Source of the DNA: Acholeplasma sp. OttesenSCG-928-E16
GTDB taxonomy: Bacteria > Bacillota_I > Bacilli_A > Acholeplasmatales > Acholeplasmataceae
Assembly: GCA_030266845.1 (NCBI GenBank)
Contig: JAJDIT010000001.1
Span: 1-64,000, forward strand
Direction of reading: 5' to 3'
DNA: 64,000 nt
Part shown: positions 1 to 64,000 of the stretch, piece by piece
Numbering within the stretch: the first letter of the stretch is position 1
How the letters are laid out: each line of letters starts with the position of its first letter
Notes under the pieces: model-generated
The model's input: the letters and a program-made list of their open reading frames with translations, nothing else
Databases searched by the model: none
Told to the model about the DNA's origin: nothing
Translations under genes and position numbers: made by a program

Positions 1-14
1 ATAGGATAACTTAT

Positions 15-1496
15 ATGGAAAAGCAAAAGAAAACCCCATTCTACTCAAAATTAAAAGAATATTCAAGTGAAGACATCGTCCCTTTTGATGTCCCGGGGCA
101 TAAAAGAGGCATTTTAGAAACCGATTTAAAATTAGATGTTGGGCCAGATATATATAAATTAGATAGCAATGCTCCAAGAGGATTAGATAACCTAAATCAT
201 CCCAAGGGAGTCATTAAGGAATCAGAAAAGTTAGCCGCCCTAGCTTTTCAAGCTGATGAGGCATTTTTCTTAACTGGTGGGACAACGAGCGGGATTTTAG
301 CGATGATGATGCTTGCCGTCAAGGCAAAACAGAAGATAATTATGCCTAGAAATGTCCACAAGTCTATTATTAATGGATTAATACTAAGTGGAGGAATACC
401 GGTTTTCATTAAACCGGATATGGATAATGACTTAGGAATTGCAAATGGCGTTAGTTTTGAAAAATACAAGAATGCAATAGATGATAATGAAGATGCGGTG
501 GCAATATTAGTTATTAATCCGACTTATTTTGGTGTAGTTAATGACTTAGATAAGATTATTTCTTATGCACATGAGAAAGAAATGTTAGTATTAGCTGATG
601 AAGCACACGGCGGTAATCTTTATTTTTCTAGTGAACTACCAAAAGGAGCAATTCATTCAGGAGCGGATATAAGTGCCGTGTCGATGCATAAGAGCTTAGG
701 TTCACTTACTCAAAGTTCAATTTTACTAACGAAAGGGAATAAAGTGGATTTGAGAAAGTTGAGATCTACTTTAAACATAGTTCAATCAACATCACCGAGT
801 CAACTATTGATTGCATCTATCGATGTTGCTAGAAAAACAATGTTTTTTGAAGGACATAAATTAGACGGTGTCGTTCATATTGTAGATGAAACAATAAATA
901 AGATAAATGAGATTCCAGGATTAAAAGCTGTTGGTAAGGATTACTTCATAAAAAAGGGAGCTTTTGATTATGATCCCACTAGATTAATAATAGATTTCTC
1001 AAGACTGGGAATGACCGGATTTGAGGCGTACAGAGTACTAGCGGATGACTATAAGATTCAGATGGAATTGGCAGAATCTAAGATTGTATTGGCGGTAATG
1101 TCTATTGGAACAACAAAAGAACATTTAGAGAAATTACTATCCGCGCTTAAAGATTTATCAAATAAGAGATATAATAGTAGTATAAAAACAGAGAGTAAAG
1201 TGATATTCGTTTATCCAGAGAGTTATACTAGACCAAGAGAAGCATATCACGCTCCATACAAAATAATTAAAATTGAAGATTCCCTTAATGAAATTGCTGC
1301 TGGGTCAATTATGGCTTATCCGCCCGGTATACCGTTAGTTATACCTGGCGAAATAATAACAAGAGAAATCATCGATGCACTAATTGAATACAAAAATAAT
1401 GATCAAACGATTCTTTCAGATACCGAAGAAGGATACATAAAGGTTATTGATAAGGATGAATGGATAAAATGGGAGGGGTTTAACGATGAAATTTAA
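15..1496 (+). CDS. speA: Arginine decarboxylase (Orn/Lys/Arg decarboxylase family, PLP)
   Basis: The 493-residue protein is a fold-type I PLP decarboxylase of the Bacillus SpeA/YaaO type, expected to convert arginine to agmatine in the cytosol. The N-terminus has the family motif FDVPGHKRG (residues 24-32). LTGGTTSG (86-93) fits the PLP-phosphate region, DEAHGG (195-200) carries the PLP-contacting Asp and His, and SMHK ends in the Schiff-base lysine K226. The length is normal. The start is ATG, 7 nt after an AGGA-like ribosome-binding site. The gene overlaps the agmatinase gene by 11 bp. That neighbour makes arginine the likely substrate rather than lysine, because agmatinase uses the product of arginine decarboxylation. 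The substrate itself cannot be read from the sequence. Confidence 0.9.
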   Translation: MEKQKKTPFYSKLKEYSSEDIVPFDVPGHKRGILETDLKLDVGPDIYKLDSNAPRGLDNLNHPKGVIKESEKLAALAFQADEAFFLTGGTTSGILAMMMLAVKAKQKIIMPRNVHKSIINGLILSGGIPVFIKPDMDNDLGIANGVSFEKYKNAIDDNEDAVAILVINPTYFGVVNDLDKIISYAHEKEMLVLADEAHGGNLYFSSELPKGAIHSGADISAVSMHKSLGSLTQSSILLTKGNKVDLRKLRSTLNIVQSTSPSQLLIASIDVARKTMFFEGHKLDGVVHIVDETINKINEIPGLKAVGKDYFIKKGAFDYDPTRLIIDFSRLGMTGFEAYRVLADDYKIQMELAESKIVLAVMSIGTTKEHLEKLLSALKDLSNKRYNSSIKTESKVIFVYPESYTRPREAYHAPYKIIKIEDSLNEIAAGSIMAYPPGIPLVIPGEIITREIIDALIEYKNNDQTILSDTEEGYIKVIDKDEWIKWEGFNDEI

Positions 1497-2349
1497 TAAA
1501 GTAGACTTATCTTTTCAAAGTTGTGATGCTACCTATGATGAGGCTGATGTTGTAATATTTAGTGTACCTATGGATGCCACAACATCATTTAGACCTGGAA
1601 CTAGATTTGCAGGCAATGCCATAAGGGTAGATTCAGTAGGAATTGAATGGTATTCCCCATATCGAAATATGGACTTAAAAGATTATAAAACCTGTGATAT
1701 AGGAGATCTAAATATTCCGGTTGGCGATGTGGAAGAGGCATTAAATATTGTCTATGAAACGACTAAACAAATCATTAATGATGGAAAAAAGGCTATTATG
1801 GTTGGAGGCGAACACTTAGTTTCTTATTCAACGATAAAGGCTTATCATGAAAAATATAGTGACCTTTTTGTCATTCATTTTGATGCTCATACTGATTTAC
1901 GGGATGAATTTTTAGGGAGAAAATTATCTCATGCTACTTTTATGAAACACGCACATGAATTTCTTGGCGATGGCAAAATATTTCAATTTGGAATAAGAAG
2001 CGGCGATAAAAAAGAATTCGAGTGGGCACAAGAAGGCCATATATTTCAACAAAAATTCAATTTTGATTACCTAGATGAAACTATTGAGAAGTTAAAAGAT
2101 AAACCTGTTTATATTACGATTGATCTTGATGTGTTAGACCCAAGTGTTTTTCCGGGAACTGGGACACCAGAACCAGGAGGAATGCAGTATAAAGATCTAT
2201 TAAAGGCTTTTGATTCTTTTGAAAAATTAAACAACATTGTTGGATGTGATATTGTTGAGTTGGCACCAATGCTTGATGCTAGCGGGGCATCAACAATGGT
2301 TGCAGTAAAATCATTAAGGGAGTTAGTGTTGTTATTACATAGAAAATGA
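1486..2349 (+). CDS. speB: Agmatinase (ureohydrolase family)
   Basis: The 287-residue ureohydrolase is predicted to split agmatine into putrescine and urea with a binuclear Mn centre. All metal-ligand blocks are visible: GGEH (first His), FDAHTDLRD (Asp-x-His-x-Asp) and TIDLDVLDP (the two late Asp). The length matches family members. ATG follows GGGAGG by about 9 nt inside the last codons of speA, so the two genes are translationally linked. The TGA stop at 2347-2349 overlaps the next ATG. Together with speA it makes a two-step arginine-to-putrescine route; no spermidine synthase is seen in the window. Confidence 0.92.
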   Translation: MKFNKVDLSFQSCDATYDEADVVIFSVPMDATTSFRPGTRFAGNAIRVDSVGIEWYSPYRNMDLKDYKTCDIGDLNIPVGDVEEALNIVYETTKQIINDGKKAIMVGGEHLVSYSTIKAYHEKYSDLFVIHFDAHTDLRDEFLGRKLSHATFMKHAHEFLGDGKIFQFGIRSGDKKEFEWAQEGHIFQQKFNFDYLDETIEKLKDKPVYITIDLDVLDPSVFPGTGTPEPGGMQYKDLLKAFDSFEKLNNIVGCDIVELAPMLDASGASTMVAVKSLRELVLLLHRK

Positions 2350-3251
2350 AATGTTTATTGATTTATAATCCTGTAAGTGGGAAGGGAAAATTTAAAGATG
2401 AAGTTCCTTTGGTTAGGGGATTAGTTGAAAAAAAGGGACACACCCTAGAAGTATTTGAAACATCTGAGGATGAGAAAATATGCGATGAGGTAACAGAGTT
2501 AGCATCCCAATATGATGTTTTTTTAGTTGCTGGAGGAGACGGAACTCTTAATTTTGTCATCAACTGTATTATGCAAGTAGATATTAATAAGAGGCCTAAA
2601 GTGCTTCTTATCCCGAGAGGAACCTGCAATGATGTTGCCCATATTTTTGGAATCAATAAAGAACTAAGTAATAACATTGATCTTTTAGATTTAGAACCCA
2701 TTAAAACAGATATTGGACAGATAAATGAAAAATATTTTTGTTATTCAACGGCATGTGGAGCTTTTTCGGAAACCACATATCAAGTAAAAAGAAAAGATGT
2801 TAATAAGTATGGATATTTAGCATATATCAAAGAAGGAATCAAAAAAACTGGAAAAAATAAGAAAATTCCAATTAAAGTAAAACATGATATTGGAGAAGTA
2901 TCTGGTGATTTTTGTCTCGCAATTATCTTAAATAGTAAAAAAGTAGCTGGATTTACCTTAAGATTTTATTCAGAAGCCAAAATGAATGATGGACTTTTAG
3001 AAATGCGACTTTTAAAGGCGTTTGGTTTTTTTAATATGTTAAAAATAATCTTTTTCTTCTTATTTGCGGGGACAAGAGGGATAAGAGACAAACACCTAAT
3101 ATCCAGAAATTTCGAGGTTGAGATGCCTAGTAATGTTGGGTGGAACATTGATGGCGAAAAAGGTCCATCTGGAAATGTCTTTATTAAAACTCACAAGGAA
3201 GCAATCGAGTTTTTCGTATCTGAAAGAAGCAAAAAAAAGTATTATCTCTAA
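2346..3251 (+). CDS. Diacylglycerol/sphingosine kinase-like lipid kinase (YegS/DgkB family)
   Basis: The 301-residue protein has the DAGK catalytic fold. It opens with IYNPVSGKGK, has the nucleotide-binding GGDGTLN motif at about residues 61-67, and has PRGTCNDVA, the counterpart of the family's GTxNDfAR motif. Such enzymes phosphorylate diacylglycerol or related lipids at the inner membrane face. The ATG overlaps the speB stop by 4 nt (ATGA), so it is co-transcribed with the polyamine genes, although no functional link is known. The closest family assignment is BmrU/YerQ-like, and the exact lipid substrate cannot be told from sequence. Confidence 0.82.
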   Translation: MKCLLIYNPVSGKGKFKDEVPLVRGLVEKKGHTLEVFETSEDEKICDEVTELASQYDVFLVAGGDGTLNFVINCIMQVDINKRPKVLLIPRGTCNDVAHIFGINKELSNNIDLLDLEPIKTDIGQINEKYFCYSTACGAFSETTYQVKRKDVNKYGYLAYIKEGIKKTGKNKKIPIKVKHDIGEVSGDFCLAIILNSKKVAGFTLRFYSEAKMNDGLLEMRLLKAFGFFNMLKIIFFFLFAGTRGIRDKHLISRNFEVEMPSNVGWNIDGEKGPSGNVFIKTHKEAIEFFVSERSKKKYYL

Positions 3252-3321
3252 AGAATAATTTTTAAAAAATATAAATAAAAAATTATGAAACAATTTTCAT
3301 TTTTTTCTTTCTACAATTTCC

Positions 3322-3350
3322 TTGATAAAGTGGAACAAATGAAATATAAT
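3322..3350 (+). promoter_or_regulatory. Predicted sigma-A promoter of nrdDG
   Basis: TTGATA (3322-3327) and TATAAT (3345-3350) are separated by exactly 17 bp. The expected start point is near 3357, which leaves a leader of about 130 nt before nrdD. Confidence 0.75.
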
Positions 3351-3356
3351 GATTAT

Positions 3357-3487
3357 ACCCGAACGGGGAAGGGGAACATAGTATAAATATGGGATAAGTA
3401 AATTAAAAAGTGTTTTTTCACATCTTTTTTCTTTCCAATAAGCATACTATGTATGCTTTTTATATTATAAAAGATAGGGGTATTGGT
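3357..3487 (+). promoter_or_regulatory. nrdD leader with inverted repeats
   Basis: The untranslated leader contains a compact repeat CCCGAACGGG (3358-3367), a small GTG-T6-CAC hairpin followed by a T-rich run, and a perfect palindrome GCATAC-TAT-GTATGC at 3442-3456 about 32 nt before the start codon. The palindrome does not fit the NrdR-box consensus (ACACTATATATTGTGT-like). Whether it is a protein site, an RNA hairpin or chance is unknown. Confidence 0.4.
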
Positions 3488-5776
3488 ATGGTAAAAAAGA
3501 TTAGAAAAAGAGATGGTAGATTAGTTCAGTTTAATCAAGAAAAGATAGCTAACGCAATCTCAAAGGCTTTAACAGCAAGCGGAAACAGTCTTGATAAATT
3601 AGATGACATTACTAGTGATGTAGTTGATGTTATTAATAAAGAATATCAAACGAAGGCTCCGACTGTTGAGTCTATTCAAGATATCGTCGAAAGAGAACTT
3701 ATGCGATATGGTTTAACAGATGCTGCAAAACAGTATATTTTATATCGCGAAGAGCGAAATAGAGTAAGAGATAAAGACACCAGACTAATGAAAACCTTTC
3801 ATGATATCGCTTTTTCTAAGAGTGAAGCAAGTGACCTAAAAAGAGAAAACGCCAATATTAATGGTGACACTCCGATGGGGGCAATGCTTAAATATGGAAG
3901 TGAAGGGGCAAAAGAGTTTAATAAAATATTCGTTTTAAACCCAAAACATGCAGAAGCTCACGAAAAAGGATTGATTCATATTCATGACCTTGATTTTTTA
4001 ACATTAACTATGACATGTTGCCAAATTGACCTAACAAAACTATTTACAGGAGGATTTCAAACTGGTCACGGCTCAGTAAGAGAACCCCAAGATATTAAAA
4101 CTTATGCTGCACTCGCATGTATAGCTATTCAGTCCAATCAAAATGATCAACACGGAGGACAAGGAGTTCCTAAATTTGATTATGATATGGCGGTTGGAGT
4201 AAGAAAAACATATGTTAGAAAGTATCGAGAAAATCTGACAAAATTAGCGGATATTTATGATATAAATATTGATTCAAGAGCTGTTTTAGATGATATTAAG
4301 GCTAAATATGGTGTTTCGCCAAAGCTAGATAATAATGAAATTGACAAGTACATAGGGTCATACTTACCAGAAGATAAAAAAGAAAAAGTTCTTTCCTTAT
4401 GCGCGAAATATGCTAAAAATGAAACAATAAGAGATACTTATCAAGCGATGGAATCACTTATTCACAATTTAAATACGATGCACTCAAGAGCTGGTGCACA
4501 AGTTCCTTTTAGTTCTTTAAACTATGGAACCGATACTTCTCCGGAAGGAAGACTTGTCATGGAACAAATAATGAAAGCGACGATTGCCGGGATGGGTGAA
4601 AATGAAACACCAATCTTTCCAATTCAAATATTCAAAGTAAAAGAAGGAGTGAATTATAACCCTGAAGATCCAAACTACGATTTATTTAAATTAGCTATTA
4701 AAACATCTGCTAAAAGACTATTTCCTAACTTCTCATTTATTGATGCTCCATTTAATCTTCAATATTATGATAAGAATAATGCTGATACCGAAATTGCCTA
4801 TATGGGATGTAGAACGAGGGTTATTGGAAATACCTTTGATCCTAGTAATGAAATAGTAACTGGTCGCGGGAATATTAGTTTTACAAGTATAAACTTACCG
4901 AGATTAGCAATAACAAACAACAATATGGATGCCTTCTTTACAGCTTTAGACAAAACTGTTGATCTCGTAATTGAGCAGTTATTAGAAAGATTTGAAATTC
5001 AAAGGAATCTTCATGTTTATAATTTCCCATTCTTATTTGGGCAAGGAGTATGGATTGATTCAGATAAACTAAATAGAAATGATAAAATTGATGAAGTTGC
5101 AAAACATGGATCAATGGCTGTTGGGTTTATAGGGCTAGCGGAATCTTTAAAGGTATTACTAGGAGCACACCACGGAGAGTCTAAAGAAGCTCAAGAATTA
5201 GGGTTAGAGATTATTTCATTCATGCGAAAGAAAGTTGATGATGCCTCTAAAAAATATAATTTAAATTTCAGCTTGGTCGCTACGCCTGCCGAAGGATTAT
5301 CAGGAAGATTTGTCAGAATAGATAGAAAAGAATTCGGTAATATAGAAGGAGTTACTAATCACGAATACTATACAAACTCTTTTCATATTCCTGTTTATTA
5401 CGAAACTAACGCTTATCATAAAATTGATGTTGAAGCACCATATCATGAACTTACAAATGGTGGACACATCAGCTATGTGGAATTAGATGGAGATGCTTCT
5501 AAGAATGAAGAAGCCTTTGAAACGGTTATTAGATATATGCATGATAAGGGAGTTGGATATGGTTCGATTAATCATGCAGTAGATCGCGACCCAGAATGTG
5601 GATTTATTGGAATCATCGATGATGAATGTCCTAAATGCGGCAGAAAAGAATCGAAGAATAGTCCTTTTGAAAGAATTAGAAGGATTACTGGATATCTAGT
5701 TGGGTCATTAGAAAGATTTAATAATGCCAAAAGAAAGGAAGTCGAAGAAAGAGTTAAGCATGTCAAGAAAAATTAG
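3488..5776 (+). CDS. nrdD: Anaerobic ribonucleoside-triphosphate reductase
   Basis: This class III ribonucleotide reductase makes dNTPs without oxygen, using a glycyl radical. The start chosen is the ATG at 3488, which gives 762 residues; a further 26 in-frame codons upstream lack family similarity. Residues 1-90 form an ATP-cone (VKKIRKRDGRLVQF). The C-terminus has CPKCG (C714, C717) plus an upstream ECG of the zinc site, and RRITGYLVGS, where G735 is the radical glycine, followed by RFNN. The first zinc pair shows one Cys (DPECG) rather than CxxC. The gene overlaps nrdG by 17 bp. It matches the strictly or facultatively anaerobic metabolism suggested by nifJ. Confidence 0.95.
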   Translation: MVKKIRKRDGRLVQFNQEKIANAISKALTASGNSLDKLDDITSDVVDVINKEYQTKAPTVESIQDIVERELMRYGLTDAAKQYILYREERNRVRDKDTRLMKTFHDIAFSKSEASDLKRENANINGDTPMGAMLKYGSEGAKEFNKIFVLNPKHAEAHEKGLIHIHDLDFLTLTMTCCQIDLTKLFTGGFQTGHGSVREPQDIKTYAALACIAIQSNQNDQHGGQGVPKFDYDMAVGVRKTYVRKYRENLTKLADIYDINIDSRAVLDDIKAKYGVSPKLDNNEIDKYIGSYLPEDKKEKVLSLCAKYAKNETIRDTYQAMESLIHNLNTMHSRAGAQVPFSSLNYGTDTSPEGRLVMEQIMKATIAGMGENETPIFPIQIFKVKEGVNYNPEDPNYDLFKLAIKTSAKRLFPNFSFIDAPFNLQYYDKNNADTEIAYMGCRTRVIGNTFDPSNEIVTGRGNISFTSINLPRLAITNNNMDAFFTALDKTVDLVIEQLLERFEIQRNLHVYNFPFLFGQGVWIDSDKLNRNDKIDEVAKHGSMAVGFIGLAESLKVLLGAHHGESKEAQELGLEIISFMRKKVDDASKKYNLNFSLVATPAEGLSGRFVRIDRKEFGNIEGVTNHEYYTNSFHIPVYYETNAYHKIDVEAPYHELTNGGHISYVELDGDASKNEEAFETVIRYMHDKGVGYGSINHAVDRDPECGFIGIIDDECPKCGRKESKNSPFERIRRITGYLVGSLERFNNAKRKEVEERVKHVKKN

Positions 5777-6272
5777 ACTTTCAGGAGTGGTTAACGACTC
5801 AATAGTTGATGGTCCAGGACTGAGACTTTCCATTTTTACACAAGGTTGTTTAATGGAATGCGAGGGATGTCAGAATAAAGAAACATGGGATATAAATGGT
5901 GGGTCATTATATAATATAGATGATCTCGTTATTGAATGGCGGAAAAATCCTTTAATAAAGGGAATTACCATTAGTGGAGGAGAGCCCTTTTTACAAGCAG
6001 AATCTTGTTTAGAATTAGCAAAGAGAGCTGCTTTAGATGGACTTGATGTAATTATATACACAGGATATATTTATGAAGATTTAATATCAAGAAAAGACCC
6101 AATCATTGATGAATTATTAAGCTATACAAAATATTTGATTGATGGACCCTTTATTTTGAAGAAAAAAAGTTTAATGTTGTTGTTTAGGGGATCAACCAAT
6201 CAAAGAATAATTGATATAGATAAAACAAAGAAACAAAACAAAGTTGTTCTTATGGACGAATCAAACTATTAA
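5760..6272 (+). CDS. nrdG: Anaerobic ribonucleotide reductase activating protein (radical SAM)
   Basis: The 170-residue radical SAM activase generates the glycyl radical on NrdD. The cluster motif is CLMECEGC (C30, C34, C37; CxxxCxxC), and GGEP follows at about residue 75. Other conserved NrdG features are NDSIVDGPGLR near the N-terminus and DGPF late in the protein. The ATG at 5760 starts the recognisable family sequence inside the end of nrdD, which indicates coupled translation. The length is usual for NrdG. Confidence 0.93.
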   Translation: MSRKIRLSGVVNDSIVDGPGLRLSIFTQGCLMECEGCQNKETWDINGGSLYNIDDLVIEWRKNPLIKGITISGGEPFLQAESCLELAKRAALDGLDVIIYTGYIYEDLISRKDPIIDELLSYTKYLIDGPFILKKKSLMLLFRGSTNQRIIDIDKTKKQNKVVLMDESNY

Positions 6273-6294
6273 GCATCCGTTTGGGTGCTTTTTA
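6272..6294 (+). terminator. Intrinsic terminator of nrdDG
   Basis: AGCATCC (6272-6278) pairs with GGGTGCT (6283-6289) around a GTTT loop and is followed by a T run. It lies directly at the nrdG stop codon. Confidence 0.8.
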
Positions 6295-6297
6295 TAT

Positions 6298-6322
6298 AAA
6301 AAAATCCCGTTCAAAGGAACGG
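6298..6322 (-). terminator. Intrinsic terminator of the tRNA-His/tRNA-Gln unit
   Basis: CCGTTC (6307-6312) pairs with GAACGG (6317-6322). Read on the minus strand, the hairpin is followed by a run of seven T, just downstream of tRNA-Gln. Confidence 0.8.
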
Positions 6323-6339
6323 AATTTTCTAATAATTTA

Positions 6340-6413
6340 TGGCAGGCCCAGCTGGATTTGAACCAACGATGACGGAGTCAAAGTCCGTTGCCTTACCGCT
6401 TGGCTATGGGCCT
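6340..6413 (-). tRNA. tRNA-Gln (anticodon TTG)
   Basis: The minus strand folds as a complete 74-nt tRNA. The acceptor AGGCCCA pairs with TGGGCCT, the anticodon stem ACGGA/TCCGT carries loop CTTTGAC (anticodon TTG), the T-arm has GGTTCAAATCC, and the 3' CCA is genome-encoded. It is probably co-transcribed with tRNA-His upstream. Confidence 0.93.
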
Positions 6414-6434
6414 AATTATTATTTAAAAACTAAA

Positions 6435-6511
6435 TGGGGCGGCTGATGGGAGTTGAACCCACCAATGTCGGAGCCACAATCCGATGCGTTTACCGCTTCG
6501 CCACAGCCGCC
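6435..6511 (-). tRNA. tRNA-His (anticodon GTG)
   Basis: The minus strand folds as a tRNA with anticodon stem TCGGA/TCCGA and loop TTGTGGC (anticodon GTG). The acceptor GCGGCTG pairs with CAGCCGC, and an extra 5' G faces C73, which is the G-1 identity element of tRNA-His, here genome-encoded. The 3' CCA is encoded. It lies 21 bp upstream of tRNA-Gln. Confidence 0.93.
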
Positions 6512-6574
6512 ATCTAAAATTCCGCTACAGATATCAAGAAAGCTTTTCTTGGTGTCTTTTGACACGCATAATAT

Positions 6575-6602
6575 ATTATACAATTTTTTTAGTTTTTGTA
6601 AA
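6575..6602 (-). promoter_or_regulatory. Predicted promoter of tRNA-His/tRNA-Gln
   Basis: On the minus strand TTTACA (6602-6597) and TATAAT (6580-6575) are spaced by 16 bp. The leader before tRNA-His contains a GTGTC-TTTT-GACAC hairpin (6552-6565). Confidence 0.65.
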
Positions 6603-6633
6603 GTGAGAAAGTATGTAAAAAGCTTTTTATGAT

Positions 6634-6662
6634 TTGTATAATTTTAGATTTTATTATATCAT
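6634..6662 (+). promoter_or_regulatory. Predicted promoter of the 6.7-kb membrane-protein gene
   Basis: TTGTAT (6634-6639) and TATCAT (6657-6662) are spaced by 17 bp, 35 bp before the start codon. The promoter is divergent from the tRNA-His promoter. Confidence 0.55.
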
Positions 6663-6696
6663 AGATATCGGACTATGAAAGGATGGTACTTTATTA

Positions 6697-7824
6697 ATGA
6701 AATGGGTAGGAAGAATTTTATATGCTTTAGCTTTAGGTATTGTTACGTTTCTTGTATATACGATGAGCAACGTTTCAAAAATTGATACATTTAAAGAAGA
6801 TAATTTAAAAAATTTACATAATGATAGTGAAGTGACTCAAGAGGAAATCGATAACTTTGTAATTGCGTATGCGGCTTATGAAAAAACAGAGTTTAGTTAT
6901 CATCAAATGAAACCTGTCTATTCTTTCAAAGGAAAATCAACCAATGATAATATTGAGGGCGATGATAAGACTTCATTTAATATTGGACTATCTATATACT
7001 TAGTTCATCTTTTCAACGAAAGTAATAATGTTGGAGTAGATGCCTTATTCTTTAAGATAGATAACGATTTTTTAGTTAATGCGGGAACAGAAGATGAACC
7101 TAAAATTGGAATGACTGTTCCAATTTTAACGATTGAATTTAATGAAGCCTTAAGAAGAATTGATGATAAAGGAAATGTTACAATCGAAAAAGATGAAGAC
7201 GAAAATGAAATGAAAAGCACTTCCTTAACCTTTTCGGCATTATATAGAGGAGAGGAAATTGAAACTTTCTATGGTTGGGCGTTTCCGGCAGGATTAAGAA
7301 AGTACGAAGATAAAGAAGACTTAAAAAAGGATTCTTTTGTTGAAATCACGAGATTAGAGTTTAAGTACATAAATAGCGAAAACAAGACAAAGACTGCACT
7401 ATCTATCGTAAATACAGCTACTACCGAAGACCCAGTGGTACCAAACCCAGATGCGATTACTACCATAACCGAAGGAACAAGAGAGTTCTCGTTAAATAAA
7501 GATAATTCTTTTTTAAGTTGGACAGTTTCTAAGGAACAAGCAGAAAACATGGATTCTATATATTATGTCAGATTTAATCTAAGTGGCTATAATTATATAA
7601 TAATCAGAAATATGTTAATATATGCTGCAATAGCACTTGCTATTACGTATCTACTGTTCTTTAACAAGCATGTTGTTGCATACATAAGAGAAAAGAAAAT
7701 ACAAAAGGAATATGATGCAATAAAAGATACAGAAGATCAAACCGAAGATAAAGACGTTGATACATCACAAATATTTGTCGACAATAAAGATACTCAACCA
7801 GAAGTAAAAAAGAAAAGAAAATAA
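6697..7824 (+). CDS. Hypothetical bitopic membrane protein
   Basis: I do not recognise this 375-residue protein. One N-terminal hydrophobic helix (about residues 5-25) and one near residues 303-322 enclose an acidic domain of about 275 residues that should lie outside the cell. The last 50 residues are highly charged and end in KKKRK. The outer domain is rich in Asp, Glu, Asn and Thr with no Cys. ATG follows an AAAGGA-type site. It is a single-gene unit between tRNA genes and has its own promoter. A role in envelope structure is possible, but nothing in the sequence specifies it. Confidence 0.8.
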   Translation: MKWVGRILYALALGIVTFLVYTMSNVSKIDTFKEDNLKNLHNDSEVTQEEIDNFVIAYAAYEKTEFSYHQMKPVYSFKGKSTNDNIEGDDKTSFNIGLSIYLVHLFNESNNVGVDALFFKIDNDFLVNAGTEDEPKIGMTVPILTIEFNEALRRIDDKGNVTIEKDEDENEMKSTSLTFSALYRGEEIETFYGWAFPAGLRKYEDKEDLKKDSFVEITRLEFKYINSENKTKTALSIVNTATTEDPVVPNPDAITTITEGTREFSLNKDNSFLSWTVSKEQAENMDSIYYVRFNLSGYNYIIIRNMLIYAAIALAITYLLFFNKHVVAYIREKKIQKEYDAIKDTEDQTEDKDVDTSQIFVDNKDTQPEVKKKRK

Positions 7825-7835
7825 AAAATAATTTA

Positions 7836-7864
7836 TTGCATACCCAATTTTGATTTGTTATAAT
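7836..7864 (+). promoter_or_regulatory. Promoter of tRNA-Trp
   Basis: TTGCAT (7836-7841) and TATAAT (7859-7864) are spaced by 17 bp. The transcription start would be about 8 nt before the tRNA. Confidence 0.8.
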
Positions 7865-7878
7865 AGGTATGCAAAAAA

Positions 7879-7953
7879 AGGAATATGGTGTCAACGGTAG
7901 CACAGCGGTCTCCAAAACCGTTAGTACGGGTTCGAATCCTGTTATTCCTGCCA
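7879..7953 (+). tRNA. tRNA-Trp (anticodon CCA)
   Basis: The acceptor AGGAATA pairs with TATTCCT. The anticodon stem GCGGT/ACCGT holds loop CTCCAAA (anticodon CCA), the T-loop is TTCGAAT and the 3' CCA is encoded. It reads only UGG, consistent with TGA being a stop codon here. Confidence 0.94.
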
Positions 7954-7965
7954 GTTAAGAAGCAT

Positions 7966-7995
7966 AGGTTTGATACAGTGTATCAGGCCTTTTTT
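7966..7995 (+). terminator. Intrinsic terminator of tRNA-Trp
   Basis: AGGTTTGATAC (7966-7976) pairs with GTATCAGGCCT (7980-7990), 11 bp including two G-T pairs, and is followed by a T run. Confidence 0.8.
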
Positions 7996-8312
7996 AATGA
8001 CGAAATATCGATGAATAACCCCGTTTTAACATTTTTGTGCCCTTTTCACATCTTGCGTGAGTATTTACCAGGGATAAATACGGAGCTTATTGTTTTCGAA
8101 ATCACACTTTAGCAAGAAGCCAACATATTAGAGTAAACTATTGATTTAATTCTTTTTTATCGATAAGTTATATCTAATTTTACTTACGAAAAACAAGAAT
8201 AATTAAAGATTTGTAAGTTGAATGTTGGTTAATTTGTTACAAAATTAAAATGATTTCAAATTCGTAACACTTTATGAGTCTATATAGCATCATATAAATG
8301 GAGTGAACAACA
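7996..8312 (+). other. AT-rich gene-free stretch
   Basis: No convincing gene was found. Short frames here lack ribosome-binding sites and family motifs. The only structure seen is a loose GTTAC/GTAAC inverted repeat around 8236-8269 upstream of the ATPase remnant. Confidence 0.5.
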
Positions 8313-8538
8313 ATGCTTAATAAAAGAACAGAATATCTAGAACACATAAGAAGCTTTTATGAATCCAACCTAGTTAAAGTACAACTGGTGTTAGAAGAAG
8401 TGGTAAAAGTATTAGCCTCGCTTAAGGCAACTGAAAAAAGTATCAATTTTTGTGGCAGGAAGTAATTCTAAACTTTTATTGTCTTTTTCATCTGCCCCAA
8501 GTGATATACGAAGTGTCAGCGATAATAAAAACCATTAA
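8313..8538 (+). pseudogene. Remnant of an AAA/DUF4143 ATPase (frameshift plus internal deletion)
   Basis: A GGAGTG site precedes an ATG at 8313. The first 23 codons read MLNKRTEYLEHIRSFYESNL plus VKV, which fits the typical start of AAA/DUF4143 ATPases. One base is then missing at about 8382. In the next frame TGVRRSGKS, a Walker A loop, is intact at 8384-8410 and stops at 8423. A third frame from 8440 reads VSIFVAGSNSKLLLS, the sensor-1 region (I-x-x-TGSNSKLL) that normally lies about 100 residues further on, and stops at 8536. The gene is therefore decayed by a frameshift and an internal deletion. The family assignment rests on motif recognition only. Confidence 0.7.
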
Positions 8539-8555
8539 CTGTCATTCAAAATGCA

Positions 8556-8624
8556 AAATATCGGTCAATTTTAATCACAAATATTGGTCAATTATGTTGA
8601 CAAATATTGGTCAGTTAGGTAAAA
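8556..8624 (+). repeat. Three 23-bp direct repeats over the ATPase promoter
   Basis: Units begin at 8556, 8579 and 8602, so the period is exactly 23 bp. Each opens with the core AAATATYGGTCARTT (Y is C in the first copy, R is G in the third); the remaining 8 bases vary. The third unit fills the spacer of the predicted promoter at 8597-8625. Position and regular phasing suggest binding sites for a regulator of the downstream gene. Confidence 0.8.
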
Positions 8625-8625
8625 T
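8597..8625 (+). promoter_or_regulatory. Predicted promoter of the AAA/DUF4143 ATPase
   Basis: TTGACA (8597-8602) and TAAAAT (8620-8625) are spaced by 17 bp. The promoter is interleaved with the direct repeats, so a protein bound to them would block RNA polymerase. Confidence 0.75.
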
Positions 8626-8657
8626 GGAACTAACTTTAAACCTAAGGAGGCTTTAAT

Positions 8658-9947
8658 ATGGACAAGATATCAAATGTATTAGAATATAAGAAGAGAATGG
8701 TCGATTCATTAATCGAAAGATATCTAGAGATATTTGGAGCGATTTGTATAGAAGGTCCAAAATGGTGTGGAAAGACATGGACATCTTCATATCATGCAAA
8801 TAGTGAATTTTTGGTTGGCGATCCGAGAGGCAATTTTTCCAATCGTTTACTAGCAGAAATGGAGCCCTATACAGTGCTAAAAGGTGAAACGCCTCGCTTA
8901 ATTGATGAATGGCAAGAAGTTCCTAGTCTTTGGGATGCAACTAGAGCATATGTAGATAGAAGTGTTGAAAAAGGTCAAATTATTTTAACTGGTTCATCTA
9001 CACCACAAAGAAAAGGAATATTGCATAGTGGTACTGGTAGAATTAAAAGTATAAGAATGAACACGATGTCTTTATATGAGTCAGGTGATTCAAGTGGAGA
9101 TATATCTTTAAAAGATTTGTGTGAACATAATTTTAAATCCAAAATATTGAATGAAGTTACACTTGATAAAATTGCATATTTAATCGCAAGGGGTGGATGG
9201 CCTGGGAATATTGATGTGACCGAGCCTGAATGTTTCGAACTTGCAAATAGTTATATGGAAAATGTCGCAAAAACAGATTTGAAAATACTAGACAAAGATG
9301 TGGATTATAGTGAACAAAAAGCAAAATTAATATTAAAATCATTAGCAAGAAATGAATCTATAACGGTTTCTAATCAAAGTATATTAAAGGATATCATAGA
9401 AAATGACACAGAGTCTATTAGCAAAAATACTCTAGTGAAGTATTTAAATGCATTTAATAGAATGTTTTTATTAAACAATCAAGAACCTTTTTCTTCAAAT
9501 ATTAGATCATCACTAAGGGTTAAACAAATGGAAAAAAGACATTTTTCTGATCCTGCAATGGCATGTGCGATGCTAAAACTAACCCCAAAGAAAATGATGA
9601 ATGATTTGAACACAATGGGATTTATGTTTGAAGGTTTAGTCGAGAGAGATTTGTCCATTTATGCTCAATCAATAGGTGGAAAGCTTTTCCATTATCAAGA
9701 TTATAAAGGGAATGAGATTGATGCCATTATTGAATTAGAGGATGGGAATTGGTGTGCCTTTGAAATAAAACTAGGCTTAAATAAAGCAGAAGAAGGAGCA
9801 AAAAACTTGATAAAAGTTTGCGATGATATAGTATGTAATGGGGGCAATGAACCGTTAATTAAGTGTGTAATCTACGGAGTAGGAAATATGACATATCAAA
9901 ACAAAGATGGTGTTTATATTTTGCCAATTACAGCCTTAAAAAATTAA
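8658..9947 (+). CDS. AAA ATPase with DUF4143 C-terminal domain
   Basis: The 429-residue protein has an N-terminal P-loop (GPKWCGKT, residues 33-40), a Walker B-like RLIDEWQEVP, and ILTGSST in the sensor-1 position. The C-terminal part carries NEID (D355) and, 14 residues later, FEIK (E369, K371). This is the D...ExK arrangement of PD-(D/E)xK-type folds, to which DUF4143 appears related. It starts at an ATG 8 nt after AAGGAGG. Such ATPases are common, often multi-copy and poorly characterised. A decayed relative lies directly upstream, and a convergent protease lies downstream. The function is unknown; both a defence-like and a toxin-like role would be speculation. Confidence 0.85.
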   Translation: MDKISNVLEYKKRMVDSLIERYLEIFGAICIEGPKWCGKTWTSSYHANSEFLVGDPRGNFSNRLLAEMEPYTVLKGETPRLIDEWQEVPSLWDATRAYVDRSVEKGQIILTGSSTPQRKGILHSGTGRIKSIRMNTMSLYESGDSSGDISLKDLCEHNFKSKILNEVTLDKIAYLIARGGWPGNIDVTEPECFELANSYMENVAKTDLKILDKDVDYSEQKAKLILKSLARNESITVSNQSILKDIIENDTESISKNTLVKYLNAFNRMFLLNNQEPFSSNIRSSLRVKQMEKRHFSDPAMACAMLKLTPKKMMNDLNTMGFMFEGLVERDLSIYAQSIGGKLFHYQDYKGNEIDAIIELEDGNWCAFEIKLGLNKAEEGAKNLIKVCDDIVCNGGNEPLIKCVIYGVGNMTYQNKDGVYILPITALKN

Positions 9948-10093
9948 CCACTATGTGTCACAAAATTATATATTCACATTTGGACAAAGTATATAAAAAA
10001 AACGAAAGCAAGTCGACCAAAACTTTATTAAAAAGTTATTAACAATTACCTATGAAATGCTTGTTATGCAAGTAATATTGCGTAAATAGCAAA

Positions 10094-10136
10094 AAAACCA
10101 TATTTCAGGTGTACGAAACGCATCAAAATGGTCTTT
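10094..10136 (+). terminator. Probable bidirectional terminator
   Basis: A run of A and ACCAT at about 10094-10105 can pair with ATGGT followed by T5 at about 10127-10136. It lies between the two convergent genes. The stem is imperfect. Confidence 0.5.
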
Positions 10137-10149
10137 TTCAATTCTCTAA

Positions 10150-10797
10150 TTAGACTATCGTATAAGGAATGCCATAATGGGAAAGAAAAACTTGAATCGC
10201 TTCGGTTGTTTTAACTCCACCAGATTGAAATTTTTTCACTTCTGTTCCTTCATTATATCCAAATATAATTCCAGAAATTATCCCGTAACTGTTGAATACA
10301 GGAGATCCACTAGATCCTGAAACTATTACTGTGTCTATTTCCATATCAAAAATAGAATTAAATCTCGAAATATAGTGTGCTTTAAATCTTTTGGGATAAT
10401 TGATTACACCAGTATCTTGGTCCATCTCACATAACGGATAACCGTATGAACCGTGTTCTTCACCTATTTTTGGATTATATTTACTTAAAGAAAGGTAATC
10501 ATAATTATAATCTTCATCGCTAATTATTTCTAGCACCGCTAAATCTAGTTGATCATCAAGAGCAACTAATCTACATTCAAAAAATAAATCACCAAGGTTT
10601 TTATCCAAAATTGCATAGAAACTATCATGCATTTGAAGTGAAATATCATTTTTGTCAAACACCAGGTGTGCACAAGTTAAAATATATCTTTCGTTAAAAG
10701 CGAACCCAGTTCCAAAACACATGCTACCTGTTTTTCGATTTTGACATTTAATTCCATACATAGCATCTTCAACTTTTTTAGCTGCAGCAACAAACAT
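10150..10797 (-). CDS. Trypsin-like serine protease, no signal peptide
   Basis: The 215-residue protein has the chymotrypsin/HtrA catalytic blocks: TCAH (H44), LDLAVLE (D85) and GSSGSP (S163 as nucleophile, equivalent to GNSGGP). There is no signal peptide, no transmembrane helix and no PDZ domain, so it should act in the cytosol as a stand-alone protease domain. AAAGGAGG precedes the ATG at 10797 and supports this start. A TAAAAT -10 box lies just upstream, with a weak -35. It faces the AAA/DUF4143 gene across a shared terminator. Solo cytosolic trypsin-like domains occur in bacterial stress and defence settings, but no partner is identified here. Confidence 0.85.
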   Translation of the reverse strand: MFVAAAKKVEDAMYGIKCQNRKTGSMCFGTGFAFNERYILTCAHLVFDKNDISLQMHDSFYAILDKNLGDLFFECRLVALDDQLDLAVLEIISDEDYNYDYLSLSKYNPKIGEEHGSYGYPLCEMDQDTGVINYPKRFKAHYISRFNSIFDMEIDTVIVSGSSGSPVFNSYGIISGIIFGYNEGTEVKKFQSGGVKTTEAIQVFLSHYGIPYTIV

Positions 10798-10912
10798 AAT
10801 ATATATCCTCCTTTGCGGTCTATTTTACCACTTTGATGATATTAAGGTAACAGGATTTTATTTTTTAAAAGTAAAAAACAATTATTTATATATCATTTAG
10901 TAGGAGGGAAAA

Positions 10913-12508
10913 ATGAAAAAAATAATTCTTTTAATAATGGTTTTATTAAGTTTGACTGCTTTTAGTAATACCTTTCATGGACAAGAGGATGATATTAATA
11001 TGTCTAATAGTTATCCTATTAGTATCAATTATTTGGATTTACAATATATCAAACAAAGTTCAAAATTAGGTAGTTCAAAATTTTCAATTCCAATTAAGGT
11101 AAAAAATGGAGTTGAATATGTAATTATAACAAGCGATAATTTTGTTGGGGAAAGAAATGGTGAATATATTGATCTTATCGAATATGAGATTGTTGAAGTG
11201 AACAATAAAAAAAATAATAAGGTCTCCTTTGAGGTTGCTGAAAAAAATGGCACGATTGTTTATTACACCTCTTTTACTGCCAGAGATTCATTAATTAACA
11301 TTGTGGACTTTCCAACAAAAGAATCCAAATTAGGTGAGTTGATGTTAATGGAAGGTAATATTAATGACTTTGAAAAGTTTGTTCCATATGTTGGGCCAAG
11401 AGAAGGAACTGAATTTGATGGTGTTGTTTATTGTGCGCCAAACAAAAAGCTTGATTTAGACCAATTAGCAACATCTATTAAAAATAACAATCAAGAAATA
11501 TTAGAAATAAAGAAAAAACAGGACCGCTATTCAGAAAGATATCAAGAGGTAGGTAGTCATGATGTCGTTTATCACTTTGTGTATAGTAAGAATATCGTTG
11601 TTTATAATTTAGAGATTAGAGTTATGGACCTAGATGCACCATCCATAGTAGGTCCAACCGTTCTTAATTTTTCAATTTCTGATAATGTCACAGACGAAGC
11701 GATATTAAGTAATTTTCAATTTAATGATAATGTTACCGATAGTGATTTATTAGTGAAAGAAGTAGTATACAATGAATACATTAATCATAAAGGGGAAAGA
11801 GGTTCCTATGAAGCAAAAATCAAGGTCACGGATGAATTTGACAACGAGACAGAACAAATTATTGTAGTCAGGGTAGGACAAACATTTTCAGCGGTTGCTG
11901 AGGGGCCTTCAAAAATATTTTTGTATACCGATCAAGATCCATTAACAGATGCTGATATATTTAATAGGTATACATTATCTGAAGGTATAGACGCCAGTAA
12001 GGTTACTATGACAATTATGAATAATAACTATCTAGGGAACAAAAGACCGGGAACATATCAAATGACAGTGAGATTTGAATATAAAGAAACAGCAAACACT
12101 AGGATAACAACAAATATTGGCTTGGTTATTGTTGTAGTAGATCGCGAGATACCATCATTAAATATTCCAGAAATGATTCTTAATCTTGAAGAAGCAAATA
12201 GAATGACTAATTCAGAAATCAAAGATTACATAGCTAGCGAACTATTAAGAAAGTTGCCCGCTGCTTCTAATATTGAATTATTACTAAATGAATATGAAGC
12301 ATCAGAGGGAGCAGGAACATATTTTGTTTATTATCGCTTTAATTTAGAAGAAAAGACCTATTCGAATAGATTGATGATTAATGTAATCGAAAAAGAGAAC
12401 GGATTTAATCCACTATTTATAGTCATCCCTAGTATAGTATTTGTTAGCTTAGGAATAATTGTATTCATAATTCTTAAAAGAAAGTTTGACAGCAAAACTA
12501 AAAAATAG
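10913..12508 (+). CDS. Cell-surface protein with Ig-like repeats and C-terminal anchor helix
   Basis: The 531-residue protein has an N-terminal signal peptide (MKKIILLIMVLLSLTAF) and a C-terminal transmembrane helix (about residues 499-522) followed by basic residues. It is therefore a membrane-anchored outer protein. The segment around residues 242-324, starting APSIVGP and ending KVTDEFDNETEQIIVVRVG, resembles DUF5011-type bacterial Ig-like modules, and a second diverged module seems to follow. The ligand is unknown. A GGAGG site precedes the ATG. The last codons contain the -35 box of the tRNA-Leu promoter. Confidence 0.75.
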   Translation: MKKIILLIMVLLSLTAFSNTFHGQEDDINMSNSYPISINYLDLQYIKQSSKLGSSKFSIPIKVKNGVEYVIITSDNFVGERNGEYIDLIEYEIVEVNNKKNNKVSFEVAEKNGTIVYYTSFTARDSLINIVDFPTKESKLGELMLMEGNINDFEKFVPYVGPREGTEFDGVVYCAPNKKLDLDQLATSIKNNNQEILEIKKKQDRYSERYQEVGSHDVVYHFVYSKNIVVYNLEIRVMDLDAPSIVGPTVLNFSISDNVTDEAILSNFQFNDNVTDSDLLVKEVVYNEYINHKGERGSYEAKIKVTDEFDNETEQIIVVRVGQTFSAVAEGPSKIFLYTDQDPLTDADIFNRYTLSEGIDASKVTMTIMNNNYLGNKRPGTYQMTVRFEYKETANTRITTNIGLVIVVVDREIPSLNIPEMILNLEEANRMTNSEIKDYIASELLRKLPAASNIELLLNEYEASEGAGTYFVYYRFNLEEKTYSNRLMINVIEKENGFNPLFIVIPSIVFVSLGIIVFIILKRKFDSKTKK

Positions 12509-12514
12509 TATAAT
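12486..12514 (+). promoter_or_regulatory. Promoter of tRNA-Leu, inside the upstream gene end
   Basis: Perfect TTGACA (12486-12491) and TATAAT (12509-12514) are spaced by 17 bp. The -35 box encodes the last residues of the upstream protein and the -10 box follows its TAG stop directly. Confidence 0.85.
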
Positions 12515-12523
12515 TCATTTTGC

Positions 12524-12608
12524 GCGGGTGTGGCGAAATTGGCATACGCACTAGACTTAGGATCTAGCGCCTTCGGGCGTGCAGGTTCAACTCCTGTCAC
12601 CCGCACCA
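12524..12608 (+). tRNA. tRNA-Leu (anticodon TAG)
   Basis: The acceptor GCGGGTG pairs with CACCCGC. The anticodon stem CTAGA/TCTAG holds loop CTTAGGA (anticodon TAG). A class II variable arm (GCGCCTTCGGGCGT) is present, with T-loop TTCAACT and an encoded CCA. Confidence 0.94.
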
Positions 12609-12620
12609 AAATGATTTGTA

Positions 12621-12685
12621 ATGGCTTCCAATTTTTGGAGAATGGTATAATTAAGATACCTACTCTGAAGAAGGGAGCCATTTTT
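12621..12685 (+). ncRNA. Structured element ending in a T run (terminator or small RNA)
   Basis: ATGGCTTCC (12621-12629) pairs with GGGAGCCAT (12673-12681), 9 bp with one G-T pair, followed by TTTTT. A nested hairpin GGTAT-AATTAAG-ATACC (12644-12660), extended by GAG/CTC, lies inside. It could be the tRNA-Leu terminator with an elaborate loop or an independent RNA. It matches no riboswitch class that I recognise. Confidence 0.5.
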
Positions 12686-12775
12686 ATATGAAAGTAACGA
12701 ACAAGCCAAAATTAAGATAAATAAAGGCTAGATTGATATTATAAATATCATAAATTGTGGGTTATAATAAAAAAA

Positions 12776-12805
12776 TGGACTATTTTTTAAAAAATAGAGT
12801 ATAAT
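12776..12805 (+). promoter_or_regulatory. nifJ promoter with palindromic spacer
   Basis: TGGACT (12776-12781) and TATAAT (12800-12805) are 18 bp apart. The spacer is occupied by a perfect 18-bp palindrome CTATTTTTTAAAAAATAG (12780-12797), placed where a repressor or redox regulator would bind. It does not look like a Rex or Fnr site. Confidence 0.6.
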
Positions 12806-12850
12806 GATATGGGCAAGTACAAACCAATAAATACAATTTAGGAGGAAATT

Positions 12851-15800
12851 ATGGCAAATAGTAAAAAAGTCATTAAGGCGATGGATGGAAATGAAGCTGC
12901 TGCATATTGTTCATATGCATTTACAGAGGTAGCTGGAATCTATCCGATTACACCGTCTTCACCAATGGCTCAATTTGTTGATTTATGGGCATCAGAAGGA
13001 AAGAAGAATCTTTTTGGGATGCCAGTTAAGATTATTGAAATGCAAAGCGAAGCAGGAGCTGCCGGAACAGTTCATGGTTCACTTCAAATGGGAGCATTAA
13101 CAACTACTTACACAGCTTCTCAAGGGTTGTTGTTAAAGATTCCTAATATGTATAAAATAGCTGGTCAGTTATTACCTGGAGTTATGCATATTTCAGCTAG
13201 AACTATTGCTGCACAAGCTTTATCAATATTTGGAGATCATTCAGATATTTATTCTGCTAGACAAACTGGTTGGGCAATGTTAGCTTCTAATTCAGTTCAA
13301 GAAGTTATGGATTTAGCGGGTATTGCTCATTTAGCTGCTATTAAAACAAGAGTGCCATTTGTTCATTTCTTTGATGGATTTAGAACTTCACATGAAGTTG
13401 ATTCAATCGAAGTAATGGATTATAAAGTATTTGATAAGATGTTAGACAAAGAAGCAGTTAATAATTTTAGAAAATTAGGGTTAAGCCCAAGCAGACCAGT
13501 AACTCGCGGATCTGCCCAAGGTGAAGAAATATTTTTCCAAACTAAAGTTTTACAAGCAGGACATTACAATGGAGTTGCTGATGTAGTAAATGAATACATG
13601 AAGACGATCTCAAAAGTAACAGGTAGAAAATATGCGCCATTTACTTACTATGGAGCTAAAGATGCTACAGATGTCATCGTTGGAATGGGTTCAATGATTG
13701 AAGCGGCTAAAGAAGTAGTAGATGTGTTAGTGGCTGAAGGTAAAAAAGTTGGAGTTGTTTCAGTTCATTTATATCGTCCTTTTAGCAGCGAATATTTCTT
13801 CAAGGTAATGCCAAAATCAGTTAAAAGAATTACAGTGTTAGATAGAACATTAGAAGCTGGAGCGGCAGGAGAACCATTATATCTAGATGTTAAATCACTA
13901 TATTATGATGTTAAGAAAAAACCAACTATTCTTTGTGGAAGATATGGTCTTTCATCTAAAGATACATCACCAGCAGTTGTTTTTGCAGTATATGAAAACA
14001 TGGAAGGAAATCAAAAAGATTTCTTCACAGTTGGTATAAATGATGATGTAACTCATACATCAATTCCAGTTGATTATTCAAAAACAATTGAAACTGGAGC
14101 AAAAGAATTATTGTTCTATGGTTTAGGTTCTGATGGTACTGTTGGAGCTTGTAAGAACATTACAAAGATTATTGGTGATCACACCGATCTTTATTCACAA
14201 GCGTATGCCGCTTATGATTCTAAGAAGAGCGGTGGTATTACTAGAATGCATTTAAGATTCAGTAAATTACCTATTAGATCTACTTATCTAGTTAATAATC
14301 CACATTTCGTATCTTGTTCATCTGAAAGTTACTTATCAAAATACGACATGATCAAAGGATTAAGAAAGGGAGGAACTTTTCTTTTAAACACTATTCATGG
14401 TAAAGATGAAATAGTAAAAGTACTTCCAAATAGTTACAAAAAAGCATTAGCTGAAAAAAATGCTAAGTTATTTATCATTAATGCTGCCGATAAAGCTTAT
14501 GAAATTGGCTTAGGTAGAAGAATTAACACAATTATGCAATCAGCATTCTTTAAACTTAACGAAGAATTAATGCCTTATGATACAGCTAATAACTACATGA
14601 AAGAATATGCGAAAAAAACATATGGTAGAAAAGGCGATGAAATCGTTAAGATGAATTACGAAGCGATCGATGCTGGAGCACATGGTTTAGTAGAAGTTAA
14701 AGTTGATCCTAATTGGGCAAGTTTACCATTAGAAAATAAGGATCAAGGAAATAGACCTGCCTTTGTTAGACAAATTGCTGATGTTGTCAATGCATTAGAA
14801 GGAGACACTTTACCAGTATCTGCCTTTGTTGGTTATGAAGATGGCCATATGGATCAAGGATCAACCGCTTATGAAAAGAGAGGCTTTGCAAACTTTGTTC
14901 CTCATTGGTTAGAAGATAAATGTATCCAATGTAACCAATGTGTATTCTCTTGTCCTCATGCTGTTATTAGAGCTTTCTTAGCTGATGATAAAGAAGCGAA
15001 AAATGCTCCAAAAGATGCTAAATTAGTAAATACTAAAGGCAAAGGATTAGAAGATTATAAATACTCAATTCAAGTATCTGTATTAGATTGTACAGAATGT
15101 GGTGTTTGTGTTACAGCATGTCCAGCTAAAGCACTAGAAATGTCACCGATTGAAAAAGAAATCGAAAAACAACCAATCGCCGATTATTTCTTTAATAATG
15201 TTGCATATAAGGATTTAGGAAGTGACACTGTTAAGAACGTTAACTTCAAACAACCATTATTCGAGTTTAGTGGAGCATGTGCTGGTTGTGGAGAAACTCC
15301 GTATGTAAAAGCAGTTACTCAGTTGTTTGGTGATCATATGGTGATTGCTAATGCGACGGGATGTTCATCAATTTATGGAGCATCTTATCCTGCGACTCCT
15401 TATTGTAAAAACAAAGAAGGTTTTGGACCTGCTTGGGCTAACTCATTATTTGAAGATAATGCTGAATTTGGATTTGGAATGAATATCGCTTATGAAACAA
15501 TCAGAGATCGCGTCCAAACAATTCTTAATAATAATCTAAGAAAAATGAATCCTGAATTAAAGGCACTTGCAAAATCTTGGTTAGAAAATAGACATGATGC
15601 CTTAGTAACAAAAGATTTAAAACCAAAATTAGTCAATGAATTAGAAAAACTTGACGCTCCTTGGGCAAAAGACTTATTATCAATCGCTGATTATATCCCA
15701 AGAGTCTCACAATGGATCTTTGGTGGTGACGGATGGGCATATGATATTGGATATGGTGGAATCGACCATGTTATCGCTAATAATATGAATGTTAATATCC

Positions 15801-16372
15801 TTGTATTAGACACTCAAGTATATTCAAACACTGGTGGTCAAAGCTCTAAAGCGGCTCCTGCAGGGTCAATTGCTAAGTTCACAGCATCTGGTAAAGATAA
15901 CAAGAAAAAAGACTTAGCAGCAATCGCTATGAGTTATGGGCATGTTTATGTTGGACAAATTTCTCATGGTGCAAACGCTCAACAAGTTATTAAAACATTA
16001 AAAGAAGCCGAAAGTTATGATGGTCCATCAATAATCATTGCGTATTCTCCATGTATTGAACATGGTATTAAAGGTGGTTTAACAAATACATTTAACCAAG
16101 CTAAATTAGCTACTGAGTGTGGATATTGGCCAACATTTAGATATGATCCAAGACTAGTTAGTGAAGGAAAAAATCCTTTCCAAATTGATTCTAGAGAACC
16201 TAAATGGGAAAAATATCATGAATACCTATTATCTGAGGCAAGATATGCTCAGTTGTATCAAATTAATCCAAAACACGCCGATGAACTATTAAGCAAAAAC
16301 TTAGTAGATGCTAAAGCAAGATGGGCAATGTATAAGAGATACAAAGCAATGGATTATAGTACAGAAGAATAA
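12851..16372 (+). CDS. nifJ: Pyruvate:ferredoxin (flavodoxin) oxidoreductase
   Basis: This single-chain PFOR of 1173 residues has the usual length and oxidises pyruvate to acetyl-CoA and CO2 with ferredoxin as acceptor. The N-terminal domain shows YPITPSSPMAQ. The 2x[4Fe-4S] ferredoxin-like insert has CIQCNQCVFSCP (from C691) and CTECGVCVTACP (from C747). The C-terminal thiamine diphosphate domain shows GACAGCGETPY with GCSSIYGASYPATP, and GDGWAYDIGYGG followed by DTQVYSNTGGQ. AGGAGG precedes the ATG. It is transcribed alone between its own promoter and a strong terminator. It is the central fermentative enzyme of this organism. Confidence 0.97.
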   Translation: MANSKKVIKAMDGNEAAAYCSYAFTEVAGIYPITPSSPMAQFVDLWASEGKKNLFGMPVKIIEMQSEAGAAGTVHGSLQMGALTTTYTASQGLLLKIPNMYKIAGQLLPGVMHISARTIAAQALSIFGDHSDIYSARQTGWAMLASNSVQEVMDLAGIAHLAAIKTRVPFVHFFDGFRTSHEVDSIEVMDYKVFDKMLDKEAVNNFRKLGLSPSRPVTRGSAQGEEIFFQTKVLQAGHYNGVADVVNEYMKTISKVTGRKYAPFTYYGAKDATDVIVGMGSMIEAAKEVVDVLVAEGKKVGVVSVHLYRPFSSEYFFKVMPKSVKRITVLDRTLEAGAAGEPLYLDVKSLYYDVKKKPTILCGRYGLSSKDTSPAVVFAVYENMEGNQKDFFTVGINDDVTHTSIPVDYSKTIETGAKELLFYGLGSDGTVGACKNITKIIGDHTDLYSQAYAAYDSKKSGGITRMHLRFSKLPIRSTYLVNNPHFVSCSSESYLSKYDMIKGLRKGGTFLLNTIHGKDEIVKVLPNSYKKALAEKNAKLFIINAADKAYEIGLGRRINTIMQSAFFKLNEELMPYDTANNYMKEYAKKTYGRKGDEIVKMNYEAIDAGAHGLVEVKVDPNWASLPLENKDQGNRPAFVRQIADVVNALEGDTLPVSAFVGYEDGHMDQGSTAYEKRGFANFVPHWLEDKCIQCNQCVFSCPHAVIRAFLADDKEAKNAPKDAKLVNTKGKGLEDYKYSIQVSVLDCTECGVCVTACPAKALEMSPIEKEIEKQPIADYFFNNVAYKDLGSDTVKNVNFKQPLFEFSGACAGCGETPYVKAVTQLFGDHMVIANATGCSSIYGASYPATPYCKNKEGFGPAWANSLFEDNAEFGFGMNIAYETIRDRVQTILNNNLRKMNPELKALAKSWLENRHDALVTKDLKPKLVNELEKLDAPWAKDLLSIADYIPRVSQWIFGGDGWAYDIGYGGIDHVIANNMNVNILVLDTQVYSNTGGQSSKAAPAGSIAKFTASGKDNKKKDLAAIAMSYGHVYVGQISHGANAQQVIKTLKEAESYDGPSIIIAYSPCIEHGIKGGLTNTFNQAKLATECGYWPTFRYDPRLVSEGKNPFQIDSREPKWEKYHEYLLSEARYAQLYQINPKHADELLSKNLVDAKARWAMYKRYKAMDYSTEE

Positions 16373-16384
16373 AAATGATACAAT

Positions 16385-16408
16385 AAAAAGTGGGGAAACC
16401 CACTTTTT
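16385..16408 (+). terminator. Terminator after nifJ
   Basis: AAAAAGTGGG (16385-16394) pairs perfectly over 10 bp with CCCACTTTTT (16399-16408) around a GAAA tetraloop. It is symmetrical, so it could work in both directions. Confidence 0.9.
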
Positions 16409-16427
16409 AAATAATGCGGAGGAGTTT

Positions 16428-18044
16428 ATGAAAAAAATATTTACAATCCTACTTTTATCTTTAATAGCTGCCACTTTAGGTGGATGCGATATAATAAACG
16501 GCATCTTGTTTCCATATACCAGGGGAACGGGGGCTTTAGATTATGTTAATTTATCGAAAACCGCCAATGTATCAGATGGGTTTTTAAACATTTATTATTT
16601 AGATGATAATGGACTTATTATAAAAGATGGAGAAGTACCGTACGTTAACGCAAAAGAATTTCTTTGGAAAATTCAAGGAGCCATCAATTATTTATATATG
16701 GATATATCCACTACAAAAGAAAAGACAACCTTCTCTACGAAATTTAGAATGGATGAGGAAGGCAATAAACTAGGAATTGAGGTTGACTTTGTCCAAAATT
16801 TAATTACAATTGATGAGTTTTTATATTTTGATTTGTTAGGTGCCGATTTAACAGAAGATCCAACTAAAACTATCGAAGTTGAATCTGCGGTCTTTAGTGA
16901 TGCCCAATCGACTTTGATTGATTTAACAAATTATGATATGAATCTTTTTATTTCAGATGGGATGTATTTAATGCCATTTCATCTAGCTAATCTTCTATAT
17001 AGTGGGGATGCATATGATGTCTTTTTTAATGGAGACAAAATATATGGTTATAGCGCAAGTCAATTAGATGATGAGGCAGTACTTAGTCAAATGTATTTTA
17101 GTTCATATAACTACCTTTCCATGTCAACCGAATACAAAGAATATTGTGTAAGTTACACGGCCCTTTTATTTGATCATTTTTATGGATTAAAAGAAGAAGT
17201 GCTAGGAGACGATTATACAAGCTTTAATGAATACCTAGACAATTATTCTAATAAATTAATAGATTCCAACGATGATGATTTTTCACAAGGTATGCGGGAT
17301 TTTATTGTTGGGCTAGATGATTCACACTCTGGAATGATTTTAACTGGTATATATCAATCAATCGGGTATGAGCTACCTAAACTTACTCTAGCTGATCTAG
17401 GGCCTAGAAGAAAGATTTTTGAAGAAACTAGAAAAGATCTTTTTGAAAAAGTAAAAGATAGAGAGATGTTTGAATATCTTGATAATGATAAAACCTTGGT
17501 TGTTTATTTCACTGGATTTGATGGACAAACACTTAGTGATATTAAAGATGGTTTAAAAGAATATAAAAACACAGTAGAAAATATCGTTATTGATTTATCA
17601 TATAATACCGGTGGAAACCTTGGAGTAACTATCGAATTATTAGGTTTCCTAACAGATGGAATGGTACCAATTTCTTATAAAAACCCAACAGACCTTTCGA
17701 CAACAACAGCACAGTATAAGAAAACAGCTTTAAATACGACAAGAGCACTGAGTGTGAATTGGTATATTTTGACTTCTAAGGTAACATTTAGCGCTGCTAA
17801 CTTGATGACTTTTATCGCAAAAGATAATAATCTAGCAACAATTATAGGGGATAAATCAAGCGGTGGAGCTTGTGCAATCGCATATGAAGTTTTGCCTGAT
17901 GGTACGATGATTGTAATGAGTGGCACTTTTAAACTAACTGATGATAACTATGATTCTATCGAATATGGAATTGATGTAGATTATCAAATGAATGATGTTA
18001 CAGATAGAAATGAGTTAATTTCACTAATTAATGGATTAAAATAA
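16428..18044 (+). CDS. S41 (C-terminal processing) peptidase-like lipoprotein, copy 1
   Basis: The 538-residue lipoprotein has a signal peptide with lipobox LGGC (lipidated C20). The start is the ATG at 16428 after GCGGAGGAG; upstream in-frame codons belong to the nifJ 3' end. The C-terminal part shows S41 features: VIDLSYNTGGN, TSKVTFSAANLM with S455 at the nucleophile position, and GDKSSGGACA. The N-terminal 300 residues have no clear domain. There is no PDZ motif by eye, so substrate choice may differ from CtpA/Prc. It sits 20 bp after the nifJ terminator with no room for a full promoter, and a paralogue follows. Confidence 0.8.
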   Translation: MKKIFTILLLSLIAATLGGCDIINGILFPYTRGTGALDYVNLSKTANVSDGFLNIYYLDDNGLIIKDGEVPYVNAKEFLWKIQGAINYLYMDISTTKEKTTFSTKFRMDEEGNKLGIEVDFVQNLITIDEFLYFDLLGADLTEDPTKTIEVESAVFSDAQSTLIDLTNYDMNLFISDGMYLMPFHLANLLYSGDAYDVFFNGDKIYGYSASQLDDEAVLSQMYFSSYNYLSMSTEYKEYCVSYTALLFDHFYGLKEEVLGDDYTSFNEYLDNYSNKLIDSNDDDFSQGMRDFIVGLDDSHSGMILTGIYQSIGYELPKLTLADLGPRRKIFEETRKDLFEKVKDREMFEYLDNDKTLVVYFTGFDGQTLSDIKDGLKEYKNTVENIVIDLSYNTGGNLGVTIELLGFLTDGMVPISYKNPTDLSTTTAQYKKTALNTTRALSVNWYILTSKVTFSAANLMTFIAKDNNLATIIGDKSSGGACAIAYEVLPDGTMIVMSGTFKLTDDNYDSIEYGIDVDYQMNDVTDRNELISLINGLK

Positions 18045-18053
18045 AAATGATAG

Positions 18054-18086
18054 AAGGTGTTTGTTCAAAAGAACAAGCATCTTTTC
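18054..18086 (+). terminator. Terminator between the two S41 lipoproteins
   Basis: AAGGTGTTTGTTC (18054-18066) pairs with GAACAAGCATCTT (18071-18083) around an AAAA loop, 13 bp with two G-T pairs, and is followed by T-rich sequence. Confidence 0.7.
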
Positions 18087-18105
18087 ATTCTAATCTTAAA
18101 AAAAC

Positions 18106-18134
18106 TTGTAAAAAGTTAAAAAAAGTAATATCAT
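18106..18134 (+). promoter_or_regulatory. Predicted promoter of S41 lipoprotein copy 2
   Basis: TTGTAA (18106-18111) and TATCAT (18129-18134) are spaced by 17 bp, 32 bp before the start codon. Confidence 0.55.
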
Positions 18135-18166
18135 AGACAAAAAGTAAAATAGTGGGGAGGAACGTT

Positions 18167-20128
18167 ATGAAAAAATTACTTTTAATTTTATGTGTCTTTT
18201 TTTTATCGGTTGGATTGACCGCTTGTGATCCAAATACTGGACCAGACGATGGTGGAAATACCGATAATACAGATAGCCAAGACAAGTTGGATGTAAAAGC
18301 AGATTTAGCTACCTTAGAGACTTTATTAGATAGTCCTATTACAAACTTCACATTACCAAGAAGTGGAGATAAAGGGACATCATTTTCCTATACCTCAGAT
18401 GATTTGATTATTGGCTCTAATGGAGCAATTGTTCAAAACCGTTTAGGGTTAGATGATTTAGCAGGAGTTGTTAATGTTAAAGCAGTTAAGGGCGATTATA
18501 GTGAGGAAAAGAGTATTAGTATTAAAGTGAAAGCTCTTAGCGAAGTATCTATCGAAAGTAAGAAAACCCTAGATTTTCATGGTAAGGGAGAAGAATATAT
18601 TGTATCTGATAGTACACTAGATATTTATTATGGCAGTGATAGTGAATTACCATATGTTAATATTGAAGATTTCTTAGATGTTATCAATGGGGCTATTCAA
18701 TCAAATGAACTTGAATACACTAGTAAGGATAATGGAAACACATTAAAGGTTTCCTATACAGTAGAATATGAAGACGAAACAACTGAGGAGTATTTTATTG
18801 AATTAGATTTTGCGGATAATACCATTTTTATCCCAACCTTTGATTTCTTCTCAGGATATGGTGCACCAACAACAACAGATTTTGGGAATGGACTATTATA
18901 TACTGGTTTTGATTATACCGAACCTAATGAAACAACTATTGATTTAAAAAACTATGGTTTTGATTTAGTCCCTCATGATGAAACTGGAGTTACAAAATAT
19001 CTTATGCCGTTACATTTAGCAAACCTATTTTTCTTAAGTGATACATATTATGATGTCTATTATAACGGCGATGATGTATATGGTATCGATACATATCAAG
19101 TGTATGGCTCAACCGAAGCAGATGAAGCAGTAATGAAAGAAATAAGGACTAGTTCTTTAAATGGAACTAACGCATCAACAAGATTTTTGCATCAAAACTT
19201 TAACTATTTAGTACTAGCCTTAGATTATTTTTATGGGTTAAAAGAATATAAGGGAATAGAATCGTTTTATGATTATTTTGGACCTTCTTACACCAAGTTT
19301 ATAGGTGGTAGTAATTTAGCCGCTCAAAACTTATTTAAATTTACTCATGAGATAGACGATCTACACACGTCTCATCAATGGAATGGATATTTTGTTAGAC
19401 CAACGACTAGTTATAGCGATGGTAAGGGAGACGCAGATTTAAGAGGACCGGTTGTTGCATCATTCTATGGACATCTGCAATCAGTATTTAATCTTCAAAT
19501 AGCGGCTTTTGGTGGTAGAGATAAACCGATGATTCCGGCTATTAGATATATCGATAATCAAAAAACAGCCATTTTTTATTTCACATCCTTTACAGCAACA
19601 ACACCTGATGTATTTAAAGATTTTTTAGATAAATTACCAAACTCTGTAGAAAATGTAATTATTGACTTGACTTATAATACAGGTGGTAATGTCGGAGCGG
19701 TATTTAGAATGTTTGGTTATATGACCGAAAAACCTTTTAATTATCATAGTATGAATCCAAAAGATGGTTCAGCATACTCATATCAAATTGAAAGTGAATA
19801 TGTTGCATTCGAACAATATAATTTTATTATTATGACTTCTGGAGTAACATTTAGCGCTGCTAACCTGATGGCATCAATGGCTAAAGAAATTGGATTTCCG
19901 GTTATCGGAAAACAATCAAGCGGTGGAGCTTGTTCAATTAGCGTGATTTCATTACCTGATGGTGGTATCATTATGGTTAGTTCAAATAATATGTTAGCAT
20001 CTGTTGAATACGATAATGGAGAAAAGATTTATAAAGATGTTGAAGGCGGCGTTCCAGTAGATTACACTGTTAATGGATTTTACAACGAGCAAGAAGTAAT
20101 AAACGCAATAAAAGAAGTTTTAAAGTAA
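18167..20128 (+). CDS. S41 peptidase-like lipoprotein, copy 2
   Basis: The 653-residue paralogue of the preceding gene has lipobox LTAC (C20) and a start at ATG 18167 behind GGGGAGG. After the lipid anchor comes a Gly/Asp/Asn/Thr-rich linker (about residues 21-40), then an extra domain of about 100 residues ending SISIKVKAL. That domain has the look of a small bacterial Ig-like domain and is absent from copy 1. The S41-like C-terminus has IDLTYNTGGN, SGVTFSAANLM (S563) and KQSSGGACS. Two catalytic-region stretches are nearly identical at DNA level to copy 1. The role is probably processing or binding of outer-surface proteins or peptides, which is inferred. Confidence 0.8.
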   Translation: MKKLLLILCVFFLSVGLTACDPNTGPDDGGNTDNTDSQDKLDVKADLATLETLLDSPITNFTLPRSGDKGTSFSYTSDDLIIGSNGAIVQNRLGLDDLAGVVNVKAVKGDYSEEKSISIKVKALSEVSIESKKTLDFHGKGEEYIVSDSTLDIYYGSDSELPYVNIEDFLDVINGAIQSNELEYTSKDNGNTLKVSYTVEYEDETTEEYFIELDFADNTIFIPTFDFFSGYGAPTTTDFGNGLLYTGFDYTEPNETTIDLKNYGFDLVPHDETGVTKYLMPLHLANLFFLSDTYYDVYYNGDDVYGIDTYQVYGSTEADEAVMKEIRTSSLNGTNASTRFLHQNFNYLVLALDYFYGLKEYKGIESFYDYFGPSYTKFIGGSNLAAQNLFKFTHEIDDLHTSHQWNGYFVRPTTSYSDGKGDADLRGPVVASFYGHLQSVFNLQIAAFGGRDKPMIPAIRYIDNQKTAIFYFTSFTATTPDVFKDFLDKLPNSVENVIIDLTYNTGGNVGAVFRMFGYMTEKPFNYHSMNPKDGSAYSYQIESEYVAFEQYNFIIMTSGVTFSAANLMASMAKEIGFPVIGKQSSGGACSISVISLPDGGIIMVSSNNMLASVEYDNGEKIYKDVEGGVPVDYTVNGFYNEQEVINAIKEVLK

Positions 20129-20152
20129 GATATTAAAATACGTATAATTAAT

Positions 20153-20200
20153 AAAATGCCAAAAGAAGAATTATTGAATATCTTCTAGCGGCATTTTATT
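20153..20200 (+). terminator. Terminator after S41 lipoprotein copy 2
   Basis: AAAATGCC (20153-20160) pairs with GGCATTTT (20190-20197), and an inner AGAAGA/TCTTCT extends the stem. A T-rich tail follows. Confidence 0.75.
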
Positions 20201-20227
20201 TTATGTTTTGATTGTAAGATATAAAAA

Positions 20228-20246
20228 AAGGATGACCCTCATCCTT
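20228..20246 (-). terminator. Terminator of the small membrane-protein gene
   Basis: On the minus strand AAGGATGA pairs with TCATCCTT around GGG and is followed by a T run. Confidence 0.8.
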
Positions 20247-20270
20247 AATAAAATAACTAAAAGATAAGTA

Positions 20271-20651
20271 TTATCCTAAATAAATCAAATACATTATTAA
20301 AGAAGTAATAATCATCGCTCCACCAACTGCCCATAAAGAAATAAAAATATGTTTTGAAACCTTTGACTTTTCGGTCGTATATTCTAAATAGCTTTTCTTT
20401 TGTTTCTTTCCAGCAAACCCCATGAAAAACTGCTTTACTCCATATATGACAATATCAAAAACACCATGATTACTTATAAATATAATCCAACCAAATAAAA
20501 ATTCGATTGTACCAGCGATCAAAAAAGCATCCATTACGCCAATAAAAGTAAATTTTTGAGTGAACAAAAAGACAAGCCCTAAAAGTAAAAGAGCGATGAT
20601 GGTACAGACTAATGCTGATATAAAAAACTTCGATTTAAGGATTTTCTTCAA
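20271..20651 (-). CDS. Small integral membrane protein (DUF3899-like)
   Basis: The 126-residue protein has three to four hydrophobic helices: about residues 8-31, 35-60 (with a Gly-rich turn), and 104-124, with a basic loop KKQKK between them. Size and layout resemble the DUF3899 family of Bacilli membrane proteins, whose function is unknown. The start is TTG at 20651, well supported by GGAGGAG seven bases upstream. It is a single-gene unit convergent with the S41 lipoprotein gene and divergent from oppA. Confidence 0.7.
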   Translation of the reverse strand: MKKILKSKFFISALVCTIIALLLLGLVFLFTQKFTFIGVMDAFLIAGTIEFLFGWIIFISNHGVFDIVIYGVKQFFMGFAGKKQKKSYLEYTTEKSKVSKHIFISLWAVGGAMIITSLIMYLIYLG

Positions 20652-20825
20652 GTTAAAACTCCTCCGCCAAATATTATAGCACTAAATGGCTTTAAATTAT
20701 ATGAATATCATATAAAAACATAATCAAATTACTGGCAGACTTATATATAAAGTGCCAAAAAAAGGGCATAAATCGCTGAAGAAAGCCTTTGTATCCGTTT
20801 TCATTCAGAAAAAAAACGAAAATTA

Positions 20826-20854
20826 TTGACTAAGTTTTCAAAATATAGTAAATT
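20826..20854 (+). promoter_or_regulatory. Predicted promoter of the opp operon
   Basis: TTGACT (20826-20831) and TAAATT (20849-20854) are spaced by 17 bp, 43 bp before the oppA start codon. Confidence 0.6.
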
Positions 20855-20897
20855 ACTTTCAAACATATTTTTTTATAAAATGAAAAGGGAGGAAAAT

Positions 20898-23381
20898 ATG
20901 AAGAAAAAAGCTTTACTAATTACATTTGTATTAGTCACAGTTATAGCTATAGCTGGATGTAAGCCGAATTGGACAAAAGACCCTAACACTTATTACTCAT
21001 CAATTTCTAACACGGCAAACATGAATCCATATTCTGAAACATTGAATGATTCTTCTACGCTATACGGATATTTGACTGATGCGCTTTATGAGGCGGACTT
21101 CGATTGGGAAGAAGCAATCGCAAATGACGTTGCTGATGCTAAAGGTGATTTTTCAAATACTGCCGCTCTAGGATATAACTATTATCCATCAATGGCTTCT
21201 AAAAGACCAGTTCCTGCTTCTGGAACTGAGAATAATGATAAATTGACATCAAAAGAGCTGTATGACAAAGTGTGGACAATCAACCTAAAGAGCGATTTAG
21301 TTTTTGAGGATGGAACACCGATTAACGCGGATACATTTGTTCAATCTTGGAAATATTTATTAGATCCAAAATTAAATAATGCAAGAGCAGTTAACCTTTA
21401 TAGTTCAACAAGCGGTCTTCCAGTTGAGGGAGCAGAAGCTTACTATAGACAAGGAAAAGCTCGTACTGAAAATGGTGCTCCAATTTATTTAGATGGTGCT
21501 AATGAAGTTAAATATGTATTAGATACTCATTCAATTGTAGAAGTTGATGGGGAAGATGTATTTATTTTCAGAACACTTGATAAAAAAGAAAATGGGGATC
21601 CAATTTATGCAACAAGCGATTCTTATCAAGTAAACCTAGATGGTTCACCTGTATTAGTTGATGGCGTTAAAGTTCTTATTTCTGAAGGATTAAAATACGT
21701 TTGGGCTAGTTCATTTGAAAAACTTGGAAAAGATGATGTAGCTGAAGCTGGTGATTCTAATAGATATGGTGATGGAGAAAAGCCAACCGGATTATCAGAA
21801 ACTAAAAACTATCCTGCAGCTACTTGGGAATCAGTTGGTATTAAGAAAATTGATAATTTATCATTCAAGATCACTTTAACTGTTAACTATTCACAATGGG
21901 ATGTTATGTCTTATTTAGCAAGTGCAACAGTTGGTGTTGTTCATCTTGAAAAATATGCTGCTGGTTTAAGAGATGGTGGTTCTTCAACTACTTATGGAAC
22001 TATTGACAATCCATTAGTATCTTATGGACCATACAAATTAGACACATGGCAAGATGGCGTAGTTTACGCTTTCTCAAAGAATGATAAGTTCCATGCTAAA
22101 GATAACTATAGAATTGGTGCAGTTCGTTTATCAGTAATCGCAAACCAACAAACTATTCTTAATGAGTATAAGGCAGGAAGATTAGATGTTGCAGGCGTTG
22201 GTGGTGAATTCTATGCAGATTATGCAAGTAATCCATTATTAAAGCTTAGTCCAACAACTACTACATTCCGTTTAGCATTTAACATTGGTGGTAGAAGCGA
22301 TGGTAAGAAACAAAATCCAATTTTAGCTGACGCTGATTTTAGAAAAGCATTATACTTAGCAATTGACCGTGATGAGTTTGCATCGGAAGTTAGACCTCCA
22401 TCTGAAGCTCAACAAGGTTACATTAGTAATATTTATAAAGGTGTTGAAAGTGCTGAAAATACTTATAGAGAAAGCGAACCAGGACAAAATGTATTTAAAG
22501 ACTTATATCCAAATACATCTGGTTATAATTCAACAGAAGCTAAGAGATTATTTGATCAAGCATACAATGCAGCAGTAGCTGCAGGTAAGATTGCATCTGG
22601 TTCAAAAGTTGTTGTTGATTACGTAATGTATGAAGTTGACTCAAACAGAAAAGTTGCTGAATGGGTTAAATCAACTACTGAAAACATTTTTGGTGACAAG
22701 TTTGAATTCAATATCGTTGGATTATCTGATGCTGGTATTGATGCAGCATGGGATAATAAAGACTTTGACTTAACATTCGGTGGATGGACAGGTATGATCT
22801 TCAATCCAGCTGAATTAATGGCAATTGTTTATAACCATTACTATCCTGACTATATCTTAGAAAACGGATTTGAAACTGGTGAATTAGAAGTATTATTCCC
22901 ATTATCTACAAGTGGACAAGCTCGTGCACAAGATGTTTATGAAGATTTCGTAGTTGGTATGGGATTAGATCCTGATGTTGATGATGCAGATAAAGTTTAT
23001 GAAGTATTCATGGATGCATTTAACAAATATGTTGGTGGAGATGCTTCATATGCTGGAGTTTATCAAAATGGATACTATGCATTAGTAGTTAGAGATATTC
23101 TTGATTCAATAGTTGATGGAGTTGTTACAGCTACAGTTGATACTGCTGGTGACTTCGCAAGTGCACAATTTGCAGCTGATTATGCTGACATTGAAGCAGA
23201 CGCAAATGAAATTACAGCGGCTATCGAATTAGCATTATTAAATGAAATGATTTCAATTCCTTTAATAACATCAAGAAGTGCAGCTATTTATAGCGAAAGA
23301 GTTGTCTTTGAAGTACCTGAATACCATGCAGTTATGGGTTGGGGTGGATTCACATATATGTACTTAAGTACTGCAGAATAA
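20898..23381 (+). CDS. oppA: Oligopeptide-binding lipoprotein
   Basis: The 827-residue extracellular solute-binding protein belongs to family 5. The signal peptide ends in lipobox IAGC (C21). The start is the ATG at 20898 after GGGAGGA; 24 in-frame codons upstream overlap the promoter and are excluded. VWTINLKSDLVFEDGTPINADTF in two blocks is the conserved SBP_bac_5 signature area, and the later YGPYKLDTWQ is typical. It is longer than the usual 540-600 residues, with extra segments around residues 150-260 and 650-800. It captures peptides for OppBCDF, which follow in order. Codon use is very regular, as in highly expressed genes. Confidence 0.92.
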   Translation: MKKKALLITFVLVTVIAIAGCKPNWTKDPNTYYSSISNTANMNPYSETLNDSSTLYGYLTDALYEADFDWEEAIANDVADAKGDFSNTAALGYNYYPSMASKRPVPASGTENNDKLTSKELYDKVWTINLKSDLVFEDGTPINADTFVQSWKYLLDPKLNNARAVNLYSSTSGLPVEGAEAYYRQGKARTENGAPIYLDGANEVKYVLDTHSIVEVDGEDVFIFRTLDKKENGDPIYATSDSYQVNLDGSPVLVDGVKVLISEGLKYVWASSFEKLGKDDVAEAGDSNRYGDGEKPTGLSETKNYPAATWESVGIKKIDNLSFKITLTVNYSQWDVMSYLASATVGVVHLEKYAAGLRDGGSSTTYGTIDNPLVSYGPYKLDTWQDGVVYAFSKNDKFHAKDNYRIGAVRLSVIANQQTILNEYKAGRLDVAGVGGEFYADYASNPLLKLSPTTTTFRLAFNIGGRSDGKKQNPILADADFRKALYLAIDRDEFASEVRPPSEAQQGYISNIYKGVESAENTYRESEPGQNVFKDLYPNTSGYNSTEAKRLFDQAYNAAVAAGKIASGSKVVVDYVMYEVDSNRKVAEWVKSTTENIFGDKFEFNIVGLSDAGIDAAWDNKDFDLTFGGWTGMIFNPAELMAIVYNHYYPDYILENGFETGELEVLFPLSTSGQARAQDVYEDFVVGMGLDPDVDDADKVYEVFMDAFNKYVGGDASYAGVYQNGYYALVVRDILDSIVDGVVTATVDTAGDFASAQFAADYADIEADANEITAAIELALLNEMISIPLITSRSAAIYSERVVFEVPEYHAVMGWGGFTYMYLSTAE

Positions 23382-23420
23382 TTATTAACACATAAGTTTT
23401 GTTTAAAAACTAACTTGATA

Positions 23421-23454
23421 AAGCAGCCTTATGGTGTATGCCGTAGGGTTGCTT
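23421..23454 (+). promoter_or_regulatory. Stable intercistronic hairpin between oppA and oppB
   Basis: AAGCAGCCTTATGG (23421-23434) pairs with CCGTAGGGTTGCTT (23441-23454) over 14 positions with three G-T pairs and a 6-nt loop. No T run follows, so it is more likely an mRNA-stabilising or attenuating hairpin than a full terminator. Confidence 0.7.
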
Positions 23455-23480
23455 GTGTCAGTTAGAGAGGAGAGTTTTAA

Positions 23481-24440
23481 ATGCGCAATTATATTTTAAA
23501 GAGAATTGGCCTAATAGTGGTGACAGCTTTTATCATTATTTTCTTGGAGTTTGTCATTGTAAAAAGCATGCCTGATTTTTATCGACCTGAACTTGGGATT
23601 GATCCTGAATGGTATGAAGCATTAAAAGAAAAAGAAGGGTATAATAAACCAATTTTAGAACAATTTGGAATATGGATTAGAAATATCGTCGTTGATGGAA
23701 ACTTTGGTTATTCGGTTAAACAAAGTAGAGATGCGATATTAATTGTAAGGGATAGAATACCTGAAACAGTTAAAATAAATATTATTCCATATTTAATATC
23801 TATTCCAATAGGAATTGGATTAGGGATTATTGCTGCATTAAAGAAAAATAAAATTGCAGACCATTTAATTTCGTTAGGAGTAATGATATTAATATCAGTA
23901 CCATCCTTCGTTATTGCGGTTTTAATGCAATATTATGTTGTATATGAATGGAATTGGCTTGATCACGCCTTTGTATTACCACAGGACATGGCCGCCTTGG
24001 ACCCCTTTGGGGCATTCACTTCTAGAATTCTTCCGACAGTTGTTCTTGCTTTAGGATCAATTGCTGGATGGACAAGAGGAATTAGGGCGGAGTTAACAGA
24101 AGTACTAACACAAGATTTTATGTTACTAGGAAGAACAAAGGGTTTATCAAAAACACAAGCAACGATTAGACATGGGCTAAGGAACGCGATGGTTCCATTT
24201 GCTCCAAGTATCGTTGGTGGATTTATCGGATTATTAAGTGGTTCAATGATTATTGAAGGAACGTTTAGAATCAATGGTATCGGTGGGGTTTATCTGCAGG
24301 CTTTTCAAGACCGAGATTATTCTCTATTGATGTTGATTATGATGTTCTATACGGTCATTGGTCTTGCCGCCGCACTAATTGGCGACTTATCGTATGGCAT
24401 CATCGATCCAAGAATAAGAATGGGGTCTGGTAAAGAATGA
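23481..24440 (+). CDS. oppB: Oligopeptide ABC transporter permease OppB
   Basis: The 319-residue permease starts with MRNYILKRIGLIVVT, typical of OppB/DppB. It has about six membrane helices and a conserved EAA-type loop, LLGRTKGLSKTQATIRHGLRN written here in part as GRTKGLSKTQATIRHGLRN, near residue 215-235. It forms the membrane channel with OppC. GAGAGGAGAG precedes the ATG. The stop TGA overlaps the oppC start region by 4 nt. The length is normal. Confidence 0.93.
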   Translation: MRNYILKRIGLIVVTAFIIIFLEFVIVKSMPDFYRPELGIDPEWYEALKEKEGYNKPILEQFGIWIRNIVVDGNFGYSVKQSRDAILIVRDRIPETVKINIIPYLISIPIGIGLGIIAALKKNKIADHLISLGVMILISVPSFVIAVLMQYYVVYEWNWLDHAFVLPQDMAALDPFGAFTSRILPTVVLALGSIAGWTRGIRAELTEVLTQDFMLLGRTKGLSKTQATIRHGLRNAMVPFAPSIVGGFIGLLSGSMIIEGTFRINGIGGVYLQAFQDRDYSLLMLIMMFYTVIGLAAALIGDLSYGIIDPRIRMGSGKE

Positions 24441-25753
24441 TGAACGAATATAATAAGATAAATAAAGACAAGTTTGTTTTTGTACAAGATAATATTGAAA
24501 TAAAAGAAGAAGCAATGAAAACCAAACCAGTTGGTTTGTATAAGGATGCATGGAGAAGATTTACGAAAAATAAAGCCTCTTTGATATCATTGATTATTGT
24601 TGGAATATTAGTATTGATGGTGATAATTGGCCCATACATGCGTAACTACACCTTATTTGATAGAGATGCGAAAACCGCTAATAGAATCTCTAACTTAGTT
24701 CCAAGAATTCCTGGATTAGAACATTTAGGCATCGCCGATGGAACAAAGATTGTTGATGATTTATCAAAAGAATTCGTTGAAAGAATGCAACAATCTGAAT
24801 ACGGAAGGGGAACCGTAATAAAGATAGTTAGTGAAAGATTGATCGGTGGTAAGGAATACTGCAGTATTAAGGTTAATCATTATAAGTACGTAGACTATAT
24901 AAATTCAATTGAAACGCCAACCGGAACCGTTCCAACGATTACTTTAAATGAGGCTCAATATAATGAAGCTCTTAAAAAAGGATATGTTATCAGTTTAGTC
25001 AGTGAAAACTATGGTGAATATAAAACGCAAGTTAGATTTTTTGAATTTGCCCTTGGGCAAAAGGCTGAAAACGTATACTTTTGGTTTGGAACAACAGGCC
25101 AAGGTAAAGACTATTTTACAGTTTTATGGGACGCTGGAAGGACTTCGCTATTGATGGCGGTATCAATTACCGTAGTAAATATTATTATTGGAGTTATTCT
25201 TGGTTCTATAGCTGGATATTTTGGTGGAAACGTTGACTTAATATTTGAAAGAGTAACTGATATTCTTGCAAACTTGCCATTTATGGCAATATTGACATTA
25301 TTATTACTTAGATTTGGTACCACAACATGGATTGTATTAATTGCCTTCACAATGACTGGCTGGATAAGTTCTTATAGTGTAACTAGAAGTCAGTTTTATA
25401 GGTATAAGAATAGAGAATATGTGTTATCTTCTAGGACACTAGGAGCTTCTGATGCTAGAATCATGTATAAGCATATATTTCCTAATGCATCAGGTACGTT
25501 AATAACAAGTGTTTCGTTAGCTATTCCTAGCTTTATGTTTACAGAGTCGACATATTCATTCTTAGGAATTATTAACTATTCAAATACTTCAAGTATTGGG
25601 AAACTACTATCAACTGGACAAGCAGAAATGCAGAATAATTTCCATTTAGTTTTATTCCCAGCGTTATTTATATCAATTTTAATGATTTGTTTTAACTTGA
25701 TGAGTAATGGACTACGCGATGCATTTAACACATCATTGAGAGGAGTTGAGTAA
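24437..25753 (+). CDS. oppC: Oligopeptide ABC transporter permease OppC with enlarged first outer loop
   Basis: The 438-residue permease has a cytosolic N-terminus, a first helix at about residues 51-70, and a C-terminal BPD_transp_1 core from about residue 225. The core has an EAA-type loop (SRTLGASDARIMYKHIFPN) and ends DAFNTSLRG. Ordinary OppC proteins have about 300 residues. The excess is an outer segment of about 140-150 residues between helix 1 and helix 2. The ATG at 24437 overlaps the oppB stop; an alternative ATG two codons later is possible. It partners OppB, OppD and OppF. Confidence 0.9.
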   Translation: MMNEYNKINKDKFVFVQDNIEIKEEAMKTKPVGLYKDAWRRFTKNKASLISLIIVGILVLMVIIGPYMRNYTLFDRDAKTANRISNLVPRIPGLEHLGIADGTKIVDDLSKEFVERMQQSEYGRGTVIKIVSERLIGGKEYCSIKVNHYKYVDYINSIETPTGTVPTITLNEAQYNEALKKGYVISLVSENYGEYKTQVRFFEFALGQKAENVYFWFGTTGQGKDYFTVLWDAGRTSLLMAVSITVVNIIIGVILGSIAGYFGGNVDLIFERVTDILANLPFMAILTLLLLRFGTTTWIVLIAFTMTGWISSYSVTRSQFYRYKNREYVLSSRTLGASDARIMYKHIFPNASGTLITSVSLAIPSFMFTESTYSFLGIINYSNTSSIGKLLSTGQAEMQNNFHLVLFPALFISILMICFNLMSNGLRDAFNTSLRGVE

Positions 25754-26798
25754 AATGGATGAAAAAATCTTAGAAGTTAAGGATTTAACAATATCATTTA
25801 AAACTCCAGAAGGCATCTTAAAAGCGGTAAGGGGAATTAGTTTTGATCTTTATAAAGGGGAAACATTAGCAATCGTTGGAGAATCTGGTTCAGGAAAGAG
25901 TGTTACATCAAGAGCTATCATGGGGATTTTAGCTGGTAACGCAATTCATGAAAGAGGATCTATCTTTTATGATGGAAAAGATCTTATGCTTTATAGCGAA
26001 GAAGAGTTCCATAAAATAAGAGGGGCAAAACTTTCAATGATCTTTCAGGATCCAATGTCTAGTTTAAATCCAATCATGCGAGTTGGAACACAAATTGCTG
26101 AGGCACTATATCTAAAAAATAATATGCCTAAGATTAAGGCAAAGGCTAGAGCGGTAGAGCTAATGAGAGAAGTCGGAATCCCAGAACCGGAAAAAAGATA
26201 TTTTAATTATCCTTTCCAATTTTCAGGAGGGATGAGACAAAGAATCGTAATCGCAATAGCCCTAGCAAACAATGCAGAAATTTTAATATGTGATGAACCA
26301 ACAACGGCACTAGACGTTACTATTCAAGCACAAATATTAGAATCAATTAAAAAGATAAAATTAGAACGAAATCTTTCGGTTATTTTCATTACCCATGACT
26401 TAGGTGTTGTCGCTAATATGGCCGACAGGGTAGCTGTTATGTATGCCGGTAAAATTGTAGAATATGGCACAGCTAACGAAATTTTCTATAATCCAAAGCA
26501 TCCCTACACGTGGGCGTTATTATCCTCAATGCCGGATTTAGATACAACTGAACAACTAGATGCAATCCCAGGTGTTCCACCAAACATGATATACCCACCA
26601 CAAGGGGACGCTTTTGCAGCTAGAAATAAATATGCTATGAAGATAGACTTCGAAGAAGAACCACCATTATTTAAGGTTACTGATACTCATTATGCAGCTA
26701 CTTGGTTATTACACCCAGATGCTCCAAAAGTGGCAGTTCCACCGATCGTCAAGAAAATAATGGCTAAGAAAGGAGTAGACCATGGCAAAGAAGAATAA
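25746..26798 (+). CDS. oppD: Oligopeptide ABC transporter ATPase OppD
   Basis: The 350-residue ATPase has Walker [10 protein letters not shown]-loop [12 protein letters not shown], signature FSGGMRQRI, Walker [12 protein letters not shown] and the switch His in ITHDLG. A C-terminal oligopeptide-transporter extension follows, with HPYTWALL and a proline-rich AIPGVPPN, although the usual Cys cluster of the OppD/F C-terminus is not seen. ATG or the nearby ATG at 25755 may start it. The TGAGTAAAATGGATG context suggests that 25755 is a serious alternative. It overlaps oppF by 17 bp. Confidence 0.93.
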
Positions 26799-28980
26799 CA
26801 ACATCGACTACTCTAACGTTGTTTTAAGTGTTAGGAATTTAAGAGAGTATTTTAAAGTTGGCTCAGGAAGAAAGAAAATATTAGTCAAGGCTGTTGATGA
26901 TATTAGTTTTGACATTTATAAAAGAGAAGTGTTTGGATTAGTAGGTGAATCTGGATGCGGTAAAACCACGACTGGAAGAACGATAATCAAACTATATAAA
27001 CCAACAGATGGAATCATTAAATTTGAGGGTAATGTCGTTGGCGCAGGGTATAGCGGACACATCCACACTATCAAAAAAGCAAAAGAAAAAGCTAATCTTG
27101 ATTGTATAAATGCTGATTCATATCAACTTAAGGCTTATCAATTAGAAGCAGAAGCCAATAACAAGATTGCGGAGCTAGAAGCTTTAAAGGGTGAATTTGT
27201 AGATAATGCTAATTATGATTTAAGTGTTGAGGCTGAACCATTTAATAAATATAAAGATTTAGTAAGTTCAGCAAACAAAGAAATCAAGGTAAGACAATCA
27301 GATGTTGAATTTGAATTCATTAAAGAGAAACAAACCTTACTTTATGTTCAAAAAAATGAAGCAATAAAGATTACAAAAGCTAAAGTTGCTACAGCAAAAA
27401 GGAGAGCTTCTAAGAAAATCAAGTATTATAAATCTTCATCTACTGCTGATAATGCAGTAAGACACAAGATAATTGAGGATTTGAGATTTGAAAGAGCAAA
27501 AGAATTATTTAATATATACTCTGATTTATATAATGAAATATTAAATGAATGTGTTCATGAAATGTCTCAAAAGGAAGAATTCAAATATCAAGAAAAACTT
27601 CTTAAGGTAAAATACAACTTTAAGGAAGTTACGCTTAGGTACGAGATGGTTTTGCTGAATTTCCAACAACTCGATAATAGAGAAGAAAAAATGGCTGAGT
27701 ATCATGGTAAAATTGCAGATGTAAAAGCCGAATATCAACAAGAGTTACTTAAGTTGCATGAAAAACAATCAAATACCCCAGTAAGGGAATTTGACAAAAA
27801 AGCAGACGATACCCTAAAAGCAAAACTACAAGACCTAAAAGATAGAGAAGCAGCAGAAAAAGAAAAGATAAGAGTAGAATATGAAAATTATGTTGCATCA
27901 GTTAAGGATTCTCTACCTAACGAAGAAGAACATAATGCAAAGATTGAAAAAATAAATAAAGATGTCCAAGATTTTGTAGCTGCTAAAGACGCAGAAATAT
28001 CTCGCATTAAAAATGAACTTAAAGAAAAACTAGAAGAGCTTAAGAAAGATTTTGCGGATAATCCAGGTAACTATACAAAAGACGAAGCAAAAATTGCTGA
28101 AATAAAGGCGGAATTAAAGAAGACAATTGCGTTAGAAAAAGCTAAGATTTGGGATTTGAAAAGACAAAATAAGTTTAAAGAAACGAAAGAACAAACTAGA
28201 ATTAGAGAAGCAAAGATCGCTGAAATCAAAGCTAATTATAGTAAAGAAGAAGCAATCCCTAAAATTAAGGAAATCAACGATGCGATCCCTGATAGATTTA
28301 AGCTTATGTCTAAGATGCAAATGATCTTCCAAGATCCAATCGCTTCATTAGATCCTAGAATGAACGTTAGAGAGATTATCGCAGAAGGGTTAAGGATTCA
28401 AGGAGTTCATGGACCAGAAGTTGATGAACGAGTTTATAAGGTCTTAGAACAAGTTGGTCTATTAAGTGAACACGCTACTAGATATCCACATGAATTTAGT
28501 GGTGGACAAAGACAAAGAATTGGTATCGCAAGAGCACTAGTTATCAACCCAACATTTATTATTGCAGATGAACCAATTAGTGCCTTAGACGTTTCAATTC
28601 AAGCTCAAGTTATTAACCTTTTAAATAAATTAAAAGAAGAACTTGGTTTAACGATTCTTTTTATCGCCCATGATTTATCAGTCGTTAAATACTTTAGTGA
28701 TCGTATTGCGGTTATGTATATGGGTAAAATAGTTGAACTTGCTAGTTCAGAAGAATTATTTAAAAATCCACTACATCCTTATACTAAATCACTATTGTCA
28801 GCTATTCCACAACCAGATCCAATTAGTGAAAAGACAAGACAAAGAGTGTTATATAATCCAAGAGTTCATAATTACCGTTTTTCTAAACCATCAATGGTTG
28901 AGATATTACCTAACCACTTTATTTATGCAAATAAAGAAGAGTTGGCAAAATATAAAGAGGAACTTGGAATTAAAAACTAA
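26782..28980 (+). CDS. oppF: Oligopeptide ABC transporter ATPase OppF with large charged insertion
   Basis: The 732-residue ATPase is more than twice the usual size of about 320. Walker [10 protein letters not shown] lies at residues 55-63, but the Q-loop [11 protein letters not shown] starts only at about residue 515. Between them (about residues 92-505) is a Lys/Glu-rich, Ala-rich region with long heptad-like helices, predicted to form coiled coil. The rest is normal: signature FSGGQRQRI near 572, Walker [12 protein letters not shown], the His switch and [12 protein letters not shown]. There is no frameshift, and the insert keeps coding character. Mycoplasma OppF proteins are also oversized. 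The insert must project from the nucleotide-binding domain on the cytosolic side; its role is unknown. Confidence 0.92.
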
Positions 28981-28994
28981 ATTACTAATAATAA

Positions 28995-29036
28995 GAGCCT
29001 TTTAGACTATTAGTCTACTAAGGCTCCTATTTTTTT
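28995..29036 (+). terminator. Terminator of the opp operon
   Basis: GAGCCT (28995-29000) pairs with AGGCTC (29021-29026), and an inner AGACT/AGTCT repeat lies between them. A run of seven T follows. It may also serve the convergent minus-strand operon. Confidence 0.85.
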
Positions 29037-29814
29037 ATTCTTCTATTTCATCCTTAATTAATTCATCAGTTTTTGGTCTAATGTTTTCAAATCTTATTAA
29101 GCTTTTCGCTAATTTCACCGTTTTTTCAAAGAAGTAGTTTGGATAGAAGGTATCGCTATGAAGGAAATCAATTGTTCCTTCTTTTCTTAAATAAGCTAAA
29201 TTTAGAACGTTAAAATAGGTTCTGCCGTGCTTGCTACAGGTTATTTCATATAGTTTATCAGTATCTTCCTTTGTTAGTGGTTCAAAGTATTCCTTAAAGT
29301 GGCAGATCATATACTTAGTGAAACGTTCTTTTTTATAATGAATACTTTCTAATTTATTAATTGCATCTGAATAACGTGATTCATCAAAGCTTAGGTTTTT
29401 ATTTTTGATGATAATTACAACTTGAAACATTCGGTCTTTTTTTGTTGATTTATATCTTTCACGAATAAAGCGGTAGTAGAGAATAAAATCGCCGTGATCT
29501 GATTCTAACATAAATCCCATCTTTTCTAAATATCTAAGCCAGTTATTATTTAATATTTCTTTTTCAATATTAATTGGTGGTGCCTTTTTCTCATAGAGAA
29601 TATGATAATTAATATACATTGAATAGTATTCTATTCTAGATTTAAGAGGCATTATCAAAAATAAAAAAATAATAGATACTAAGGCGATAAGGGCAATAGT
29701 TAAACTAAAGTCTTCAATAAATATTATGAAAACACTAAAAAGTGCCACATAGATGGCAAACATTACCCATAACATAATAAAATATTTTCTTCTTTGTTTA
29801 ACTAAAGTATTCAT
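29035..29814 (-). CDS. Hypothetical membrane-anchored protein of the ABC module
   Basis: I do not recognise this 259-residue protein. Two adjacent N-terminal helices (about residues 12-32 and 34-56) anchor a basic, mostly soluble domain of about 200 residues that should face the cytosol. It follows the two FtsX-type ABC genes by 8 bp on the same strand with an AGGA-type site, so it is the third gene of that operon. It may be an accessory subunit of the exporter or its signalling partner, which is inferred from position only. Confidence 0.75.
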   Translation of the reverse strand: MNTLVKQRRKYFIMLWVMFAIYVALFSVFIIFIEDFSLTIALIALVSIIFLFLIMPLKSRIEYYSMYINYHILYEKKAPPINIEKEILNNNWLRYLEKMGFMLESDHGDFILYYRFIRERYKSTKKDRMFQVVIIIKNKNLSFDESRYSDAINKLESIHYKKERFTKYMICHFKEYFEPLTKEDTDKLYEITCSKHGRTYFNVLNLAYLRKEGTIDFLHSDTFYPNYFFEKTVKLAKSLIRFENIRPKTDELIKDEIEE

Positions 29815-29822
29815 AGATTTTC

Positions 29823-32210
29823 CTATATATCATATTGATATAACAAGTGAGCTGGTTTCTTGCGGAGGATTCCAATAGTTGAGAGGAGTGTTACTAATAA
29901 ATTAGAAACATATAATATAACAATTCCTATTATTATTGAATACGTATTAACGTGAAATAAGTAAGCAGCCAAGTCTCTTTCTTGTAATATATATACTACT
30001 AACGAACCAAATATGAAGCCGATTAGTGAGCTGATGGTGGTTTTAAGTAATGAATCGACTAAATATCCTCTAATTAGGCTGTGCCTACTAACCCCAAGTG
30101 CCCGGTATACACTGATCTCTCGCATTTTTGATAACATTGAACTTCTTGTCATAAAGTAAAAAGTAATAGTTGAAACGAAATAAATCAAGAAAGCAATAAT
30201 CATAACGGGAATCATTTTTGATGTAGAAACGTTAAATTGAATGATCGCATCATTGTATGGGAAGCTAACATCGATGTCCTCATTAAAGAGGTAATTATAT
30301 AGTTTTTGGGGGTTTGAAGAATATAAGACTTTAAGATGGACAGAATTATAGTATTGAAATCTTTCAAAACTATCAATATCTGTTAGCATTTGGTATTTTG
30401 AAGGGTCATCCGTATCATATATACCACTAACCAAATAGTCATTTAAGAGAATTGCTTTTCCATCATCAAATACACTAGGACTAATATAATTGTCATTAAT
30501 ATAGTTAACTGGAGCTAAGACTTCATTTTTCGTTTTATCCGGAAGTCTTCCGTATAGTAGTTTTAAATCATTTTCTAATTGATAAAATTCTAAAGATTCA
30601 ATTCTGCCAACTAAATTATTATTATCGTAACATAGCCAAGTACAAGCCAATCTGGTCGCATATATTTTTCTTGCTTTTGAGTCAATTATGCCAGTGACTT
30701 TGAAATGTTTATTATTCATATATATTTCTTCATTCAAGAGATCTTGGACTCGCCATATGCCTGATTTAGTTAAGTCCATAGTAGCTTCCTCATAGGCTCT
30801 TATATCGACTAATACCTCAAAATCATTTTTAGGCATAGTACCATATATTATATCAGATTTATTTACTGTCTCCAAAAAGCCTAACTCTGATCTTATAGAA
30901 TAAGAAGGAATAAAGGTGTTATTTTGTTTTACTTGGAATCTAATATTTGATTCGCCGTATGGGTTTATGTATAAAGTAGAAGAACCGTTAACCTCCTTAA
31001 TCTTATCTAAATCATAAGCCTCTTTTAAAACTATATTGTTAGGTTGGTCTTGAAGGTAGTAAGTTTTATTATAAATAGCGTTTCCTAATATTGACATTGC
31101 AAATGCACATATTAAGCCAGATATCACTAAGGCAACAAACATCATTTTTGTTCTTGCTGGAATATTTGATAAAGACTTAAATGCTGTCTTTATGGCATCC
31201 TTTAATGTAAATAATTGGCTTTTGTTAGGCGTTATTTTAGGCAATGAATAATCGACTTTTATCGCTTCATCGCTACTGATGTTTTCTCTTTTGTTGTTAA
31301 TTACATTAATCTCTGTATTGTTTGTCACTTTAATGGTTTCAATATTATCGCCATTTACTTGAAGATAAAGAGTCCCATGTTTATAGATCAGTCTTACTGA
31401 TAAGTCTTTTTCAAGAGAATCACTTTGATCGCTATAGTATTCTATATTATCTTTTTTAGTATGGTATGGTAAATCCTTAAGATAAATAGTATCTAAATCG
31501 CCATCAAATAATTCTGGTTTCAAGAGGTCATCATTAATAAGATCATCAATTACCTTTCCATCTTTAAAAGAGATAATTCGGTCTCCATAAAAATGGGCTA
31601 ATTTTTTATCATGAGTAACTAAAACAACTAAATAGTCTTTTGATAGTTCTTTAATAATATTCATGACAGAAAGAGAATTCTTATCGTCTAAGTTACCTGT
31701 TGGCTCATCGGCGATAATGATATTAGGACTTTTCACTAAGGCTCTTGCTATTGATATTCTTTGTTGTTCTCCACCAGATAATTCATTTACCTTTTTGCGG
31801 CGATATTTATACATGTTAACTGCTTTTAAGCAATAGGCAACACGTTCTTCAATCTCATCTTTATCATTAAGGCCTAATAATTTTAAAACAACTGCGATAT
31901 TATCAAATACAGACATATTAGGTATTAAGTTATAGTTTTGGAAAACATAACCGATGTTTTCTCTTCTAAGTTTATCCCAAGCAGCGGTGTTATTTTTCTT
32001 GTTTTGATTTTCGTTATAAGTTATATTACCAAAATCATATGAATCAAGCCCGCCAAGAACGTTTAAAAAGGTGGTCTTACCAGAACCAGAAGGCCCTAAT
32101 AGAACGACTAAACCTCTATCTGGTAAGTCAAAAGTAACATCATTTAAGACGTGGATCTCATTTTTTTTGTTTTTAAAGAAGTATTTATTAAGATTATTAA
32201 CTTTTATCAT
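29823..32210 (-). CDS. ABC transporter, ATPase-FtsX permease fusion (MacB-like), copy 2
   Basis: The 795-residue fusion has an N-terminal ATPase: Walker A GPSGSGKTT, Q-loop YVFQNYNLIPNM, signature LSGGEQQRI, Walker B IIADEPTGNLD and the His switch VTHD. A linker follows, then a first membrane helix near residue 355, a large outer domain of about 280 residues and three C-terminal helices of the FtsX/MacB type. The domain order is that of LolD/MacB-family mechanotransmission ABC proteins, which move lipids, lipoproteins or peptides or act in sensing. The ATG overlaps the stop of the upstream paralogue by 4 nt (ATGA). The substrate is unknown. Confidence 0.88.
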   Translation of the reverse strand: MIKVNNLNKYFFKNKKNEIHVLNDVTFDLPDRGLVVLLGPSGSGKTTFLNVLGGLDSYDFGNITYNENQNKKNNTAAWDKLRRENIGYVFQNYNLIPNMSVFDNIAVVLKLLGLNDKDEIEERVAYCLKAVNMYKYRRKKVNELSGGEQQRISIARALVKSPNIIIADEPTGNLDDKNSLSVMNIIKELSKDYLVVLVTHDKKLAHFYGDRIISFKDGKVIDDLINDDLLKPELFDGDLDTIYLKDLPYHTKKDNIEYYSDQSDSLEKDLSVRLIYKHGTLYLQVNGDNIETIKVTNNTEINVINNKRENISSDEAIKVDYSLPKITPNKSQLFTLKDAIKTAFKSLSNIPARTKMMFVALVISGLICAFAMSILGNAIYNKTYYLQDQPNNIVLKEAYDLDKIKEVNGSSTLYINPYGESNIRFQVKQNNTFIPSYSIRSELGFLETVNKSDIIYGTMPKNDFEVLVDIRAYEEATMDLTKSGIWRVQDLLNEEIYMNNKHFKVTGIIDSKARKIYATRLACTWLCYDNNNLVGRIESLEFYQLENDLKLLYGRLPDKTKNEVLAPVNYINDNYISPSVFDDGKAILLNDYLVSGIYDTDDPSKYQMLTDIDSFERFQYYNSVHLKVLYSSNPQKLYNYLFNEDIDVSFPYNDAIIQFNVSTSKMIPVMIIAFLIYFVSTITFYFMTRSSMLSKMREISVYRALGVSRHSLIRGYLVDSLLKTTISSLIGFIFGSLVVYILQERDLAAYLFHVNTYSIIIGIVILYVSNLLVTLLSTIGILRKKPAHLLYQYDI

Positions 32211-34435
32211 GCGTACACCTCCATTTTGCCTTCAAGTGTAGAAATAACTGAGAGGTTAAAAATCTTCTTGTTATAGTTAATCGCGTTTCTTATCGATAAG
32301 AAAGTAACAAACAATATTAAGATCAAGTAATGATACCAACTTAAATAACGCATCGCTATGTTTAGTTGATAGACTGTAACATTTAAAACTAATAATAAGA
32401 CTAAGGATAACGTTACAGCAATCAATGTTATTATGATTTGTTCTATTAAAAACTGGGTCTGCAAAGATTTTTTAGAGGCGCCAACTGATCTAAATATAGC
32501 GAAATCATTATTTCTAGAGAGATTAATGTTTCTTAATACAACCCCTAATGCTGAGAATAAGAGAACTCCAAATAAAACTAAAAGAAAGACAGCTATGATC
32601 GTATATTCAACTTGGCTGAATAAAAGATCATCGGATAACTGCTCATTAGCATAAAGAATTCGATATTTAGAACGATCAATATTATTAATGAAATTACGAG
32701 CCTCTTTCAAATCTCTTACAAAAACAGTAGCTCCACTTGGTTGGTAATTATCACCAAAGAAAGCATCTAGTAATGGTTCTAAGTAACTGGTGCTTAGTAC
32801 TAAGTCATCATAAGCATTTGGAGTGGTAAAAAATAAGTTATCATAGCTTAATGACTCAGTTGAAAAAGAATTATCAAATCTTGGGCCAAAATCGACTTTG
32901 GCGGCTCTCCAACTGACAAAAGTTGGATCTGGTAAAATGTTGGAATTTATCATTATCGAGTTTTTTTCTAAAGAACTATCAAAACGGACCTTAGCTTTAT
33001 CAACTGTAATTGTTTTAACACTTGTTATTTGTGAGCTTCGCTCTCTAACAGTAACTTGGATGTTAATATCAATTGATTTTTTTAATGCACTAAGCAAAGC
33101 GAATTCTTCATCTTGAAAAATATCATCATGAAAGAAAATTGAATTTAAAGAGCCAAGATCGGTAACTCCTACCACCTTATATGATTTAAAATGAGAAGGT
33201 CTAGGATTGAAGGTGTTGGCGCTTGCTGGTAGTAAAGCTATATTAAAACCTACATTAGTCTTTTTTAAAGTGTCATATATTCTAGTGTTTAGGATAACTT
33301 CATTGCTATTTTCTGGGGCTCTTCCAATATGGATATCTTTTTCATTTAAAGAAAGAGAGTTTTCCATAACTATTGAGTTTCTTGGTGTGGCGTGATTATC
33401 TCCAGTTATTACTGTTCCATAACTTGAATAATAGGAATCATTTTCAAAATAGATTGTAGAGCTTCTTGATAGACCGGTATCATTAATATCATTAATGTCG
33501 ATGAAATCTCCTTGCTTATCATATATATTCATTTTCATACTGCTTGTTTCATTTTTAAGATCCCCTAGGATAACATCTTGACCAGACATTAAAAAAGCAT
33601 AAGTAACAGAAAAGACAGAAACAGTTAAAAAAAGCAGTAGAGTAGTAAATAATAAACGTTTTGGTGTCGAAAAAAGATTTCTAAAAGAAAATCTTAAAAT
33701 ATCCTTAAATTTGGTTTGAATAGGTTCTTTAACTAATTTGTTAGTGGTAGTTTTTGGTTTTGAAACATAGTAATCTTCAACGATAGTGCCATCTTTCATT
33801 CTGATTTTTCTAGTGGCATAGTGACTAACCTCATCATAATCATGAGTAGAGACAATCACTAATTTATCTTTTGAAATATCATGTAATAAGTCAATTATAC
33901 CTTTACTGGATTCGCTATCTAGGTTACCGGTTGGTTCATCGGCAATAATAAGTGGGCAATCCTTAGCTAAAGAACGAGCAATCACTAATCTTTGTTTCTC
34001 GCCACCAGAAAGCTTAGAGGCTCTTTGGTTTTTTCGATGTGTCAAACCAACTTTTTCTATTAGTTCTAAGGCTCTTTCTTTTCTTAGGTCCTCTTGGTAT
34101 CCTTGGACTTCTAAGGCTAAAACAACGTTTTGATAAACTGTATAAGATTCAATAACGTTATATTTTTGAAAGATAAAGCCGATATATTGAGCACGGTAAT
34201 TTTCCCAGTCATCACTCGTAAAATGAAATGTTTCTTCACCAAAAATCAGTAAATCACCATCTTCGTAGGTATCAAGAGCCGATAAAACATTTAATAATGT
34301 TGATTTTCCGCTACCAGACTCTCCTGTAATAACAACAAATTCACCTAGTTCTAGTTTTAAGTTTACTTTATTAATTCCTAGTGAAACTCCGTTTTCGGTT
34401 TTGTAATATTTTGAGATATTTATTAATTCTAGCAT
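32207..34435 (-). CDS. ABC transporter, ATPase-FtsX permease fusion (MacB-like), copy 1
   Basis: The 742-residue paralogue has the same architecture. It has Walker [11 protein letters not shown]-loop FIFQKYNVIESY, signature LSGGEKQRL, Walker B IIADEPTGNLD and STHD. The first membrane helix is around residue 262-283, an outer domain of about 330 residues follows, and helices at about 610-635, 665-690 and 695-715 close the protein. As the first gene of a three-gene minus-strand operon, it probably forms a heterodimer with the second fusion. It is read divergently from sufC, with about 140 bp of very AT-rich DNA in between. Confidence 0.88.
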   Translation of the reverse strand: MLELINISKYYKTENGVSLGINKVNLKLELGEFVVITGESGSGKSTLLNVLSALDTYEDGDLLIFGEETFHFTSDDWENYRAQYIGFIFQKYNVIESYTVYQNVVLALEVQGYQEDLRKERALELIEKVGLTHRKNQRASKLSGGEKQRLVIARSLAKDCPLIIADEPTGNLDSESSKGIIDLLHDISKDKLVIVSTHDYDEVSHYATRKIRMKDGTIVEDYYVSKPKTTTNKLVKEPIQTKFKDILRFSFRNLFSTPKRLLFTTLLLFLTVSVFSVTYAFLMSGQDVILGDLKNETSSMKMNIYDKQGDFIDINDINDTGLSRSSTIYFENDSYYSSYGTVITGDNHATPRNSIVMENSLSLNEKDIHIGRAPENSNEVILNTRIYDTLKKTNVGFNIALLPASANTFNPRPSHFKSYKVVGVTDLGSLNSIFFHDDIFQDEEFALLSALKKSIDINIQVTVRERSSQITSVKTITVDKAKVRFDSSLEKNSIMINSNILPDPTFVSWRAAKVDFGPRFDNSFSTESLSYDNLFFTTPNAYDDLVLSTSYLEPLLDAFFGDNYQPSGATVFVRDLKEARNFINNIDRSKYRILYANEQLSDDLLFSQVEYTIIAVFLLVLFGVLLFSALGVVLRNINLSRNNDFAIFRSVGASKKSLQTQFLIEQIIITLIAVTLSLVLLLVLNVTVYQLNIAMRYLSWYHYLILILFVTFLSIRNAINYNKKIFNLSVISTLEGKMEVYA

Positions 34436-34520
34436 TTAAAACCCCTCTTTTTTTAAAAATACATATTATATATAATATAATATTTTTGAAAATATAACAA
34501 CACATATTTTTCTTAAATCA

Positions 34521-34550
34521 TTGGAAATAGCAATATTATTATTATATAAT
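34521..34550 (+). promoter_or_regulatory. Predicted promoter of the suf operon
   Basis: TTGGAA (34521-34526) and TATAAT (34545-34550) are spaced by 18 bp, 28 bp before sufC. Confidence 0.65.
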
Positions 34551-34578
34551 AAGATAGTGATTAAAGCAGGAGGTCAAA

Positions 34579-35319
34579 ATGTCAAAATTAGTAATCAAAA
34601 ATTTACACGTTAGTGTAGAAGATAAAGAGATTTTAAAAGGGATTAATTTAGAAATAAATTCTAATGAAGTTCATGCCATCATGGGGCCAAACGGAACCGG
34701 AAAATCAACCTTAGCTAATGCTCTTATGGGACACCCGAATTATCTTATCACTAAGGGTGAGGTTTATTTAGATGATCTAAATATCACTAAATTAGAAGTT
34801 GATGAAAAAGCCAAAGCTGGTCTTTTTTTAGCTATGCAATACCCAAATGAAGTATCCGGGGTTACAAATAGTGATTTTATGCGTCAAGCATTAAGATCAA
34901 AAGGAAATAATATGGGTGTTATTGAATTCGCGATGATGTATGAAAAGCATTGCGAGGAGTTAAAAATGGGAAGAGACTTGCCTCATCGATATCTAAATGA
35001 AGGATTTAGTGGTGGTGAGAAAAAAAGAAATGAAGTATTACAGATGAAGGTATTAAAGCCGAAAATAGCTATTTTAGATGAGATAGATTCTGGTTTAGAT
35101 GTTGATGCATTAAAGATTGTCGGTACTAATGTTAGTGATATGGTTAATGATGGATTGGGTTGTTTGTTGATTACTCATTATCAAAGAATATTAGAATATA
35201 TTAAACCAACTCATGTGCATGTCATGAAAAATGGAAGAATCGTCAAAGAGGGTGGCATTGATTTGATCGAAAAAATAGATCAAGAAGGATACGAATGGAT
35301 CAAAGATGAAAACAATTAA
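34579..35319 (+). CDS. sufC: Fe-S cluster assembly ATPase SufC
   Basis: The 246-residue ABC-type ATPase of the SUF scaffold has Walker A GPNGTGKST, Q-loop AMQYPNEVSGV, SufC-specific FSGGEKKRNE, Walker B IAILDEIDSGLD and ITHYQR. It drives conformational change of SufB-SufD during Fe-S cluster assembly. The ATG follows AGGAGG. The gene overlaps sufD by 14 bp. Length and motifs are normal. The operon supplies clusters for PFOR, NrdG and SufB itself. Confidence 0.96.
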   Translation: MSKLVIKNLHVSVEDKEILKGINLEINSNEVHAIMGPNGTGKSTLANALMGHPNYLITKGEVYLDDLNITKLEVDEKAKAGLFLAMQYPNEVSGVTNSDFMRQALRSKGNNMGVIEFAMMYEKHCEELKMGRDLPHRYLNEGFSGGEKKRNEVLQMKVLKPKIAILDEIDSGLDVDALKIVGTNVSDMVNDGLGCLLITHYQRILEYIKPTHVHVMKNGRIVKEGGIDLIEKIDQEGYEWIKDENN

Positions 35320-35992
35320 GGCTAATACTGATGAATTTGTAGTTATTGATATTAATGAAAAATCAAGTGATATTAAATATCATATTTTAGATAATGCCAG
35401 GTTAAAATTAGTTATTATCAATAATGAAAACAGTAATAATAAAATATCTATTGATATAGAAAAAGATGCCTATTTGAATTTAGTTTATGGAAGTTTTAGT
35501 TTTTTTGATCAAACGGATATTAATATTAATCTAAAAAAAGAAGGTAGTAATACCGATGTTAAGTCTTTAGCGATCGGTAATAATGCTACTCTAGATATTA
35601 ATATTAACGTTAATCACCAAGCTAAGGATTCTAAAAGTGATATATATTCGATTGGTATAGCTAATAAGAAATCTAACATTATAATAAAAACAATAGCTAA
35701 CATTCAAAAAAACATGGTTAATTCAAATAGTTATCAAAAAATAGTCGGCAGTATTCTAGATGATGAATCAAGAATAACGGGTGATCCTGTTTTATATATA
35801 GATGAATACGATGTAGTAGCTGGGCACGGGGCAGCAGTAGGGAAGTTAGATAGTGAAGCTATGTTTTACTTAATGAGCCGAGGCATTTCTAAAGAAGAGG
35901 CCAAAAAGATGTTGCTTTATTCAATGATGACTCCTTTTTTGGATTCTCTTGATAATAAAGATTTAGTAGATAAAATAATGGGAATGATTTAA
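35306..35992 (+). CDS. sufD: Short SufD-like Fe-S scaffold subunit
   Basis: The 228-residue protein keeps the C-terminal part of the SufB/SufD family: a beta-rich core and the ending DEYDVVAGHGAAVGKLD...FYLMSRGISKEEAKKML. SufD usually has 400 or more residues, so roughly the N-terminal half of the family is missing while the frame is intact. The gene lies in the standard SufD position and overlaps sufC. The reduced size may be genuine minimisation. SufB, the catalytic scaffold, is full length. There is no sign of a split gene upstream, because sufC runs directly into it. Confidence 0.85.
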   Translation: MKTIKANTDEFVVIDINEKSSDIKYHILDNARLKLVIINNENSNNKISIDIEKDAYLNLVYGSFSFFDQTDININLKKEGSNTDVKSLAIGNNATLDININVNHQAKDSKSDIYSIGIANKKSNIIIKTIANIQKNMVNSNSYQKIVGSILDDESRITGDPVLYIDEYDVVAGHGAAVGKLDSEAMFYLMSRGISKEEAKKMLLYSMMTPFLDSLDNKDLVDKIMGMI

Positions 35993-35993
35993 T

Positions 35994-37199
35994 ATGTTAA
36001 ATGTAAATAAAATAAGAAAAAGATTTCCAATATATAAAAATAATAAAGACTTAGTATATTTAGATTCTGCAGCAACGGCTTTAAAATTAGATAGTGTTAT
36101 CGACCAAGAAGTATACTATTATAAAAACATTTCTGCTAATGTTCACCGCGGTGTATATAAAAATAGCTATCAAGCAACTTTTTTATACGAAGAGGCAAGA
36201 AGTAAGATTGCTAATTTTATTAACGCAAAAGAAGAAGAAGTGATTTTTACAAAAGGGACTACCGATTCACTAAATAAAGTCGCTAGAATGCTAGAAGATA
36301 GTATTTTAGAAGGTGATGAAATAATCACATCAGAATTAGAACATCACTCATCGATATTACCGTGGATGGAAATAGCTAATAAAAAGAAAGCTAAATTAGT
36401 ATTTATTCCACTTACTAAAGATAATAAAATAACTCTAAATAACTTTAAAAAGGTTTTATCAAGTAAATCAAAAGTCGTGGCTATCACCCATATGTCGAAT
36501 GTTTTAGGCGATTTAGTTGATGCTAAAGAGATATTTAGTTTAGCAAAAGATAAAAATATGTATACTATTTTAGATTGTGCACAATCAATAATGCATACGA
36601 AAATAAATGTCAAAGAATTAAAATGTGATTTTTTAGGTTTTTCTGGGCATAAAATGTTTGGGCCAACAGGTATTGGAATTTTATTTGGGAAAGAAGAGTT
36701 ATTAAACAACTTACCTCCAGCTGAATTTGGTGGAGAGATGGTTAATCAAGTTTTTAAGAACCACGCCACTTATAAAGATGCTCCACTTAGATTAGAAGCG
36801 GGTACTCAAAATATTGCCGGGGCGATTGGATTAGCGGCAGCGATAGATTTTATCGATGAAATAGGCTATGAAAACATCAATAAACATATCAAATTTTTAA
36901 GAAAATACGCGATCAATCAAATGATGAATATTGATGGCATTACTATTTATAATCAAAAATCAAATGGGGCGATGATATCTTTTAACGTAGATGGGCTTCA
37001 TCCCCATGATTCAGCTACATATCTAGACCAAGAAAACGTTGCTGTTAGGGCTGGCCACCACTGTGCCCAACTTGTTAATAATTTATTGAGTGTTGATGCA
37101 ACCTTAAGGGTTTCATTAAGCATTTATAATAATAAAAAAGATATTGATTTATTTATTGACGCATTAAAAAAGACAATAAATTTTTTTAATGGATTTTAA
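35994..37199 (+). CDS. sufS: Cysteine desulfurase SufS
   Basis: The 401-residue PLP enzyme removes sulfur from cysteine for Fe-S assembly. The Schiff-base lysine is K220 in SGHKMFGPTGIG, and the persulfide-forming cysteine is C357 in AGHHCAQ, the SufS (type II) form. ITHMSNVLG and THIS-type PLP contacts are as in the family. The ATG is 1 nt after the sufD stop. The length is normal. SufU, next in the operon, is its sulfur acceptor in Firmicutes. Confidence 0.95.
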   Translation: MLNVNKIRKRFPIYKNNKDLVYLDSAATALKLDSVIDQEVYYYKNISANVHRGVYKNSYQATFLYEEARSKIANFINAKEEEVIFTKGTTDSLNKVARMLEDSILEGDEIITSELEHHSSILPWMEIANKKKAKLVFIPLTKDNKITLNNFKKVLSSKSKVVAITHMSNVLGDLVDAKEIFSLAKDKNMYTILDCAQSIMHTKINVKELKCDFLGFSGHKMFGPTGIGILFGKEELLNNLPPAEFGGEMVNQVFKNHATYKDAPLRLEAGTQNIAGAIGLAAAIDFIDEIGYENINKHIKFLRKYAINQMMNIDGITIYNQKSNGAMISFNVDGLHPHDSATYLDQENVAVRAGHHCAQLVNNLLSVDATLRVSLSIYNNKKDIDLFIDALKKTINFFNGF

Positions 37200-37215
37200 C
37201 TAAGGAGAATGCTAT

Positions 37216-37656
37216 ATGGATTTAAGTTTTTTATACCGACAAGTAATTATGGATCATTATAAGAACCCAAGAAATAAGGGTCTTATCAATGATGCGAATT
37301 ACTTATCAATCCAAATGAATAATCCATCTTGTGGGGATGATATAGTTGTCCAAATGAAAGTGGAAGATGGCAAAATTATAGATATAAAGCATGATGGAAA
37401 AGGGTGTTCTATTTGTTGTTCATCTGCCTCAGTTATGAGTGAAGCCCTAATTGGTTTAAATAAAGAAAAAGCGATTATTGTTGTTAATGAGTTTTATGAG
37501 TTAGTAAAAGGCATGCCATTTAACGAAGCGATTATTCAAGGTGATATTTTAGCCTACCAAGGAGTCGCTAATTTTCCTGCCCGCATTAAATGTGCGACAC
37601 TCGCATGGAAAGCAATCGAAAAAGGAATAGATGAGAGGATGAATGATGGACGATAA
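37216..37656 (+). CDS. sufU: SufU zinc-dependent sulfurtransferase
   Basis: The 146-residue IscU-fold protein has the SufU ligands C39 with nearby D41 (PSCGDD), C64 (GKGCS) and C126 (IKCATLAW). It accepts persulfide from SufS and passes it to SufB. Two further cysteines, C67 and C68, sit directly after C64 in the helix where relatives mostly have Ser/Ala/Met, which is slightly unusual. AAGGAG precedes the ATG. The gene overlaps sufB by 14 bp. Confidence 0.93.
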
Positions 37657-39055
37657 TAAAAAGAAAATAGATGATATAGTAGGCGATTATAAGTTTGGTT
37701 TTAAGACTGATGCTAAAACGCTAGCTGATACTGGAAAAGGACTTAACGAAGATGTAATCAGACAAATTTCTGCATATAAAAATGAGCCGAAATGGATGTT
37801 AGATTTTAGATTAAAAGCATATAAGGAATTTTTAAGATTAGAAAATCCTAAATATGGACCTGACTTAAGTAAGATTGATTTTAATGAATTTAAATATTTT
37901 ATTAGAACAAGCGAAAAAGCTGAAAGAAGCTGGGATGATGTACCAGAAAATATCAAGGATACTTTTGAAAGAATTGGTATTCCAGAGGCTGAAAGGAATT
38001 TTTTAGCTGGCGTTTCCACTCAGTTTGAATCAGAGGTTGTTTACCATAGTACAATGCATGAATTAGAAGAACTTGGAGTTATATACGTAGATACTGATAC
38101 CGCATTAAGAGAGTATCCAGATTTATTTAAAAAGTATTTTAATACCGTTATTAAATTTAATGATAATAAATACGCAAGTTTAAATAGCGCAGTTTGGAGT
38201 GGAGGATCATTTATTTATGTTCCAAAAGGAGTTCATGTACCAAAACCGCTACAATCATATTTTAGAATTAATGCTAATCAAATGGGGCAATTTGAAAGAA
38301 CTTTAATAATTGTTGATGAAGGAGCCTCAGTTCATTATGTTGAAGGGTGCACTGCCCCAATTTATACTTTGGATTCATTACATGCTGCAGTGGTTGAAAT
38401 AGTTATCTTAAAAGATGCTCATTGCCGTTATTCAACTATCCAAAACTGGTCATCAAATGTTATAAACCTTGTAACCAAAAGAGCTTTTGTTTATGAAAAC
38501 GGGCATATGGAATGGATTGACGGAAACATCGGTAGTAGGATAAATATGAAATATCCAGCTTGTTACTTATTAGGTCGTAATGCTAAGGGTACAACAGTTT
38601 CGATTGCCTTCGCATCTAAGGGACAAGTCCAAGATGCGGGAGCTAAAATGATCCATATAGCTCCTAATACATATTCAACTATTATCTCAAAATCGATTTC
38701 AAGAGGTGGTGGAAAGGTTAACTACCGGGGAAAAGTAGAGTTTCAAAAACAATCAAAAGGGTCAAAATCACATGTGGAATGTGATACTATTATCTTAGAT
38801 GAGTTATCAACAAGTGATACTATTCCAACAAATGTAATTAATAATAGTGAGTCTTTCTTAGAACATGAGGCGACAGTTTCAAAAGTGTCTGAGGAACAAC
38901 TATTTTATCTTATGAGCAGAGGGTTAAATAAAGAAGAAGCAACCGAAATGATTGTCATGGGTTTTATTGAACCTTTCGCTAAAGAATTACCGATGGAATA
39001 TGCAGTTGAATTAAATCAACTTATTAAGCTAGAGATGGAAGGATCTATTGGTTAA
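37643..39055 (+). CDS. sufB: Fe-S cluster assembly scaffold SufB
   Basis: The 470-residue SufB is full length. Recognisable blocks are FVPKGV-like [48 protein letters not shown] and the C-terminal [24 protein letters not shown] region (quoted in part). It builds the cluster with SufC and the short SufD. The first two codons are both ATG, and the second (37646) is an equally likely start. It closes the order sufC-D-S-U-B common in Firmicutes. Confidence 0.95.
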
Positions 39056-39058
39056 TCG

Positions 39059-39637
39059 ATGAAGTTTTTAATTATTGGTAGTAAAAACGGAATAAAAAAA
39101 GAAGATAGAACAATCATTACTAAGTTATTATCAAATATGATTGATATTAAAGATATTGTCTTTGAAGATGAATTATTGATTGTTTTTTTCAATGATTTAG
39201 AAGACCTTGATTTTAAAGATGTAATTTTAAATTTAAACGCTGATTTAATGATAGATTATCGGATATATCTTTCAAGAGAATACCAACAAGAAAATATTAA
39301 AGAAGCTTTTAATGAAGTAAGTAAAAAACTAAAAGAGATTCCTTATTCCTTAAATAATGTATATCTAGATGATAAAGAAATCTTAAAGTATGATTTAGTT
39401 AATGGAGCACCACTAGATTATTTAAGAAAAAAAATATTTAAAAAATATTATAATGATTTAGATATGCTAGAAACCATTAAGACTTATTTGGATTGTAACC
39501 AAAATATGAGTGTTGCCGCCAAAAAACTTTATTTACATAGAAACACATTAATTCAAAGAATAGAAAGGTTCAACTTAGAAACGAATCTTGATGTTCGAAC
39601 ATTTATTGATGGATATCTAATCTATCATTTACTATAA
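39059..39637 (+). CDS. HTH_30 (PucR/CdaR-type) transcriptional regulator
   Basis: The 192-residue protein starts 3 nt after the sufB stop, so it belongs to the suf transcript. The last 50 residues form the PucR/CdaR C-terminal helix-turn-helix (YLDCNQNMSVAAKKLYLHRN, then TLIQRIERF). The N-terminal 140 residues, with no cysteine cluster, match nothing that I know. Position suggests a regulator of Fe-S assembly or of a linked metabolic function, although it has no IscR-like cluster ligands. This link is inferred from co-transcription only. Confidence 0.7.
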   Translation: MKFLIIGSKNGIKKEDRTIITKLLSNMIDIKDIVFEDELLIVFFNDLEDLDFKDVILNLNADLMIDYRIYLSREYQQENIKEAFNEVSKKLKEIPYSLNNVYLDDKEILKYDLVNGAPLDYLRKKIFKKYYNDLDMLETIKTYLDCNQNMSVAAKKLYLHRNTLIQRIERFNLETNLDVRTFIDGYLIYHLL

Positions 39638-39653
39638 AAAATAAAAGGCATAA

Positions 39654-39693
39654 GAAAAGACCAAATTAATGGGGATATTAATTTGGTCTTTTC
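39654..39693 (+). terminator. Bidirectional terminator between suf operon and dps
   Basis: GAAAAGACCAAATTAAT (39654-39670) pairs perfectly over 17 bp with ATTAATTTGGTCTTTTC (39677-39693). The arms carry A and T tails on both sides, and the genes converge here. Confidence 0.92.
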
Positions 39694-39710
39694 AAAAAGA
39701 GAGAAGATAA

Positions 39711-40145
39711 TTAAGCTGCAACTGCAGTTAACATCCATATATGTTTCTGGAGTTCAGTGATCGCTCCAGTTAACATATCACTAGTAGGAAGATCGCCTAA
39801 TTTATCAGACACTTCGATTGCTTCTTTAAATTCGCTAACTAAAAGTTTGAAATCGTTAGCAACAGAAGCAGCCATTGATGTGGCATTTAAGTTGCCTTCG
39901 GCATCTTTAATAGAAGCAAGGTCCAAATAGTTTCTAACATTAGCAACAGGATTTAATCCTAACGCTAATAGTCTTTCAGCAATCTCATCGTATAGTTCAG
40001 TTACGTAATCATATAATTCCTCAAATTTAGCGTGTAACGCGAAGAATTGAGGACCCTTTACATACCAATGGTAGTTATGTAATTTAACGTACAGAACTCC
40101 TAAATTTGCTACTTGTTTGTTTAATAATTTTTCTAATTCTTTCAT
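39711..40145 (-). CDS. dps: Dps-family ferritin-like protein
   Basis: The 144-residue mini-ferritin protects DNA and stores iron. LHNYHWYVKGPQFFALHAKFEELYD contains the ferroxidase His and the downstream His/Asp/Glu ligands typical of Dps (quoted here as two joined motifs: HNYHWYVKG and FFALHAKFEELYD). The start chosen is the ATG at 40145 after AAGGAGG; seven further in-frame codons upstream are unlikely. In an anaerobe it probably handles iron and peroxide during air exposure. It has its own promoter, divergent from the sugar-ABC ATPase. Confidence 0.93.
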   Translation of the reverse strand: MKELEKLLNKQVANLGVLYVKLHNYHWYVKGPQFFALHAKFEELYDYVTELYDEIAERLLALGLNPVANVRNYLDLASIKDAEGNLNATSMAASVANDFKLLVSEFKEAIEVSDKLGDLPTSDMLTGAITELQKHIWMLTAVAA

Positions 40146-40178
40146 GATATTTTGCCTCCTTATCATTAGTACACCTCT

Positions 40179-40207
40179 ATTTTAACATTACTTCTAGCCC
40201 TCTTCAA
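40179..40207 (-). promoter_or_regulatory. Predicted dps promoter
   Basis: On the minus strand TTGAAG (40207-40202) and TAAAAT (40184-40179) are spaced by 17 bp. Confidence 0.7.
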
Positions 40208-40225
40208 ATGATATGCTTCTTACTT

Positions 40226-40242
40226 ATTGTGCACAATGCACA
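40226..40242. promoter_or_regulatory. Overlapping palindromes upstream of dps
   Basis: ATTGTGCACAAT (40226-40237) is a perfect 12-bp palindrome. It overlaps TGTGCA-CAA-TGCACA (40228-40242). It lies 20-35 bp upstream of the dps -35 box in the divergent region and could serve either gene. It does not match the PerR or Fur consensus. Confidence 0.45.
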
Positions 40243-40319
40243 TAGATTTTTTTAAAAGCAAAGCTTAAAATAAATACAGTTAGAAAAACAAAAATAAAAA
40301 TAAAAGGATGTGAGTTTAA

Positions 40320-41561
40320 ATGGCAACGTTAGAATTAAAGGACATTAATAAGATTTATCCTAATGGTGTTCAAGCGGTTTTTGATTTTAATCTAAGAATT
40401 AAAGACAAAGAATTTATCGTTTTTGTTGGACCTTCTGGGTGTGGTAAATCAACAACTCTTAGAATGATCGCTGGATTAGAAGAAATAACAAGTGGTGAAT
40501 TATATATCGATGATGAGTTAGTTAATGATAAAGCTCCAAAAGATAGAAACATCGCGATGGTTTTCCAAAGCTATGCGTTATATCCTCATATGACGGTATA
40601 TGATAATATGGCATTTGGTTTAAAACTAAGAAAAATGCCAAAACTAGAAATTGAAAAGAAAGTTCAAGAAGCTGCTGAGATTCTTGGGTTAGTACCATAT
40701 TTAAAAAGAAAACCAAAAGCGTTGTCTGGGGGGCAAAGACAAAGGGTGGCTCTAGGTAGAGCAATAGTAAGAGATGCAAAAGTATTCTTAATGGACGAAC
40801 CATTATCAAACTTAGATGCTAAGCTACGTGTTCAAATGCGTGGGGAATTAATTAAATTACATAATAGAATCGAAACAACTACTATTTATGTAACCCATGA
40901 CCAAATTGAAGCGATGACAATGGCTTCAAGAATCGTTGTAATGAAAGACGGATACATTCAACAAGTAGGTGCTCCAAAGGCTATTTATGATAACCCAGTT
41001 AATATGTTCGTTGGTGGATTCATCGGAACTCCTCCTATGAACTTTATTGAAGGTAGAGTATCAGAAGATGGTTGGTTTAGAGCAGGAACTCATAAACTAA
41101 GAGTACCAGCTGCTAAATTAGCTATTATTAAACATAATAAATTCTTTGATGCTGATATCGTTTTAGGTATTAGACCAGAAGACATTCATGATGATGAAGT
41201 GGTTAAAGAAGCTTATCCAGAAGCTGCATTAGATATCGTGGTTGATGTTGCCGAATTATTAGGAGCTGAAACTAATATCTATACGACAATTAATGAAAAT
41301 TCTATTTGTGCAAGCGTAAACGCTAGAGCCGATATTAGAATGGGCGATACTATTAAGTTAGCATTAGATATGAACAAATGTCATTTCTTTGATCCACATA
41401 GTGAAAGAAGATTAACAGAAGATGCAGAAATCAATCCGCATAAAGAAGAATATGTTTCTTTAAAACAAGATTCAGTTGCTCCAGATGCGATTATTCCTGA
41501 AGAAGCTCCAAAGAAAAAAGCTAAAAAAGTTAAAGAAGAAGCAGAAGAAAAGAAAGAATAA
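40320..41561 (+). CDS. msmX: Sugar ABC transporter ATPase (MsmX/UgpC/MalK family)
   Basis: The 413-residue ATPase has Walker A GPSGCGKST, MVFQSYALYPHMTV, signature LSGGQRQRV, Walker B FLMDEPLSNLDAKLR, the switch His, and a C-terminal regulatory TOBE/OB domain (from about 240). A Lys/Glu-rich tail (KKKAKKVKEEAEEKKE) extends past the usual end. No permease or binding protein is adjacent. That is typical of MsmX-type ATPases, which energise several carbohydrate importers encoded elsewhere. It ends at a strong terminator. Confidence 0.88.
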   Translation: MATLELKDINKIYPNGVQAVFDFNLRIKDKEFIVFVGPSGCGKSTTLRMIAGLEEITSGELYIDDELVNDKAPKDRNIAMVFQSYALYPHMTVYDNMAFGLKLRKMPKLEIEKKVQEAAEILGLVPYLKRKPKALSGGQRQRVALGRAIVRDAKVFLMDEPLSNLDAKLRVQMRGELIKLHNRIETTTIYVTHDQIEAMTMASRIVVMKDGYIQQVGAPKAIYDNPVNMFVGGFIGTPPMNFIEGRVSEDGWFRAGTHKLRVPAAKLAIIKHNKFFDADIVLGIRPEDIHDDEVVKEAYPEAALDIVVDVAELLGAETNIYTTINENSICASVNARADIRMGDTIKLALDMNKCHFFDPHSERRLTEDAEINPHKEEYVSLKQDSVAPDAIIPEEAPKKKAKKVKEEAEEKKE

Positions 41562-41564
41562 ATT

Positions 41565-41588
41565 AAAGACCCACTCGGGTCTTTTTTT
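41565..41588 (+). terminator. Terminator after the MsmX-like gene
   Basis: AAAGACCC (41565-41572) pairs with GGGTCTTT (41577-41584) around ACTC and is followed by more T. Confidence 0.9.
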
Positions 41589-41601
41589 ATGGCTATATAA
41601 A

Positions 41602-42021
41602 ATGATTAATTACATTAAGAATAACAATGAAGGAATTTCTATTTTTTCATCTAATGAAGAAAAAATAGTAAAGGGCACAGTATTAGGTTTTATTAAGAAA
41701 AAGTGTATTAATAATCTTTTTTCATATGAAGGATATGTAAAAGCGTGTAAAAAGGTATTAAAGATTTCATCATTAGTGCCGGTAGTCATATCAAAAAGCG
41801 AAGTATATTTTCCTATATCAAGGGTGAAGGATTATGAAAATATTTTTATAAACTATTTAGCAATTAGTAGTTTATCTATCAATAAAGAACAAACTATTAT
41901 TACTTTTTTTGATGGACAAACTATAAAAATAGATATATTAAAAGGGAAAATAGAAAGAATAATCAATAATATTGAATCAATTTTAAAATATAAAACGTTT
42001 CCAGAATCAAAATGTAGATAA
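41602..42021 (+). CDS. ComK-like protein
   Basis: The 139-residue protein resembles the competence regulator ComK over most of its length. SYEGYVKACKKVLKI matches the SSY-GR-K-T-E...I block, VPVVISKSEVYFPIS matches the P-I---S-I-FFPT block, and TIITFFDGQTIKID matches the V-F-NG--M-L strand. ComK usually has about 190 residues, and the C-terminal part is missing here. The ATG lies only 14 nt after the T run of a terminator and has no visible Shine-Dalgarno site, so expression may be low or conditional. If real, it would bind DNA and activate uptake genes. The identification rests on pattern recall and is moderate. Confidence 0.55.
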   Translation: MINYIKNNNEGISIFSSNEEKIVKGTVLGFIKKKCINNLFSYEGYVKACKKVLKISSLVPVVISKSEVYFPISRVKDYENIFINYLAISSLSINKEQTIITFFDGQTIKIDILKGKIERIINNIESILKYKTFPESKCR

Positions 42022-42043
42022 TTATTTACTTAAATGTTATAAT
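42015..42043 (+). promoter_or_regulatory. Predicted promoter of the pgk cluster
   Basis: TAGATA (42015-42020) and TATAAT (42038-42043) are spaced by 17 bp. The -10 is extended (TGTTATAAT). The promoter overlaps the end of the ComK-like gene. Confidence 0.65.
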
Positions 42044-42081
42044 ATTATTGCAAAAAACGATTATTAATAAGGAGGGCAATC

Positions 42082-43308
42082 ATGGCCAAAAAAACAATTA
42101 AAGACATTGATTTAAAGGGAAAGAAAGTGTTAATTAGAGTGGATTTTAATGTACCACTAGACAAAGCGACAGGTGCAATTACTGATGATACGAGAATAGT
42201 TGCTGCATTACCTACTATTAAATATGCGATCGAACAAGGCGGAAAAGTTATTTTATTTTCACACTTAGGTAGAGTTAAAGAAGAAGCAGATAAAGCAAAA
42301 AACAGTTTAAAATTAGTTGCTAAAAGATTAGAAGAACTTTTAAATAAACCAGTTGTTTTTATTCCTGAAACAAGAGGAAAAGTATTAGAAGACGCTATTA
42401 GTAATTTAAAAGAATCAGATGTTTTAATGTTTGAAAACACAAGATTTGAGGACTTAGATGGTAAGAAAGAATCTAAAAATGATCCTGAACTTGGTAAGTA
42501 TTGGGCATCCTTAGGTGATGTATTTGTAAATGATGCGTTTGGAACTGCTCATAGAGCACATGCATCTAATGCAGGAATAGCTGCTAATATAGAAGATACA
42601 GTAGCTGGGTTCTTATTAGAAAAAGAAATTAATTTTATTGGAGGAACTCTAGAAAATCCAAATAGACCATTTGTTGCGATATTAGGAGGAGCTAAAGTAT
42701 CTGATAAGATAGAAGTTATTAAAAATTTATTAAATGTTGCTGATAAAGTATTAATTGGTGGAGGAATGGCATTTACCTTCTTAAAAGCGCAAGGTAAGGA
42801 AATTGGAACCTCTCTTTTAGAAAGCGATAAAGTAGATTTAGCAAAAGAATTATTAGCACTAGGAAAAGATAAAATCGTTTTAGGATATGATTGCTTAACA
42901 GCGAGAGAATTTGCTGATGTTAAGGGAGAAGTCCATGATTTTGATTCTATTCCAGAAGATGAAATGGGATTAGACATTGGCCCTAAGACTATTGCGGAGT
43001 TCTTAAAATATATAAGCAATGCTAAAACTATCGTATGGAACGGACCACTTGGAGTATCAGAGTTTAGCAATTTTGAAAGAGGAACCAAAGAAATTGCTTT
43101 AGCAATCGCTAAAAACAAAGAAGCAATAAGTATCATAGGTGGTGGGGACTCAGCAGCGGCAATCGCTAAGTTTGGACTAGAAAATGAGGTTACTCACGTT
43201 TCAACCGGTGGTGGAGCTTCACTAGAATATCTAGAAGGTAAAGTTTTACCAGGAGTTGCTATTATCGATGAAAAATGTTGTTGTGGATGCGGCAACCATA
43301 AACACTAA
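42082..43308 (+). CDS. pgk: Phosphoglycerate kinase with Cys/His-rich tail
   Basis: This glycolytic enzyme makes ATP from 1,3-bisphosphoglycerate. It has [10 protein letters not shown] near the N-terminus, [32 protein letters not shown] and GGGDSAAAI, followed by [16 protein letters not shown]. The family sequence ends normally at LPGVAIIDE. About 11 extra residues, [11 protein letters not shown], then form a dense Cys/His tail like a metal-binding patch, which ordinary PGKs lack. The stop codon overlaps the start of the XRE/cupin gene by 1 nt, so the frame is real and operonic. GGAGG precedes the ATG. Confidence 0.95.
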
Positions 43309-43847
43309 TGGATATTGGTAAACAAATAAGAGAACTTAGGTTAGGCAATGGTCTAACCCAAGAGGAACTAGCCAATAGACTAGAGTTAACTAAAGGCTAT
43401 ATCTCTCAATTAGAAAACAATTTAACATCACCTTCAATGCAAACCTTATTCTCGATTTTAGAGGTTTTAGGAACTGATGTTCATGAGTTTTTCAGTAAAG
43501 AAGAAACAAGTGCTGTTGTCTATAAAAAGGAAGATTTCTATATTAAAGAAAACGAAGAATTGAAACATAACATCAGTTGGATTGTCCCAAATGCTCAAAA
43601 ATATGAGATGGAACCTATTTTAATAGAAATAGAGCCACATGGTCAGTCAGAAATTGATGATCCGCACCCAGGAGAGGAATTTGGGTATGTTTTAGAAGGG
43701 CAAATAACTCTTGTTTATAATAAAAAAAGATATATAATAAAGAAAGGTGAGACTTTTTATTATTTGACTAATAAAGAGCATTACTTATTAAATACTACCA
43801 ACCAAGTGGCAAAGGTATTATGGATAAGTACCCCACCAATGTTTTAG
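43308..43847 (+). CDS. XRE-family regulator with cupin domain
   Basis: The 179-residue regulator has an N-terminal XRE helix-turn-helix (IGKQIRELRLGNGLTQEEL through GYISQLEN) and a C-terminal cupin (from about residue 110: HPGEEFGYVLEGQITL with metal-type His/Glu). Relatives (PuuR/MfrR-like) often control polyamine or amino-acid uptake by sensing a small ligand in the cupin. It lies between pgk and the HPr-like gene, which suggests control of carbon flow instead. The target and ligand are not known. Confidence 0.85.
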   Translation: MDIGKQIRELRLGNGLTQEELANRLELTKGYISQLENNLTSPSMQTLFSILEVLGTDVHEFFSKEETSAVVYKKEDFYIKENEELKHNISWIVPNAQKYEMEPILIEIEPHGQSEIDDPHPGEEFGYVLEGQITLVYNKKRYIIKKGETFYYLTNKEHYLLNTTNQVAKVLWISTPPMF

Positions 43848-43859
43848 GAGGAGAAAAAA

Positions 43860-44105
43860 ATGGAAAAAGAAATTACAATTAAGAGCACAACTGGTTTACA
43901 CGCTAGCTTAGCGGCAAAAGTTGTCCAAACAGCTTCCAAATATGCTGTTGATATTAGATTAATCTATCATGATAAAGTGGTTGATGTTAAATCTATCTTA
44001 GGTCTAATGAGTTTAGCTATTCCACAAGGCGAAAATGTCAAAATAGTAGCTAAGGGCGATCATGCTGCAGAAGCAATAAAAGATATCGCATCAGTTCTTG
44101 GATAA
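43860..44105 (+). CDS. HPr-like phosphocarrier with altered active-site loop
   Basis: The 81-residue protein has the HPr fold. The phosphorylatable His is kept (TGLHA, H14), and the regulatory serine motif VDVKSILGLMSL is kept (S45, equivalent to Ser46). However, the highly conserved ARPA after His reads ASLA, so the Arg17 and Pro18 equivalents are Ser16 and Leu17. Arg17 contacts the phosphoryl group in ordinary HPr, so PTS phosphotransfer may be weak while HPrK/CcpA-type signalling through the serine could persist. AGGAGG precedes the ATG. It lies between a regulator and tpiA. Confidence 0.88.
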   Translation: MEKEITIKSTTGLHASLAAKVVQTASKYAVDIRLIYHDKVVDVKSILGLMSLAIPQGENVKIVAKGDHAAEAIKDIASVLG

Positions 44106-44109
44106 AGAT

Positions 44110-44877
44110 ATGGCTAGCAAAAAAAGAGTTCCAGTAATTGCTGGAAATTGGAAGATGTTTAAAAATCGTGATGAAGCTTTAGCTTTTGTTTTTGCTGTTA
44201 ATGATAATATGCCAAAAAGAAAAGAAGTTGAAACGGTTATTTGTGCACCAGCGATTCATTTATCGGCTTTAGTCAAACGACAAGGCGATAATTTGAGAAT
44301 CGGTGCACAAAATATGCACTTTAAAGATTCTGGTGCTTTCACAGGTGAAATTTCTCCTTTAATGTTAGTTGATGCTGGAGTATCTTATTGTGTAATTGGA
44401 CATAGTGAAAGAAGACAATATTTTAATGAAACTGATGAGACGGTTAATTTAAAAGTTAAAGCAGCGATCGCTCATGATATTATTCCAATTCTTTGTGTTG
44501 GTGAGTCATTATCAATTAGAGAAAAAGGGACAACTAATCGTTTCGTTAAAAAACAAATACTAAAAGCTTATGAGGGAATTGAACTTGAAGATGCATTAAA
44601 GGTTATTGTTGCTTATGAACCTATTTGGGCAATTGGAACCGGAGTAACTGCTACCAAAGAACAAGCTAATGAAACAATTAAAGGAATTAGAAGAGTATTA
44701 GCTAAACTATATCAAAGAGTGAACGCTAATAAGATGAGAATCCTTTATGGGGGCTCAGTAAACACAAATAACATTAAGGAATTACTAGGCGAATCTGACA
44801 TCGATGGCGCTTTAATAGGGGGAGCTTCGCTTAAATCGGATGATTTCTTAAAATTAGTGGATGCGGCAAGAAAATAA
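44110..44877 (+). CDS. tpiA: Triosephosphate isomerase
   Basis: The 255-residue TIM-barrel isomerase interconverts DHAP and glyceraldehyde-3-phosphate. It has the N-terminal AGNWKM motif, GHSERR with catalytic H98, AYEPIWAIGTG with catalytic E170, and the phosphate-binding LYGGSVN. The ATG at 44110 fits the family start (MASKKRVPVIAGNWKM); a TTG at 44098 is less likely. It follows the HPr-like gene by 4 bp. Together with pgk it is part of a glycolytic transcript. Confidence 0.96.
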   Translation: MASKKRVPVIAGNWKMFKNRDEALAFVFAVNDNMPKRKEVETVICAPAIHLSALVKRQGDNLRIGAQNMHFKDSGAFTGEISPLMLVDAGVSYCVIGHSERRQYFNETDETVNLKVKAAIAHDIIPILCVGESLSIREKGTTNRFVKKQILKAYEGIELEDALKVIVAYEPIWAIGTGVTATKEQANETIKGIRRVLAKLYQRVNANKMRILYGGSVNTNNIKELLGESDIDGALIGGASLKSDDFLKLVDAARK

Positions 44878-44884
44878 ATATTTT

Positions 44885-44919
44885 AGGACTTATTATGAAA
44901 ATCATAATGGTCCTTTTTA
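44885..44919 (+). terminator. Terminator of the pgk-tpiA cluster
   Basis: AGGACTTATTATG (44885-44897) pairs, with one bulge, with CATAATGGTCCT (44903-44914), and T5 follows. Confidence 0.8.
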
Positions 44920-45076
44920 TTTAGGAAAAGAATAGAGAGGCATGTATATCAAAAATAATAAAAGATATCTATGAAAATTCGTAATTTTCTTAAATAGCTA
45001 AATAATATTTTTTTGATTGCATCTATACTTATAAATAAAACATGATATAATTTAATGACCAAGGAGAGAGAATTTA

Positions 45077-45865
45077 ATGGAACATAATATAATGACATTT
45101 AACATGAGAATTGATCAAACTAGCGATGGAATGAATTCATGGCCATATCGTCTATCATCAGTCTCACAATTTTTAAAAGAAACAAAACCTTTGATAATTG
45201 GTGCTCAAGAAGTATCAAAAGCGATGAGGGATGGGGTATTAACACTAACGGGTGATTATTATTCATTTGGGATGCCAAGAACAACCGAAGGAGAAGGAAC
45301 ACCAATTTTATATAATCATAGAGTACTATATTTAATTGATGGAGGGACATTTTGGTTATCAGAAACACCGACAGTTCCAGATTCAATAAGCTTTGATGCG
45401 GCATATCATCGAATTTGTACATACGCTACTTTTTGTTTTCGGGTTGATCGGACAAAAAGATTTAGAGTGTACAATACCCATTTAGATAATAAATCAGAAT
45501 TAGCGAGAATGAAGGGTATTGAAATTATTTTTGAACACATTAAAAAAAGAAACGATAAGGAAGAACATTTACCGACATTTTTAATGGGAGATTTAAATGC
45601 TGAGCATGGCTCAGATGTTTTAAAATACATAGAGTCAAGAAAAGATGATCCTAGTTTACCTACTAATAACGCTTTTTCATTGATGAAAAAAGAAGATGTT
45701 GGGGCTACTTTTCATGGGTACGAAGGGAAAACAAAAGGGGATCCTCTTGATTTTATCTTTTATACAGATGATCTAAAAGTATCAAATCCGGTTATTTTTA
45801 GAGAAAAAATAAATGATCGCTATATTAGCGACCATTATCCGGTATATGTAAAGGTTGAATTTTAG
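45077..45865 (+). CDS. Endonuclease/exonuclease/phosphatase (EEP) family protein
   Basis: The 262-residue EEP-fold hydrolase opens with NIMTFNMRID and has GAQEV (metal Glu), YNTHLDN, LMGDLNAEHGS and the C-terminal SDHYPV catalytic Asp-His. There is no signal peptide. Members cleave phosphodiesters or phosphate esters in DNA, inositol phosphates or sphingolipids, and the substrate cannot be told. AAGGAGAG precedes the ATG, and an extended -10 (TGATATAAT, 45043-45051) lies upstream. Its stop overlaps that of the convergent gene by 4 bp with no terminator between them. Confidence 0.88.
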   Translation: MEHNIMTFNMRIDQTSDGMNSWPYRLSSVSQFLKETKPLIIGAQEVSKAMRDGVLTLTGDYYSFGMPRTTEGEGTPILYNHRVLYLIDGGTFWLSETPTVPDSISFDAAYHRICTYATFCFRVDRTKRFRVYNTHLDNKSELARMKGIEIIFEHIKKRNDKEEHLPTFLMGDLNAEHGSDVLKYIESRKDDPSLPTNNAFSLMKKEDVGATFHGYEGKTKGDPLDFIFYTDDLKVSNPVIFREKINDRYISDHYPVYVKVEF

Positions 45866-47520
45866 TTTTTTAGTTTAAGTAGATAATCTAATAAACATTT
45901 TGCTGCTTGTAATGGACCATCTGATTCCATATTAGGTAAAGCAAGCTTTGTATATAGTATTCCAATAGGGATACTATTTTCTTTTAATAATGAAAAATAA
46001 GTATCTATGAGTTTCCTTGTTTTTAGTTCTCTTTGCATTGGACCAAAAGGATTAGCGAAAAAAGAAGTAGTAATACCAGTTTCAGAAGTAGTACCTTTAG
46101 ATAATCTTTTTCCCTTTATAAAGTATTCTTTAGCATCATCAAGAGATTCAAAGAATTTTACACCCTTATTATTATCTTCATAATTATTAGCGTATAATAC
46201 CATATCAATATGATGAAATTTATTAATAAAATCATAATCTGAGACCGGTAGAACAATACGAGCATTCTTTTTATCGGGATTAATAAATACACCACGATCA
46301 ATTTCCTTATAGACATAACCTTCTTCTAAATCATCTAATCTAACGAATGCTCCTATTTCAGTACCGGTCGCAAAGACGCTTTCATTAACCTTAAAGAAAG
46401 TGCCCATATCATCAAAGATTGTTGACATCTCTTTAATATGGTTAGATCCCAAGCTTCTTAAGGCTTCTAGTGATTCAGATTTCCCTGCTCCACTATCACC
46501 GATAATTACAATATTCTTAGTTGAGTTATCTTCCATTAATAAACTTACCATTGCCCCGTGAATTGGTAAACAATCCATATCGATGGTTTTTAGATTATAT
46601 AATGTTAATAACATTTTTTTCATATAACCAAAATAATCATTTTTATCTAAATAACTAATAATACCGATATAAGTATCATTAGACTCATCATGAAAAATCA
46701 TGCCATCATGTTTATTATCTTCCACTCCAAAGATACAAATGATATCTGGTTTTTGATTCAAGTATTTAGTTTTAGTAATTGGCTCAAAAAGATTAGATAG
46801 CGATATCAAATGATGAAGATAATCTACGTGACAGTAAACATATGCTTTAGATCTTCCAACATAAATAGGATAACAATAAAAGAGGTTTGGATCTATTATT
46901 ATATCGTCTATAAAATTTGTTTTAGTTTCGTTAAAATAATCAACTCTAGTATTACTTTTAGTTTGGATAAGAAATGGCGGTCTAATTAAAGTTCGATCAA
47001 CAAAAGGAATACCTTTAGTAAATGGGTAGTTAAGAGAATTAGAGTAATCGTTATGGTTAATTGATATTAAAGCATTTAACCCCGCAGGTAACTGACGGTA
47101 TACTGAAAACCTTTTTTGCATTAACTTTTCTTGAACGGTTCGATACAAATCAAGAATCAAACTAGTAAATGATTCAGAAGTACTAATCATATCTTTATCA
47201 TCAGATAAAACACCATATCTTTGAATCTTCCTCCAGTAGTCATAAAACGCCTCACCAAACTCGATTAAAATATTAGGATAGTGCGTTAATAAGCGATTAT
47301 AGGTAATTGGATGCTCACCCTCAGTAAGGATTAAATAAGCTCCAATAATTTCTAAGGGCATAAAATAATCTTCTAGGTTTCCAAAGTTTTTTTTCTTTTT
47401 ATAGTACTTAATAAATCTTTCTAAAACAAGAAAAAAAGTCTCGCTTGTTAGTATTTCTTTTTTAGAATTACAGCTAAAGTCATATAATACGATGTTGTTT
47501 TTATTTATTCGATAACTCAT
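45862..47520 (-). CDS. HPrK/PEPCK-like P-loop protein, function unknown
   Basis: The 552-residue protein has a P-loop IIGDSGAGKSE (from about residue 338) that resembles HPr kinase (GDSGVGKSE) more than the usual PEPCK loop (GLSGTGKT). It also has an aspartate pair in STIFDDMGTFF and a late NARIVLP. The N-terminal 330 residues, rich in aromatic residues, match nothing that I know. The start is taken at ATG 47520, because the GTG nine bases upstream is itself part of the AAGGTGG ribosome-binding site. It could be a kinase or phosphorylase of the HPrK/PEPCK clan. The reaction is unknown. Confidence 0.7.
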   Translation of the reverse strand: MSYRINKNNIVLYDFSCNSKKEILTSETFFLVLERFIKYYKKKKNFGNLEDYFMPLEIIGAYLILTEGEHPITYNRLLTHYPNILIEFGEAFYDYWRKIQRYGVLSDDKDMISTSESFTSLILDLYRTVQEKLMQKRFSVYRQLPAGLNALISINHNDYSNSLNYPFTKGIPFVDRTLIRPPFLIQTKSNTRVDYFNETKTNFIDDIIIDPNLFYCYPIYVGRSKAYVYCHVDYLHHLISLSNLFEPITKTKYLNQKPDIICIFGVEDNKHDGMIFHDESNDTYIGIISYLDKNDYFGYMKKMLLTLYNLKTIDMDCLPIHGAMVSLLMEDNSTKNIVIIGDSGAGKSESLEALRSLGSNHIKEMSTIFDDMGTFFKVNESVFATGTEIGAFVRLDDLEEGYVYKEIDRGVFINPDKKNARIVLPVSDYDFINKFHHIDMVLYANNYEDNNKGVKFFESLDDAKEYFIKGKRLSKGTTSETGITTSFFANPFGPMQRELKTRKLIDTYFSLLKENSIPIGILYTKLALPNMESDGPLQAAKCLLDYLLKLKN

Positions 47521-47670
47521 ATAATCCACCTTATTTTAAAATTATACCATAATATATAAATATTTTATCAACTCACTATAAAATCAAACGATGATTAATT
47601 TTAGTATTTTTATCTCTTTTGTGTTAGTATAAGAATATAGTATTTTATTAGCGAAAGGATCAATTTATAA

Positions 47671-48891
47671 ATGGAAAAAGATAAATTTGTTGATATCATT
47701 GGCATGGGGAAATTAGCTACTATTAGACAAAGCATTAACAAAGACGCCATAAATGGAACAACTGGCGTTTTAAAGAATGATCAAAACGAATTATATACCT
47801 TTAAGACAATAGATGAGATTATAAGATCTATTCCTAGTTATCGCCTTTATAATTATTCTTCAATGGATGGAGGCTCAGCCTTTAAGGAAGCTATCATGAG
47901 CTGGGTATTTAAAAATTACCTAGATGAATTTAAAAAAGAATTTTTCTATAGTGTTATACCAACTCCAGGATCAGCGGCTGGATTGGCATTAACACTAAAG
48001 GTTAAAGCTAAAGAAAACGAGGAAGTCTTAGTACCTAATATTTATTGGAGTAACTATGATGGAATTTTAAATATTTATAACACTAAGAAAAAAACATACA
48101 ACATGTTTAAGGATAACCATTTTGATATTGAGTCTTTTATTAAAAACGCAGAGGATATTTTAAAAGACAACGAAAGGTTAATTGTTTTATTTAATGATCC
48201 TTGTCATAACCCAACCGGTTATTCATTAGATGGTAGCGAATGGAACCAAATTATTGAATATATCAACTCTTTAAAAAAACGAAACAAAAAAGTTATTATT
48301 TTATATGATATAGCATACATTGATTATGCATTTGAAAAGTATTTTAATTCAAGAGACAATTTAGCTCTTTTATCAAAATTAGATAATCATGTCCTAACAA
48401 CCATTTCTTTTAGTGGCTCTAAGTCTTTTGCGGTATATGGACTTAGATTAGGAGCTCAAATAGTATTATCTAAAGATGAAGAAGAATTAAAAGAGTTAAA
48501 ACAGTCAATGATGTACGTGGCAAGAGCAACATGGAGTTCTCCGCCAACAACAGGTATTCAAATGATGATTACCTTAATGTCAGATGAGAAATTAAGAAAT
48601 AAGTTTTTAGGCGAATTATTTGAAGCAAGAGAAATGTTAGCAGGCAGAAAGAAGATTTTTGTCGATGAGGCAATTAAGATTGAATTATCAATGCTACCTT
48701 TAAAAGATGGTTTTTTTGTAACTATACCAACAAATAACCCTTATCTACTTAGAGAAGAGTTATTAAAAGAAGATATCCATGTTGTTCCACAAACTAAATC
48801 TATTAGAATTGCGATCAGTAATATTCCAACAAGGCAAATCGAAGGATTAGCTACGGCTATTTTAAAAGCTAAAAATAAAATTAATGAATAA
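47671..48891 (+). CDS. Class I/II aminotransferase (aspartate/aromatic type)
   Basis: The 406-residue fold-type I PLP enzyme resembles TyrB/AspC. Blocks seen are NYSSMDGGSAFKEAI, FNDPCHNPTGYS with the Asn-Pro that contacts substrate, YDIAYIDYAF with the PLP-binding Asp/Tyr, and SFSGSKSFAVYGLRLG, where K251 binds PLP and the following Arg is conserved. It transfers amino groups between amino acids and 2-oxoacids. The exact substrate is not evident. It is a single gene, convergent with rpsD over a shared terminator. Confidence 0.9.
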   Translation: MEKDKFVDIIGMGKLATIRQSINKDAINGTTGVLKNDQNELYTFKTIDEIIRSIPSYRLYNYSSMDGGSAFKEAIMSWVFKNYLDEFKKEFFYSVIPTPGSAAGLALTLKVKAKENEEVLVPNIYWSNYDGILNIYNTKKKTYNMFKDNHFDIESFIKNAEDILKDNERLIVLFNDPCHNPTGYSLDGSEWNQIIEYINSLKKRNKKVIILYDIAYIDYAFEKYFNSRDNLALLSKLDNHVLTTISFSGSKSFAVYGLRLGAQIVLSKDEEELKELKQSMMYVARATWSSPPTTGIQMMITLMSDEKLRNKFLGELFEAREMLAGRKKIFVDEAIKIELSMLPLKDGFFVTIPTNNPYLLREELLKEDIHVVPQTKSIRIAISNIPTRQIEGLATAILKAKNKINE

Positions 48892-48896
48892 AAATA

Positions 48897-48924
48897 AAAA
48901 AATGGTGTTTGTCACACCATTTTT
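48897..48924. terminator. Bidirectional terminator between aminotransferase and rpsD
   Basis: AATGGTGT (48901-48908) pairs with ACACCATT (48914-48921) around TTGTC. A and T runs on both sides extend the stem. Confidence 0.88.
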
Positions 48925-48925
48925 A

Positions 48926-49525
48926 TTATTTACTGTAAAACTCAACTATTAATTGTTCGTTGATGTTGTTTAAGAATTCTTTACGTTCTGGATATCTTGC
49001 GAATGTTCCAATGCCTGTTTCTGCATCGTATGATACATATTCAACAGTTACGTATTGAGCTTCTAAAGCTTCTTTAACAACAACTAGATCTTTAGATTTT
49101 TCTCTTAATGCGATTTTTTGTCCTGGTTTTAATCTATAAGATGGAATATCAACTTTCTTACCGTCAACTAAGATATGACCATGGTTTACTAGCTGTCTTG
49201 CTTGTGCTCTAGTTCTAGCTAATCCAAGACGATAAACGATGTTATCTAGACGAGATTCTAATAGAATTAAGAAGTTTTCACCGTGTTTACCGCTTAGTTT
49301 GCCAGCTTCATTAAATGTTTTTCTGAATTGTTTTTCAGAAACGCCATATGTGAATCTAACTTTTTGTTTTTCTTGTAACTGCAAGCCGTAATCACTAAGT
49401 TTAGCTCTTCTTTGTCCGTGTTGACCTGGTGAGTATGGGCGTTTAACTAATTCTTTGCCTGATTCAGAAATTGAATAGTTTAAACGACGTGATATTTTCC
49501 AAGTTGGTCCTGTGTAACGTGACAT
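48926..49525 (-). CDS. rpsD: 30S ribosomal protein S4
   Basis: The 199-residue S4 has the N-terminal [19 protein letters not shown] and [19 protein letters not shown] regions and the S4 domain ([20 protein letters not shown] followed by [14 protein letters not shown]). There is no N-terminal Cys zinc knuckle. It nucleates 30S assembly and, in Firmicutes, represses its own mRNA at the leader. It stands alone, as in Bacillus, with a long structured leader. GAAAGGGG precedes the ATG. Confidence 0.97.
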
Positions 49526-49678
49526 AATTTTACCCCTTTCTTATTTTTTTAGGTAAATACGTAGTTATTATTTATTAATCCTATTATTCTTTTCACCTTA
49601 AAGCAGTAGAAGGCTACTTAGTCCTAATTAATAGAATAGGATTTTGATAGATAATTTATACGCCTGCTTTACCAACGC
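49526..49678 (-). promoter_or_regulatory. Candidate rpsD autoregulatory leader
   Basis: The predicted leader of about 150 nt contains a 9-bp long-range pairing (AATCCTATT/AATAGGATT; plus-strand 49577-49585 with 49635-49643). It encloses a hairpin AGTAG-CCTT-CTACT (49605-49618). The size and complexity fit a leader bound by S4. It was not compared with the known S4 leader consensus. Confidence 0.55.
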
Positions 49679-49684
49679 CTTATT

Positions 49685-49713
49685 ATTTTATAATAATAGA
49701 AGGCTAATGTCAA
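49685..49713 (-). promoter_or_regulatory. rpsD promoter
   Basis: On the minus strand TTGACA (49713-49708) and TAAAAT (49690-49685) are spaced by 17 bp. Confidence 0.75.
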
Positions 49714-49782
49714 ACTATATTTTTGAATTTTTGGGCATATTTTTAGATTTCTTATTAAAAATGTTTCAATTTATAAAAATTA

Positions 49783-49811
49783 TTTTCATTCTTAAAACTT
49801 TATGTTATAAT
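49783..49811 (+). promoter_or_regulatory. Predicted promoter of the surface-polysaccharide locus
   Basis: TTTTCA (49783-49788) and TATAAT (49806-49811) are spaced by 17 bp. The -10 is extended (TGTTATAAT). Confidence 0.6.
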
Positions 49812-49898
49812 ACTGAAAGACTATAATAATTATATTATTATCGATTAAATGTTTTTAGAGTTTTATAAAAACGAAGACATAAGAAGGACGGTAACATA

Positions 49899-51752
49899 TT
49901 GAAAACCACTAAGGGGAACGTTGGAAAAAAAATATTAAGAGCATTGTCCTTAATACTAATTGATGCCATATCGATTACTATTACTTACGTTGCAATGTAT
50001 GCTTTATTGAATGAAGTAGGCATCAAATTTGAACTAAAAATCATTCTGATAAGTCTACCAATCGTTGTTATTTGTAAGTTGTTATTTAATGTCTTTCTTG
50101 GCATTTATAAAGGAATATTAAAATATACCGGATTTGAAGATATCGTTCGGATTTTTGTTTCGTCGATACTTTCTAATTTCTTGTTATTTTTATACCAGGT
50201 GATTTCTAAAGTTGATTTTATGGTTCCAATCGGTTATTTATTCTTAACGCCACTTGAAATTATATTCTTTATGTTGCCTAGGGCTGTTCCAAGACTAAAA
50301 AGATATGTTAGATATCAATTTGGTAGAGGAAAACTGTTTGGTAAGAGAACGTTAATCATTGGTGCGGGTAGCGGCGGAAACCAAATAATTAAACAATTAA
50401 TGTCTGAAAAGAGATTAGATTGTAGCCCAGTAGCAGTGTTAGATGATAATGTTGATAAATTAGGTAGTAGAATAGCAGGAATAAAAATCGTTGGAACATT
50501 AGATGATATTGAAGAGATTTGTTATTTTTATCATATTGAAGAGGTTGTTGTAGCAATTGCTGAAATGCCAAAAGAAAAACTCCAAAAGATCGTAGAGTTT
50601 TGTAATAAAAAAGAAATAAATGTAAGAAAGATGAAGATCATCACTAATGTTGATGATAAAGAAGTGACCAAGATTGATGAAATCAAGATTGAGGATTTAT
50701 TAAATAGACCACATATATCTTTGGATAACGAAGGTATTGAGAAGATCATTAAGGCTAAAAGAGTGTTAGTAACCGGTGGTGGTGGTTCAATTGGTAGTGA
50801 ACTTTGTAGGCAAATAGCACTATTAGAACCAGAACAATTAGTAATATTTGATATCTATGAAAATAATGCATACGATATTCAAATGGAATTACAAAGACAG
50901 TTTAGAAGATTAAATAAGAAATTAAACCTAGAAGTAATAATAGGTAGTGTATATAATGAAGCAAGACTAGAAACGGTATTTAAAAGATATAGACCAAACA
51001 TTGTGTTTCATGCGGCAGCATACAAGCATGTTCCACTAATGGAAGATAGTCCAATAGAAGCAGTAAGAACTAATGTATTAGGCACATATAATTGTGCAAA
51101 ACTTGCAGATGAATATAAAACTGATAAATTCATATTAGTTTCTAGCGATAAAGCAGTTAGACCAACTAATGTAATGGGGGCAACAAAGCGGTTTGCCGAG
51201 ATGGTAATGGAAGATGCTCAGAGTAAAGCAACCCATACTAAATATGCTGCAGTTAGATTTGGAAATGTCTTAGGATCTAATGGTAGTGTTGTACCACTAT
51301 TTAAAAAACAAATTTTAGAAGGTGGACCGGTCACGGTCACTCATGAAGAAATCACAAGATACTTCATGACGATACCTGAGGCTGTTAATTTAATATTACA
51401 ATGTGCAGTGTATGCTCATGAGGGAGAAATCTTTATTCTAGATATGGGTGAACCAGTTAAGATCATTGACTTAGCCAAGAAGATGATTAGTTTAGCTGGA
51501 CATACTCCATTTGAAGATATTAATATCATCGTTACCGGACTAAGACCAGGTGAGAAATTATATGAAGAATTATTGGTTGATGAATCAAGACATAAAAAGA
51601 CCGATAATGATAAGATCTATATTGAAGAATGTCATATGAATAAAAACATCTCTGAAATTGTATCACAGTTTAATTTAGATTTTGAGACAATGAGCAAAGC
51701 AGACGTGAAGAAATTTGTATCTAAGGTAGTAGAAACATACGAAATTGAGTAG
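49899..51752 (+). CDS. Membrane nucleotide-sugar 4,6-dehydratase (CapD/PglF type)
   Basis: The 617-residue polysaccharide-biosynthesis enzyme has four N-terminal membrane helices (about 10-125). A first Rossmann region follows (GAGSGGNQ, from 155), then the catalytic SDR domain with TGGGGSIGSELC (from about 292) and SSDKAVRPTNVMGATKR. In that motif M426-x3-K430 replaces the usual Tyr-x3-Lys, as in PglF/CapD enzymes that act on UDP-GlcNAc. It supplies a deoxy-keto sugar for glycan synthesis. The start is TTG at 49899, supported by AAGGACGGT; no ATG fits. It heads the capsule locus. Confidence 0.92.
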   Translation: MKTTKGNVGKKILRALSLILIDAISITITYVAMYALLNEVGIKFELKIILISLPIVVICKLLFNVFLGIYKGILKYTGFEDIVRIFVSSILSNFLLFLYQVISKVDFMVPIGYLFLTPLEIIFFMLPRAVPRLKRYVRYQFGRGKLFGKRTLIIGAGSGGNQIIKQLMSEKRLDCSPVAVLDDNVDKLGSRIAGIKIVGTLDDIEEICYFYHIEEVVVAIAEMPKEKLQKIVEFCNKKEINVRKMKIITNVDDKEVTKIDEIKIEDLLNRPHISLDNEGIEKIIKAKRVLVTGGGGSIGSELCRQIALLEPEQLVIFDIYENNAYDIQMELQRQFRRLNKKLNLEVIIGSVYNEARLETVFKRYRPNIVFHAAAYKHVPLMEDSPIEAVRTNVLGTYNCAKLADEYKTDKFILVSSDKAVRPTNVMGATKRFAEMVMEDAQSKATHTKYAAVRFGNVLGSNGSVVPLFKKQILEGGPVTVTHEEITRYFMTIPEAVNLILQCAVYAHEGEIFILDMGEPVKIIDLAKKMISLAGHTPFEDINIIVTGLRPGEKLYEELLVDESRHKKTDNDKIYIEECHMNKNISEIVSQFNLDFETMSKADVKKFVSKVVETYEIE

Positions 51753-52127
51753 TAATAAAATAGTAAGATGATTAAGGAATTATAGTAATCAAATTCATAA
51801 GTAAATTTTGGTAAAGTTTATAACAAATAAAAAATAGAAGGTACTTTAAAAAACAAATATATTTATCATGCGCTGATATAATTTTGTTTCTCTTACTCTT
51901 ATGAAAGATAATACCATAGAAGTGATTTGAACCAATATTTTTGGAAGATTTAAACGCACAACACTATCAAACAACCATAGAGTTGAAAATATAATTTATT
52001 TTAAAGTGATATGCTGTAAATGATGGAAATCGTTAATGAAGCTGTGTTAATGGGGCATAAGTAATTAATTTGTGTTTTGAGTGAACGTTTCGCTGTTCTA
52101 GTGAGTTTTAAGAAATCAGGGGGGGAA
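51753..52127 (+). other. Gene-free region in the capsule locus
   Basis: In these 375 bp no gene is supported. An extended -10 (TGATATAAT, 51874-51882) without a good -35 could start the downstream genes and would leave a leader of about 240 nt. No clear terminator hairpin is seen after the dehydratase gene. Confidence 0.5.
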
Positions 52128-52739
52128 ATGAAAAAGTTTTATTTCGTTATAAAGTTTGTATTGGATGAATTATTTTCGCTAATTTCGCTGATTGTTTTAT
52201 CGGTTGTCTTCTTGGTGATTGGCGTTTTAGTAAAGGCAACAAGTAAAGGACCTGTTTTTTTTGTTCAAAATAGAGTAGGAAAAAATAATAAAATTTTCAA
52301 ACTACATAAGTTTAGAACGATGCGCATTGATTCTCCTCATGATACTGCGACACACCTTCTTGATAATCCAGATCAATATATAACAAAAATAGGGAAGTTT
52401 CTACGTAAAACTAGCCTTGATGAATTGCCTCAACTGTGGGATATATTTAGAGGGAAGATGAGTTTCATCGGGCCACGTCCAGCTCTTTGGAATCAATATG
52501 ATTTAATTGAGGCTAGAAGTCAAATGGGCATTTCAAAATTAAAAGTTGGGCTATCTGGATATGCACAAACTCACGGAAGAGATGATAATAGTATCGAAGA
52601 AAAAGTGAAATTGGATAAGTATTATGCTGATAAGTTTGGCTTTATCATGGATTGCAGATGTTTTTTTCTTACTATTTTAAAGGTAATAAAAAGAGAAGGA
52701 GTAGTTGAAGGGAAATCGGAAAATGAACAGTCAAAATAA
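52128..52739 (+). CDS. Initiating sugar transferase (undecaprenyl-phosphate sugar phosphotransferase family)
   Basis: The 203-residue bacterial sugar transferase has one N-terminal membrane helix (about 16-38) followed by the catalytic block: VQNRVGKNNKIFKLHKFRTM, KIGKFLRKTSLDELPQLWDI and FRGKMSFIGPRPAL. It transfers a sugar-1-phosphate to undecaprenyl phosphate, the first membrane step of capsule or O-unit synthesis. The start is ATG 52128 after GGGGGGAA. It corresponds to the short, single-helix WcaJ/PglC class. Confidence 0.93.
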   Translation: MKKFYFVIKFVLDELFSLISLIVLSVVFLVIGVLVKATSKGPVFFVQNRVGKNNKIFKLHKFRTMRIDSPHDTATHLLDNPDQYITKIGKFLRKTSLDELPQLWDIFRGKMSFIGPRPALWNQYDLIEARSQMGISKLKVGLSGYAQTHGRDDNSIEEKVKLDKYYADKFGFIMDCRCFFLTILKVIKREGVVEGKSENEQSK

Positions 52740-52787
52740 AAGTAACTACAACGTAATGTCAAATGATGCTATAGTTTGTCATAACTA

Positions 52788-53942
52788 ATGAGAAAAAGAG
52801 GTTTTATAAGTGTGAGAAAGATTCTTTTTGTGGCAAATGTAGCTAAAGAACATATATTAAAGTTTCACGTTCCGACCATAAAAAAATTAACAGAGGAAGG
52901 TTGGATTGTTGATGTTGCCTGCAATGGTGATGAAGTGGTACCCTATGTAAGAACACAATACAAGATGAAATGGAAAAGAAATCCAATTTCTATCAACACT
53001 CTTTTTGGAATAAGGGAGTTGCGAAAAATATTAGAAGCTGAAAAATATGATATTGTATACTGCCATACTCCAACTGGGGGCGTTGTTACTCGACTTGCTG
53101 CAAGAAAAGTTAGAAAAAGCGGAACAAAGGTCGTGTATTTTGCTCATGGATTGCATTTTTTTAAAAAATCTCCATTAATTAGTTGGTTATTGTTTTATCC
53201 TATCGAGAAATACTTGTCAAGATTTACTGATGTAATTATTACAATCAATCAAGAGGATTTTGAATTAGTAAAGGAGAGGTTTAATATAAAGCATGTGTAT
53301 CTTCTACCAGGAGTTGGAATTAAAGTAGATAGATTCAAGATAGAGCAAAAGGAAAGTGTAAGGAGATTTTATCGAAATCAATTGAACATTGACGAAGAAA
53401 CATTGGTATTGATATATGTTGCAGAAGTAAACAAAAATAAGAACCAAAAGTATTTATTAAAAGCAATTAGCGAGTTAACCAAAACAATTAAGAATGTCGT
53501 TTTATTATTAGTTGGGCCGGACCATTCTGGAGGAAAAACTAGGAGAAGTGCAACAAAGATGATGCTAGATAGTAATATTAAATTTTTAGGGTGGCGAAGT
53601 GATATTCCCCAATTACTTTGCTGTTCCGATGTGTATGTTGCTTCCTCAATACGTGAAGGCTTTGGTATTAATTTAATTGAAGCAATGGCAGCTGGTTTAC
53701 CGGCGATTGCAACAAGAAATAGGGGACATTCTACTATCATAGATGATGGAGTGAATGGCTATTTGGTTGATTTAAAAGATTTTCAAGAAATGAAAGATTG
53801 TATAATCAGAGTGGTTGAAAATAAGATAGAAACTGAGGCCATAATAAAAAACGCTCTGCATAACATTTTTAAGTATGATCAAGATGCAATTACAGATAAT
53901 ATATTGGAAATCTTTAAAAAGGTGGAGTTGAAAATAGACTAA
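52788..53942 (+). CDS. Glycosyltransferase family 4 (EpsD-like)
   Basis: The 384-residue GT-B enzyme has the N-terminal domain KILFVANVAKEHILKFHVP and the C-terminal Glyco_transf_1 domain with LLLVGPDHSG, FLGWRSDIPQLL and SSIREGFGINLIEAMAAGLP, whose Glu residues bind the donor. A GTG at 52812, preceded by AGAGG, is an alternative start that would remove eight residues. It adds a sugar to the lipid-linked unit. Donor and acceptor are unknown. The stop overlaps the next ATG by 1 nt. Confidence 0.9.
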   Translation: MRKRGFISVRKILFVANVAKEHILKFHVPTIKKLTEEGWIVDVACNGDEVVPYVRTQYKMKWKRNPISINTLFGIRELRKILEAEKYDIVYCHTPTGGVVTRLAARKVRKSGTKVVYFAHGLHFFKKSPLISWLLFYPIEKYLSRFTDVIITINQEDFELVKERFNIKHVYLLPGVGIKVDRFKIEQKESVRRFYRNQLNIDEETLVLIYVAEVNKNKNQKYLLKAISELTKTIKNVVLLLVGPDHSGGKTRRSATKMMLDSNIKFLGWRSDIPQLLCCSDVYVASSIREGFGINLIEAMAAGLPAIATRNRGHSTIIDDGVNGYLVDLKDFQEMKDCIIRVVENKIETEAIIKNALHNIFKYDQDAITDNILEIFKKVELKID

Positions 53943-55354
53943 TGGTAGAAACAATTTTAGTTAAATCAAAGAATAATAACATTTCATTAGCATACAAATT
54001 AATGATAACTATTAGTTTTGGTGTTGCTATTTTTTGTTTGATTAATGCATCATCATCTATTTTTAATGCCCCATTTTGGATTGTTCCGTTATTATATTCT
54101 TTTCTTCTTGTTGGTAGCCCAGTCAAAAAAAAGGCATTCGCTGGTCCAGGGTCAATTGTGATAAACATAGTAATGTTTTCTAGATACGTTATACTTTTCT
54201 TTTTTATGTATATCCATGATGATACTTCTCAGTTTGAAGTTGCTGGAATGTATAATATTCACGCTTGTTTATTGATTTGTGTGGAAATGATAGCTATTTT
54301 TATCGTTTTATTTGTTCATAAATATAAATTTGGAAAATCGAAAAGAAATAATGATGTTAGTGCAAGTACAAGCAACTTTAATAAGAAAATTATTTTGATT
54401 TATGTTATGATTTTTATTGCATTGTTTGTTTCAAATACTTCACTGGTTGGTACCTTACAGATTTTTGAAGGTTCCTATGATGTAGAGCAATATAATGAAT
54501 ATTCAAATATTAATGGTGCTATTGTTATGCTATGGCAAGCTTTGTTGATGGCTTTTTACCTATTTATTATTCTCCGCCTTGGAGCAAAGTACAGGAAAAA
54601 CCTAAAGAAATCCATGCTTGTTTTATCGATTGGAATAACATTAGCGTATTTATTTTTAGTTTATATTTCACAATATAAGATATCTAGGTGGTATCCTATT
54701 GTTATAGGAGTTTCTTCAATTTTCTTTTTGTTGAAGATTTATCCGACGCGGAAAACCTTTATGACTACACTTATTGTTATCCCTATGGCGATTCTTGTTT
54801 TAGTGGCAACTGTGATGAAAAATACAAGTGGAACATCTTCAGGATTTAACGCGTTATTAGATGTATTTAGTGTGACAAATTTGGATAGTTATTTAGCGGG
54901 ACCTTCAAATATTGCGAATTCAATCCTCACTAATCAGAAATTTGATATTGATTTAAATACTTTACTTTATGATTTGCTCAATAATTTTCCCGTTTTAAAT
55001 GAATATATTGATAAAACTCAAGTAAGTAATAGAATGTTTAATGCCACAATTTTTGGCACTTTTGAGAGAAGCGATCAAATAATGCCTTTATTGGGGCAAT
55101 CATTTTCTATTTTCGGATATATGCTGGCACCACTTTTATCAATCTGTTTTGTGAAAACTGCTCTAGTTTTTGATGATAAATATAGGATAAGCACTAATGG
55201 ATTTAGTTTTTTATATGCATTTATAGCAATATGGTGTGGAATTGCCGTTATTCTTAATCTTACTATAAACATTGCGTGGTGGTATAACAGAATTATTCCA
55301 GGATTTTTAGTTTTTTGGTTGTGCCAAATAGGAGGAAAAAAAATATGGCAGTAA
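53942..55354 (+). CDS. Wzy-like oligosaccharide repeat-unit polymerase
   Basis: The 470-residue protein has about 10-12 membrane helices and no soluble domain. A periplasm-type loop of about 70 residues (DVFSVTNLDSYLAGPS to FNATIFGTFERSD, in part) lies between late helices, as in Wzy/EpsG-like polymerases. Sequence motifs are weak in this class, so the call rests on topology and on its place among the glycosyltransferases and a Wzx flippase. It would polymerise undecaprenyl-linked repeat units on the outer membrane face. Confidence 0.75.
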   Translation: MVETILVKSKNNNISLAYKLMITISFGVAIFCLINASSSIFNAPFWIVPLLYSFLLVGSPVKKKAFAGPGSIVINIVMFSRYVILFFFMYIHDDTSQFEVAGMYNIHACLLICVEMIAIFIVLFVHKYKFGKSKRNNDVSASTSNFNKKIILIYVMIFIALFVSNTSLVGTLQIFEGSYDVEQYNEYSNINGAIVMLWQALLMAFYLFIILRLGAKYRKNLKKSMLVLSIGITLAYLFLVYISQYKISRWYPIVIGVSSIFFLLKIYPTRKTFMTTLIVIPMAILVLVATVMKNTSGTSSGFNALLDVFSVTNLDSYLAGPSNIANSILTNQKFDIDLNTLLYDLLNNFPVLNEYIDKTQVSNRMFNATIFGTFERSDQIMPLLGQSFSIFGYMLAPLLSICFVKTALVFDDKYRISTNGFSFLYAFIAIWCGIAVILNLTINIAWWYNRIIPGFLVFWLCQIGGKKIWQ

Positions 55355-55761
55355 AAATTTTCTATTTTGCGTATAAATTACGAAAAAAAAAATTTCGTCT
55401 TATACCTCGAATTTGTGAACTCATCCTACGCTACACTTTTGGAATTGAAATTTCAACTAGAATGGTGTGTGGGACCGGATTACAGTTACCGCATAATGGA
55501 CTTGGCGTTGTAATAAACCCTAAAACTATTCTCGGGAACAATGTTAAAATTCACCAAAACGTAACATTAGGTGGTAGAGAAGGGAGCGGTTGCCCAATTA
55601 TAGGAGATAATGTACTTATTGGGTGCGGAGCAGTTTTATTGGGAGATATTACTGTTGGAAATGGAGCAAAAATTGGCTCTAATGCAGTAGTTTTGACTTC
55701 TGTTCCAGATGATGCAATTGCTGTAGGTATTCCAGCTGTAATAAAGGAAAAAAAGAGGTAA
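55345..55761 (+). CDS. Hexapeptide-repeat O-acetyltransferase (serine acetyltransferase-like)
   Basis: The 138-residue left-handed beta-helix acetyltransferase has imperfect hexapeptide repeats from GLGVVINPKTILGNNVKI to VGNGAKIGSNAVV and the catalytic-type IHQNVTLGG. The ATG at 55345, after AGGAGG, overlaps the end of the polymerase gene; an upstream TTG is less likely. It resembles CysE-type enzymes but lacks their N-terminal helical domain, so it more likely acetylates a sugar of the polysaccharide. Confidence 0.87.
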   Translation: MAVKIFYFAYKLRKKKFRLIPRICELILRYTFGIEISTRMVCGTGLQLPHNGLGVVINPKTILGNNVKIHQNVTLGGREGSGCPIIGDNVLIGCGAVLLGDITVGNGAKIGSNAVVLTSVPDDAIAVGIPAVIKEKKR

Positions 55762-55767
55762 CTATGT

Positions 55768-56571
55768 ATGGAAGAAAAACTAGTATCAATCATTATTGCG
55801 TGTCATAATGCACAAACATATATAGATTTATGCTTACAATCTTTGGTTCAACAAACATATCACAACTTAGAGATAATTATTTGTGATGATGCTTCAAAGG
55901 ATAAAAGTTGGGAAATCCTAAAAAAATGGAAAAAGAAAGACCCTCGAGTGATAATCCTTAGAAATGATGAAAATCTCTATGCTGCCGCTACTCGAAATCG
56001 CTGTATTCAAGTAAGTCATGGCGATTATGTTATGATTCAAGATATTGACGATTTTAGTTCAATTGATAGGGTAGAAAAGCAAGTCAAAGAGCTTGAAAAT
56101 GATGATATCGATTTTATAAGTAGTCCAGCTTATAGCTTTTCGGAAAATCCAAACGAAATCATGGACACAATAATTAAGAAAAAAAGATCCCCTAAAAAGA
56201 AAGATTTTTTATGGAATTTGCCTTTTTTTCATCCATCAACAATGTTTAAAAGAGATTGTATTTTATCGGTCGGTGGATACCGTGTATCTCCTGAAACAAT
56301 TCGCGGGCAAGATTATGATATGTTTATGAGGATGTATGCCTTGGGGTTTAAAGGAATAAATGGAACGCAACCACTTTATTATTTTAGGCTAGATGATGCC
56401 AATCTCAAAAGAAGGACTTGGAATGCACGAAAAATGGAAATGAAAATACGTAAGAAAGGATTCAAGGCACTGGGTTTAATGCCGTGGGCAGCTATTTTTA
56501 TTATTAAGCCAATTTTTGCGCATTTTTATCAAAAAATCAAATATAGAGGTTTAAAAAATGAAAAAAAATAA
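55768..56571 (+). CDS. Glycosyltransferase family 2
   Basis: The 267-residue GT-A enzyme has VSIIIACHNAQTYIDLCL, ICDDASKDKSW (nucleotide contact) and QDIDDFSS (the DxD-type motif). GQDYDMFMRM is the acceptor-side region. It transfers a sugar to the growing unit. GAGG lies before the ATG. It overlaps the sulfotransferase gene by 14 bp. A C-terminal amphipathic/hydrophobic segment (AAIFIIKPIFAHF) may attach it to the membrane. Confidence 0.9.
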   Translation: MEEKLVSIIIACHNAQTYIDLCLQSLVQQTYHNLEIIICDDASKDKSWEILKKWKKKDPRVIILRNDENLYAAATRNRCIQVSHGDYVMIQDIDDFSSIDRVEKQVKELENDDIDFISSPAYSFSENPNEIMDTIIKKKRSPKKKDFLWNLPFFHPSTMFKRDCILSVGGYRVSPETIRGQDYDMFMRMYALGFKGINGTQPLYYFRLDDANLKRRTWNARKMEMKIRKKGFKALGLMPWAAIFIIKPIFAHFYQKIKYRGLKNEKK

Positions 56572-57661
56572 TGTAGCAATAGTTGGATATTATGGAACCG
56601 GATCATCGGCAGTTATTGATTTATTAAAAGAGTATTCTTCGGTTAATATTGCCGCACCCATTGATGGTGATTATGAGCATAATTTATTTTATTCTAAAGG
56701 GGGGTTGTTTGATTTGGGAGCCATTTTGATGAATCAATGCAGTCCATATAATTCCGATATGGCAGTGAATAATTTTCTTGACTGTTCTAGATGGCAAAAC
56801 GATAATGATTTCGGTTGGTTTGGATCTTATAGGAAACATTTCGGTAATGTTTTTTTAAAAATTACTGATGAGTTTATTGACTCCATTTCCAAAAAAAAGA
56901 AAATATCTTCTGCGGTTCATATTACGAAAGTAAGATTTTCTCCTATAAAGGCAATATTGCAGTTGTGCGCAAAAGTTATTTATGGCAGAAAAATTGGGAA
57001 ATTAGGAAGAAAATATATTTATGATGGGAAGTATAAATATTTTTCGATGCCAACAAAGGAAGAATTTACTTTTGCATCAAAAAAATATACTACATCCTAT
57101 ATCAATTTATTTTCACAAGAGGGAAAAGTTAACGTATTTGATCATCTTCTTTGGGCACAACAGACTGCATTACTTAATGACTATTTTGAAGATTTAAAAG
57201 TAATAATTGTTAATAGAGATCCACGAGATGTTTACTTGTTAAATAAATACTACTGGCATAAACCGCCCGTTTCTAATGTAAAACCCTTCTTTCCGACGAA
57301 CGTCGAAGATTTTGTATTTGAATGGGAAAGATCAATTGTTGAAAAACAACAAAATTGTGATAATATACTATACATTAACTTTGAGGATTTAATTTATAAA
57401 TATGAAGAAACCGTTCAGAAAATCGAACAATTCTTGGAGATTTCTCCTATAGAGCATGTCAAAAAAGGCTCATTTTTTCATCCCGATATGTCAATCGAAA
57501 ATACTCAAATTTTTGAATTGAGTAAAGAGTGGAAAGACGAAGTAGAACCTCTAAAACAAAGATTATTAGAACATGTTTATTCTTTTAAAGAATTAAGGGT
57601 TCCGGATAAGAATAAATGGCTAGAAACAAGACTATTATGTGGAAAGGAAAAGAAAAAATGA
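56558..57661 (+). CDS. Sulfotransferase-family protein
   Basis: The 367-residue P-loop protein has the two sulfotransferase nucleotide sites: the 5'-phosphosulfate loop GYYGTGSSAV (residues 10-19) and the 3'-phosphate block VNRDPRDVYLL (about 218-228). YINFEDL and an acidic late segment also fit the family. It is predicted to move sulfate from PAPS to a sugar of the polysaccharide. No PAPS-synthesis genes are in the window. Low-GC Gram-positive capsule loci rarely show this enzyme in my experience. The stop overlaps the next ATG (ATGA). Confidence 0.8.
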   Translation: MKKNNVAIVGYYGTGSSAVIDLLKEYSSVNIAAPIDGDYEHNLFYSKGGLFDLGAILMNQCSPYNSDMAVNNFLDCSRWQNDNDFGWFGSYRKHFGNVFLKITDEFIDSISKKKKISSAVHITKVRFSPIKAILQLCAKVIYGRKIGKLGRKYIYDGKYKYFSMPTKEEFTFASKKYTTSYINLFSQEGKVNVFDHLLWAQQTALLNDYFEDLKVIIVNRDPRDVYLLNKYYWHKPPVSNVKPFFPTNVEDFVFEWERSIVEKQQNCDNILYINFEDLIYKYEETVQKIEQFLEISPIEHVKKGSFFHPDMSIENTQIFELSKEWKDEVEPLKQRLLEHVYSFKELRVPDKNKWLETRLLCGKEKKK

Positions 57662-58833
57662 AAATTGCTGTTGTTTTTGATCAAATGATATTTGGCGGTA
57701 TAGAAAGAGTGGGAATATCACATATAAAGTTATTGAAAGATTTAGGACACGAAGTTGATGCCTATGTATTATCAAAATACACGGAACCAATAATAGACGA
57801 GTTAAAAGAATTATGCAGTGTGAAAATCGTTCCTTTTAGTAGGATGTCTTGTTCAGGGACCTATTGGAACGCTACAAGAAGATTTAAAGGCGGGGTGTTC
57901 ATGTTACCAATTCTTTTAATCATTGTAGGGATTTATCGCAACTTTCAAAAAATTTGGAAGAAACAAATAAAAAAATATGATGTTGCAATTGCTTTTTCCG
58001 GGCACTTCAATGATCTATCGTTTGTTTCAGAGAACTTTATTAAGTCGAAAAAGAAGATAGCATGGTTGCATGGTGCCTTATATCAGTATATTATAACATC
58101 CCAAGGATTTGAATACTACTACAAGAAAATTAAAAATCTTGTTACGCTAGTTGATGATGCTCAGGAAGAAGTTTTTGCATATCACATGAAAAATAAATTC
58201 AATTTTAACATTAAAAAGATATATAATCCTATTCAAGTTGATGCCCAAGCAATTGACAGTAATAAAGTTACTAAGTTGCGAGAGGAATATGGAGAATATT
58301 TAGTGATGGTATCAAGAATGCTTTATCCACACAAAGATCACTATACGGTTATTGAAGCGATTAAAATTTTGCTTGAAAAGTATGGAATAAATAAAAAAGT
58401 TTTATTTGTTGGAGATGGACCGGAACGAGAAAAAATTGAAAGATTTACAGCCGATAACGGTATGCAAGACAATGTTGTATTTATTGGATCACAAAAGGAT
58501 GTGGGCAATTATTATGCTGGTGCGTTTGCGCTTGTTCATGCAAGTGTTGCTGGTGAAGGGTTGCCAACAGTCATTTTGGAAGGAATGTCATACAACATTC
58601 CAGTTATATCAACAGATTCAAAAGTCGGTCCAAGAGAAATACTTGGTGATAATGAATTTGGATTACTATCCAAAGTTAAATCTCCGGAAGATATGGCATT
58701 AAAAATTTATAACATTGTTTCTAACCCGAAACTATACGAAAAATTAGTGAAAAACGGGAAAAAAAGATTAGAATGTTTTTCTTCCGAGATAATAAAAACC
58801 CAAGTCAAAATGTTTTTAGAGGAATTAGAATGA
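57658..58833 (+). CDS. Glycosyltransferase family 4
   Basis: The 391-residue GT-B enzyme has the N-terminal FDQMIFGGIERVGISHIKLL and the C-terminal Glyco_transf_1 domain with SRMLYPHKDHYTVIEAI, VGDGPERE, VIFIGSQKDVGNYYAGA in part, and GEGLPTVILEGMSYNIPVI. The ATG at 57658 overlaps the stop of the sulfotransferase gene, and the ending overlaps the next ATG, so the block is tightly co-translated. The linkage it makes is unknown. Confidence 0.9.
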   Translation: MKIAVVFDQMIFGGIERVGISHIKLLKDLGHEVDAYVLSKYTEPIIDELKELCSVKIVPFSRMSCSGTYWNATRRFKGGVFMLPILLIIVGIYRNFQKIWKKQIKKYDVAIAFSGHFNDLSFVSENFIKSKKKIAWLHGALYQYIITSQGFEYYYKKIKNLVTLVDDAQEEVFAYHMKNKFNFNIKKIYNPIQVDAQAIDSNKVTKLREEYGEYLVMVSRMLYPHKDHYTVIEAIKILLEKYGINKKVLFVGDGPEREKIERFTADNGMQDNVVFIGSQKDVGNYYAGAFALVHASVAGEGLPTVILEGMSYNIPVISTDSKVGPREILGDNEFGLLSKVKSPEDMALKIYNIVSNPKLYEKLVKNGKKRLECFSSEIIKTQVKMFLEELE

Positions 58834-60635
58834 AAAAAAATGTTTTAGTATTGGTTTGTGATGGCTTAACTTATAATTCAGTTTGTTCAACTGCTAAAAG
58901 AAAGTCCCCCATGCCTTTTGTAGAGTCATTAAGGGGAGAAGGAATTTGGTGCACAAACGCTTACTCCCAGGCACCGTTTACTGAGGGGGGAATAATGGGA
59001 TTGTTATATGGGCATAATACTTTAGACAACGGTTCTTACTTATATCGTATGTTGGAATGGGAGGACTCATTATTCAGTGTTTTCGAGAAAGAGGGATATG
59101 ACCTATTTGAATCGTTATCTTGCAGCTTTATGCCTTCCGAATTAATTCAAAAATCGAAATTCTCCTATAACATAAATGGTTCCAACCCGATGTTTTCACG
59201 ATTTATTCTTTCCAAATTGAATTACTACAAAAAAATATTCGATAATAAGCAGTTGATATCGGATGACTATTATCAACTGTTTGTTCTGTTAGATAAGCAT
59301 TTTAGAGCTATGAGGTTGTATCGTTCAGACGTTTCGCTTAAAAATGATGTAACAGGAGAGTACCAGCCATATGAGGAGAGCGAGACATTTTATTCAAAAG
59401 TAAATAGCTGGAAACACGAGGTGGAAAATCAATATGCTTCATTTCTAAACGATAAAAAAATGTATATAGATTCAATTTTCCTTAATTATGATAGTCATTT
59501 TATTACGAAAAAGTGTAATATTAATGCTCCCGGTTTTAAACCCGAAATAATTGAGTTAAGGAAACATATCAAACAATCATATTCTGGTTTTTTGAAAAGA
59601 GTTTTAAAAAAGTCTAAAAATTATTATCTCAAAAGGAATATGCCCCCGTTATCGTATTCATTTTCTCAATTTAAAAAAATATTTCTTTTCAAGCAACATA
59701 AACAAGGTATTGAATATTTCTATCGAATGCATCGAACCATTCATAAATTTGATGTATCGAAAATGCTTGATATTGAATGTCAGCAAATATGTACTAGCGC
59801 GAAGGCGTATGTTAGAATGTTCATGGATTGGGAAAAAAGAAGAGATAAAAAAAGTCCCTTTTTCGCATATCTTCACTTTGATGAGTTTCATACCCCACTC
59901 TCTTTTTACTCCCATGATATTAGTAACAAAGAAAACGCAGATGGAGAATTGATAAGGGCAAGCGAATTTGTCAATAAGATCCCAAAAAACTATTGTGGTG
60001 ATTTAAGGTTTGATTTAGCCGCCAGATATTTAGATGAATGTATTAAAGAGGTTGTAGATTATTTGAGAAATACAAAACAGGAAAAAAACACAATTTTAGT
60101 TATAACTGCTGACCATGGCAGTTCTAATTGTGGAGGCGTTATTCGTCATACGCTGACAAACAATTTTTTTGACGAGCAATATCACATTCCTGTATTATTG
60201 CTAGGTGTTCAAAAGAAAGAAATATCGTCATATATAGATATCAAGGACATTCCTTATACAATTCTTGATGAATGTGGAATTAATAAACCACATTCATTTA
60301 CTGGCCAAAACATTCGGAAAAGCACAAAAAGTAATACATTTGTCGAATACTTAGGATCTGGAGTTCCTGATATGTTAAGACGTCCTGTTTTGTGGAATTA
60401 TAGAGACAAGGAAAAAAGCTTTGTTATTTCGGTGATGTTAACACAAGATATATCCGATAGTGTTGTTATAGAATACTATGATTTGCTAAAGGACCCAAAT
60501 GAATTAAAAAATATTAATAAAGATATTTCTTTTGAACAAATAGAAAGTTGCAAGTTGCACTTTAAAAAAAGATTTATTGAATTAAAAGCAAACTATAGTA
60601 GGTGGTTAAATGAGCAAAAAAACAGGGTTTTCTAA
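58830..60635 (+). CDS. Sulfatase/phosphoglycerol-transferase-fold protein
   Basis: The 601-residue alkaline-phosphatase-superfamily enzyme has VLVLVCDGLTY with the metal Asp D11, and APFTEGGIMGLLYG, where T51 is at the nucleophile position. A Thr at this place is typical of LTA-synthase and phosphoethanolamine/phosphoglycerol transferases; true sulfatases use Cys or Ser converted to formylglycine. ITADHGSSN gives the late Asp-His pair. There is no signal peptide or membrane helix, which is odd for a transferase acting on outer glycans. The ATG at 58830 overlaps the previous stop. The role is either adding or removing a charged group on the polysaccharide. Confidence 0.75.
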   Translation: MKKNVLVLVCDGLTYNSVCSTAKRKSPMPFVESLRGEGIWCTNAYSQAPFTEGGIMGLLYGHNTLDNGSYLYRMLEWEDSLFSVFEKEGYDLFESLSCSFMPSELIQKSKFSYNINGSNPMFSRFILSKLNYYKKIFDNKQLISDDYYQLFVLLDKHFRAMRLYRSDVSLKNDVTGEYQPYEESETFYSKVNSWKHEVENQYASFLNDKKMYIDSIFLNYDSHFITKKCNINAPGFKPEIIELRKHIKQSYSGFLKRVLKKSKNYYLKRNMPPLSYSFSQFKKIFLFKQHKQGIEYFYRMHRTIHKFDVSKMLDIECQQICTSAKAYVRMFMDWEKRRDKKSPFFAYLHFDEFHTPLSFYSHDISNKENADGELIRASEFVNKIPKNYCGDLRFDLAARYLDECIKEVVDYLRNTKQEKNTILVITADHGSSNCGGVIRHTLTNNFFDEQYHIPVLLLGVQKKEISSYIDIKDIPYTILDECGINKPHSFTGQNIRKSTKSNTFVEYLGSGVPDMLRRPVLWNYRDKEKSFVISVMLTQDISDSVVIEYYDLLKDPNELKNINKDISFEQIESCKLHFKKRFIELKANYSRWLNEQKNRVF

Positions 60636-62154
60636 TTTAGTTTCAAACAGTATTTGGGGAATTGTTGCTACTCTTGTTTCTACGATTATTACGTTTGCGG
60701 TTAGAACAGTGTTGTCCCGTTCTATGGGAGAAGAAGTGTATGGTTTGAATAGCCTTTTTTCAAGCATTACTTCTGTTTTACTTATTATGGAAGTCGGTAT
60801 TAGTACTGCTATGGTGATTTATCTATACAAACCAATTGCAAACGATGACCATGAGAGAGTTAAAACAATCATTCGTTTTTATAGAAATGCATATTTGGTT
60901 TTCTGTAGTATTTTGCTTATAACGGGCTTAATTGTCGATATTTTCTTATTGGATTTTTTAGTAAAATCAAACCTAGATACTTTGTTTGTTAAGATAGGGT
61001 TTCTTATTTTTCTTACTAGTATCATAGTAAAGTACTTATGGTCATATAAGAGAGCGATTTTATATGCAAATCAGCAAAATAGAATTAGTACAGCAATTAC
61101 TGCAATAAATGATTTAGTATTTGGTTGTATTGAAATCTTACTGCTAATTTTTGTTAGAAATTATATTATATTTTTAGCAATGTTAGTACTTCAACAGTTA
61201 GTTTGTAATGCAATATGTAATAGTGTAATAAATAAGAAATACCCATATATAAAGGAAAAATCCATTATTCCAATTTCCAAAGATGATAAAGGTGAGATTT
61301 TTAATACTTTAAAACCGATGATGGTTCAACGTATTTCTGGAACTGTACAAGATTCGGCTAATACAATTATATTAGGTGCCCTTGGTTCAACGGTCTCAAT
61401 AGTTGGTTTTTATGCGAATTACCAGTTGATAATTCATACTGCCCAATCTCTATTTTCACAATTCGGAGGTGCATTTACTACTACTTTTGGTGGCATCTCG
61501 ATTGATAAAAACAATGAGCTGATGTTCAATACTTATAAAAAAACAAGGTTTGCGTTTAATTTTATCTCGATAGTAATTGTAGCTTGTTTTCTTTGTTTAG
61601 TTCAAGATTTTATTTCTATAGTTTTTGGAGATAACTATGTTTTGGAATTTTCATCAGTTGTTCTGCTCACGTTTCACTTGTACATTTATCTTAATAATAT
61701 TATTCTAATGTCTGTTCAAAATGCAACTGGTTCACATGGTTTAGATGCATCAGCTATGGTAATACAAGCGGCAGCAAACATAGGATTGTCAATTCTTTTA
61801 GGTGTATTTTTTGGTTTAAACGGGATAATCATTGGAACTTTAATTTCAGTCTTCCTTTTTTCTACAGTTTATAAAGGAATAATTATATATAAAAAGTTGT
61901 TCTTGCAAAATATAAAAAAATATGTAATATCTTGTTTTATAGAATTAATCAGGGCTGCAATAGTTGTTATTGTAACTTTTTTTGCAGTTAAATTCATTTT
62001 TACGAGTGTTAATATTTGGACTTGGTTAATCAAAGCGATAATTTCATTGATAGTGTCTCTAATTATTTCCACCACATTGTCCTTTAAAAACAAATACTTT
62101 AGAGAAATTGTTATGAAGATTGGCAACTTCAAAAAAAAACCTAAAAAAATATAG
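60610..62154 (+). CDS. Wzx-type polysaccharide flippase
   Basis: The 514-residue protein belongs to the MOP/polysaccharide-transporter family. It has 12-14 membrane helices and starts NLVSNSIWGIVATLVSTIIT, followed by RTVLSRSMGEEVYGLNSLF, the typical N-terminal signature. It moves the lipid-linked repeat unit across the membrane before polymerisation by the Wzy-like protein. The start overlaps the previous gene by 26 bp. The very basic C-terminus (KKKPKK) is cytosolic. It is the last gene of the locus. Confidence 0.93.
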   Translation: MSKKTGFSNLVSNSIWGIVATLVSTIITFAVRTVLSRSMGEEVYGLNSLFSSITSVLLIMEVGISTAMVIYLYKPIANDDHERVKTIIRFYRNAYLVFCSILLITGLIVDIFLLDFLVKSNLDTLFVKIGFLIFLTSIIVKYLWSYKRAILYANQQNRISTAITAINDLVFGCIEILLLIFVRNYIIFLAMLVLQQLVCNAICNSVINKKYPYIKEKSIIPISKDDKGEIFNTLKPMMVQRISGTVQDSANTIILGALGSTVSIVGFYANYQLIIHTAQSLFSQFGGAFTTTFGGISIDKNNELMFNTYKKTRFAFNFISIVIVACFLCLVQDFISIVFGDNYVLEFSSVVLLTFHLYIYLNNIILMSVQNATGSHGLDASAMVIQAAANIGLSILLGVFFGLNGIIIGTLISVFLFSTVYKGIIIYKKLFLQNIKKYVISCFIELIRAAIVVIVTFFAVKFIFTSVNIWTWLIKAIISLIVSLIISTTLSFKNKYFREIVMKIGNFKKKPKKI

Positions 62155-62162
62155 ATATAATG

Positions 62163-62191
62163 TTGACACTAAGAAGCACCCGTGTTATAAT
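62163..62191 (+). promoter_or_regulatory. Strong promoter of the solute-binding protein gene
   Basis: Perfect TTGACA (62163-62168) and TATAAT (62186-62191) are spaced by 17 bp, 9 nt after the flippase stop codon. Confidence 0.88.
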
Positions 62192-62241
62192 TTTCGTGTT
62201 CATAAATTGTAATACACATCTTTTTTTTGAACGAACTTTAA

Positions 62242-62270
62242 TTGATTGAATTGATAAAACTGCTTATAAT
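62242..62270 (+). promoter_or_regulatory. Second promoter-like element close to the start codon
   Basis: TTGATT (62242-62247) and TATAAT (62265-62270) are spaced by 17 bp. Its start point would fall inside the ribosome-binding site GGGAGG (62276-62281), which would make a near-leaderless mRNA. Confidence 0.45.
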
Positions 62271-62286
62271 GACACGGGAGGTCAAA

Positions 62287-63288
62287 ATGAAAAAAACTAG
62301 TATTAAATTGCTTTGCATTAGCTTTTCTTTAGTTGGAGCGTTAACATTATTAGCTTGTAATGGTAACGATAATATAGTTACTATTTACACTTCGATGGAA
62401 GATTACTGTATTGAATACCTTCAAGAATGTGTAGACGAAGAATTTCCCGAATACAAAGTGATTATAGAATATATGGGAACAAGTAATATTGCTGCAAAAG
62501 TTCTTGAAGAAAAAGATTCATCTGAGTGCGATATAGTTTTTGGCTTGGAATATGCCTTGCTGGAAAAACTAGCAAAAGAAGAAGCGATATGTGATATGTC
62601 AGACTTATACGATAAAAATGACTATCTAGACGATACTGTTGCTAGCAACTATTCTAGTTACTTTAGTCCGTGTGTTCGACAAGGTGGTGCGGTAGTTGTG
62701 AATAAAACGGTATTATCAAATAAAGGATTGCAGAAACCTACTTCTTATAACGATTTACTTGAGTCTAGCTATAAGGGGCTTATTTCAATGCCGTCTCCAA
62801 AATCATCTGGAACAGGCTATATGTTTTATCTTTCATTAGTTAATTCTATGGGAGAACAAGCTGCATTAAATTATTTCGATTCCCTTTCATCTAATGTGCT
62901 TTCTTTTACTGCTTCCGGCTCTGGACCGGTTAATTCATTAGTACAACGTGAAGTTGCTGTAGGGCTTGGTATGATATCCCAAGCAGTGGAAAAAATAAAT
63001 TCCGGTAATACAGAATTAGAAATATTATTTTTTGATGAAGGGGCACCGTTTAATTTATATGGAAATACTATTGTTATTGGAAAGAATAGAAGACAATGTG
63101 TAATTGATGTAATGAAGTATATAAACAACACATTTACTGACTTGAATTGTGAAAAGTTCTATCCTGAACCGGTTTTGAAAGATACGAATTACTCTGTAAG
63201 TAACTACCCGATAAATATTAATTATTCAAATATGAGCGGAAACACAATTGAAAAGAAGGAAGATTTACTATCAAAATGGAGCCATTAA
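62287..63288 (+). CDS. ABC transporter solute-binding lipoprotein (Fe3+/phosphonate type, family 1)
   Basis: The 333-residue binding protein has a signal peptide ending in lipobox LLAC (C24). The mature part begins IVTIYTSM, and later has YMGTSNIAAKVLEE and PSPKSSGTGYMFYLSLV, the SSGTGY motif of the iron(III)/2-aminoethylphosphonate-type family. The start is the ATG at 62287 after GGGAGG; upstream in-frame codons overlap the promoter. It overlaps the ATPase gene by 13 bp. The ligand is uncertain: ferric iron, phosphonate or a polyamine-like compound are all possible. Confidence 0.87.
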   Translation: MKKTSIKLLCISFSLVGALTLLACNGNDNIVTIYTSMEDYCIEYLQECVDEEFPEYKVIIEYMGTSNIAAKVLEEKDSSECDIVFGLEYALLEKLAKEEAICDMSDLYDKNDYLDDTVASNYSSYFSPCVRQGGAVVVNKTVLSNKGLQKPTSYNDLLESSYKGLISMPSPKSSGTGYMFYLSLVNSMGEQAALNYFDSLSSNVLSFTASGSGPVNSLVQREVAVGLGMISQAVEKINSGNTELEILFFDEGAPFNLYGNTIVIGKNRRQCVIDVMKYINNTFTDLNCEKFYPEPVLKDTNYSVSNYPININYSNMSGNTIEKKEDLLSKWSH

Positions 63289-64000
63289 AAAAACTAGAAA
63301 TTATTAATATCAGTAAGATTTATGATACAAATGAGGCAGTTTCAAATGTCTCTTTTGATATTTATGACGGCGAGTTTTTATCTATTTTAGGCCCTTCCGG
63401 GTGTGGGAAAACCACATTACTACGCATGTTGATTGGATTGATTCAACCAACATCAGGAAAAATTATAAAAGATGGGAGAGACATTACCAATGCTTCTCCC
63501 TCGTCAAGAAAAATGGGGATTGTGTTTCAAAATTATGCTCTTTTTGAAAACATGTCAGTTTTAAAAAACGTTGAGTATTCTCTTAAAATCAAACAACCTA
63601 AAGAAGAAGATATAGATGAGGCAAAAAAACTATCCTCAAATGGAAAACCTACTCGTTTTAGAATCAAAGCTGAAAGAAACAAAAGAGCTAGAAAAGTTGC
63701 TACTGACTTGTTAAAAAAACTAGGTTTGGAAGAACACATGAATAAAAAACCAACCGCTTTATCAGGTGGTCAGCAACAACGTGTTGCAATAGCTAGAACC
63801 CTTGCATTAAATCCTGAGATTATTCTTTTTGATGAACCAATGTCAGCATTAGATGTAGAAACAAGACTTTCTTTACGTCAAGAATTAAAGAAAATTCAAA
63901 ACGAATTTAAGACAACAATGATTTACATCACACACGATCAAGAAGAAGCCTTTGCCATGTCCGACAGAATTATGGTTATGGAAAAAGCAGTAACAAGCCA
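63276..64000 (+). CDS. ABC transporter ATPase (PotA/FbpC/PhnT type), truncated by window end
   Basis: The frame is open from ATG 63276 to the last base, about 241 codons. It has Walker A GPSGCGKTT, Q-loop VFQNYALFENM, signature LSGGQQQRV, Walker B ILFDEPMSALD and the switch His in YITHDQEEA. About 35 extra Lys/Glu/Arg-rich residues lie between the Q-loop helix and the signature (around residues 105-145). The C-terminal regulatory domain is beyond the window. It partners the preceding binding protein, and permease genes are expected to follow. Confidence 0.92.
   Translation, partial: MEPLKKLEIINISKIYDTNEAVSNVSFDIYDGEFLSILGPSGCGKTTLLRMLIGLIQPTSGKIIKDGRDITNASPSSRKMGIVFQNYALFENMSVLKNVEYSLKIKQPKEEDIDEAKKLSSNGKPTRFRIKAERNKRARKVATDLLKKLGLEEHMNKKPTALSGGQQQRVAIARTLALNPEIILFDEPMSALDVETRLSLRQELKKIQNEFKTTMIYITHDQEEAFAMSDRIMVMEKAVTS

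Follow-up and report, generated by a model that had tools for sequence, protein, structure and literature searches.

A ComK-family gene behind a conserved terminator in Acholeplasmatales: a candidate read-through cistron

The ComK family is already known, and in Bacillus subtilis comK has its own autoregulated promoter, the feedback of which makes Bacillus competence bistable. Operons with an internal terminator between co-directional genes are also known, in which the second gene is reached by read-through. In the uptake machinery ComG has a role in DNA reaching through the wall, which is bypassed in protoplasts, and DprA has a role together with RecA. For the comK gene of B. coagulans, the available text of one study places a K-box in the promoter region (PMC3536758). 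In the literature searched there was no paper joining Acholeplasma and comK. The order Acholeplasmatales is described as being without a peptidoglycan wall, with wall genes noted in some Anaeroplasmataceae, in the accessible portion of a further source (PMC10868615). The DNA analysed here is a stretch of 64,000 nucleotides, the whole of which is called the window and which we infer to belong to the Acholeplasmatales, wall-less Mollicutes. It carries a comK gene.

The comK frame and its neighbours

The window contains a frame of 139 codons with an ATG at 41602 and a stop at 42021, confirming the 139-residue frame with ComK-like blocks of the preliminary description. A Pfam profile search gave a match to ComK (PF06338) over residues 12-122 with an E-value of 7.4e-13 and 49 bits, the curated cut-off being 22.3; the remaining three Pfam rows, taken to E 10, and a single NCBIfam row all fell below their cut-offs. 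PF06338 matches 40 of the 41 aligned comK members at E 0.01 or better, and the core residues are conserved in the order-wide alignment. Judged by its sequence, 41602-42021 encodes a genuine ComK family protein. The product is probably a transcription factor, with DNA binding and the activation of competence genes as putative functions. The features of the cluster are as follows.

40320-41561, plus strand: ugpC/msmK/malK-type sugar ABC transporter ATPase (Pfam ABC_tran, OB_MalK, TOBE_2)
41565-41588, plus strand: intrinsic terminator, stem at 41565-41584 and T run to 41588 (sequence; same place in relatives)
41602-42021, plus strand: comK, 139 aa, ATG start (PF06338, order-wide alignment, AlphaFold2 model)
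42015-42043, plus strand: promoter-like site before pgk, whose second hexamer, TATAAT, follows a TG (promoter scan, pgk upstream regions)
42082-43308, plus strand: pgk, phosphoglycerate kinase (PF00162)
43308-43847, plus strand: helix-turn-helix/cupin regulator of the same cluster (HTH_3 and Cupin_2)
43860-44105, plus strand: HPr of the sugar phosphotransferase system (PTS-HPr)
44098-44877, plus strand: tpiA, triosephosphate isomerase, given as the longest frame with a TTG start, so that the true start may be later (TIM)

The order of the cluster, as assigned by Pfam, is ugpC - terminator - comK - pgk - HTH/cupin - HPr - tpiA. When the window is set beside 40 relatives (41 loci), ugpC is found directly upstream of comK in 34 and pgk follows comK in 39, the two exceptions being a contig end (L117) and a locus for which the frame picker chose another frame (L095). 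Beyond the order, 19 class-wide loci were compared, from a set of 20 in which L260 gave no comK frame and L263, counted among the 19, gave the wrong one. Here pgk follows comK in 13 and ugpC lies directly before it in 8, so that this arrangement of genes predates the Acholeplasmatales as an order. Near the HPr gene, a 555-aa frame on the minus strand (45862-47529) contains the nucleotide-binding motif GDSGAGKSE, and from this motif we take it to be reminiscent of HPr kinase.

By profile search a ComK relative is encoded in 41 of 61 genomes, that of the window included, and an order-wide ComK profile matches 74 of 160 genomes of the order. The listed genomes of one genus (g8), mostly below 0.9 Mb, gave no match to the order-wide profile, and most genomes of family f3 are without ComK. 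Most of the named relatives are Acholeplasmataceae MAGs; the others include Acholeplasma granularum, Peloplasma aerotolerans and one MAG that bears the label Phytoplasma, and it is by these relatives that we assign the window to the order. Viral contigs gave 209 pattern matches, of which none codes for a relative. Sampling across the class gave PF06338 matches in 167 of 395 genomes and in 102 of 193 genera, which tempers the earlier view of this protein as a ComK outside the classical Bacilli.

The terminator and the transcription of comK

The hairpin at 41565-41584 reads AAAGACCC-ACTC-GGGTCTTT and is followed by a T stretch through 41588. Between the stem and the start of comK there are 17 nt; counted from the last G/C pair the distance is 20 nt, and from the end of the T run 13 nt, which makes the previously given 14 nt about right. 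This arrangement is common in the order. A terminator is present no more than 110 nt upstream of comK in 35 of the 41 loci, with the last G/C of the stem 13-24 nt before the start in 34 and a gap of 3-14 nt from the T run to the ATG likewise in 34. The layout is missing where comK directly follows sufB (L113 and L127) and in L130, which has a different upstream gene and no terminator. In a set of 30 further loci the terminator is found 15-26 nt before comK in 24, all of them behind ugpC. Nine of the 30 had already been inspected (seven with and two without a terminator) and 17 of the 21 new ones have it; one genome contributes two copies (L278 and L298), and L299 and L300, which are cut by contig ends, and the weak matches G028 and G110 were left out. 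The six further loci without a close terminator are five from Acholeplasma sensu stricto, with TATAAT-like sequence upstream, and one distant match. All five sampled families include loci with a close terminator, f1, f2, f4 and f5 among the 41 loci and f3 through two of the further loci. Outside the order the picture by eye is mixed, with a close terminator in L250, perhaps one in L268 and none in L264; in L256, L266 and L267 it is farther off and a Shine-Dalgarno-like site is visible. Among 34 ugpC-linked loci 32 distinct hairpin sequences are found, which indicates that it is the element that is kept and not its sequence.

The spacing was compared with that of other genes in three controls. 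The first gave 34 of 38 terminator-bearing comK pairs and 0 of 32 other pairs, a comparison that favours comK as its starts were set by alignment and the other starts by the longest frame. In the second, which covered 464 kb of other stretches, 12 of 47 terminator-bearing pairs, including three ambiguous cases, had a start no more than 30 nt away under a rule (longest frame, any start in 25 codons) that missed the comK of the window itself; a Shine-Dalgarno-like site was seen in six of the nine short-gap cases viewed in full. Both are superseded by a control in which all genes were treated alike, taking the longest frame and any start in 60 codons. Under this rule the short spacing is found in 32 of 33 terminator-bearing pairs for comK (37 pairs in all), in 1 of 44 for the other genes of the comK loci (238 pairs) and in 8 of 43 in other stretches (268 pairs). 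Other genes too can have a start close behind a terminator; what sets comK apart is that the layout is conserved. The spacing between c6 and ugpC is likewise conserved, and this, with the short gaps seen elsewhere, means that compact vertical inheritance explains part of the layout.

Scanning for promoters gave little upstream of comK. In the 290 nt before ugpC-linked comK genes, which take in the 3' end of ugpC, a promoter-like site was found at 1 of 32 loci, not above shuffled sequence (shuffle mean 3.1), and an extended -10 at 3 of 32 (mean 4.0); in the gap between terminator and comK both counts were 0 of 32. Upstream of pgk, promoter sites were found in 32 of 39 cases (mean 3.2) and an extended -10 in 36 of 39 (mean 3.2). 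For ugpC the corresponding numbers were 5 of 34 with two hexamers (mean 2.6) and 19 of 34 with an extended -10 (mean 2.5), and where comK lies apart from ugpC they were 2 of 9 and 1 of 9 (mean 0.9 for each). Since the scan is weak for these last two sets, a sigma-70-like scan misses real promoters. Thus comK has a terminator on one side and the pgk promoter on the other, with no promoter signal of its own.

Signals for translation are also sparse. There is no match to a Shine-Dalgarno site before the comK start of the window, as had been noticed, and such a site is absent in 22 of the 34 terminator-proximal cases among the 41 loci and in 21 of 33 ugpC-linked loci with a close terminator. It is present before pgk in 38 of 39 cases and before ugpC in 31 of 34. 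Loci without the site have a shorter gap between stem and start (P 0.0005), and the distance from the ugpC stop to the comK start is no different whether the site is there or not (P 0.47). By eye, TATAAT-like and Shine-Dalgarno-like sequences are seen where comK lies off ugpC in Acholeplasma sensu stricto and in L122, where it is farther from the terminator.

We consider it fairly likely that the locus encodes a genuine ComK-family transcription factor from a gene without a promoter of its own, which is read as a read-through cistron. The observation as a whole holds beyond the window, with the family in 41 of 61 genomes and the terminator-then-start layout in 34 of 41 loci, and the suggestion that comK would need read-through of the terminator is backed by the order-wide layout, the promoter scan and the same-rule control. 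comK would then be transcribed solely by RNA polymerase that has run past the terminator of ugpC, and its level would be a small fraction of that of the sugar-transport ATPase transcript. The read-through could be stochastic or regulated, and might be raised by interference of a ribosome or a factor at the hairpin. In the read-through RNA the hairpin would place the stop codon of ugpC near the start of comK, and re-initiation without a Shine-Dalgarno site would be possible, although the stop-to-start distances lend no support to re-initiation. The hairpin energies, considered as a sign of leakiness, do not differ from those of other terminators (P 0.11), which speaks against the read-through reading.

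A possible variant, to which we give less weight, would make the hairpin a regulated attenuator in its own right, which a ribosome, a protein or a ligand opens, and not just a leaky ugpC terminator. The stop codon of ugpC adjoins the stem, and in L091, L094 and L290-L292 lies within the hairpin, so translating ribosomes could open it; stops near terminators are however common in these genomes. There are also two loci in which hairpin and ugpC are separated. In L129 a different upstream gene is followed by TATAAT and then by a terminator 18 nt before comK, and in L120 a weaker hairpin (two G-C pairs) with a T run, identified by eye, follows ugpC and a second terminator stands 18 nt before comK. 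This suggests that the hairpin serves comK and does not merely end ugpC, but there are just these two separated cases.

It would seem unlikely that comK has its own promoter overlapping the terminator and missed by the sigma-70 scan, whether dependent on an alternative sigma factor or an activator, or leaderless. The TATAAT-like sequences seen by eye in relatives with comK away from ugpC would fit such a promoter, as would a single case in the control stretches (L139) in which an extended -10 and then a start come immediately after a terminator, and the scan does miss many promoters, as its low yield for ugpC indicates. Against this, the 3-14 nt between T run and ATG are too few for a -10 and a start site with a leader, and neither a promoter nor an extended -10 was found in any of the 32 gaps.

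That comK is an expression-dead leftover held in place by gene order is very improbable, for while most competence genes are gone and many terminator-proximal copies have no Shine-Dalgarno site, the best match is free of stops in 40 of 41 genomes (a single TAA in G003, with none by the order-wide profile), the core residues are conserved and the predicted fold is confident. With the order-wide profile a TGA falls within the ComK match in five genomes of genus g12 and in G028; in G034, one of the g12 genomes, the frame ends before the TGA, at 133 aa, and the profile match probably runs past the stop.

Competence genes and possible targets

The description of the protein as a competence regulator is half supported by the rest of the genome. 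In the assembly, which is 86% complete, ComEC and a ComEA-like frame (below its cut-off) are found, and T2SSE, DprA, MecA and a ComF over cut-off are not, so that the late competence genes looked for are present in part. ComEC scores 41.7 bits (cut-off 23) and is matched in 48 of the 61 genomes, in 47 of them over the cut-off, this genome included. Directly before comEC on contig C9, which also carries recA, lies the ComEA-like frame of 166 aa, with 50.4 bits against a cut-off of 53.1. Matches to the ComEA-type HHH model at E 0.001 or better were obtained in 57 of 61 genomes, 18 over the cut-off, with longer HHH proteins of other kinds included in the tally. As TIGR00426 also matches frames of about 690-1130 aa, ComEA was accepted only as a short frame adjoining ComEC; the accepted frames have about 160-190 residues, with one of 259. 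Two genomes (G005 and G024) have no PF03772 match, yet by eye a ComEC-like frame of more than 500 aa follows comEA. RecA is matched in 56 of 61 genomes and DprA in three, not including this one; 11 of 14 named control genomes match DprA. ComF was found over the cut-off in 0 of 61 genomes, and matches below it were not counted, being mostly confined to the C-terminal part of the model. T2SSE (ComGA/PilB) is over the cut-off in 14 of 61 genomes and not in this one; matches below the cut-off were again not counted. PilC-like frames are visible by eye beside PilB in some genomes (L064, L068 and L061, about 1000-4000), and such PilB/PilC-like pairs raise the possibility of a type IV pilus in wall-less bacteria. 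MecA (PF05389), the adaptor by which the level of ComK is controlled, matched 0 of 61 genomes, and the control match in B. subtilis was obtained. We do not regard MecA as defining for the family, since the ComK of B. coagulans also has no MecA site, according to the available text of the study cited above (PMC3536758).

K-boxes gave no indication of the targets, as paired AAAA-N5-TTTT motifs are not enriched before the tested genes in relatives. Pairs were found at 1 of 17 comEA loci (shuffle mean 0.43), 1 of 41 comK (1.6), 1 of 39 pgk (1.0), 0 of 32 ugpC (1.0) and 0 of 35 HTH/cupin loci (0). The comEA set consists of those 17 of 25 loci with a usable frame; the locus of this genome (L201) is not included, and one of the 17 (G060) is without a ComK match. 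In the same partially available source, the majority of late gene promoters in B. coagulans likewise have no K-box (PMC3536758).

ComK would most likely activate what remains of the uptake machinery, comEA-comEC, and may in this way drive the import of DNA, perhaps for scavenging. In a cell without a wall, DNA may reach the membrane without the help of a pseudopilus. Growth on extracellular DNA by means of secreted nucleases is described for the wall-less relative Izemoplasma, in a paper whose accessible portion does not mention competence (PMC8397711). L-forms of one actinomycete take up DNA even without ComEA and ComEC, as stated in the available part of another (PMC9500057), an argument against ComEC being required at all. 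We put DNA scavenging forward here as a hypothesis. With DprA, ComF and mostly the pilus ATPase lost and ComK, ComEA and ComEC kept, the question of DNA for genes or for food becomes testable.

Predicted fold and comparison with known systems

The AlphaFold2 model of the window ComK has a pLDDT of 90.6 and a pTM of 0.83, and that of the A. granularum protein a pLDDT of 93.6 and a pTM of 0.87; the two are not independent, as their alignments share members. For both models the six best PDB entries are all LytTR DNA-binding domains, with Z scores of 7.8-6.7 and 6.9-5.0 and the rest at 3.9 or lower, where a Z below 8 can mean merely a common arrangement. The best Foldseek E-values, 7e-3 and 0.13, are weak alone. 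When the profiles of three ComK alignments were compared with that of 29 LytTR domains (from 30 loci, L313 being left out for an in-frame stop), the scores were 22-30.5 and the probabilities 9-56%. The controls stayed lower. Sixteen other families, run in one direction against the pooled alignment of ComK, scored 10.3-16.6, reversed LytTR scored 11.5-15.8, and none of 30 column shuffles exceeded 14.0. LytTR (PF04397) gave no row in the Pfam scan to E 10, in which filters drop most matches above 0.1, and a solved ComK structure was not found by sequence. The fold of ComK likely resembles that of LytTR DNA-binding domains, as far as the models indicate, and it is by such a fold that ComK would probably bind DNA. 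Such a relationship, if true, would provide a structural model for ComK.

Taken together, these points allow a broader reading that we hold tentatively and regard as rather doubtful in its entirety. In it, the ComK of Acholeplasmatales would be a switch gated by read-through and tied to sugar status by the cluster ugpC-comK-pgk-HPr-tpiA. It would drive a pared-down importer of ComEA and ComEC, for which a pseudopilus is superfluous in the absence of a wall and which serves for feeding on DNA and not for transformation because DprA is gone; ComK would be a divergent LytTR domain, so that Bacillus ComK and Streptococcus ComE share one DNA-binding fold. The accessible text of the literature searched did not report the order-wide terminator-comK arrangement, the comK-pgk cluster or the LytTR likeness. 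Of the papers naming both ComK and LytTR, those consulted list the two families side by side, and none links them in its title or abstract. The preliminary interpretation overall is borne out in the ComK identity and the need for read-through, and less so in the competence role and in placing the protein outside the classical Bacilli. If comK is made only by overrun of the terminator, transcription noise or a read-through signal would replace the promoter feedback of Bacillus competence. Cultivable relatives that differ in the arrangement, such as P. aerotolerans (L172), which has it, and A. granularum (L179), which does not, make the read-through model testable.

The protein is similar in length to ComK of B. 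subtilis and its relatives and belongs to the same Pfam family over residues 12-122. Its predicted fold is like the LytTR domains of ComE from Streptococcus pneumoniae (4cbv), of AgrA (3bs1) and of 3d6w; in contrast to ComE and AgrA, ComK stands alone, without a receiver domain. Unlike comK of B. subtilis and B. coagulans, the gene has no promoter that was found, a conserved terminator in front of it and, of the late genes, mainly ComEA and ComEC to accompany it. The locus is closest in layout to operons with internal terminators or attenuators, which likewise have a terminator between co-directional genes and read-through to the second. Here, by comparison, it is a transcription factor gene that stands behind the gene of an ABC ATPase, and the arrangement is kept across the order.
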